Assembly: GCA_005791535.1 (NCBI GenBank)
Contig: SXWH01000267.1
Location: 1 to 33,727 of the forward strand
Length of the DNA: 33,727 nt
Reading direction: 5' to 3'
DNA from: Verrucomicrobiaceae bacterium
Lineage (GTDB): Bacteria > Verrucomicrobiota > Verrucomicrobiia > Chthoniobacterales > Chthoniobacteraceae
Part shown: piece by piece, positions 1-33,727 of the stretch
How positions within the stretch are numbered: position 1 is the first letter of the stretch
Layout: every line of letters starts with the position of its first letter
Translations under genes and position numbers: made by a program
Notes under the pieces: generated by a model
Database searches by the model: none
Seen by the model: the letters and a program-made list of their open reading frames with translations, nothing else
What the model was told of the DNA's origin: nothing

Positions 1-366
1 CATGCCCGGCATCGAGTCACGGGCACCCGAGCGCACTGCGACGAGCAGGGGCATTCCGGACGTTGCGCCGAACTTGCAGCCCATGATCTTCTCCATGTTC
101 GCGACGCCTGCTTCCATCTGCTTCTGGAGCTCGACAGGATACGTGCGCTTGTGGGCGTAGAAATAGGTGCAAACTTCCGTCGTGATGGTGAATCCGGGAG
201 GCACGGGGAGACCGATGCGGGTCATCTCTGCGAGGTTTGCGCCCTTGCCGCCGAGGAGGGCCTTCATGCCGCCGTCGCCGTCCGCCTTGCCGGCGCCCCA
301 GGTGTAAACGTATTTCGTGGATTTGCCCGCGGACTTCGCCGGGGCTTTTGCTGCTGCTTTTGCCAT
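1..366 (-). CDS. ppdK: Pyruvate, phosphate dikinase, N-terminal part (runs off the left edge)
   Basis: The reverse strand encodes 122 residues of the N-terminus of pyruvate phosphate dikinase, which interconverts pyruvate + ATP + Pi with PEP + AMP + PPi in the cytoplasm. The start of the nucleotide-binding domain is clear: [20 protein letters not shown] around residues 24-43, then [20 protein letters not shown], and the edge falls in [12 protein letters not shown], the conserved glycine-rich segment of the ATP-grasp fold. The ATG at 364-366 gives a short Ala/Lys-rich leader (about 17 residues) before the conserved YVYTWG segment. No Shine-Dalgarno is visible; the upstream bases are a TG/CA-rich run. 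About 85% of the gene lies outside the window. It is divergent from the ThuA-like gene, with about 250 bases between them in which I see no clear site. Confidence 0.95.
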
Positions 367-615
367 TGTGTTTGTGTGTGTGGTTTAGAGTGAAAGTGAC
401 GCGCGCCGCGCGACGGGGAACCGCAGTGACGGGCGAAAAGGAGCGCGGTGTATGGCAGGGAAAAACCGAGATTCAAGCCGTTTTCACTGTCGGGGAACGA
501 ATACCGGTGACTCCGCGTCGCCCGCGCCGGACGATTTCCGCTTCGTGGAGCCAACATTTTCGATGGTTCGGGATTGTCGCTCCGTCAAAGCATCACTATC
601 TCCAGCACTCTCTTT

Positions 616-1464
616 ATGAAAACCACGCTCGCACTCCTTGCCGCACTCACCTTCACCGCAACCCTTCAGGCCGCCGACGCCAAGCCGCTCAAAGTCCTGC
701 TCATCACCGGCGGTTGCTGCCACGATTACGCAAAGCAGAAGGACATTCTGAAGACCGGAATCGAGTCGCGCATCAACGCCGAGGTCACCCAGATTCATAC
801 GGATGACAAGAGCACCAAGCCGCCGCTCGCCATCCTTGGAAACCCGGATTACGCGAAGGGCTTCGATGTGGTCATCCACGACGAGTGCGCGGCAGACATC
901 AAGGATCCCGAAATCGTGAAAGGCGTTCTGAAGCCGCACTCCGACGGCATCCCCGGCGTGAACCTCCACTGTGCGATGCACTGCTATCGCGTGGGAAATC
1001 CCGGAACTCCGCAGAAGGCGGGCACACCCGAGGCGCTGTGGTTTGATTACCTCGGGCTCCAGTCCAGCGGCCACGGACCGCAGGAGCCGATTACGATTTC
1101 CTACACGGCGAAAGACCACCCCATCACCAAGGCGCTGGAGAACTGGACCACGATCAAAGAGGAGCTTTACAACAACATCCAGATCACGACCGGCAAGGAG
1201 TTGGCGAAGGGCGCACAGGTCGTGAAGAAAAAGAAGAAGCAGGCCGACGGCAGCGAGACGGTGGAGGAGCAGACCACCGAGACGGTCGTCGCGTGGACCA
1301 ACCTTTACAACAACAAGACCCGCGTTTTCTCGACGACGATCGGTCATAACAATGCGACCGTGGAAGACCCGCGCTATCTCGACCTCGTGACGCGTGGCGT
1401 GCTGTGGGCGACAGGGAAACTCAGTGACGACGGGAAGATCGCCGAAGGCTACTCGAAGAAGTAG
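616..1464 (+). CDS. Secreted ThuA-like domain protein
   Basis: A 282-residue exported protein of the ThuA-like (trehalose utilisation, glutamine-amidotransferase-like) family, which is abundant in Verrucomicrobia and Planctomycetes and often linked to carbohydrate use; its reaction is not settled. The ATG at 616 is chosen because it begins a signal peptide (MKTTLALLAALTFTATLQAA) followed directly by the core strand KVLLITGGCCHDY. Later family features are the VVIHDEC segment, the GVNLHCAMHCYR segment, GHGPQEP, KDHPITKAL and RVFSTTIGHNN. A very basic stretch (KKKKKQADGSETVEEQTTET, near residues 204-225) looks like an inserted surface loop. An in-frame extension to 574 lacks signal-peptide character. 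The gene stands alone on the + strand and ends in a hairpin terminator. Confidence 0.85.
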   Translation: MKTTLALLAALTFTATLQAADAKPLKVLLITGGCCHDYAKQKDILKTGIESRINAEVTQIHTDDKSTKPPLAILGNPDYAKGFDVVIHDECAADIKDPEIVKGVLKPHSDGIPGVNLHCAMHCYRVGNPGTPQKAGTPEALWFDYLGLQSSGHGPQEPITISYTAKDHPITKALENWTTIKEELYNNIQITTGKELAKGAQVVKKKKKQADGSETVEEQTTETVVAWTNLYNNKTRVFSTTIGHNNATVEDPRYLDLVTRGVLWATGKLSDDGKIAEGYSKK

Positions 1465-1494
1465 GGCGAGTCAGTCGAGCCAACGAAATTGAAG

Positions 1495-1525
1495 CGGCCC
1501 GGGCGGAAACGTCCGGGCCGTTTTT
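1495..1525 (+). terminator. Rho-independent terminator after the ThuA-like gene
   Basis: An 11-base stem (1495-1505 with 1510-1520, one G-T pair) around a GAAA loop is followed by five T on the + strand. It starts 30 bases after the ThuA-like stop codon. The convergent amidohydrolase ends at 1535, so the hairpin lies just past its end too, but the A-run needed for efficient minus-strand termination is weak. Confidence 0.85.
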
Positions 1526-1534
1526 GTTCCTTGG

Positions 1535-2620
1535 TCAGCAGTCGCCCGCGCCGCAGGTTCCCGCGATGGCATAGCAATCCACGCACAAAACGCGGCCGCC
1601 CACCTCGGTGGCGTCGGGCTTTCCGCATTCGGAGCAAATTTGCGGCGGCTTGCGCATCAGCGAGTGAACGCGTGTGAAGTGGCCATCGTCGAAACCCATC
1701 GCGCGTTTGATTTGGTAGTCCCGCTCGAGCACATTCGGGTGCGCCTGCCACGTGCGGTATTTGTCCCACGGGATGAATCCGCGCAACGCCGCCCAAAGCC
1801 CGGAGCAGGGGACCGGGTAGTCGCTTCCGTGGAGCAGGCGGTCGCGCAGCAGGCCGGGCATTACGCATTTTCCCGCGTAGCGTCCGCGCAGTGGAACATT
1901 CCAGGCACTCGTGTCGCCGTAGAGATTCGGGAAGCGATCGAGCATTTTCACGAACTCGTGGAAATACTCCGGGTCGCCCAGTCCGCTCTTCGTGGCGGAG
2001 TGCGCGGCGATGCACGTCACACCGATTTCCAGCGGCTGCACGAGCACGTTCGGGTCGGAGTATTTTGGCTCGATGACCTGCACCGTGTGTTCGCCGCCGG
2101 TGTGCGCAAGCAGCGGCAGTTTTGCCTCGGCCATGCGCTCCCAAAACTTCCGGTAGCGACGGTCGTTGCAATCCACGTTGTGGCAGTTTGGCAGGAGTTT
2201 CAGCATCACGGCACCTCCGGCGAGGCAGCGTTCGAGTTCCTCCAGCGCATCGGGCCGCGCGGGATGAATGCTCACGGCTGGCAGGAACTCGCGGTGTTGT
2301 TTGCACAGGCGCAGCAGGTAGTCATTCGGCACGTAAAACGAACCGGCGTCCTGCTTCGTGCCGTCGGGTGAATACACTTCATCCTGCGCGAGCAGGACGA
2401 TTGCGCCGAGCGACGACGTGCGAACGAGCGTGAGCAGATGTTCCGCGAACCGCTGGTCAAAGTCCTCCGCTTGAATCGACAGGCCGCCGAGACCGATGTG
2501 GCGAAGCATGTAAGCCGCCATCGGTTTCTGCCACCAAGTCGCACCGAGCTTCACCCAGCAACCCGAGCCGCTGCGGCCGTTGCCGACGAGGTGAACGTGC
2601 ATGTCTATTGGAGTATTCAT
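1535..2620 (-). CDS. Amidohydrolase (amidohydrolase-2 / COG2159 type) with C-terminal Cys-rich tail
   Basis: A 361-residue TIM-barrel metal-dependent hydrolase. It opens with the metal-binding HxH motif (MHVHL, H8 and H10). Later landmarks are LLAHTGGEH, CIAAHSATKSG and LLHGSDYP, which place His and Asp ligands at the strand ends expected for the family. Substrate is unknown. The last 33 residues form an added tail with C329-x2-C332, C346-x2-C349 and further Cys at 356 and 361, which looks like a small zinc-ribbon. There is no signal peptide, so it should be cytoplasmic. The ATG at 2620 overlaps the stop of the upstream S9 peptidase as ATGA, so it is probably translated by coupling. A longer in-frame reading to 2911 runs through the peptidase gene in another frame and is Arg-rich, so it is not used. 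Confidence 0.85.
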   Translation of the reverse strand: MNTPIDMHVHLVGNGRSGSGCWVKLGATWWQKPMAAYMLRHIGLGGLSIQAEDFDQRFAEHLLTLVRTSSLGAIVLLAQDEVYSPDGTKQDAGSFYVPNDYLLRLCKQHREFLPAVSIHPARPDALEELERCLAGGAVMLKLLPNCHNVDCNDRRYRKFWERMAEAKLPLLAHTGGEHTVQVIEPKYSDPNVLVQPLEIGVTCIAAHSATKSGLGDPEYFHEFVKMLDRFPNLYGDTSAWNVPLRGRYAGKCVMPGLLRDRLLHGSDYPVPCSGLWAALRGFIPWDKYRTWQAHPNVLERDYQIKRAMGFDDGHFTRVHSLMRKPPQICSECGKPDATEVGGRVLCVDCYAIAGTCGAGDC

Positions 2621-5121
2621 GGCGAGCGAGGTTCCACATTGAGAAGGTGGCGGACGAAGAAATCCATCCGGCGCCGGCTGGCGTAGGGCGTTTCGGCGGC
2701 GCCGTGGTTGGTGGAGGGCATGACGAGGAGGTCGAAGTCTTTGTCCGCTTTCACGAGGGCGTTGGCGACTTGCATCGTGCTGGCGGGGTCCACGTTCGTG
2801 TCCACTTCGCCGACGACGAGGAGGAGTTTGCCGGTGAGTTTGTGGGCGTGGACGACGTTGGAGTTCTCGGCGTACCACGGGCCGACTTCGCCGAGCCACG
2901 CTTCGTTCCACCAGATTTTGTCCATGCGATTGTCATGGCAGCCGCAGTCCGCGACGCCCACTTTGTAGAAGTCGCCAAAGTGCAGGAGGCCGGAGAGCGT
3001 GTTTTGCCCGCCCGCGCTGCCGCCGTAGATGCCGACGCGGGTGAGGTCCATCCAGGGACGCGTTTTCGCTGCGGCTTTCATCCATGCGATACGGTCTGGG
3101 AATCCTGCGTCCTTGATGTTGCGCCACGCGACGTCGTGGAATTTTTTGCCGCGCCAGTTGGTGCCCATGCCATCGAGTTGCACCACTATGAAGCCCAGCT
3201 CGGCCATCATGTGCTGGCGTGTCTGGCGTCCCCATTCTTTCGGCGCGAAAAAGCCGTGGGGCCCGGCATAAATTTCTTCGATGACGGGATACTTTTTCGC
3301 GGGGTCGAAATTGGATGGGCGGATGATGATGCCGTGGATGTCGGTCGTCCCATCGCGGCCCTTGGCGACAAAACGCTCGGGCATTGTCCAGCCGGCGGCG
3401 ATTTGCGCGGTGGCTTCGGCTTTTTCGAGCATGCAGGAGAGTTTGCCGGTGGTGGTGTCGCGGACTTCGGTGACGGGCGGTAGGTCGACGCGCGAGTAGG
3501 TATCAACGAGCCAGCGGCCATTCGGCGAAAGCGTGAGGTCGCCGCCGCGTCGGCCGCCGCTTCGGGTGCCGTCGCCGCCGGTGATGACGGTGAAGCCGGA
3601 GCCGTCGAAGTTCACGCGGGCGATGTGGAAAAAGTAGGGGTCTTGTCCGGCGTGAAAGCCCATGACGCGGAGCCAGAGCTGCTGCTTTTCCTCATCCACG
3701 CGGATGACGCTGGAGACGTTCCATTCACCGCTCGTGATGCGGTTTTTCAGCGCGCCGGTTTTGGCGTCGAAGCGGTAAAGGTGGTTCCATCCGTCGCGCT
3801 CGCTGGCCCACAGGAAGTCGCTGGTTTTATCGAGCCAGCGCGACCACGTCTTCTGCGAGTAGTCCACGAACGTCGCGCTCTTTTCCTCGACGAACGTGCG
3901 CGCCTCGCCGGTGGGTTTCAAGGCAACCCAACGGAGGACTTGATGCCCGCGCTCGTTGTAGAGGAAGACGAACTCGGAACTGTCGGCCTGCCAGCGGAAT
4001 TCGCCGAGGCTCCACGGTTTCGGAAAGAGGTCGTTTTTCACCGCGACCGGTTTTCGCACGGCGATGTCGAAAAGGCGCAGCTTCGGCTCGGCGATGCGGT
4101 CGCCGGGCTTGAGATACTGCTGCTTGTGGAGCTTTGGCTGGAGTTGGTCCTTCGGCGATGACTCGACGAAATAGACCGTGTACTCCTGCTCAGGCCGCTC
4201 CTGCACGGCGACGACGAATTTTCCATCCGGCGAAAAATACGCGCGGTCGAGATACGGGTCGTCCTTCGTTCCGTCGCGCGAAAGCTGAACCTCCTCGCCG
4301 GTCTCACGGTGCTTCAGCCAGAAGTTCGCATCGCGTGTGAAAGCTTTCCACTGCTGCGGGGGCTGTTGCGGTTGCGGCGGCTTTGGACGCGGCTCCTCCT
4401 TTTTGACCGCTTCGGCTTTCGGTTCGGGGATGACTGCCTCGATTTCCTTCGCCCGTCCCTCAAAGACGCCGAGCGGCACGCCGCCGGGCGATTCGACGAA
4501 CCACACATGGCCTTCGAATGTGTGCTGCTTGTAGGTTTCGCCGGGCTTGAGCGTGTTGTATGTTTTCCGTCCGCCGCTGCTGTCGATCCACCACAGCACC
4601 GCGTCGCCGCCGCTTTTATTCACGAACGTGATGTGCGTATCCGTGCCGCCGTCCTCGCGGCTCGGACGCGGCTTCAGAGACTCGGCGACGGCTTCCGGGT
4701 CAATGTCGTCCGGCACTTCGCGGAGCACGCCGGTGTCGTTGGCGAAATGCCAGCGTTTCCCCTCGAAGCGGAATCGCACCCACTGCTCCGTGCCGTTCAC
4801 TTTCAGTGCCTCGACGGGAAGTTTCGCGGGGTCCGGATGCTTCAGCGCAGCGGCGAGTTTTGCATGATCAAATGCGGGCGCACGTGTGCCTTTCGCGCAG
4901 TCCACGAAGACGAACTCCCATCCGCCGCCGCCGGTCTCGACCTTGTACCAAAACGTGTCTCCGTCCGGCTGCCAGTTCGGTTTTACCGCGCGCATGAGCA
5001 CCTTGCCGTCGGTGCGTTTCGCCAGCGACATGGCGCGCTCGTAGTCGGCCTTGGTGCCCTGCGCGAAAGTGGAGAATGGAAGAAGAATGAAAAGGAGAGC
5101 GCGAACGAGCATCCGATACAT
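2617..5121 (-). CDS. Secreted S9 (DPP-IV-like) peptidase with inserted VHL-beta-like domain
   Basis: An 834-residue serine peptidase of family S9 (dipeptidyl-peptidase IV type), likely exported: residues 1-20 are a signal peptide (start at M1, or at M4, base 5112). The beta-propeller covers about 260-580 and contains SERDGWNHLYR. The alpha/beta-hydrolase domain follows, with the catalytic triad S702 (GGSAGG), D774 (GEVDTNVDP) and H806 (STNHGAAE). Residues about 163-231 are an insert resembling the beta domain of the von Hippel-Lindau protein, with W178, Y188, H200, T201, H205 and W207 at the spacing of the pVHL hydroxyproline pocket. A Pro/Lys/Glu/Gln linker (232-257) joins it to the propeller. 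The Glu-Glu motif that binds the peptide N-terminus in human DPP4 is not obvious, so dipeptidyl versus oligopeptidase specificity is open. The stop overlaps the amidohydrolase start. Confidence 0.9.
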   Translation of the reverse strand: MYRMLVRALLFILLPFSTFAQGTKADYERAMSLAKRTDGKVLMRAVKPNWQPDGDTFWYKVETGGGGWEFVFVDCAKGTRAPAFDHAKLAAALKHPDPAKLPVEALKVNGTEQWVRFRFEGKRWHFANDTGVLREVPDDIDPEAVAESLKPRPSREDGGTDTHITFVNKSGGDAVLWWIDSSGGRKTYNTLKPGETYKQHTFEGHVWFVESPGGVPLGVFEGRAKEIEAVIPEPKAEAVKKEEPRPKPPQPQQPPQQWKAFTRDANFWLKHRETGEEVQLSRDGTKDDPYLDRAYFSPDGKFVVAVQERPEQEYTVYFVESSPKDQLQPKLHKQQYLKPGDRIAEPKLRLFDIAVRKPVAVKNDLFPKPWSLGEFRWQADSSEFVFLYNERGHQVLRWVALKPTGEARTFVEEKSATFVDYSQKTWSRWLDKTSDFLWASERDGWNHLYRFDAKTGALKNRITSGEWNVSSVIRVDEEKQQLWLRVMGFHAGQDPYFFHIARVNFDGSGFTVITGGDGTRSGGRRGGDLTLSPNGRWLVDTYSRVDLPPVTEVRDTTTGKLSCMLEKAEATAQIAAGWTMPERFVAKGRDGTTDIHGIIIRPSNFDPAKKYPVIEEIYAGPHGFFAPKEWGRQTRQHMMAELGFIVVQLDGMGTNWRGKKFHDVAWRNIKDAGFPDRIAWMKAAAKTRPWMDLTRVGIYGGSAGGQNTLSGLLHFGDFYKVGVADCGCHDNRMDKIWWNEAWLGEVGPWYAENSNVVHAHKLTGKLLLVVGEVDTNVDPASTMQVANALVKADKDFDLLVMPSTNHGAAETPYASRRRMDFFVRHLLNVEPRSP

Positions 5122-5226
5122 TTGGGAAATCGCGGTTCGGGTTGCAAGCTGCGGAGCGTATTGTTTTCGCTCTCCCGGCGGTGTGCGGCATTGCGTGGGG
5201 CGTTCGCATTCACTATTTCCTCCGCC

Positions 5227-6042
5227 ATGGCAAACATCCCACTCGAAGACAGCTACACGGACATTATTGGCAAGGCGATGCGCGGGCTGCGCCTCGATGA
5301 AACCGGCCTGGCATCGCAGGCGGGCGTGAGTATTCCGGAACTCCAGGCGTTACTTGCGGGGGAATTCAGCTCGGCAACGGCCGCGCGCATTACTCCGTGG
5401 CTCGGCTTGAACTCCACCGCGCTGACTGCGCTCGCGGAGAAGCGGTACGCTCCGGCCGACGTCACGCTTGAGGGGCTCGCGATGTTCAACACGCCGTTCG
5501 AGGATATGACCGTGAATGCGTTTCTTGTGTGGGATCCGGCCACAAAGGACGCCGCCGTTTTCGACACCGGCGCCGACGCAAGCGGCATCCTCGCGGAAGC
5601 GCACTCGCGCGTCCTGACGATCAAGCACATCTTCATTACCCACACCCACGGCGATCACATCTTCGATCTGGATCGCCTTCGCGAGAAGACCGGCGCGGAA
5701 GTATGGTCGTGCGAACGGGAGTCCGTGGACGGTTCGCATGTTTTCCATGTCGGTAAAAGCTGGCAACTTGGCTCGCTCAAGATCGAGTCGCGCCTCACAT
5801 GGGGGCATTCGCCGGGCGGAGTCACCTACGTGATCAACGGTCTCGCCCGTCCCGTCGCCGTGGTGGGTGATTCGATTTTCGCAGGCAGCATGGGCGGTGG
5901 AAAGGTGAGCTACGCGGACGCGGTGAAAAATAACGTCGAGCAAATACTCACGCTGCCGGCGTCGACTGTCATTTGTCCCGGTCACGGACCGCTGACCAGC
6001 GTTGGTGAGGAGCAGCGCAACAATCCGTTCTTCGCGAAATAG
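5227..6042 (+). CDS. Metallo-beta-lactamase-fold hydrolase with N-terminal HTH-like region
   Basis: A 271-residue cytoplasmic protein. Residues 8-62 form a short helical region resembling an XRE-type helix-turn-helix (LASQAGVSIPELQALLAGE). Residues 75-270 are a metallo-beta-lactamase fold of the glyoxalase II-like group: HTHGDH at 139-144, GHSPGG at 193-198 (third metal His), D215 in VGDSIF, and H253 in CPGHGP. These are all the metal ligands needed for a binuclear Zn or Fe centre. The likely reaction is thioester or related hydrolysis; the substrate cannot be told. The ATG at 5227 is preferred because upstream in-frame sequence is antisense to the S9 peptidase. It is divergent from the peptidase (105-base gap) and ends at a bidirectional hairpin terminator. 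Confidence 0.85.
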   Translation: MANIPLEDSYTDIIGKAMRGLRLDETGLASQAGVSIPELQALLAGEFSSATAARITPWLGLNSTALTALAEKRYAPADVTLEGLAMFNTPFEDMTVNAFLVWDPATKDAAVFDTGADASGILAEAHSRVLTIKHIFITHTHGDHIFDLDRLREKTGAEVWSCERESVDGSHVFHVGKSWQLGSLKIESRLTWGHSPGGVTYVINGLARPVAVVGDSIFAGSMGGGKVSYADAVKNNVEQILTLPASTVICPGHGPLTSVGEEQRNNPFFAK

Positions 6043-6061
6043 GGCGGCGCATTTGAAAACG

Positions 6062-6098
6062 AAAAAGCCCGCCAGCGTTTTCCGCAGGCGGGCTTTTT
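6062..6098. terminator. Bidirectional hairpin terminator between convergent genes
   Basis: An A5-AGCCCGCC...GGCGGGCT-T4 structure: the stem pairs 6066-6073 with 6087-6094 and extends through the flanking A and T runs. It has a U-tract on either strand, so it can end both the metallo-beta-lactamase gene (stop at 6042) and the convergent secretin gene (stop at 6113). Confidence 0.9.
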
Positions 6099-6112
6099 GT
6101 TTCGTAAACGGA

Positions 6113-7876
6113 TTAGCGTTTCTTCGCTGCCGGCGGCAGTCCCGGGACCGCATACTCGGCTGCGAGAGGGCGATTTGAGCTCGGTTTTAAGCGGATCGCG
6201 CCGCGTGCATTGTTGCGCCAGCCGTTCGGGTCCGCAAACTCCTCGCCGCTGTGGGTGAGGCCGTTCACCTGGGACTCGAGACCGGTTCCATAGCCTTGCT
6301 TGATGATGGTCGGCGTGACGAACACCATCAGGTTGCGCTTCGTGCGCGATGCGGTCTTTTCCTGGAAGAGGTGACCGAACAGCGGGATATCGCCCGCGAC
6401 CGGAACCTTCGTGCGTCCGCGGGTTCCTTCATCCTGGAGTAGACCGCCGATCGCCAGAGTGTCGCCGCTCTTGATGAGGACATTCGAATCAAACGTGCGT
6501 TTGTCGATCACCGGGCTGGAGACCGTTGCGCCTTCGAACACGAAGGTTGCATCGCCGACTTTATTGCTGATTTCGGGCTGGACTTTCAGCGAGACGAATT
6601 TGTCCTTGTTGATGACGGGCGTGACCTTGAGCGTGTTGCCGAACTCCTTGTCCTGGAATCCGCCGAACACGGCCTTTGCCTGCTGTTCGTTGAAGGTCAG
6701 GTTTGGCACCGGCTGTGAGCGCGTGATTTTGATCGTGGCCTCCTGATTGTTCGCGGCGACGATGCGTGGATTCGCAAGGAATTCGGCATCGCTGTCTTCA
6801 TTGAGCAATCGCATCGTCACTGACATCTGCGGGACGGACAGAATCGCAAACTGTCCGGCGATGGCATTCATGAAGCTGCCGCCACGAGTTCCATTGCGGA
6901 GGAAGTTGTTGAGTTTGAAGTCGCCGCCCTGAGCCTGTTCCACGGTCGGTGGAGCACCATTTTCCGATAGACCGCTGCCGCCGTAGCGGAACGTCTGCGC
7001 ATTGCTGGAACTGCCGACTACGCCGGCCCAGTTGAATCCGTAGGCCTGCTTCGGGTTCGCGTTCACTTCGACCAAACGTGCTTCGATCATCACCTGCTGC
7101 GTGGGCGAATCGACGCTGGTGAGGAACTTTTTCACCTTCTCCATGTTCGATTCGTTGTCGCGGAAGAAGATGGTGTTTGTGCGTTTGTCGAATTGCGGTG
7201 CGACGCCGCTGGTGAGTTGAGTCTGAAGCAGCGGCAGAATCTGGTCGGCGGCGGCGTAGCTGAAAGTGTATTGCCCGCTGACCGTCGGCTCCTTCGCTTT
7301 TTCCGCCTGCGTCTTGATGTAGGTCACGCCTTTGCGTTCTTCGACGATGAGTCCGTTCGAATCAGCAATTACGTCGATGACTTCGCGTGGCGTCTTGTCT
7401 GTAAGGCGCAAAGTGACCGTGCCGGTGACTTGAGCGCTGACGATCACGTTCATGTTCGCCTGACGGGCGAGCGTGCGGAGAACCAAGCCGATTTCGTCGC
7501 CTTGGAACTCACTCACACGGCCGGCTGGCGCATTGACGTCGAATGACGGAGCCGTTGCGCCCGTGGCCGGCGCGTTTGGATCCGTGGGAAGTCCGGGCTG
7601 TTCCGGCTGTCCGGGCAGAGCACCCGGATTCGCAACCGGCGGCTCGATCGTAGCCGGAGCAACTCCGCCAGTCGTGGGCGGCGCTATGGGTGCGGGCGCG
7701 GCGGCGTTCCCCGCACCCGGCGTGATTGGCGGAGCAATCGGAGCGGGCGCGGCTGGCGGTGCGATGGGCGCCGGGGTGGATTCCTGTGCAATCGCAGTGC
7801 TGCTCGCGAACACGAGAGCGGTGAGAGTGCGGTGAATATTGGCCTTGGTGCGGGCTGTGATTTTCATGGGCTTCAT
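6113..7876 (-). CDS. Secretin (type II/IV secretion, PilQ/GspD-like)
   Basis: A 587-residue outer-membrane secretin subunit. After a signal peptide (about residues 1-30) there is a Pro/Ala-rich low-complexity region (about 34-105) with repeated APIAPP motifs, then an STN/N0-like domain (RVSEFQGDEIGLVLRTLARQ onward), an N1-type KH repeat (FSYAAADQILPLLQ, then FDKRTNTIFFRDN), and the C-terminal secretin domain ending in the signature VPVAGDIPLFGHLF (491-504) and RNLMVFVTPTII. That is a full PilQ/GspD-type order but short at the N-terminus. No pilus or type II genes adjoin it. The start could be M1 (7876) or M4 (7867). It is followed by the terminator shared with the convergent gene. Confidence 0.9.
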   Translation of the reverse strand: MKPMKITARTKANIHRTLTALVFASSTAIAQESTPAPIAPPAAPAPIAPPITPGAGNAAAPAPIAPPTTGGVAPATIEPPVANPGALPGQPEQPGLPTDPNAPATGATAPSFDVNAPAGRVSEFQGDEIGLVLRTLARQANMNVIVSAQVTGTVTLRLTDKTPREVIDVIADSNGLIVEERKGVTYIKTQAEKAKEPTVSGQYTFSYAAADQILPLLQTQLTSGVAPQFDKRTNTIFFRDNESNMEKVKKFLTSVDSPTQQVMIEARLVEVNANPKQAYGFNWAGVVGSSSNAQTFRYGGSGLSENGAPPTVEQAQGGDFKLNNFLRNGTRGGSFMNAIAGQFAILSVPQMSVTMRLLNEDSDAEFLANPRIVAANNQEATIKITRSQPVPNLTFNEQQAKAVFGGFQDKEFGNTLKVTPVINKDKFVSLKVQPEISNKVGDATFVFEGATVSSPVIDKRTFDSNVLIKSGDTLAIGGLLQDEGTRGRTKVPVAGDIPLFGHLFQEKTASRTKRNLMVFVTPTIIKQGYGTGLESQVNGLTHSGEEFADPNGWRNNARGAIRLKPSSNRPLAAEYAVPGLPPAAKKR

Positions 7877-8136
7877 CCACTTTTGAGCACGATACGCGCC
7901 ATGAGTGAGTGATGGCGGATTCTGTGTGCGTTCGCCGCATAAGTGGAAGATTCCCGCATGGGGCCGAAAGCCGCATGCTTACAGGATTACAGAGCGATGA
8001 GGTACATCGGAATGTCTTCGGATTTGCCACGCGGAAGTTACTCGCAGAAGCGATAATCGGGGCGCTCTGGGTGCGGCAAATTTGCGAATCTTTCAGGCGT
8101 GATTCTCACGGATGCAAGAATCCACCGAGGTGAAAA

Positions 8137-10056
8137 CTAGGACGCGGCGCCGGTTTTCCCGTCGAGAATTGGCGGTGCGACTTCGGTCTTGCCGAAACTC
8201 CGCCATGACCGAAGCGGAACGCATCCCAGCGCGATGACCACCACATTGAAAATGATGAAGCCGTGCAGAGCGTAGAATGCAGCGTCCATGAAGCCGTAGC
8301 TGTGCAGCCCGATGCCGAGCATGTTGGTGCCGAACCACGACCATGCGGTCACTGCATTGCCGAAGATTGTGAGGTTCATGAACCCGCGCTCCCGCACCAG
8401 ACCGCCGAGACGCGCGTGCAGAATGAGTGCATTCCAAATGACGATGAGAAGTGCTCCGTTTTCCTTCGGGTCCCATCCCCAGAAACGACCCCAGCTTTGG
8501 TCCGCCCAGATCCCGCCGAGCACCGTGCCCACGAAGCTGAAGAGCATCGCGAAGCAGACGATTGCGAAACACGCGCTGTAGAATGCTTTGTTGAGATCGG
8601 GCGTGATGTTCTTCGTAAATACGCCGTTCATGACGTAGAAAATCCCGAGGAAACCGGCCACGAACGTCGCTGCGTAGCCGAGCGTCACAATCACGACGTG
8701 GGTCGCGAGCCAGAAGTTCGTATCCAGAACCGCCCGGAGCATGATGAGTGTGTCGCCATCGAGCGACAGATAGTGCGCGACGGTGAGACAGATGAAAGCC
8801 ATCAGCGAGGCCACGGCGACGCCGAGTCCGCGCGGCCAGAAGGTTTCCATGAGGACGCCGAAGAGGGCCGCGCCCCATGCGATGAACAGGGCTGACGAGT
8901 ACAGGTTCGTCACCGGCGGGCGGCCTTCGTGGACCATGCGAAAAATTAGCCCGCCCGTAATGATGATGAGCGTGAACCACGTCAGCCATACCGCAGTGCG
9001 CCGCGACCACTCCATGCGCATTGGCGAGAACCACATGAGCACCGCGAAAAGGAAGGCGACGACTGATATGATCATCCCCTGATAGAAAAGTTGCGTGTAA
9101 TTGAACCACTGTTCGCTGGAGGCCTTTTTGAGCCTCCGCGTGCCTTCCTGCGTACCTTCGAGCGCTGCACGATAATCAGCGACGGCGGTGCTGAATGCCG
9201 TGGCGTCCTTCGCCCGGTAGGCGGCGGCCATTTTCGCGTATGATGCGAGGGCGAAATTCGGCTGCCCGCCGCGTTCGATATTCAGCAGGTCGCGCACGGC
9301 TCGGCTCCACTCTGCGCGTGCATCCTGTCCGCCCGATGGTGGCAGGACGAGCGGGACGGCTTCATCCTCGCGTTCACTGAACCACGCGAGCGCCTCTGCG
9401 TCCGGTGCTTTGCCGTCCATTTGCGCTTCGAATGCCTCGCGCGCCTTTTTGAGCATCGCGAGGTCCGTTTCGAGACCTTTTGCAAGGTCGCCGCCGGCGG
9501 CAGAACCGAGCGCAACTTTCAGCGTTTTGTAGGCGCGGATGGCCTTCCATAAATCGACGAGCGCCCGCTGGTAGGCGTCGCGAAGTTCGTCCTTCACACG
9601 AAATGCCCGCTGGGTCTCGGATTGAAGGGCTGCGAACCGCGGTTCGATTTGTTTCCACGTGTAGTGTTTTCCGTCGGACTGAGCTTTCTCATTCGCATCC
9701 ATCGGCACGCCGAGCAGGCCCTTCACATCCGAATGGTCAATGCGGAAAGCAGGGCGTGTGTCCGCCGTCGCAGGATCCATCATCACTTCCATCATCCATT
9801 CGATGGCGGAAAGGATTTTCGGATTATCGAAATTGCTCTTCCACGGCTCGGTATTGAGCGTCTGTTTGCCCCGCAGTTGGAGAAGCGAGTTTCTCGCGAG
9901 TGAATCGAGCGGCTGAATCCGGCCGCTTTCTACGATCGGCAGCTTTCCGAATTCCACGGTCGGGAACTCACCGGCCTTGTCCTTCGGGCGTCCGAGTTTT
10001 CCGCCGACCATTCCGACGAAGATCAGCGTGATGATGAGAGGCAGCCATTTTTTCAT
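8137..10056 (-). CDS. ccsA: Cytochrome c biogenesis protein, CcsA/ResC-like
   Basis: A 639-residue membrane protein of the CcsA/ResC half of system II cytochrome c maturation, which handles heme and attaches it to apocytochrome c outside the cytoplasmic membrane. One TM helix at about 5-20 anchors a long soluble region (about 30-325); about eight TM helices follow. The WWD heme-binding motif starts at residue 517 (WADQSWGRFWGWDPKEN). The expected flanking features are HEGRPPVTNLY before it, the THVVIVTLGYA segment, and NMLGIGLHSYGF after it, supplying conserved His. The soluble N-terminal region is much longer than in chloroplast CcsA (about 320 residues), so part of the length is lineage-specific. 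It overlaps the upstream ResB-like stop by 4 bases (ATGA). Confidence 0.93.
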   Translation of the reverse strand: MKKWLPLIITLIFVGMVGGKLGRPKDKAGEFPTVEFGKLPIVESGRIQPLDSLARNSLLQLRGKQTLNTEPWKSNFDNPKILSAIEWMMEVMMDPATADTRPAFRIDHSDVKGLLGVPMDANEKAQSDGKHYTWKQIEPRFAALQSETQRAFRVKDELRDAYQRALVDLWKAIRAYKTLKVALGSAAGGDLAKGLETDLAMLKKAREAFEAQMDGKAPDAEALAWFSEREDEAVPLVLPPSGGQDARAEWSRAVRDLLNIERGGQPNFALASYAKMAAAYRAKDATAFSTAVADYRAALEGTQEGTRRLKKASSEQWFNYTQLFYQGMIISVVAFLFAVLMWFSPMRMEWSRRTAVWLTWFTLIIITGGLIFRMVHEGRPPVTNLYSSALFIAWGAALFGVLMETFWPRGLGVAVASLMAFICLTVAHYLSLDGDTLIMLRAVLDTNFWLATHVVIVTLGYAATFVAGFLGIFYVMNGVFTKNITPDLNKAFYSACFAIVCFAMLFSFVGTVLGGIWADQSWGRFWGWDPKENGALLIVIWNALILHARLGGLVRERGFMNLTIFGNAVTAWSWFGTNMLGIGLHSYGFMDAAFYALHGFIIFNVVVIALGCVPLRSWRSFGKTEVAPPILDGKTGAAS

Positions 10057-11747
10057 GATTGTTTCCTCCTTCTCGAGAACATGAGCAGGTGCATTAGAAA
10101 GTGACGCGTCATGCCGTAGCCGACGAGTGCGCAGCCGTAATACGGTGTGAACCAGCCGGGGTTTTTCACGACCTGGAGCGTGCTGGTTCCGCGGCTCGCG
10201 CCAGCCTGCTCGCGACCCATCTGGTGTTGGTAAAATGTGAGGCCTCCGTACCGTAGCGGATTGTTCATCGAAATCTCCACGCGGTCGCGGTTCACGGCGG
10301 CGTTTGGAGCAGAGACGTGAACGGTGCTGCGGAAATCCTTCGGGATCTCCGTACCCTCGTATTTCTCGTGCGTTGTTTTCAGCAATGTGACGTGGAATTG
10401 GTGGTAGTGCCGCTCAAATCGGATTGCCGCCCGCCATTCCTTCCCGCCGACTTCGAATTTCTGCTCGCGCAACGTCGGTGACAGAAGCCATGTGCCGAGT
10501 TTCGTTCCGCCTGCGGTGATTTCCACCACGGCCGCCGGCATATTGCGGTCGTCCATGCCGCGTGCGATTACCCGTGGAATCATAAAGAAACGCTGGGCCG
10601 CGCCTTTGTCGCCCGGCGCAGGCGGGTCGGTCTCCGTGATGTCCTTGCCGGCTTCCATCATTTCCGCGGCGTATTGGCCATCGGACATCGGGCGGTTCTT
10701 GAATGCCTCAAGCATTTCGGCGCGGAAGCGCGATTTCAGGCCCGCTGCGAACTTCGTTGCCTTTGCGGGGTCTGCGACGATTCGCTGCACGGCTGGAAGC
10801 GGGTCGATGTCCGCCTTTTCGCCAAGTTCAGCCAGCGCAGCGCGCCAGATTTGAATCTTACCGCCTTCTTGAAACACCTTTTTCGCCTCCTCCATGAGCA
10901 GGTCCGGAGTGGCGTATTTTGCCTCCATCGTGGCCATGGCTCCGCGAAGCATCCCGAGCTGCTTGATGGCTTCGGCGCGTTCGACGACGCTCGCATTTGG
11001 CGAATATTGAACTAGCTTGAACGTGAACGGCAGATTCGGGTCGCTGACGGTCTTGCCGGCGGCGAGCAACTCCTGCGGAATAGCCACGACCTTGTCGCGG
11101 CCTTCCGGGTCATCGGTGATGAACACCATCTCGCTGTCGTGATGGTGTTCGCTGTAGTTGCGGGTCTCGCCCTCCGCAAAACTCATGTGCGATTCCACCG
11201 AGAATAGGTCGGTGAGCAATTGACCGACGAGCAGGGTGATGATTCCCAGATGGACCGCATCGACGCCGATTTTCTTTCCGCTCGCGGTGGGCCACACAAT
11301 CATGTCCACGAGAATCAACGCCGCGTAAGCCATGAAGAGCCAGAGCGGACTCCAGAGCAAAAAATGCGTCACCAGCCACAGCGCGATGAACACGAGCACA
11401 TAGTGCGTGAGCATCGCCCCCATTCCGCCTGGCGGACGCTCAAAACGCCGGAAATGCGCGCAAAATACATTCGCCAGAAACGCAAAGCCGATGGTGTAGC
11501 CGCCCGGGAAAACCGGCAGCACCCACCAGCCGTCGCCCGCGTGCCGGATGACCAGCCAGCTTTGGAACCACCGCTCCTGAGCCATGTAGAGGCCCTCCGC
11601 TTTTTGCGCCAGTGTGCCGGCGAAAACCAGCCATCCGCCGAGCGCGAGCAGGACGATTGCGAGCCTCACCGAAGTCAGCAGATTCCACACTTTCCGAGCC
11701 GGTGAAGTGCCCTCGGATTTCGGTTGTTGAGTTTCAGTCGTGCTCAT
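10053..11747 (-). CDS. resB: Cytochrome c biogenesis protein, ResB/Ccs1-like
   Basis: A 564-residue partner of the CcsA-like protein; together they form the system II cytochrome c synthase. TM helices lie near residues 28-46, 82-97, 112-131, 133-152 and 163-182, followed by a large extracytoplasmic domain (about 183-535) and a last TM helix near 537-557. The N-terminal segment SVRLAIVLLALGGWLVFAGT resembles the ResB start, where a short loop follows the first helix. The C-terminal part of the soluble region (NPLRYGGLTFYQHQM) matches the conserved ResB segment in which a product of the form YKG(L)xFYQ is usual. Both ends are 4-base ATGA overlaps, with the lipoprotein upstream and ccsA downstream, so the three are one translationally coupled unit. 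Confidence 0.88.
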   Translation of the reverse strand: MSTTETQQPKSEGTSPARKVWNLLTSVRLAIVLLALGGWLVFAGTLAQKAEGLYMAQERWFQSWLVIRHAGDGWWVLPVFPGGYTIGFAFLANVFCAHFRRFERPPGGMGAMLTHYVLVFIALWLVTHFLLWSPLWLFMAYAALILVDMIVWPTASGKKIGVDAVHLGIITLLVGQLLTDLFSVESHMSFAEGETRNYSEHHHDSEMVFITDDPEGRDKVVAIPQELLAAGKTVSDPNLPFTFKLVQYSPNASVVERAEAIKQLGMLRGAMATMEAKYATPDLLMEEAKKVFQEGGKIQIWRAALAELGEKADIDPLPAVQRIVADPAKATKFAAGLKSRFRAEMLEAFKNRPMSDGQYAAEMMEAGKDITETDPPAPGDKGAAQRFFMIPRVIARGMDDRNMPAAVVEITAGGTKLGTWLLSPTLREQKFEVGGKEWRAAIRFERHYHQFHVTLLKTTHEKYEGTEIPKDFRSTVHVSAPNAAVNRDRVEISMNNPLRYGGLTFYQHQMGREQAGASRGTSTLQVVKNPGWFTPYYGCALVGYGMTRHFLMHLLMFSRRRKQS

Positions 11748-12826
11748 TTGCCGGTTCGGATGAATGACACGAACGAATCCTTCGCCGCAGCCACCGCGGC
11801 GTGATCACCCGTGAGTTTAAAGAAGAAATACTGGCCATCCTTCGGCACGATCGCGGCGATCATCGATTTGGATTCGCCTTTCAAATCAGCCAGCAGAGAG
11901 CCTTGCGGCGCGCCGTCGAGCGGTGCTGTGCAGTCTTTGAGCCCGGTTTCATCCGTGGCTGGAAGCCCGACTTGTGAGCGCCAGCGGTTGACGTTGGAAA
12001 GTGTGCCGCCGGTGTCGTTTGGGAAAACACTCACGGTCACGTCGGCCTTTGCTCCGTCCTTCTCTGGAACGGTGAACTTGGCAATCTGCATCGGCCCCGG
12101 TGCGAGAGCCGTCCAGCCCGCCGGAGCGGGAATCTCGGGTGCCGGAACAGGTGTGGCCGGCGCGGCGGGAGTCGGAGCAGGTGCAGTTGGTGCGGCGGTC
12201 GCAGCTTCGAACTTAATCGTGGCGAGGAATTGCTTGAACGGCGCAACTTGAGGCTCCACCGACTCGGGCGAGCCTTGCAGTTTGAAAAACCAGCTCTGTC
12301 CTCCATAGTTGAACATCGCTGTAACTATCCGCGCCTTCTTCCCGCGTTGATCACCAGTGAGGTCGAAAATCTTCCCCTGTCCGCCAGCGACGGGAATATC
12401 CGTCAGAGCCTTTGCGGACTCTTCGTCGGTGAGCGGATCGAGCCCGAACACCGAGCGCCACATGTTGACGAGCATCGGCTCTTTTCCGCTGAAAGACCCG
12501 AGCGGCGTGATGTTTACCGTCGCATCCGAGCCCTCGATTGCAAAACGGCCGACCGCCTTTACCGGACCGCCGGCGGATTCCGGCCCGAGATCCTTCCAAC
12601 CAGCAGGAAGCGTCCATTTCACCGTCGGGAGCGCCGGTTCGTCACCGTGCTCCTCGCCGGGCGCGTGGTCGTGGCCTTCGTGACCGGGTTCTTGTTTCGC
12701 TTCGGGAAGTTTCTCTTTTGGAACGGTATACACCGCGATGGTGCGCTCCTTGCATCCCGAGAATGAAAGCGCGCAGCCAGCCGCTAGTAGCGAAGCTCCG
12801 CGCAAGATGGTTGGTGAAATTGGCAT
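11744..12826 (-). CDS. Lipoprotein with duplicated domain, first gene of the cytochrome c maturation operon
   Basis: A 360-residue predicted lipoprotein that I cannot assign to a named family. The signal sequence ends in one of two possible lipobox cysteines (AAGC at 18, or FSGC at 25). A His/Glu-rich stretch follows (HEGHDHAPGEEHGDE, about 49-63) and could bind metal. Two related domains make up the rest: about 73-212 and 237-358. Each runs LPAGW (or APAGW), a WRS segment (NMWRSVFG and NRWRSQVG), an S-WFFKL or YFFFKL strand, and an F-SFI/F-ATI end. An Ala/Pro linker (about 213-236) joins them. The ATG at 12826 is chosen for the signal peptide; sequence upstream in frame is antisense-like. 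It overlaps resB by ATGA, which ties it to heme delivery or apocytochrome handling. Confidence 0.75.
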   Translation of the reverse strand: MPISPTILRGASLLAAGCALSFSGCKERTIAVYTVPKEKLPEAKQEPGHEGHDHAPGEEHGDEPALPTVKWTLPAGWKDLGPESAGGPVKAVGRFAIEGSDATVNITPLGSFSGKEPMLVNMWRSVFGLDPLTDEESAKALTDIPVAGGQGKIFDLTGDQRGKKARIVTAMFNYGGQSWFFKLQGSPESVEPQVAPFKQFLATIKFEAATAAPTAPAPTPAAPATPVPAPEIPAPAGWTALAPGPMQIAKFTVPEKDGAKADVTVSVFPNDTGGTLSNVNRWRSQVGLPATDETGLKDCTAPLDGAPQGSLLADLKGESKSMIAAIVPKDGQYFFFKLTGDHAAVAAAKDSFVSFIRTGK

Positions 12827-12984
12827 TGGTATGGATACCGGCGGTTTCTCAACCCATCCGGAACGAGGTTTATTAGCGGCCCTCGACCGAACGGCAAGGT
12901 GCTTCGCATCACGCCGGCGTAAGAAACCATACGAGCGTTGCCCGGCGAAGCGACGCATTGATCGGGAACGAAGCGCGGTTGCTG

Positions 12985-15900
12985 TTAGTATTCGCCCAGT
13001 TCCCGGAGACGCTGGGCCGACGCGGGCTGTGCTGTGCCGAGTTCCTGCGCGAAGATGGACACCCGGAATTCCTCCAGCAGCCAGCGGAAAGCTTCCTTCT
13101 TCGCCGCCGGGACGCGGTTTTCCCAATCTCCAAATGGCACAAGTTGCCGCGCCTTTTCCGCATCCTTTGCCGGATTCAATACGGCACGCTCGGCGCGGAT
13201 TTGCACGGCGCGGAGGTAGCGCTGGAGGTGCGGGATTTGCGCGTAAGGAGTTCGCGCGAGAAAATTTCCCGGCAGGATTCGCTGCACATCGTGCTCAAGT
13301 CCGGGATATTTTTTCGAGCCTGCGAGAATATTCTGACGCAGCGCGAGGAGTTGCCGGGTCCAATCGCCGAGTTGCCAGGTGAGTTGTGGCAGCGTGCTTC
13401 GCGCGTTCCCGACGAGTGTGGTAAATCGCGACTGCGTCAGCGGCAGAGCGGGATGGAGCGTAAGCGTGTGGTCGAGAAGATTGGAAAATGCAGTCGTCTG
13501 GAGCAGTTCGCCCGTGATGAACGGCGCGGATGGCGCGGCGAGTTTTGCGCTCATGGCGTGGAGCGCATCGTGGAAGCTCGCCGCCTGCTTCGGCGCGGAC
13601 GGGATGAATTTCGCGAATCCCGCGAGTTCCTTTTTCAGCCGGTTCAAGTCGGTCGCGAGCACGAGTTCCGCAAGACGGCGCACTCCGCGGACGGAAGCGG
13701 AAATGGCATCTTCGCGTTTGCGGAACAGGCGGATGGAAACGGTCTTCTCCTGTGCCTCGATTCCCGGATACGCCAGCAGCGGCGAGCCGGCGATTTGCTC
13801 GACGACGATCGATTCCGGAAGGTCCCCGAATGACCATGTGGAGAGGCCGTTTTGTTCCCACTGCTTCGCGGCGGCATTCCACGATTTCGTCTGCAAATCG
13901 TGTCCGTCCACCGCCGATTGCACCGCGGCGAGTTCGCGGCCGGATGCGAGCGGCTTGTTTGCGTGATCCACGACCTCGATGCGCGGCTGGAGATGGGATG
14001 GCAGACTGTTTGGCGGCCAGTCGGACGCGCGGACTTCAATGCGGTATTTCCGGCTGAGAAATGCGGCGAGTTCCGCGAGGAATTCTCCGCGTCCCGGCTG
14101 AAACTGAGCGGCGACTTCGGCGATCTTCTGCTCGATCGGCATGAGCGGTTTGCGCACGCTTTTTGGTAATGCGCGAAGCAGAACGCCGATTTGCTCCTCG
14201 CGCAGGCCGGGCACCATCCACTGAATCTGCGCGCTCGTGAGCTGCGCTGCTGCGGGAAGCGGGACGCGCACCGTGACGCCGTCGTTTTCCTCGCCGGGAT
14301 TGTACGCATACACGACCGGCAGGACCGTATTGCCGAGCGCGACCTTGTCGGGGAACAGCGTCTTGTCGAACGACGTGTCGTGGTCGCCCACGAGGTCTTC
14401 TTCCGTGGCGCAAAGGAAGTCCGGTTCCTTGCCAATGCGCTCGCGGACCAGCTTGTTCAGATCGGGCACGGACGACACGTTCTTGATCCGGTCTGCGTAG
14501 AAAAAAAACAGCGACTCCTCCAAATCATGCGCCCGCCGGCTGCGGACCCGGGTAAGCGCATTCTCCAGTTTCTCGCAGAGTTTTGCATTCTCCGAGAAGA
14601 AGCGTTGCGCGACGTGCGCGCCCTTTTCCACGAGCGCACCGCGGATGAAGAGCTCGGTGGCTTCCTCCATGTTGATGCGGCCGTAATCCACGAGGCGTCG
14701 TCCGACTTCCAGCCCGTGAACGAGCACGCGCTCCACGGCGAGCACGCGTCCCGCTTTCGCGCTCCAGTGCGGGTCGGAATAGCGATGGCTGCAAAGGTGC
14801 GCGCCGATTTCCTCGATCCACTCCGGCGCGATTCCTGCCGCCGTGCGCGCGAAAAGCTGCGATGTTTCCACAATCTCCGCTGCGACGAGCCACGCCGGCT
14901 GCCGCACTTTGTCGGGCTTCTTTTCGGGAGCGGTGCGCTTCTGCGGTTTGTCGCGGCGCTCGTAAAGATTCGAGCCGGGGAAGAGCGAGACGATGCGGTT
15001 GCCCGCGGCTTTGTAGGTGTTCTTCTCGGTCCGCTGCGCAATGTGGCCGAGCAGTCCGGCGAGCACGGAGCGGTGGATTGCTGCGTAATGCTCATCGGGC
15101 TTGAGCGGCTTCTGTTGCTTCCCAGCGTCGATGACGTCGGCGAGTTGCCAGTGGATATCGCGCCACTCGCGCATCCGCGAAATGGAAAGAAACTTCGCCT
15201 TGCAGAAACGCCGCAGCGCATTGCCGCCGCCGCGGCCCTCGGGATCGGGTGCGTCATGCCAGATGTTGAGCAGCGAAAGGAAGTCGGAGTCTGGATCCGC
15301 AAACGCCTTGTGCGCGGCGGCGGCGGCTTCCTTTTGGTCTTCAGGACGCTCGCGCGGATCGGGCACGCTGAGCCCCGCTGCGATGACGAGCATTTCCGCG
15401 AGAACGCCTTCCTCCCGCGCTTGCAGCAGCATTCGGCCAAGCGTCGGGTCCACCGGAAGCCGCGCGAGTTCGTGGCCGATGCGCGTGAGTTCGTTCGTGT
15501 CGTCAATCGCTCCGAGTTCGTGGAGCAGCGTGTATCCCGCGCGAATCGCGGCGGCGTGCGGCGGATTGATGAACGGAAACATGTCGATGTCCCCAAGCCG
15601 GAACGCCTTCATCCGGAGAATCACCTCCGCGAGATTCGCGCGCTGGATTTCCGGCTGCGTAAACGCGTCGCGCTTGTCGTAGTCGTCCTGCGCGTAAAGG
15701 CGGATGCAGATGCCTTCAGCGACACGCCCCGCGCGGCCTGTGCGCTGGTTCGCGCTACTTTGGGAAATTTCCTCCACCGGAAGCCGCTTGGTCCGCGTGC
15801 GGGGATTGTAGCGGCTCAACCGCGCAAGCCCCGTGTCCACAACGAAGCGAATGCGCGGAAGCGTCAGCGACGTCTCGGCGATGTTCGTAGCCACGATAAC

Positions 15901-16725
15901 GCGCCGTTTTGGCCCCGGTGAAAAGATGCGCTGTTGATCGCCTGTCGGCATCCGACCAAAGAGCGCCATCACCTCGACGCCCTGGCCGAGACTGCCTTCC
16001 AGAATGTCTCGTGTGTCGCGGATGTCGCGCTCCGTCGGCATGAAGACAAGCACATCGCCGAAATCCGATTCGATGAGCGCATCCTCCACCGCGCTCACCG
16101 CGGCATCCACGTAGTGTACGTCCTCGCCATCCGCGACCGCCGGAGCATAGCGCACTTCCACCGGAAACATCCGTCCCGAGACTTCGATAATCGGCGCACC
16201 TCCAAACGCCTCGCTGAACGCCTGCGTATCGAGCGTGGCCGAGGCGACGATCAGCTTCAAATCGGGCCGTCGCTTCAGCAGTCCGCGCAAATAGCCGAGC
16301 AAAAAGTCGATGTTCAGCGAGCGCTCATGCGCCTCATCCAGCATCAGCGCGGAATACTGCCGCAGCATCGGGTCGCTCTGAATCTCCGCGAGCAGGATGC
16401 CGTCCGTCATGAACTTGATCCGCGTGTCCCGTCCTGTGTCGTCGTTAAACCGCATCTTGCATCCCACCTCGCGCCCCCAGTTCACGCCGAGTTCCTCCGC
16501 AACGCGTTTCGAGACACTCATCGCCGCTACCCGTCGCGGTTGCGTGCAGCCGATTTTGCCGTGTTCCGCGGCGCCGGCTTCCAGAAGCATCTTCGGAATT
16601 TGCGTCGTTTTCCCCGAGCCGGTTTCCCCCGCGATGATTAGCACCTGATTGCCGCGAATCGCCGCAAGAATCTCCTCGCGCCGTTGCGAAACGGGCAGGT
16701 CTTCGGGATATCGGATGTTCATCAT
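12985..16725 (-). CDS. hrpA: ATP-dependent RNA helicase, HrpA type (DEAH box)
   Basis: A 1246-residue DEAH-box RNA helicase, close to the usual HrpA length of about 1300. Walker A GETGSGKT at 33-40, motif Ia TQPRRVAAM, motif II DEAH at 130-133, motif III SAT at 162-164, motif V NIAETSLTL and motif VI QRTGRAGR are all present. The HA2/ratchet and OB regions follow, and the C-terminal third is the DUF3418 type found in HrpA. HrpA acts on stalled ribosomes and on mRNA in E. coli; the same role here is inference. The start is M1 or M2 (MMNIRYPEDLP). It is not coupled to its neighbours: 158 bases separate its stop from the cytochrome operon start, and about 100 lie upstream before the PH-domain gene. 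Confidence 0.95.
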   Translation of the reverse strand: MMNIRYPEDLPVSQRREEILAAIRGNQVLIIAGETGSGKTTQIPKMLLEAGAAEHGKIGCTQPRRVAAMSVSKRVAEELGVNWGREVGCKMRFNDDTGRDTRIKFMTDGILLAEIQSDPMLRQYSALMLDEAHERSLNIDFLLGYLRGLLKRRPDLKLIVASATLDTQAFSEAFGGAPIIEVSGRMFPVEVRYAPAVADGEDVHYVDAAVSAVEDALIESDFGDVLVFMPTERDIRDTRDILEGSLGQGVEVMALFGRMPTGDQQRIFSPGPKRRVIVATNIAETSLTLPRIRFVVDTGLARLSRYNPRTRTKRLPVEEISQSSANQRTGRAGRVAEGICIRLYAQDDYDKRDAFTQPEIQRANLAEVILRMKAFRLGDIDMFPFINPPHAAAIRAGYTLLHELGAIDDTNELTRIGHELARLPVDPTLGRMLLQAREEGVLAEMLVIAAGLSVPDPRERPEDQKEAAAAAHKAFADPDSDFLSLLNIWHDAPDPEGRGGGNALRRFCKAKFLSISRMREWRDIHWQLADVIDAGKQQKPLKPDEHYAAIHRSVLAGLLGHIAQRTEKNTYKAAGNRIVSLFPGSNLYERRDKPQKRTAPEKKPDKVRQPAWLVAAEIVETSQLFARTAAGIAPEWIEEIGAHLCSHRYSDPHWSAKAGRVLAVERVLVHGLEVGRRLVDYGRINMEEATELFIRGALVEKGAHVAQRFFSENAKLCEKLENALTRVRSRRAHDLEESLFFFYADRIKNVSSVPDLNKLVRERIGKEPDFLCATEEDLVGDHDTSFDKTLFPDKVALGNTVLPVVYAYNPGEENDGVTVRVPLPAAAQLTSAQIQWMVPGLREEQIGVLLRALPKSVRKPLMPIEQKIAEVAAQFQPGRGEFLAELAAFLSRKYRIEVRASDWPPNSLPSHLQPRIEVVDHANKPLASGRELAAVQSAVDGHDLQTKSWNAAAKQWEQNGLSTWSFGDLPESIVVEQIAGSPLLAYPGIEAQEKTVSIRLFRKREDAISASVRGVRRLAELVLATDLNRLKKELAGFAKFIPSAPKQAASFHDALHAMSAKLAAPSAPFITGELLQTTAFSNLLDHTLTLHPALPLTQSRFTTLVGNARSTLPQLTWQLGDWTRQLLALRQNILAGSKKYPGLEHDVQRILPGNFLARTPYAQIPHLQRYLRAVQIRAERAVLNPAKDAEKARQLVPFGDWENRVPAAKKEAFRWLLEEFRVSIFAQELGTAQPASAQRLRELGEY

Positions 16726-16824
16726 GAAAAGACGTTGAAAGTGCCGTGCTGCACGATGAACGTCAACCGACCGGTTCTGCTCGCTGAAGCAGAATACTGC
16801 GGCGAGTCATGTGAAATTTGGAAG

Positions 16825-17376
16825 CTATTGGTTCTCCCGCTGCGCGTCGATCTCGGCCAGCAGGTCGCGAGCTTTGAGGCAGTCTTTTACGCCGGGAATG
16901 ACCAACGTTCCGTTCTGGCCGCCGGCAGTGGTCGCGAGTTGCAGCGAATGGATGCCGAACTGGCGCATGAGGAAGTCCTGATTCGCGGAGTAATCCACGA
17001 TGGAGCGAAAGTGCAATTTCCGGTCGGTTTCAACGAGTGCGTGCTGACGGACGCGCAGGAACGCACCCTCGACGGTCACCTCGAGCGTTGCCGCGCGGCG
17101 TGCCGCGATGCGATGGCTGACGATCAGGTAGCACAGTGCTGCGAGGAGAAACGCTGCGGAAACCCCGATTGCAATGGCTTTTGATGCGAGTGCGCACGCG
17201 GCGCCTGCGGTCATGTTTCCACGTTCGATAATCCTGCTGATGGCGCCGAAACCGAGGACACCGCCGAATACACACATCGGCGCTGCCCACGCCAGGAACG
17301 CCTGCGTGCGCAGGTAGCGACGGAGTAGGTCGCGGTCGATCTCGATGCTCAGGTTGACCGGGTGCGGATTGCTCAT
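16825..17376 (-). CDS. Small membrane protein with bacterial PH-like (YcxB-type) domain
   Basis: A 183-residue protein with two TM helices (about 29-50 and 64-88) and a C-terminal cytoplasmic beta-rich region of about 85 residues (TLEVTVEGAFLRVRQHALVE... FRSIVDYSANQDFLMRQFG... GTLVIPGVKDCLKARDLLAEI). This order of helices followed by a strand-rich domain is that of YcxB/bPH2 proteins, whose function is unknown. The strands, the central FRSI-V-Y segment and the ending helix fit. Start at 17376 (MSNPHPVNLSIEID) follows a bare leader with no ribosome binding site. Its neighbours are not functionally linked. Confidence 0.65.
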   Translation of the reverse strand: MSNPHPVNLSIEIDRDLLRRYLRTQAFLAWAAPMCVFGGVLGFGAISRIIERGNMTAGAACALASKAIAIGVSAAFLLAALCYLIVSHRIAARRAATLEVTVEGAFLRVRQHALVETDRKLHFRSIVDYSANQDFLMRQFGIHSLQLATTAGGQNGTLVIPGVKDCLKARDLLAEIDAQRENQ

Positions 17377-17469
17377 TGTTGAATGTGCCGTCCGGAGGTT
17401 TCTACGCCGGAAGCATTAAGGATATTTAGCGCAACGGGTTTGCCCGGCATCCCGCCCGCTCGAAGCGAC

Positions 17470-17838
17470 TTATTTCGCCTCGATGAAATCGACGACCATC
17501 GGCTCTTCCAGATGCGGCTTGAGCACTTCGACGAACGCCTTGTGGTCGGGATGGACGAGATAGGCGTCGCGATCCTTTTCGTTCTTGAACGTGACGATCC
17601 AGCAGTGCGTGAACCCTTTCGAGAGGCCTTCGGGGCTGGAGTTGGTGCCGTGCTTGAAGTCCTGAATCGCGGGAATCTTGGTCTTCAGCGCTGCGAAGGC
17701 GGTGACGACCTTTGCGATGTCCTCCTTTTTGGAGTCGGCTTTGAACTTGAAGTGGACGACGTGATAAACGGGATCGTCTGCTGCGATGGTGCTCATGGAA
17801 AATGCGGCGAAAGTGGCGAGTGCGAAGAGGAGTTTCAT
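17470..17838 (-). CDS. Secreted Dabb-family (stress-responsive alpha/beta barrel) protein
   Basis: A 122-residue protein with a signal peptide (about 1-19, MKLLFALATFAAFSMSTIAA) and one Dabb domain: VYHVVHFKFK, a helix with KKEDIAKVVTAFAAL, the FKHGTNSSPEGLSKGFTHC-WIVTF strand pair, then HPDHKAFVEVLKPHLE and VVDFIEAK. The H-x-F start, the loop and the final F-x(2,3) strand are the typical Dabb pattern of a dimeric alpha/beta barrel. Function is not known for most members. Export is typical of planctomycete and verrucomicrobial Dabb proteins. It lies 34 bases after the rsmA-NUDIX stop on the same strand. Confidence 0.85.
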   Translation of the reverse strand: MKLLFALATFAAFSMSTIAADDPVYHVVHFKFKADSKKEDIAKVVTAFAALKTKIPAIQDFKHGTNSSPEGLSKGFTHCWIVTFKNEKDRDAYLVHPDHKAFVEVLKPHLEEPMVVDFIEAK

Positions 17839-17872
17839 GCGGCGCAGTGAATGGCGGGGTGACGTAGAAAAC

Positions 17873-19204
17873 TCAAATGGAATCTCGCACCGTGCGCCAG
17901 CATTCGAGGAAGCCGCTCGCGAAGTCGCCGGGACGCGCCTCGATCCAGCGTTCGATTTGCGCGATGGTGAAAAAGCCTCCGCACTCGATCTCGGCGGGCG
18001 GCAGGCGGAACGGGCCGTTATGCCGCGCGCTATACACTTTCACGAACTCCCAACCCGTGCCCGCGCAGGCGGAGATGGAGCCGATCTCGGTGAGCGGCGC
18101 GCTGACGCCGAGTTCTTCTTCCAGTTCCCGCGGTGCGGTGCCGGCGTAGTCGTCGCCGGAATTGACGTGGCCTGCAGCGCTGGAATCCCAAACGCGCGGA
18201 TGCGCATCCTTCCACCGTGAGCGGCGCTGGAGGAATAGTTCGCCTCGTTTGTTGAAGACAAAGATGTGGACCGCACGATGCCGGAGCTTCTCGCGGTGGA
18301 CTTCGCCGCGTGGGCGCTGGCCGATGACGTTGTCGTGCTCGTCCACGATGTCGAAGATTTCGCCCTTCAAATCCTGTGCCTTCGCGGAGTGGTCGCCGAT
18401 TGCTCCGGATGCCGCGTTTGTGAGTGCGACCCATTGCTCCAGACCCAATTCCTCGGCGCGCGCAGTCTCCAGGATGCCGACCTCGGCGCAGATCTCCGGC
18501 CAGCGTTCGAGTTGGAGCAGTTTCTTCATTTGCTTGCGACGCTGGCTGAACGCGGCCTTCACGAGCTTCGTGAAAAGCGCGCCGTCGCACTCCGGTAGAC
18601 TGTCATCCTCGCGCGGCATGAGGCTGATGACGGCGGAGTCCACTTTCGGCACGGGCGTGAAAATGTGCGCGGGGAGAATGCGCAGAAGCTTCGCCACCCA
18701 GCGGCGGCCCAGAAGCACGGTAATCGCGCCGTATTCCTTGGTGCGCGGTCCTGCGCACAGACGCTCGGCGAGTTCGCGCTGTAGCGTGAAAACGAATCCG
18801 TTTGCCGGGCTCGGTTCGCTGGCAAACTGAAACATGAGCTGGCTGGAAACGTAGTAGGGGAGATTGCCGAACACTTTCACCGGCCCGCGCGGGAAAAGAT
18901 CCCGCGGGTCGAAGTCGAGCGCGTCGCCGTGAATGACTTCCAATTCCGGAAACTGCGCGCGCAGCCAGTCGATGAGCCGGTCGTCCTTTTCCAAAAGAAT
19001 GCCGCGCTTCGATCGTTCGCGTGCGAACTCCGTGAGCGCGCCAAGGCCGGGACCGATTTCGAGCCACGTGTCATTCTCCTGAATGCCGACTTGTTCGACG
19101 ATCCAGCGCGCGAGGTTCTGGTCGTGGAGAAAGTTTTGTCCGAGGCTCTGCGTCGGCTTTGCGCCGAGTTCGGCGAGTGTGGCTGCGATGGTGGAAAGTT
19201 TCAC
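17873..19204 (-). CDS. rsmA: Fused 16S rRNA dimethyltransferase RsmA (KsgA) and NUDIX hydrolase
   Basis: A 443-residue protein made of two enzymes. Residues 1-270 are RsmA, which dimethylates two adenines in the 3' end of 16S rRNA: SLGQNFL at 20-26, SAM-binding LEIGPGLG at 48-55, the acidic LEKD, HGDALDFD near 92-99, catalytic NLPY at 114-117 and FTPVPKVDS at 182-190. Residues 280-443 are a NUDIX domain of the IPP-isomerase/YfcD-like type (EIFDIVDEHDNVIGQRPR, then HIFVFNKRGELFLQRRS). Its NUDIX box is G345-x5-D351-x7-R359-E360-L-x-E363-E364-x-G366, with Asp for the usual first Glu. A GTG start at 19204 puts MKLSTIAATL in register with typical RsmA starts; a TTG at 19219 would add five residues. 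It follows the glycosyltransferase operon by about 56 bases. Confidence 0.9.
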   Translation of the reverse strand: MKLSTIAATLAELGAKPTQSLGQNFLHDQNLARWIVEQVGIQENDTWLEIGPGLGALTEFARERSKRGILLEKDDRLIDWLRAQFPELEVIHGDALDFDPRDLFPRGPVKVFGNLPYYVSSQLMFQFASEPSPANGFVFTLQRELAERLCAGPRTKEYGAITVLLGRRWVAKLLRILPAHIFTPVPKVDSAVISLMPREDDSLPECDGALFTKLVKAAFSQRRKQMKKLLQLERWPEICAEVGILETARAEELGLEQWVALTNAASGAIGDHSAKAQDLKGEIFDIVDEHDNVIGQRPRGEVHREKLRHRAVHIFVFNKRGELFLQRRSRWKDAHPRVWDSSAAGHVNSGDDYAGTAPRELEEELGVSAPLTEIGSISACAGTGWEFVKVYSARHNGPFRLPPAEIECGGFFTIAQIERWIEARPGDFASGFLECWRTVRDSI

Positions 19205-19260
19205 GGTTCCCGTGAGCAATACGCGAAGACAGGGCCGGAACGCGAAAGGTAAAACGCGGG

Positions 19261-20274
19261 TCAGCGCAGACTTTCGTAGAGCGCTGCGTAGCGCGGTCCG
19301 AGTTGCTCCCAGTGGTAAAGCGAGCGCGTGGAGGCCGCGAGCGTGTCGCGCTGTTCACCGGAGAGAGCCGGGTTCTGAAAGAAACGATCCAACTGCGGCG
19401 CGATGCTGTCTTCGCGCGGCTCGGCGATGTAGCCGCCGGGCGGCTTGAGCGAGCCCCACGGCGTACCGGTGGTCGTGAGGACCGGAGTGCCGACTTGAAG
19501 CGACTCGAGAACCACGAGGCCGAAATTCTCGGAATGCGTGGGCAGACAGAAAAGGTCGGCGGCTTGAAAGTAGCCGAAGCGTTCCTCGCTCCAGACCGGG
19601 CCAATCCAATCGATGCGCGGAAGTCTCATCGCGTGCTGCTCGGCGATTCTCCGGCATTTTTGCGCGAATGCCGGCTGCTCCTCGGGGCCGAGGATGACGA
19701 GTCGCGTGCCCTGCCGCATCTGCGACGAAGCGAGCGCGGAGATGAGCAGGTCGAGGCCCTTCTTTTCGTGAATGCGCGAGAGGTAAAGCAGGACGGTCTC
19801 GTCATCGCGCCACCCGAGTTTGGCGCGGGCCCCAGCGTAGTCGGGCCGGGCATCGCTTGTGAGGCCGAGCGGGATGCTGTCGATGCGGGTGGCCGGCAGC
19901 ATCTCACGAAGTCGCGCGGCTTCAGGCTCTGCGGTGGCAAGGATGCTCGACGCAAGAGAGAGCCAGCGCTTCTCAACGAGGTGGAAGTAGGGGAGTTTCT
20001 TCCAGCGTTTGTGATCAAGTGCCCAGGGCTCGAGCATTCCATGTGGCGACGCTACTACCGGCACGCCCGCCTTCCGTGCGGCGGTCGCAATCGCAGGGAA
20101 TCTTCGTTGCCATAGGCCGTGGAAATGAACGATGTCGGGCCGCGCTGCATCCCGGTCGGGGTTGATAAGAACCGCGTGCCCCAGCGCCTCGAGAGCCGAT
20201 TGCATGCTGCGAATCGCAGCGTCGAGGCCGCCTATTCTTTGCGCGGCTGGTGGTTCGTGGAAATGAATGATCAC
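19261..20274 (-). CDS. Glycosyltransferase family 4 (last gene of the polysaccharide operon)
   Basis: A 337-residue GT-B fold glycosyltransferase. It starts at MIIHFHEPPAAQRIGGLDAAI, which has the G-G loop of the acceptor domain; DIVHFHGLW follows near residue 48. The C-terminal nucleotide-sugar domain has LYLSRIHEKKGLDLLI (the conserved R/K pair that binds the diphosphate), VILGPEE, and the ENFGLVVLE acid pair (E-x7-E) that marks GT4. The substrate is unknown. It is likely cytoplasmic, at the inner face of the membrane. Its ATG overlaps the stop of the next upstream glycosyltransferase by 4 bases (20271-20274). Confidence 0.88.
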   Translation of the reverse strand: MIIHFHEPPAAQRIGGLDAAIRSMQSALEALGHAVLINPDRDAARPDIVHFHGLWQRRFPAIATAARKAGVPVVASPHGMLEPWALDHKRWKKLPYFHLVEKRWLSLASSILATAEPEAARLREMLPATRIDSIPLGLTSDARPDYAGARAKLGWRDDETVLLYLSRIHEKKGLDLLISALASSQMRQGTRLVILGPEEQPAFAQKCRRIAEQHAMRLPRIDWIGPVWSEERFGYFQAADLFCLPTHSENFGLVVLESLQVGTPVLTTTGTPWGSLKPPGGYIAEPREDSIAPQLDRFFQNPALSGEQRDTLAASTRSLYHWEQLGPRYAALYESLR

Positions 20275-21404
20275 TGGGGTGAGTATAGCGCCTCGTAGTC
20301 GTGTGCCATCCTCGCGAAGCTGAATTTTTCCTCCGCGAGCAATCGTGCATTCCCTCGAAGACGCGCGAGAGTGCCCGGCGATTTCACCGCACTCTGCCAG
20401 CCGCCGCTGTCTGAAAGGGCGACGGAAACTGCGGGCGTGAGGAAGGGAAGTTCGGCGAGGAGGTTCTCGGTGATGAGCACAGGAAGGCCTGCGGAAAGTG
20501 CTTCGAGCAGGGCGAAAGAGAGCCCCTCGAATTCCGCGGTGTGCATGAACGCGTCGGCGGCGAGCAGGTAGCGCGGGACGTCATTTGTCCAGGCGACACG
20601 CTGGACGGGGAGTTTACGTTGCGCGGCTGTGCGGTCGAACTCCTCCGCGAGTTCGCCGCTGCCGACCCACACAAAGCGGGCTTCCGGGATTTCGCGGTGC
20701 ATTTTCTCCGCCCAGTCGAGCCACAGCATCGGGCGCTTTTGCGGAACGACGCGGCCCACGGCGAGGATGAGTGACTGAGCGGGTGCGATGTTCAGTTCGG
20801 CGCGAATTTCAGCGCGGAGGGAGTCGCGATGAGTGAGGTCGGGCATGGGGACGCCGTTGATGACGGTTCGAATGTCGGCCTGCGGACCGACGAACTCCCG
20901 AAGCTCGCGCTCGCGTTGTCCGAGCGTGGGGACGAGAACACCCGGAAACTTGCGGAGAAAATGGCGCGAGACCCAGTCGCGGGCGGCGGCGTATTTGGCG
21001 CGGAGGAATCTCGCGTCCTGCGTGATGTGGATGGTCGCGGCGCTGCGGATGCCGGTGAGGCGTGCGGCTTCGAGGAGGTCGAGACAGTCTTCGAGGTTCT
21101 GCTTGTTGAGATGAATTACGTCGGGCCCGAGCTTACGCCATTCCGCAGATACGCGGCGCGCGATGCCGCCGCCGAGCAGGTGGTTGAGGGAGCGGAAGCG
21201 GTAGTCGTAGGTGTTTGTGTACGGTGCGCGGATTACAGTGCCGATGGGCGCGAAGAGGCGTTCGAGTTCGTCCATGCGCTCGTGTGTGGACATCCAAAGC
21301 GAAACATCGTGCCCGCGCTCGCGGAGAGCGCGACCGAGGTAAAGCTGGTAAAGCTCGCCGCCACCGCGCGAGCTGGAGCTGCTGCTGACGAGGAGGATTT
21401 TCAT
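20271..21404 (-). CDS. Glycosyltransferase family 4
   Basis: A 377-residue GT4-type glycosyltransferase. The N-terminal domain starts MKILLVSSSSSSRGGGELYQ, with the Gly-rich acceptor-side loop, and has DVIHLNKQNLED. The C-terminal domain has LAVGRVVPQKRPMLWL (diphosphate-binding R/K), FVWVGSGELAEEF, and the EFEGLSFALLEALSAGLPVL region carrying the E-x7-E motif. The C-terminus ends in a helix typical of the family. It overlaps both neighbours by the 4-base ATGA form, so it is co-translated in the operon. The sugar is unknown. Confidence 0.88.
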   Translation of the reverse strand: MKILLVSSSSSSRGGGELYQLYLGRALRERGHDVSLWMSTHERMDELERLFAPIGTVIRAPYTNTYDYRFRSLNHLLGGGIARRVSAEWRKLGPDVIHLNKQNLEDCLDLLEAARLTGIRSAATIHITQDARFLRAKYAAARDWVSRHFLRKFPGVLVPTLGQRERELREFVGPQADIRTVINGVPMPDLTHRDSLRAEIRAELNIAPAQSLILAVGRVVPQKRPMLWLDWAEKMHREIPEARFVWVGSGELAEEFDRTAAQRKLPVQRVAWTNDVPRYLLAADAFMHTAEFEGLSFALLEALSAGLPVLITENLLAELPFLTPAVSVALSDSGGWQSAVKSPGTLARLRGNARLLAEEKFSFARMAHDYEALYSPQ

Positions 21405-22459
21405 GTGGCGATGCTCTTGATCGCGGCGACCCAGCGCTCTGCTCCGCGGGCGGGTGTCCAGTCGGTGGCGCGTTTGCGGGAGGCGGTGCCCATGCTCTCA
21501 GCCAGCGACGTGTCCTGCGTGAATCGTTGCATTTTGCCGGCGAGTGAGTCGACGTCGCCCGCTTTGAAAATCCATCCATTTTCGCCATTGGTGATGAGGT
21601 CGTGGCCCGCGCCGACCTGGTCGCTGCAAATGACCGGCAGTCCTGCGCCGATGGCCTGATTCACCACGACGCCCCAGCCATCGTAGCGGCTGGGAAGCAC
21701 GAAGACATCGGCCTGCGCGAAGAACGATGCGAGCGATTCCGGCGCCTGAAAACCGGCATACTTCACGCGGCTGCGGAGCGCCTCCGGAAGCGCCGCGAGC
21801 AATTGCGGCAGCTCGGCTTCGCGGCCTACGAGGAGCAGGCGCGCGTTATCCGGGAGCTTCGCGAATGCTGCGAGCAGGTGGTCGAGACCTTTCCGCGTGA
21901 TCATCTGTCCGCAGAAAAGGAAAGTCACCGTGCCCGGCTCGCGGCGCGCGCGAGGGGCGTCGAAAAAGGGCTGAAGGTCGCAGTGATACGGGATGTTGAA
22001 AACCGGCACGCCGGGAAAGCGCGCGGCGTAGTCCCGCTCGGCCCATGACCCGATTGCCGCGATGCCGCTGGCGCGTTTCAGCGGTGCGGTGAGGAAGTCC
22101 TGCTTGCGGCTGCGGGGACCGAGTTTTTCGCCGAAGAACATCCACTTTCTGCCGCGCAGTTTTGTGCGCATGAGCCACTGGCCGGTGATGGAAACGGTGA
22201 GGGTGTTGATGACAGTGACATCGTAGTCCGCCACACGTGGAAGGCCGCGGTTCATGTGAATGCGAGCCTTTCCAAGCCCGAACCAGAAGCCCGGCATGAT
22301 TTGCTCGTAGGTCGCGAGCGGCTTTTCCGGCCACGGGGAATCCGGCGCCGCGCGCTCCATGTAAAAGACGCTGAGGTCGATTTCCGGACGCGCGGCGAGA
22401 GCTGCGAAAAGGTCGCGCTGGTAAGGCGAGGGCAGAACTGAAACGAACGCGACTTTCAT
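21401..22459 (-). CDS. Glycosyltransferase family 4
   Basis: A 352-residue GT4-type glycosyltransferase. It starts MKVAFVSVLPSPYQRDLFAAL, where a PSPY segment replaces the usual Gly loop, and then shows YDVTVINTLTV. The donor domain has FLFCGQMITRKGLDHLLAAF, LLLVGREAEL and YDGWGVVVNQAIGAGLPVICSD. In the last the first acid of E-x7-E is Asp (RYDGWGVVVNQA) and the second position is Gln, as in some GT4 subgroups. The start at 22459 is chosen over a longer Arg/Pro-rich in-frame extension because it begins with the conserved first strand and overlaps the upstream GT2 stop as ATGA. Confidence 0.85.
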   Translation of the reverse strand: MKVAFVSVLPSPYQRDLFAALAARPEIDLSVFYMERAAPDSPWPEKPLATYEQIMPGFWFGLGKARIHMNRGLPRVADYDVTVINTLTVSITGQWLMRTKLRGRKWMFFGEKLGPRSRKQDFLTAPLKRASGIAAIGSWAERDYAARFPGVPVFNIPYHCDLQPFFDAPRARREPGTVTFLFCGQMITRKGLDHLLAAFAKLPDNARLLLVGREAELPQLLAALPEALRSRVKYAGFQAPESLASFFAQADVFVLPSRYDGWGVVVNQAIGAGLPVICSDQVGAGHDLITNGENGWIFKAGDVDSLAGKMQRFTQDTSLAESMGTASRKRATDWTPARGAERWVAAIKSIAT

Positions 22460-23397
22460 CCGGCGGCGGGCAGCCAGGCGTGATACCATTTCCAGCGTCC
22501 CGTGCGGCGGAGGTAGTCGGCATTCACGCGGCTGCGGACTTCGCGCCAGCGGCGGTAGGCTTCGTGGGAAATAGGGTTTCGGTTGCGGAGGAAGGAAGGA
22601 ATCATCCGGAGCGCGACGAGCAGTCCTTTCAGCGCGACGATGGGGCGGCGGCGCACGAGCAGCACCTGGAGGAAGTAGAAAAGTTGCAGCGCGGGATACC
22701 AGAACAGCACGCCGGGGAAGGGGAACTTCAGCAACGCCGTGCCGGCGACCATTACGACGTCGCACAGGTTGTAGCGCGCGCCGTTGTCGCTCGCGCGGCC
22801 TTTTGTCTCCGGCAGGTGAATGCTCGAGACGGTTGGGAGAAAGTGAATCTCCTTTCCGATTCCGTAGAAGGCGAGGCTGATGACGCGCTCTTCGCCGTAG
22901 AGCCAGAAGTCCTCATAATACCAGCCTGCCGCTGCGAAGTCCGTGCGCCGGAACATCGTGCCGCATGCGATGAAAGTGTAGTGCGGCCCGGCCTCGGGCG
23001 CGTCGAATTGCGGATTCCAGTCGTCCTTCCCGTCGCCGACGCGGAAGGCAAGGCAAGCGGCCTCAGGGTGCAAAAGCGCGTAGCTCACGGCGGTGCTCAC
23101 GTCGCGTGGAGTGGAGAAAAAGGAGTCGTCATCGTGAAACACCACGAACTCTCCGCGCGCGGTGGCGACTAGGATATTGCGCGCGGCGGGCAGCGGAATC
23201 GGGTGTGCGGTTTTGATGCTTTTGACCTCCGGATACGCATCCAGCAGCCAGCGGTGAATCTCGTCCGTCGGCGAATTGTCGAGCACTAGCACCTCGATGG
23301 CCGCGTAGTCCTGTTCGAGCGCGCTTTTGATTCCGCGTTCGAGAGCTTCGCGACGCTGCCAGCCGACGAACGTAACTGTGACGAGCGGCGTGCTCAT
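22456..23397 (-). CDS. Glycosyltransferase family 2
   Basis: A 313-residue GT-A fold glycosyltransferase. The first strand and loop are PLVTVTFVGWQRREALERGI; the nucleotide-binding part continues AIEVLVLDNSPTDE. The metal-binding DxD-like motif is FHDDDSFF (near residue 94), and an EER in YGEERVISL supplies the likely base. A hydrophobic, membrane-associated stretch (about 225-265) and a basic C-terminus (RRWREVRSRVNADYLRR) suggest it sits on the membrane. The start is the ATG at 23397, which overlaps the stop of the polymerase-like gene; a longer in-frame reading to 23667 lies in that gene and is not protein-like. Confidence 0.87.
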   Translation of the reverse strand: MSTPLVTVTFVGWQRREALERGIKSALEQDYAAIEVLVLDNSPTDEIHRWLLDAYPEVKSIKTAHPIPLPAARNILVATARGEFVVFHDDDSFFSTPRDVSTAVSYALLHPEAACLAFRVGDGKDDWNPQFDAPEAGPHYTFIACGTMFRRTDFAAAGWYYEDFWLYGEERVISLAFYGIGKEIHFLPTVSSIHLPETKGRASDNGARYNLCDVVMVAGTALLKFPFPGVLFWYPALQLFYFLQVLLVRRRPIVALKGLLVALRMIPSFLRNRNPISHEAYRRWREVRSRVNADYLRRTGRWKWYHAWLPAAG

Positions 23398-24947
23398 TGT
23401 TGCGGCGGAATCGGCGGACGAGGTTGCGGTGGCATCGGACGCTCGAGGTGGCGTGCTCGATTGCCTCCGACGAACGCCATGCGCCGGGCATTCTCTGCCA
23501 GGTAGCGGACAAGGTAGGTGCTGCCGACGATGGCTGCGACGGTGGGCAGCAGGGCTGTCGTGTACGTGAAAAGACTGCGCATCGAAATCACCGCCGCGAA
23601 GAACCCCGAGGAGTAAATGAGGATGCCGAGCTCCGAGTTTTTCGGCGATGCGAGGTGCGACCACCATCCGTTTACCGCACCGAAGAAGAACGAAAACAGA
23701 ATCACACCGATGAACCCGCCCGCCATGTAGGCTTCGCCCGCGTAGCTCGCAGAGATGGTCACGTTTCCTCCATCGTAGCCGAGCGCTTTCTCAATGCTAC
23801 TGGAGAGCCCCTCGGGCTTGCCTTTCCACAAGGCGCGTGGAATGGGGCGGATGACTGCGAGATACGCAACTTCGACCCCGAGGTATGGTGCACGTTTCGG
23901 GAAAACCTCCGTCAGCTTCGAGATATTGAACAGGTTGTAGTCCACATAGACGGATTCGGACTTCCCCACGAAAACCGGCAGGTCGTCGGACATGTATCGC
24001 TTCAACCCCACGGTGCGGAAGTGGATCATCGTCACCGTCCCGAATACGAGGAGTGCCGCGGCGGCTCCGGAGAGGACGAAGAGTTCCTTTTTCCGGCCGT
24101 TCGGCGAGGCAAATGCAAAGCCGATGAGGAACGTGACGAGGAACGTCGCGAGCACGTTGCGGGTGCCGCCGGCGAACGCGAGGAACAGCGTAAGCAGGTA
24201 GCCAAACATCACGAGTCCGAGCGCGATATTTCCAAAGCGCTGCCGTCGCGCGAGGATGATGCCGGCGAGCGGTGGGACGAGATTGATGAGCATGTTCAGC
24301 TCGTAGATGAGCGCCCGGAAATCGCCGAATTTCCCGCGTCCCCACGGCTGCTCGAATCGCGCGGCCATCGAGTAGTTGATCCACTTCACGGGATCCCAGT
24401 TCACTTTCGGCGCGGTCCACTGGTGCATGTAGCCGACGCAGAATGCGACCCAGAAGATGAGGATGAGAAGGCCCGAGGGAATCTCGTAGGTCATTACGCG
24501 CTGGAAGGGCTGCTTTTTCGGATGAAAGAAATGCCGCCCAATCAGGATGCCGATAAAGCTGGTGATGACGACCTGCGTAGCAATCAAAGCGCTGACCGGA
24601 TGCGCCATGGTGTCGAATTTCCGCTGCGGGAAGAGGAACTCGAAGAGCGTCAGAAAGTAGAACGCCAGCATCGCCATGATGTCGGCGCGAATCACATTCG
24701 CGATTCCCTTTTGCAAATCGAAGAGCATCGTCGCGGCGAGGGCGACGGCGGTGTATTTTGCGGCGTTTGCGGCAACTTCCGAAGGGTAGCGGCCGTTGAG
24801 CGTGAGCAGCGTGATTGCGAGAATCATCACCGCAACCGTTGTCCCGATGGGATGCGGCTTCGGGCATTCCGATTCGACCGCAGCTTGCGTACGCGCAGGA
24901 GGTCCGGCGGAGCGTCGCGCGTTTGGATTCGGAATGGGTCGATGCAT
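23394..24947 (-). CDS. Polytopic membrane protein, O-antigen-polymerase-like (Wzy-like)
   Basis: A 517-residue integral membrane protein, first gene of the polysaccharide operon. The N-terminus (about 1-33) is cytoplasmic and rich in Pro/Arg, then about ten or eleven TM helices follow with a long loop in the second half (about 320-400, including GLKRYMSDDLPVFVG and the KPEGLSSSIEKALGYDGGN segment). The C-terminus is again Pro-rich. This topology and the position next to four glycosyltransferases fit an O-antigen or oligosaccharide-repeat polymerase of the OafA/Wzy-like type; family sequence identity is always low, so I call it by topology and context. No flippase, chain-length regulator or export gene is visible in the window. 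Confidence 0.7.
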   Translation of the reverse strand: MHRPIPNPNARRSAGPPARTQAAVESECPKPHPIGTTVAVMILAITLLTLNGRYPSEVAANAAKYTAVALAATMLFDLQKGIANVIRADIMAMLAFYFLTLFEFLFPQRKFDTMAHPVSALIATQVVITSFIGILIGRHFFHPKKQPFQRVMTYEIPSGLLILIFWVAFCVGYMHQWTAPKVNWDPVKWINYSMAARFEQPWGRGKFGDFRALIYELNMLINLVPPLAGIILARRQRFGNIALGLVMFGYLLTLFLAFAGGTRNVLATFLVTFLIGFAFASPNGRKKELFVLSGAAAALLVFGTVTMIHFRTVGLKRYMSDDLPVFVGKSESVYVDYNLFNISKLTEVFPKRAPYLGVEVAYLAVIRPIPRALWKGKPEGLSSSIEKALGYDGGNVTISASYAGEAYMAGGFIGVILFSFFFGAVNGWWSHLASPKNSELGILIYSSGFFAAVISMRSLFTYTTALLPTVAAIVGSTYLVRYLAENARRMAFVGGNRARHLERPMPPQPRPPIPPQQ

Positions 24948-25021
24948 CAGATTGGGCGTAATTAGCAGGAGCCGTGCGGGGCGGGTCGAATCTTAAATCA
25001 CATCGTGCCTGTTCCAGTACA

Positions 25022-25053
25022 CAAAACGGGGCACGGCGTGAACCGTGCCCCGT
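25022..25053 (-). terminator. Rho-independent terminator after the MFS gene
   Basis: An 11-base perfect stem (25026-25036 with 25043-25053) around CGTGAA. Read on the minus strand it is followed by a TTTTG run. It lies 23 bases past the MFS permease stop (25077), so it ends that transcript. The polymerase-like operon begins about 80 bases further on. Confidence 0.8.
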
Positions 25054-25076
25054 CTGTGAATTGGTTTTCCCTGAGG

Positions 25077-26636
25077 TTACTTCTGTTCCTCAATCTTCAG
25101 AGCGCGATAGCCTCCGATAGATTTGAAGTAGAGAGCCATCAGCAGGTAGATGACAGCCATTGCCGCAGGAATTGCGGAGTCAGCTTTGAGGGTTTTGCGA
25201 TCACCTTTGATGCTCGACTCGACGATTGCTGCTTCCGCAGGGGTGCGCTTGTCTTTTGCGACCTTTTGAGCCTCACCGAGCTTTGCACCGTCGATTGCGG
25301 TCACCGGTTCAAACATGAGGAATGTCGACGGCTTCTCCGCTTTCACCTTTTCATAGGTTGCTGTATCCGCGGTCTTGAGAGCCTCTGCCGAGAAGCGATC
25401 CTTCGCATATCCGAGGCCCGGACCGCCAATCAAGCCGGCCGAGAGCATTCCGATGCCGCCCATGATGGACATAGCAACCGCGCCGGAGCGAGGGAAGCGG
25501 TCACCAACGACGGCAAGCATCGTGGGCCAGAAGAAGGTCTTTCCAACTGCGTAGATACCCAGCGCAATGAGTGCGATAGCGAACGACTGCATCCCGCTGG
25601 CGAGTTGGAGACCCACAACTGCGAGTGCCGCGCAGACGAACAGGAGCGAAACCGGGCTGAGGCCGAGCTTGGTTTCGATCCAGTGGGCGCAGAAGCGGAG
25701 GCCGAACATGATTGCCGATGTCCACACGAACAGCACCTTGCCCTGCTCGGAAGTGAACAGATTTCCAGTAATGTTCTGGATCCATCCGTCGGTTCCGAGC
25801 TCGACGGCACCAACGAGAGCGTGGGTGATAAAGAGGACGAAAAGCAGAGCCGAACCAATCGAGAAGTTCGTGATCACGCCGACTCCGATGAGCAGCACGC
25901 CGCCAATGATGTAGCCTACATTGTCGCCGAGGCCGAGGTTCCCACCGAAGAAGAGCGACAGCAGGTAGCAGGCAACGACGGATCCAAGGATGCCGACATC
26001 CTTGAACATTTCGCCGATGCTGGCGCCCTTTTCAGCAGCTTCTGATTTCGGGAATTTCTGACCCATGAACATGAGCCCGTAGAGCACGGTCGGGATGAGA
26101 TAAAGGGCGAGCTGCCATTTCCAAGGCACCTGAAGCTTATCGTCGAGGACCCAGCCGATAACGCCGCCAATGATCATACCTGCAGGCCACGATGCGTGGA
26201 GGATGTTCAGGTAGTGCGTGCGCTTGGTCGGGAAAATTGTCGCGATCAGCGGATTTGCCACGGCTTCGAGCGTTCCATTCGCGAAAGCGAAGATGAACAT
26301 ACCAATCGTGAGGATCTTGTATGCATTCTGCGGCGTTGAAGCCATGAATGTTACCACGAATGAAAGCACGTGGAGAGCGAACGCCGCTGCCACGAGTTTG
26401 CCGTATCCGATTTTGTCCACGATGACGCCGCCGATGATGATGCCGAAGCAGAAGCCGGTGAAGCCTGCGCCGCCGATGGCTCCGAGTTGAGTGGCGGTGA
26501 AGCCGAACTCGCCGCCCCAGTTATCGAAAATGCCGCCGCGAATGGCAAAGCCGACGCCGGCAGCGAGAATCGCCATGAATCCGGCCCATAGGAGCCGGTT
26601 GGCGTTTGGTGTGATACCTTCAGATTGAGATGACAT
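25077..26636 (-). CDS. MFS sugar permease
   Basis: A 519-residue major facilitator superfamily transporter with about twelve TM helices. The N-half helices start near residue 15 ([21 protein letters not shown]); the helix 2-3 loop has VDKIGYGK. The C-half begins after the central region near [15 protein letters not shown]. Between the last two TM helices there is an unusual hydrophilic insert of about 80 residues (roughly 410-490, rich in Lys/Glu/Ala), absent in typical MFS permeases. The pairing with a Gfo/Idh/MocA oxidoreductase upstream (49 bases) suggests uptake of a sugar, polyol or acid used by that enzyme. The terminator follows. Confidence 0.82.
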
Positions 26637-26684
26637 TGAATTGGTAGGGTTGTGTGTTGGTTGTTTTTGTTTTGAGGAGAGTGA

Positions 26685-27812
26685 TTAGAGCGTGAAAGCG
26701 GGCAGTTTGATGATTTTGCCGCCGTTCATTGCGGATTCGTGGGCGCAGAGGCCGACGCAGGTCCAGTTTGCAGATTGCTTCGCATTCGGGAATGGATCGC
26801 GGTTTTCCACGAGCGCGCTGACGAACTCGTGCGCGAGGTGCGGGTGGCTTCCGCCGTGTCCTGCACCCTGGACGAAGCTGCGATGCGCTTTCTTGCCTTT
26901 CGCGCCGTAGACGCCGCCGGTGGTGAAGGGCTGAATCGGCTTGGGCAGACGCTTGGCGAAGTCGGGAGTTTTGACGAGCTTCGGAATCTTGGGCTCGGGA
27001 AGCTTCGCGGTGTGCATCACGAGCGGTTCGTGCTCGATGAGCGGCCATTCGACGGAGGCTTTGTCGCCATAAACGTCGATGCTCTCTCGATACTGGCGGG
27101 CGGTGTCGAACAGCGAGCGGATGATGCGCGCGCTGACGTCGCTGCCTTTGTATTTAATGTGCGCAGTTTCGACCGCGAACGGCGAGCCGTAGTGCTTCTG
27201 GAGTTCCTTGCGAATCGTGCCGGAGCCGAAGCAGCTCACGTATTCCGCAGGCGCGCCGATGAGCCCGGAGACGGGGCCGACGCAGTGCGTGGCATACCAC
27301 ATCGGAGGAAGGCCGGGCCAGTAGTTCGGCCAGCCGTCCATATCCTGCTGGTGCGAGGCCTGCACGAACTGGAGTTTGCCGAGCTTGCCGGTGTCGAGCA
27401 GCTCTTTCATGAACAGATACTCGCGGGCGTAAACGACGGTCTCGGCCATCGTGTATTTCAAGCCGGTCTTCTTTACCAAATCGACGATCTGCTCGCACTC
27501 CTCGATGCTCGTGGCCATCGGGACGGTGCAGCTCACGTGCTTGCCGGCCTTGAGGGCGGCGATGCTCATCCAGCCGTGGTCGGGGATGGGCGAGTTGATG
27601 TGAACGGCGTCGACGCTCTTGTCTTTAAGCAGTTCCTTGAAGTCCGTGTAGCGCTTTTCCACGCCGAATTTGTCGCCGACTGCGTCCAGCTTTTTTGGGT
27701 CGCGCTGGCAGATGGCGTACATGTTTGCATTGGGATGCAACTGATAAATCGGGATGAATTCCGCCCCGAAACCGAGGCCGACGATGGCGATGTTTACTTT
27801 ACCTTTTGGCAT
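26685..27812 (-). CDS. Gfo/Idh/MocA-family oxidoreductase lacking the EKP lysine
   Basis: A 375-residue NAD(P)-dependent dehydrogenase-like protein. The Rossmann fold begins VNIAIVGLGFGAEFIP (residues 6-21), and the second domain starts after the helix at about 103-115. The usual EKP motif (catalytic Lys) is TVP here (residues 96-98, GKHVSCTVPMATS), so that Lys is missing. The C-terminal domain has MWYATHCVGPVSGL, a likely sugar-binding His region. The start is the ATG at 27812; a longer in-frame reading crosses the divergent promoter area. It is upstream of the MFS permease in the same operon. Confidence 0.88.
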   Translation of the reverse strand: MPKGKVNIAIVGLGFGAEFIPIYQLHPNANMYAICQRDPKKLDAVGDKFGVEKRYTDFKELLKDKSVDAVHINSPIPDHGWMSIAALKAGKHVSCTVPMATSIEECEQIVDLVKKTGLKYTMAETVVYAREYLFMKELLDTGKLGKLQFVQASHQQDMDGWPNYWPGLPPMWYATHCVGPVSGLIGAPAEYVSCFGSGTIRKELQKHYGSPFAVETAHIKYKGSDVSARIIRSLFDTARQYRESIDVYGDKASVEWPLIEHEPLVMHTAKLPEPKIPKLVKTPDFAKRLPKPIQPFTTGGVYGAKGKKAHRSFVQGAGHGGSHPHLAHEFVSALVENRDPFPNAKQSANWTCVGLCAHESAMNGGKIIKLPAFTL

Positions 27813-28017
27813 TGCTGGTTGGTTAAAACGGGCCGCGCACTCCGCGCGGAAGCGGGCGGAATGAAGCGGGCGCAGCGGCAGTGCGTCAAACTTTTTATGG
27901 TCCTGTGAAGCAAATTGCGCGGGCTGGCTGTAGCGGTGCGGTGATTCCGCCCGCGAAGTTGCGATTTGCATGAACCATTTGCAAAGTGGCGCAGGTGCGC
28001 TAGCATCGTCGCCCGTT

Positions 28018-28602
28018 ATGACCGCCCATCGCTTTGCAACTCCGATTCTCGCCGCCGCAATGGCAGCAGCCATTTTCAGCGCCTGCGTTTCCACTCCGCG
28101 CAAGCCCGTGGTTCCGCCCGGGCCCGCGCCGAAGCCGACTCCGCTCCCGGTGGGCTGGTGGAAAGGCGACGGCGTGCAGGGTGCGCCGAGCATCGTCGTG
28201 GATCTCTCGGACCAGCGGGCTTATTTCTATAAAGGAAACCAACTCGTCGGTGAATCGAAGTGCTCCAGCGGCAAGAAGGGATTCGGCACACCGCCGGGCG
28301 AATACAAGGTCACGCAGAAGAACAAGGATCACCGCTCGAATCTCTATGGCGTGATCAAGGATGCCGAGGGCGGCACCGTCACCAGCGATGCGGACATGAG
28401 CAAAATGAAGCTGGAGGAAGGGCACACGTTCATCGGAGCAAAGATGCCATTCTATATGCGCTTCCACGGGGGTTACGGGCTTCACGCGGGCAAAGTGCCG
28501 AATTATCCGGCTTCCCACGGCTGTGTTCGGCTGCCGCATTTCATGGCGACGCACTTTTTCCAGAATTCTGTGATTGGCATGCCGGTCACCGTACGCGAAT
28601 AA
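28018..28602 (+). CDS. L,D-transpeptidase (YkuD) lipoprotein
   Basis: A 194-residue secreted cell-wall enzyme. The signal ends in a lipobox-like IFSAC (Cys at 23), then a Pro-rich linker, then a YkuD domain (about 57-192) with HAG (His156) and the catalytic SHGCVR (Cys169, near His167 and Arg171). YkuD enzymes form 3-3 or related cross-links in peptidoglycan, or attach proteins to it; which is done here is unknown. The ATG at 28018 is chosen for the lipoprotein signal; a reading from 27970 adds a non-signal leader. The stop lies ten bases before a tRNA gene. Confidence 0.9.
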   Translation: MTAHRFATPILAAAMAAAIFSACVSTPRKPVVPPGPAPKPTPLPVGWWKGDGVQGAPSIVVDLSDQRAYFYKGNQLVGESKCSSGKKGFGTPPGEYKVTQKNKDHRSNLYGVIKDAEGGTVTSDADMSKMKLEEGHTFIGAKMPFYMRFHGGYGLHAGKVPNYPASHGCVRLPHFMATHFFQNSVIGMPVTVRE

Positions 28603-28612
28603 ACGCGGCGAC

Positions 28613-28687
28613 GGGCAGTTAGCTCAGCGGTAGAGCGTCTCGTTTACACCGAGTTGGTCGGGGGTTCGAATCCCTCACTGCCCACCA
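28613..28687 (+). tRNA. tRNA-Val (TAC anticodon)
   Basis: A complete cloverleaf: acceptor 28613-28619 (GGGCAGT) pairs with 28677-28683 (ACTGCCC); the D arm is GCTC...GAGC; the anticodon loop is TTTACAC with anticodon TAC; and the T arm is GGGGG-TTCGAAT-CCCTC. The discriminator is A, and CCA is encoded in the DNA (28685-28687). It reads GUA valine codons. It is ten bases after the L,D-transpeptidase stop and eight bases before the NagB-like start. Confidence 0.97.
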
Positions 28688-28695
28688 CTTTCCCT

Positions 28696-29469
28696 ATGAA
28701 AGAATTCACCGCCGGAACGCTCCGCGTCGTAATCTCCGAGAACCGCGCCGCGATGGGAGCTGCGGCGGGTGTGGATGCAGCGCGCGCCATTTCCCGCGCG
28801 ATCGAGCGGAACGGAGCTGCGCGCATCATCCTTGCAAGTGCGCCTTCTCAAAACGAGACGCTGGCCGCGTTGCTCGCCGAGCCGCTGGATTGGAGCCGCA
28901 TCACGATTTTCCACATGGACGAATACCTCGGTCTTGCGGTGGATCATCCGCAGACGTTTCGCGCCTACCAGCGGGAGCGGGTGCTTTCGAAAATCACGCC
29001 GCGCGCCTTTCACGGCATTGCCGGTGAAAGCGCGGATGCCGCGGCGGAATGTGCGCGTTACTCCGCGCTGCTGGCTGCCGCGCCGATTGATGTGTGCTGT
29101 CTCGGTATCGGCGAAAACGGGCACCTCGCTTTCAATGACCCGCCGGTCGCCGACTTCGCGGATGCGGCGCTGGTGAAGGTCGTGGAACTCGACGACATGT
29201 GCCGCCGCCAGCAGGTGAATGACGGCTGCTTCCCCGCGCTCGCCGATGTGCCGACGCACGCCATCACGCTCACCATTCCCTCGCTCATGGCGGCGCACGC
29301 GCTGTTTTGCTCGGTGCCCGGTCCGCGCAAGGCGGCGGCGGTCCGTGCGACGGTGCACGATGCGATTGCCACCGCCTGCCCGGCGACCATCATGCGGCGG
29401 CACGCGGCGGCCACGCTTTACATCGACACCGATTCTGCCGCTCTGCTTGGCGAAGCGGCGGCGAACTGA
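28696..29469 (+). CDS. nagB: NagB-like glucosamine-6-phosphate deaminase / isomerase
   Basis: A 257-residue cytoplasmic protein of the glucosamine-6-phosphate isomerase/6-phosphogluconolactonase fold. Family marks are FHMDEY (D75), and GIGENGHLAFNDP at 137-149. NagB catalyses the deamination of glucosamine-6-phosphate to fructose-6-phosphate and ammonia. Compared with E. coli NagB, Asp141 and Glu148 are replaced by Asn and Asp, and His143 is kept, so it may be a distant homologue with a related sugar phosphate. The start is only nine bases after the encoded CCA of the tRNA, leaving no room for a usual ribosome binding site. The rhomboid gene follows 12 bases after its stop. Confidence 0.82.
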   Translation: MKEFTAGTLRVVISENRAAMGAAAGVDAARAISRAIERNGAARIILASAPSQNETLAALLAEPLDWSRITIFHMDEYLGLAVDHPQTFRAYQRERVLSKITPRAFHGIAGESADAAAECARYSALLAAAPIDVCCLGIGENGHLAFNDPPVADFADAALVKVVELDDMCRRQQVNDGCFPALADVPTHAITLTIPSLMAAHALFCSVPGPRKAAAVRATVHDAIATACPATIMRRHAAATLYIDTDSAALLGEAAAN

Positions 29470-29481
29470 TACCTGCGAACC

Positions 29482-30510
29482 ATGCGAAAAATCGGCACCA
29501 TGCCCGGCGAGGAGGAAGCATACCGCTTCGGCGACTTCCTTTATGTGAAGGGAATCGACAACGACGTGGAGCACGCGGAGGGCGAAGGCTTCGAAATCTG
29601 GGTGCACGACGACGCCCAGCTCGATGCCGCGCGCGCGCACCTCGACAGCTTCCTGGAAAACCCCGCTGCGCCCGAGTTCAGCGCCGACTCCGAGGCCGAG
29701 AAAAAGCGCAAGCAGGAGGCCCTTGAAGACAAGAAGCGCAAGTCACGCATCATCAATACCGAGCGGCTCGGCTACGAGCGCAACTTCTCCGCGTTTGCGT
29801 GGCTGCCCATGCTGCTCGCCGTGCTTTCCCTCGCCATTACGATTGTTGCGGGCTCGCTCGAGTTTCTGCCGGAGCGGATGCAGCCTGAAGGGCTGGAAAA
29901 AGAGGAACGCACCGAGTGGCGCACCACGGTGTTCTCGAAGCTCATGATCACCGAATTCCGCCCGCCGCGGTTCGATGGTTTGAAGCCCGATAGCCTTGAG
30001 GACATTCAGGCGCTTGCCGCCAATCCCCGCGAAATCCTCCGTCGCAGCGCCGACTCCACGCTCCCCGAAGTCCGCAGCGGCGAGGTCTGGCGGCTCATCA
30101 CGCCCATCTTCATCCACTCGGGCATCCTGCACCTTGTGTTCAATATGATGTGGCTGCGCGACCTCGGCGGTTTTGTCCACAATCGCTTCGGCTGGCTCTA
30201 CCTCGCCGTGCTTGTCTTCATCAGCGGCGCCCTCAGCAACTACGCGCAACTCCTGTGGTCTGGCCCGCTCTTTGGCGGCATGTCCGGCGTGAACTACGCC
30301 ATCTTCGGCTTCCTGTGGATGCGCGGAAAGCACGACCGCTTTCTCGCGTGGACGATGGACAACACGATCGTCCAGATGATGCTCATCTGGTTCTTCGTCT
30401 GCGCCGTCGGCCTCATCCCGAACGTCGCCAATATGGCGCACGGCGCGGGCCTCGTCATCGGCATGGCGTGGGGGTTCATCAGCGGCAAGCTCTCCAGGGG
30501 AACCTACTAG
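29482..30510 (+). CDS. GlpG-like rhomboid intramembrane serine protease
   Basis: A 342-residue rhomboid protease. Residues about 1-70 resemble the cytoplasmic N-domain of GlpG (IWVHDDAQLDAARAHLDSFLENPAAP matches the second half of that domain); a charged stretch (70-100) follows. The TM core starts near 103. The catalytic Ser268 lies in FGGMSGVNYAIFGF and the His320 in NMAHGAG; H217 and N221 of HLVFNMMW complete the oxyanion site as in GlpG. An extracytoplasmic loop (about 130-200) after the first TM helix is long. It cuts membrane protein TM segments; the substrates are unknown. The gene follows nagB closely and is convergent with the DUF1015 gene. Confidence 0.92.
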   Translation: MRKIGTMPGEEEAYRFGDFLYVKGIDNDVEHAEGEGFEIWVHDDAQLDAARAHLDSFLENPAAPEFSADSEAEKKRKQEALEDKKRKSRIINTERLGYERNFSAFAWLPMLLAVLSLAITIVAGSLEFLPERMQPEGLEKEERTEWRTTVFSKLMITEFRPPRFDGLKPDSLEDIQALAANPREILRRSADSTLPEVRSGEVWRLITPIFIHSGILHLVFNMMWLRDLGGFVHNRFGWLYLAVLVFISGALSNYAQLLWSGPLFGGMSGVNYAIFGFLWMRGKHDRFLAWTMDNTIVQMMLIWFFVCAVGLIPNVANMAHGAGLVIGMAWGFISGKLSRGTY

Positions 30511-30546
30511 CCGGTCACCCCGCCCTGCGGTGCGAAATCGCGGGTG

Positions 30547-31794
30547 CTAAAACGTGTGCACGAAAAGTCCCGAGCGCAGCTTCGGCTCAAACCACGTGCT
30601 CTTCGGCGGCATGATTTGATCCGCGTCGGCGATGTCCATGAGCTGCTGCACCGTCGTCGGGTACATCGAAAATGCCACCGCCGCCTTGCCTCCGTCCACC
30701 AGCTTTACCAGCTCGTCCGTGCCGCGGATTCCGCCGATGAAATCGATGCGTTTGCTTGTGCGCGGATCGTCGATTCCCAGCACCGGCGCGAGCAGCCGTT
30801 GTTGCAGGCCCTCCACGTCCAGTCGCGAAATCGGATCCGCATCCGCCGCCGGCTTCCACGAAAGCCCGTACCACGCGCCGTCGAGATACATCCGGATGTC
30901 CCCCGGCTGCTCCGGCTTTGGCGATGCCCCGCTTGTCAGCGTGAACGCCTCGCCCACCTTTGCGAGGAACTGCTCCTTCGTCAGCCCGTTCAGGTCCTTC
31001 ACCGCGCGGTTGTATGGCATGATTTGCAATTGATTCCCCGGGAACAGCACGCACAGGAACCAATCCGAATCCACCGACCCTTCGCCCTTCGCTCGCAGCT
31101 CCAGAGCCACGCGTGCGGCGCTCGCCGTGCGGTGATGCCCGTCGGCCACATACCCTGCGGGCAGCTTCGCAAACTCCGCAGTCAGCGCCGCAATCACCGC
31201 AGCGTCCGCCACGCGCCATACAGTGTGCTGGATGCCATCGGGCGCGGTAAAATCATACACCGGCGCCTGCTTCTGCTGCTCGGAAACCAGCGCATCAATC
31301 TCCGGCTGCGCGCGGTACGTCAGGAACACCGGACCCGTCTGCGCGCGCAGCGTGCCGATGAGCTTTGTGCGGTCGTCCTCCTTATCCTGCCGCGTCTTCT
31401 CGTGCTTTTTGATCACGTCCTTTGCCTTCGCATTCTCCGCCCGCTCGTGCACATAGTCATCCACATGGCAAACCGCCGCCAGGCCCGTCTGCACATGCGC
31501 GCCCATGCGCTGTTGATACAAATAAACCGCCGGCGCCGACTCCCTCCGCAGCGCTCCCACCGTCTGCAGCCGCTCAAAATTCCGCTTCGCCTGCGAATAC
31601 ACCGCATCGCTGTAAGGATTCGTCTCAGGCGGCAGCTCCAGCTCCGCGCGGTCCACGCGCAACAGCGTATTCGGCCTGCCCTCTGCGAGCACCCGCGCCT
31701 CCTCGGTGTTCAAAACATCATACGGCACGCAGGCCACATCGGCCACTTGAGCGGGATCGGGCACGAGCCCTTGAAAAGCACGGATTCGAAGCAT
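30547..31794 (-). CDS. DUF1015 family protein
   Basis: A 415-residue cytoplasmic protein of the DUF1015 (COG4198) family, of unknown function. The N-terminus MLRIRAFQGLVPDPAQVADVAC, the DVLN segment, HRVD-type NTLLRVDRAELE, the YLYQQRM strand, and the ADGHHRTASA motif (about residue 219) are characteristic. In some bacteria it lies next to serA, which is not the case here. The start at 31794 is chosen because the longer reading lacks family similarity. It is convergent with the rhomboid gene, 36 bases apart, and no strong terminator is visible there. Confidence 0.85.
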   Translation of the reverse strand: MLRIRAFQGLVPDPAQVADVACVPYDVLNTEEARVLAEGRPNTLLRVDRAELELPPETNPYSDAVYSQAKRNFERLQTVGALRRESAPAVYLYQQRMGAHVQTGLAAVCHVDDYVHERAENAKAKDVIKKHEKTRQDKEDDRTKLIGTLRAQTGPVFLTYRAQPEIDALVSEQQKQAPVYDFTAPDGIQHTVWRVADAAVIAALTAEFAKLPAGYVADGHHRTASAARVALELRAKGEGSVDSDWFLCVLFPGNQLQIMPYNRAVKDLNGLTKEQFLAKVGEAFTLTSGASPKPEQPGDIRMYLDGAWYGLSWKPAADADPISRLDVEGLQQRLLAPVLGIDDPRTSKRIDFIGGIRGTDELVKLVDGGKAAVAFSMYPTTVQQLMDIADADQIMPPKSTWFEPKLRSGLFVHTF

Positions 31795-31962
31795 AAGGCG
31801 GGGGAGAAAAGGGCAATCCGCAAAAAGTTCAACCGCGAAATGCCACACCACCCCGCGATCGCCCACCCATCCCACTCGCAGCCGTCTGCAACCTCGTCCG
31901 CGCCGGAGATAAAACCGCGCGCTCCTTGCATGGAGAGGCCCGCTCCGTTAGTAAAAAGCACC

Positions 31963-32715
31963 ATGCTTCCCGAAAAACCCGCCACCGAGCCGCGCCGCAA
32001 ATGGCATTTGCTGCGGTGGGCGTTTGTCGTGTTTGTCGTCGTCTTCGGGTGGGGTGGATGGAGGCATTATAATTTCCAAAAGGCGGTGAAGGAGGCGGAG
32101 GAGCGCGGCTGGAGGTTTTATTACAACGACCCCAACGCAATCATCGGCAAGGACTGGCGGGCCGCGTTTCGTAAAGAGACGTGGAGCGATACTAGACGGG
32201 AGTTGCACATTCCAACCAAAACCATATTAGAGCGCGACTTCGAATTGGTCCGCCGGCTGACGCCAAAAGGATTGGTAATCAACGGCACCTTTCCATGGCG
32301 TGATTTGTCGCAACTCAAGGGCCTTTCGAATTTGACCGTGCTTGTGTTTGGCGACTGCCCGAATCTGTCCAATATCGATGCGCTCAAGGACATGAAGGAG
32401 CTCACCATGCTTGGGATTAATGGTTCCCCTATCCTTGTGAATACCGATCCGATCAAGGAGCTCCAAAATCTGGAGCATTTGGGTCTCAGCGGTTGTACCG
32501 CGCTCACGAATGTGGATGCGTTGCGGGAACTCAAAGCGCTGAAACTCCTCAACCTTTCTGTGTGCACCGGGCTGAAGAACGTGGATGGGCTCCGCGGCCT
32601 CAAAGGCTTGCAGGAACTCATTCTCGAAGGCTGCACCGGGCTCACAAAGGAAGCGGTGGAGGCGTTAAAAGCGGCCCTTCCGAATACCATTGTCGCCGGC
32701 GATTACGATAAATGA
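31963..32715 (+). CDS. Membrane-anchored leucine-rich-repeat protein
   Basis: A 250-residue protein with one TM helix (about 17-33, cytoplasm-facing basic N-terminus) and a soluble part with four or five LRR units of about 23 residues (roughly 111-245), of the bacterial kind with a Cys/Asn at the turn: LTVLVFGDCPNLSNI, LTMLGINGSP, LEHLGLSGCTALTNV, LKLLNLSVCTGLKNV and LQELILEGCTGL. The repeats fit a single open solenoid. The short region before it (35-110) is of unknown type. Such proteins are common in Verrucomicrobia, with unknown roles. The ATG at 31963 is used; one at 31930 would add eleven residues. It is divergent from DUF1015 (168 bases). Confidence 0.75.
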   Translation: MLPEKPATEPRRKWHLLRWAFVVFVVVFGWGGWRHYNFQKAVKEAEERGWRFYYNDPNAIIGKDWRAAFRKETWSDTRRELHIPTKTILERDFELVRRLTPKGLVINGTFPWRDLSQLKGLSNLTVLVFGDCPNLSNIDALKDMKELTMLGINGSPILVNTDPIKELQNLEHLGLSGCTALTNVDALRELKALKLLNLSVCTGLKNVDGLRGLKGLQELILEGCTGLTKEAVEALKAALPNTIVAGDYDK

Positions 32716-32970
32716 CCCGCCGGGTTAGTGGGATTGAGAGGGGATAGGCCGGAGGCGTTGCATCACTGAGCCCGGCGGTTGCGAGGGACGAGCTACGCTG
32801 GGAAGGGGTCGCCATAGGGCGGTTAGCCCGCAGGGGGTTCATCGGTGGCGCGGGGATTGGATGGGACCCCAGCGGGGTAGAGGTTCGTTTGGTCGACTTC
32901 CCAAGGTAGCCGCGCGTTCGTCGCGGCAACCTTGGGCTGATTGCTTCAACGCCTTCGGCGTAAGCGGCCG
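32716..32970. other. Non-coding region with several hairpins
   Basis: No convincing protein gene is seen. Hairpins: CCGCCGGG (32717-32724) pairs with CCCGGCGG (32771-32778); ACCCC-AGC-GGGGT (32866-32878); a long one at 32900-32936, in which CCCAAGGT pairs with ACCTTGGG and GCCGCG with CGCGGC around a 7-base loop, with an A opposite an A between the stems; and ACGCC-TTC-GGCGT (32949-32961). The density of stems suggests a mosaic of palindromic intergenic repeats, which must be tested against the genome. Confidence 0.6.
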
Positions 32971-33020
32971 GTCCGCTTTCAATCACACGCCGCCGGGCTT
33001 CGGGAGGGGCGGGGGGTATT

Positions 33021-33140
33021 GGAGCGGCGACATTGTCTCCGGCTGTCTTACGGCTCTTGTCGCCGACAGCGCTCCGGAGCCTGAAAACTCTAGCATTTTC
33101 GAGGATGGCACGCTGTCGGCGACAAAAATGTCGCCGCTCC
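33021..33140. repeat. Nested inverted-repeat element
   Basis: Two nested inverted repeats: GGAGCGGCGACATT (33021-33034) with its complement at 33127-33140, and TTGTCGCCGACAGCG (33057-33071) with its complement at 33111-33125. On the right side the arms are nearly adjacent (one base apart), on the left they are 22 bases apart. The centre contains GCTCCGGAGC. It resembles a compact palindromic intergenic element; it has no transposase. Confidence 0.75.
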
Positions 33141-33210
33141 CAGTCGCAAGCGACTTCGCAGCCCATGGATACTAATGAGCCACGGCACAGTGTGCCTCCC
33201 GGTGAGCTTC

Positions 33211-33630
33211 GCCGATTCGTCGGTTTAGCATGGTAAGACTCAGGAGCCTTCTGCCAATTCGTTGGCTGAACACGGTAAGACTACGGAGCCTTCCGCCGAT
33301 TCGTCGGCTGAGCATGGTAAGACTACGGAGCCTTCTGCCGATTCGTTTGCTGAGCATCGTAAGACTCCGGAGCCTTCCGCTGATTCGTCGGCTAAGCACG
33401 GTAAGACTCCGTAGCCTCCCGCCAATTCGTTGGCTAAACACGGTAAGACTCCACAGCCTCCTGCCGATTCGTCGGCTATGCACAGTAGGACTCCGGTACC
33501 TCCCACCGATTCGTTGGTGAAGCTCGGTAAGACTCTCACGCCTCGCGCCGATTCGTCGGCCAGCCATGGCAAGTCTCCTTTCCCCTGCGCGAAAAGTCGG
33601 CGCGTGGGTTTGCAGTCTCCTTTGAAATGC
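33211..33630. repeat. Tandem array of ten 42-base units with a TTCG-loop stem
   Basis: The units start at 33211, 33253, 33295, 33337, 33379, 33421, 33463, 33505, 33547 and 33589, each exactly 42 bases. The first nine have a core of the form GCCGA-TTCG-TCGGC, followed by a region such as TGAGCATGGTAAGACTCCGG and a variable end. The tenth is diverged and has lost the core, and an eleventh fragment follows. All units are a multiple of three, and long open frames exist on both strands. See the finding on the co-varying stem. Confidence 0.93.
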
Positions 33631-33663
33631 GCTAAAAGTCATCCTCGGTAACCGTTCACGCTT

Positions 33664-33727
33664 ATGCCTGCGAATCCGACTCCTCGTAACATCCACACCC
33701 TTCGGGCGCTCGCGCACGACCTCGCGC
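33664..33727 (+). CDS. Possible start of a gene running off the right edge
   Basis: An ATG at 33664 opens a frame of at least 21 residues (MPANPTPRNIHTLRALAHDLA) to the edge. It lies 12 bases after the TAA of the frame crossing the repeat array. There is too little to identify it. The minus-strand reading of the same bases is also open but looks unlike protein (Arg-rich). Confidence 0.3.
   Translation, partial: MPANPTPRNIHTLRALAHDLA

Follow-up and report, generated by a model that had tools for sequence, protein, structure and literature searches.

In animals, the VHL pocket reads hydroxyproline as part of oxygen sensing, with pVHL binding the hydroxyproline of HIF, and the pocket also serves as a handle for PROTAC drugs. 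What would such a pocket do inside a bacterial peptidase? The question is raised by a gene in the stretch of DNA analysed here (the window), 33,727 nt of contig SXWH01000267.1 (assembly GCA_005791535.1) from a Verrucomicrobiaceae bacterium (Verrucomicrobiota; Verrucomicrobiia; Chthoniobacterales; Chthoniobacteraceae). The gene (2617..5121, minus strand, as are all features below) is an open reading frame of 834 residues with Pfam matches to VHL, DPPIV_N and Peptidase_S9. Residues 1 to about 21 (5059..5121), as read from the sequence, form a probable Sec signal peptide ending ..FSTFA-QG; several relatives have a comparable hydrophobic N-terminus followed by Q-G, and the peptidase is probably exported. 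The VHL domain (residues 161-231, 4429..4641) lies within the N-terminal part of the enzyme and, in the AlphaFold2 model (mean pLDDT 90.4, pTM 0.83), is followed by a linker and then the propeller region. The linker (about residues 237-257, 4351..4413) is proline-rich and flexible, with pLDDT below 50 at residues 237-252. The DPPIV_N region (residues 254-549, 3475..4362, E = 6.9e-35) and the Peptidase_S9 catalytic domain (residues 634-826, 2644..3222, E = 3e-42) identify the enzyme as a DPP4-like member of S9.

Residues 161-231 are a VHL beta domain. Pfam family PF01847 matched residues 162-208 with a score of 25.4 bits (E = 1.4e-5), which exceeds the cut-off of 21, and reached 28.7 bits in the genome search. 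When a 92-aa stretch was compared with the PDB sequences by phmmer, it matched 24 pVHL sequences (E = 1.2e-4 to 7.1e-4), and only two other matches (E = 1.1 and 2) were found up to E = 10. A profile of 72 bacterial domains (71 of the relatives' 74 domains plus the window domain) recovered the pVHL sequences with E-values between 1e-11 and 1.1e-10, with no gaps across the pocket in the displayed alignment, and the next match, fibronectin, had a value of 0.029. The Pfam, phmmer and family-profile matches to pVHL speak clearly against a chance motif. In the AlphaFold2 model of the whole protein the domain has seven beta strands (residues 161-168, 174-179, 185-191, 196-202, 206-210, 216-221 and 227-231). 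Modelled on its own (pLDDT 88.9), the domain is a pVHL-like beta sandwich, and every one of the 50 PDB matches that Foldseek listed was a VHL entry, at an rmsd of 1.2-3.1 A and a TM score, by query length, of 0.76-0.86. The initial annotation had proposed a VHL-beta-like domain here and had asked for a profile search and a structure prediction; both confirm it, neither of the outcomes named there as refuting was obtained, and the residues it named (F166, W178, Y188, H200, T201, H205 and W207) and their coordinates are exact in the 834-residue frame. The human pVHL beta domain (PF01847; 1vcb, 4ajy, 7cjb) is the best structural match, sharing the seven-stranded sandwich and the pocket spacing, with Thr in place of Ser111. 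Unlike human pVHL, the window domain is bacterial, probably exported and built into a peptidase. The alpha domain with Elongin C binding, which makes pVHL an E3 ligase receptor, was absent from the three Pfam matches obtained up to E = 10; since no other VHL family matched, no alpha domain with an Elongin C box is seen.

The closeness of the pocket segment to animal pVHL in the phmmer search might point to contamination or to a eukaryotic VHL gene captured recently, and L027-L029, three weak matches from other assemblies whose reading frames are broken, may be stray DNA. However, the domain is enclosed by an intact bacterial reading frame, and of the 80 closest S9 relatives 74 have a VHL domain. 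Their records name Verrucomicrobiota, Planctomycetota, Armatimonadota and Poribacteria, and their domains are 24-55% identical to that of the window; recent capture or contamination is thus very improbable. Because the 80 relatives were the best matches to a VHL-bearing query, 74/80 is not an unbiased rate. The VHL-peptidase fusion, which the initial annotation had considered novel, is therefore common among the S9 relatives and not special to this genome. In five relatives scattered over the tree (L124, L127, L135, L138 and L139) the peptidase is intact without the domain; the sixth VHL-negative locus, L132, starts at a contig end past the place of the domain and is uninformative. VHL domains were also found at the C-terminus of sulfatases, on a sialate esterase, and at the C-terminus of two S9 peptidases (L051 and L173). 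L027, L028 and L029, together with L033 (25 columns only), were dropped from the first VHL hits, and L091 (unknown residue), L132, L136 and L137 were dropped before the 80 relatives were aligned; the 66-row peptidase alignment contains 65 relatives and P0001, 11 of the remaining 76 having been left out.

The window domain has W178, Y188, T201, H205 and W207 at the spacing of the pVHL pocket, as had been noted from the sequence, and the ungapped alignment of the family profile to pVHL agrees. The corresponding pVHL residues are W88, Y98, S111, H115 and W117, a numbering that agrees with the 213-residue chain 8qvu_F (profile positions 2-61 matching chain positions 65-124); in pVHL, S111 and H115 contact the hydroxyproline hydroxyl. 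Among the relatives, W178 (4588..4590) is Trp in 73/73 and Y188 (4558..4560) is Tyr in 71/73 and Phe in the other two, while T201 (4519..4521) is Thr in 69 and Ser in 5 of 74 domains, H205 (4507..4509) is His in 73/74 with one Asp, and W207 (4501..4503) is Trp in 73/74 with one Phe. All five are kept in 69 of the 73 complete domains when Thr and Ser are counted alike, at a mean column identity of 48%. Once a column filled in just 2 rows is disregarded, the seven lowest-entropy columns of the 74 domains from the 80 relatives are those of the five pocket residues, N168 and G204. These figures were taken from the 80 S9 loci fetched by catalytic-domain patterns because the earlier search patterns had demanded parts of the motif; the HMM applied to the 80 loci was built from motif-selected rows. 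A rigid regular expression of the motif matched 6 of 25 rows, and a looser pattern gave 24 stretches, 23 of which formed the first domain alignment together with the window and L058 (L059 was omitted). From the ungapped alignment and the fold match, the pocket side chains would be expected to meet as in pVHL.

Some of the pocket conservation may serve the fold. Most C-terminal VHL domains of the sulfatases retain both tryptophans and the strand-1 Asn, which ties part of the motif to the fold, and the position of the window domain before the propeller region would also fit a structural or interface module, in which the conserved residues hold the sandwich or dock on the peptidase without an external ligand. 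The pocket histidine argues otherwise. In five sulfatases, a sialate esterase and the S9 peptidase L173 the VHL domain has Ala at this position, so the His is dispensable for the fold, yet it is retained in all but one of the S9-set domains and in L051. In addition, the five intact peptidases without the domain belong to different parts of the tree. We therefore regard a purely structural role as unlikely.

The neighbouring genes provide a second line of evidence. A gene of the 4-hydroxyproline epimerase type was found in the flanks of 8 of the 80 S9 loci, and beside 3 of 20 loci in a second S9 set (L041, L046 and L050). At least one of four pathway-type genes was present at 12/80 loci and two or more at 6/80; within the examined flanks, which extend at least 4 kb on both sides in 42 of the 80 loci, the other 68 loci had none. 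None was found in 20 arbitrary 12-kb stretches, although with so small a control the difference (12/80 against 0/20) alone has p = 0.12. When the epimerase-type neighbours were searched against NCBIfam, 4-hydroxyproline epimerase came first (376-381 bits, below the strict NCBIfam cut-offs), against 169-208 bits for proline racemase. All four pathway homologues adjoin the S9 gene in L133, and three do in L116, L078, L110, L041, L046 and L050. In L116, abutting genes for a DHDPS-family protein, a DUF885 protein, the epimerase, the VHL-S9 peptidase and an FAD-oxidoreductase form a tight one-strand operon. Four of the 12 loci (L087, L094, L103 and L104) have a DHDPS-family or FAD-oxidoreductase gene only, which is a weaker sign. 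The adjacency is dispersed over a quick tree (10 changes, 11 rows); L078 is labelled Armatimonadetes and the other pathway-linked loci Verrucomicrobiota or their kin. Of the eight domains linked to an epimerase-type gene, two carry a single aromatic substitution among the pocket residues, Trp207 to Phe in L078 and Tyr188 to Phe in L133.

No pathway-type gene lies beside the VHL-S9 gene of the window; likely homologues of the four enzymes are all present in the genome from which the window comes, at dispersed positions. In the reverse direction, VHL-negative genomes contained 25 epimerase-family loci, and none of the 20 examined had an S9 gene of the VHL-bearing kind; three of the 20 (L250, L254 and L264) are weak racemase matches with no other pathway gene. 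With kinship and genome size ignored, VHL and racemase-family genes co-occurred in Planctomycetota (11/31 against 22/168, p = 0.004), and in the window's phylum the S9-type VHL alone gave 7/21 against 33/366 (p = 0.003). Among the Planctomycetota pairs listed, none was closer than about 366 kb.

Rather than hydroxyproline specifically, the pocket could accept proline or some other small ligand, cyclic or hydroxylated, such as a sugar. A Xaa-Pro aminopeptidase gene (M24 with AMP_N) adjoins 6 of the 80 relatives and two of the second S9 set, and VHL is also present on sugar-acting enzymes, the sulfatases and the sialate esterase. In contrast, the neighbour with the strongest match is 4-hydroxyproline epimerase. 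Among the seven VHL domains of sugar enzymes, six have lost the His and the seventh (L032) has lost the Tyr, and the S9 class retains the T/S and H that are the hydroxyl partners in pVHL. We consider a ligand other than hydroxyproline rather improbable. An internal ligand, for instance the enzyme's proline-rich linker, which has low pLDDT in the model, is conceivable but was set aside.

Pocket conservation in the relatives and pathway genes beside some of them support the idea of hydroxyproline docking put forward in the initial annotation. We propose that the VHL beta domain probably serves an exported DPP4-like S9 peptidase as a docking module that recognises hydroxyproline, the enzyme in turn supplying hydroxyproline catabolism. 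Once the enzyme is exported, its W-Y-T-H-W pocket would take the 4-hydroxyproline ring of a peptide, as pVHL does with HIF; the peptide may derive from collagen-like proteins or from the wall proteins of plants or algae. Docking may hold or orient hydroxyproline-containing peptides for cleavage by the serine peptidase, and other peptidases, such as Xaa-Pro aminopeptidase, could complete the digestion. Free hydroxyproline would then pass through the 2-epimerase, D-hydroxyproline dehydrogenase, deaminase and semialdehyde dehydrogenase to 2-oxoglutarate. If so, the VHL fold has a second role, on bacterial peptidases linked to hydroxyproline catabolism, which bears on the origin of hydroxyproline reading, predicts a substrate for a large family of peptidases that have none assigned and may supply compact domains with which hydroxyproline peptides could be detected or enriched. 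It is conceivable, though we hold this view only tentatively, that VHL-fold recognition of hydroxyproline serves bacteria generally as a means of scavenging proteins rich in hydroxyproline, carried by exported peptidases and, in altered form, by AraC-type regulators (L212, L213 and L258) beside hydroxyproline operons; the oxygen-sensing reader of animals would then share its chemistry with bacterial feeding, where it is perhaps older.

Among the matches listed in the open-licence PMC literature, the only bacterial VHL domain is that of a Litorilituus sediminis protein, also secreted, for which tumour suppression was proposed (PMC9002001); its main text mentions hydroxyproline once, for HIF, and deals with neither a peptidase nor collagen. 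The Colwellia BB5 cluster resembles the pathway-linked VHL-S9 loci in grouping peptidases with hydroxyproline-pathway genes (epimerase, D-hydroxyproline dehydrogenase, deaminase and KGSA dehydrogenase), but is centred on an M9 collagenase, and VHL is absent from the main text (PMC7883544). The linkage of VHL-S9 relatives to pathway genes appears to be new, no description of it being found among the matches listed from the same literature.

The closest solved relatives of the window peptidase, in whole fold and in the sequence of the catalytic part, are bacterial DPP4 and prolyl tripeptidyl aminopeptidase (S9), which differ from it in the VHL insert and in the S1 tyrosine pair. In the alignment with btDPP4, the places of these tyrosines (Tyr662 and Tyr666 of human DPP4) are occupied by D734 and W738 (2908..2922), both invariant in the 66-row alignment. 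Since both tyrosines are replaced, strict proline specificity is doubtful, a point on which the initial annotation, which spoke of a proline-specific family, needs correction. The NCBIfam Dpp5 model scored 43 bits against a cut-off of 900. The presumed catalytic triad, S702 (3016..3018, nucleophile, aligned with the Ser of GWSYGG in btDPP4), D774 (2800..2802, acid) and H806 (2704..2706, base), is invariant in all 66 rows, as expected of an S9 peptidase.

The S9 peptidase is encoded on the minus strand by an open reading frame of 834 residues (window 2617-5121), in which Pfam places a VHL domain at residues 162-208 (25.4 bits against a cut-off of 21), DPPIV_N at residues 254-549 and Peptidase_S9 at residues 634-826. 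Read by eye, its N-terminus resembles a Sec signal peptide. The initial annotation had read part of this protein as a VHL beta domain that keeps the hydroxyproline pocket of pVHL; its residue positions were all correct in the open reading frame, and the VHL assignment was borne out by both the Pfam match and the predicted structure. The AlphaFold2 model of the whole protein (pLDDT 90.4, pTM 0.83) has residues 161-231 as seven strands, and the isolated domain was predicted with a pLDDT of 88.9. When the domain model was compared with the PDB, VHL entries made up 50/50 of the matches listed (rmsd 1.2-3.1 Å, TM by query length 0.76-0.86), hydroxyproline-peptide complexes among them. A single-sequence search of PDB sequences found pVHL at 1.2e-4, and a profile of 72 bacterial domains found it at 1e-11 with the pocket stretch ungapped in the alignment shown. 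Because the alignment is ungapped and the fold matches pVHL, the pocket residues are predicted to assemble as in pVHL. Bacterial VHL domains are already matched by Pfam, and the excerpted text of one paper on a Litorilituus VHL protein argues for tumour suppression (PMC9002001). Among the matches listed in the open-licence PMC literature, we found no paper joining bacterial VHL with peptidases or hydroxyproline.

A scan of genomes with the S9 alignment matched at least 593 stretches, at least 576 of them relatives, and the best 80 were kept. Using an HMM built from an alignment of motif-selected VHL domains, we found the VHL domain in 74/80. The labelled taxa are Verrucomicrobiota, Planctomycetota, Armatimonadota and Poribacteria, some labels (Akkermansia, Klebsiella) being doubtful MAG names, and the nearest relatives are Spartobacteria MAGs, whose catalytic parts are up to 83% identical to that of the window peptidase; the window's genome therefore probably belongs to Verrucomicrobiota. 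The seven lowest-entropy columns of the 74 domains, with one column filled in two rows set aside, are N168 (72/72), W178 (73/73), Y188 (71/73, otherwise Phe), T201 (Thr 69/74, Ser 5/74), G204 (70/74), H205 (73/74) and W207 (73/74), all five pocket positions being among them. All five pocket residues are kept in 69/73 complete domains, the exceptions being W207F in L078, Y188F in L133 and L118, and H205D in L134. Six loci have no VHL domain, one of which (L132) begins at a contig end. Since the five clear cases (L124, L127, L135, L138 and L139) are scattered over different parts of a quick tree, their lack of the domain reads as repeated loss.

With E values of 0.01 or below, Pfam searches gave VHL matches in 25/387 genomes of the window's phylum (21 above the cut-off) and in 26/199 genomes of a Planctomycetota sample. 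Partners other than S9 include sulfatases, a sialate esterase, a leucine-rich-repeat protein and a kinase with MORN repeats; VHL domains also occur as small proteins on their own and in an HExxH-motif family whose members are about 400 residues long. The pocket make-up varies with the partner. His is replaced by Ala in the C-terminal VHL domains of five sulfatases (L151, L179, L180, L175 and L052, the last at L052:4876-6729), the sialate esterase L170 and the S9 protein L173, and by Asn in the leucine-rich-repeat protein. The sixth sulfatase (L032) retains His and has lost Tyr; all six sulfatases were confirmed by Pfam. Eight of eight HExxH proteins compared have His, with Tyr replaced in 3/8, and L051, an S9 protein with a C-terminal VHL domain, retains all five pocket residues. 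Judged from these sequences, the VHL fold tolerates loss of the His, since five sulfatases, the esterase, L173 and the leucine-rich-repeat protein have another residue there, and the S9 class nearly always retains it. A purely structural role of the VHL domain is, in our view, unlikely.

The best reading is that the VHL domain docks hydroxyproline peptides for an S9 peptidase supplying hydroxyproline catabolism. The exported peptidase would take the 4-hydroxyproline ring of a peptide into the VHL pocket and bring the bound peptide before its S9 catalytic site; cleavage products would feed the catabolic pathway, whose order is as in passages of PMC7883544. Flanks of the 80 S9 loci were examined up to 5 kb, and 42/80 loci had 4 kb or more on each side. 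An epimerase-type gene was found in 8/80 (L078, L084, L089, L110, L111, L116, L131 and L133), at least one gene for an epimerase, FAD oxidoreductase, DHDPS-family protein or aldehyde dehydrogenase in 12/80, two or more in 6/80, and a Xaa-Pro aminopeptidase in 6/80. All 12 pathway-flanked loci carry VHL, the VHL-less loci being too few for a comparison. Among 20 further S9 loci, three (L041, L046 and L050) have the epimerase with other pathway genes. L116 holds, end to end on a single strand, DHDPS-family, DUF885 (L116:2300-4096), epimerase, VHL-S9 and FAD-oxidoreductase genes; a DUF885 protein also adjoins the S9 gene in L109. Against NCBIfam, the epimerase scored 376-381 bits for 4-hydroxyproline epimerase (strict cut-offs of 442-450, not reached) and 169-208 for proline racemase. 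That the pocket instead binds proline or some ligand other than hydroxyproline seems to us very unlikely. The aldehyde dehydrogenases and oxidoreductases were placed to family level only; their better matches included 2,5-dioxovalerate and alpha-ketoglutaric semialdehyde dehydrogenase.

In the window itself the neighbours are amidohydrolase (1538-2911), secretin (6116-7876) and cytochrome c assembly genes (Cytochrom_C_asm and ResB, 8140-11747); none of the pathway-type genes, nor any hydroxyproline-related gene, was found among the ORFs scanned. The window's genome (5.16 Mb, 294 contigs, 86.6% complete, one VHL match above the cut-off) likely has homologues of all four pathway enzymes, as judged by similarity, on four different contigs: an epimerase homologue on contig C244, an oxidoreductase (56% identity to that of L078), an aldehyde dehydrogenase (55% to that of L133) and a DHDPS-family protein (59% to that of L116).

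As a control, 20 arbitrary 12-kb stretches from twelve VHL-bearing genomes had no pathway-type genes (12/80 versus 0/20, p = 0.12 from this control alone). For the 8/80 epimerase-flanked loci the binomial p is 6.5e-12, assuming independence and a chance of 0.002 per locus, as for 10 kb of neighbourhood out of 5 Mb of genome. In VHL-negative genomes, 20 of 25 epimerase-family loci were read; 17/20 had another pathway gene nearby and 0/20 an S9 gene of the VHL-peptidase kind. The Pro_racemase family, which lumps 4-hydroxyproline epimerases with sister enzymes, occurs in 40/387 phylum genomes; its matches adjoin S9-type VHL genes in three genomes (G217, G243 and G339) and non-S9 VHL genes in two (G178 and G251). 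It was found in 15/30 genomes with any VHL versus 25/357 without (p = 6e-9), in 7/21 with S9-type VHL versus 33/366 without (p = 0.003), and, in the Planctomycetota sample, in 11/31 with VHL versus 22/168 without (p = 0.004), all tests ignoring kinship and genome size. Among the matches listed, no Planctomycetota VHL-racemase pair is nearer than about 366 kb.

In the alignment with the bacterial DPP4 btDPP4, its two S1 tyrosines correspond to D734 and W738 of the window peptidase (window 2908-2922), which are invariant in the 66-row alignment. By this comparison, the S1 site of the VHL-S9 family departs from that of ordinary DPP4, and we would guess at a polar S1 possibly suited to hydroxyproline. 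A conserved CGCHDN motif lies beside the two residues.

Three AraC-type regulators close to hydroxyproline-pathway genes (L212:5555-6760, L213:4723-5985 and L258:11012-12259) combine a helix-turn-helix with a weak VHL-like C-terminal segment (E values of 1.8e-5, 6.3e-5 and 1.1e-4). Because these segments had no Pfam VHL match and have mostly lost the pocket (Trp retained, His to Ser), they may sense something else or nothing.

VHL lies at the N- or C-terminus in the HExxH family (L059, L155, L161, L166, L167, L169, L177, L178, L204, L206 and L207), of which L059:5290-6447 is in the window's genome (contig C15). The members scanned had no other Pfam family above the cut-off, and weak matches below it were to ATLF (L155, L166) and Peptidase_M90 (L178). 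VHL-less HExxH kin adjoin S9 genes in L094, L110, L124 and L133. Weak or frame-broken VHL matches in other assemblies (L027, L028, L029 and L033), possibly stray DNA, were left aside. A 1663-residue frame (L058) has up to three VHL-like repeats, VHL being the only Pfam family found in its scanned part (L034), and the stand-alone proteins L039, L043 and L157 (127-180 residues) have a hydrophobic start and a single VHL domain with the pocket retained.
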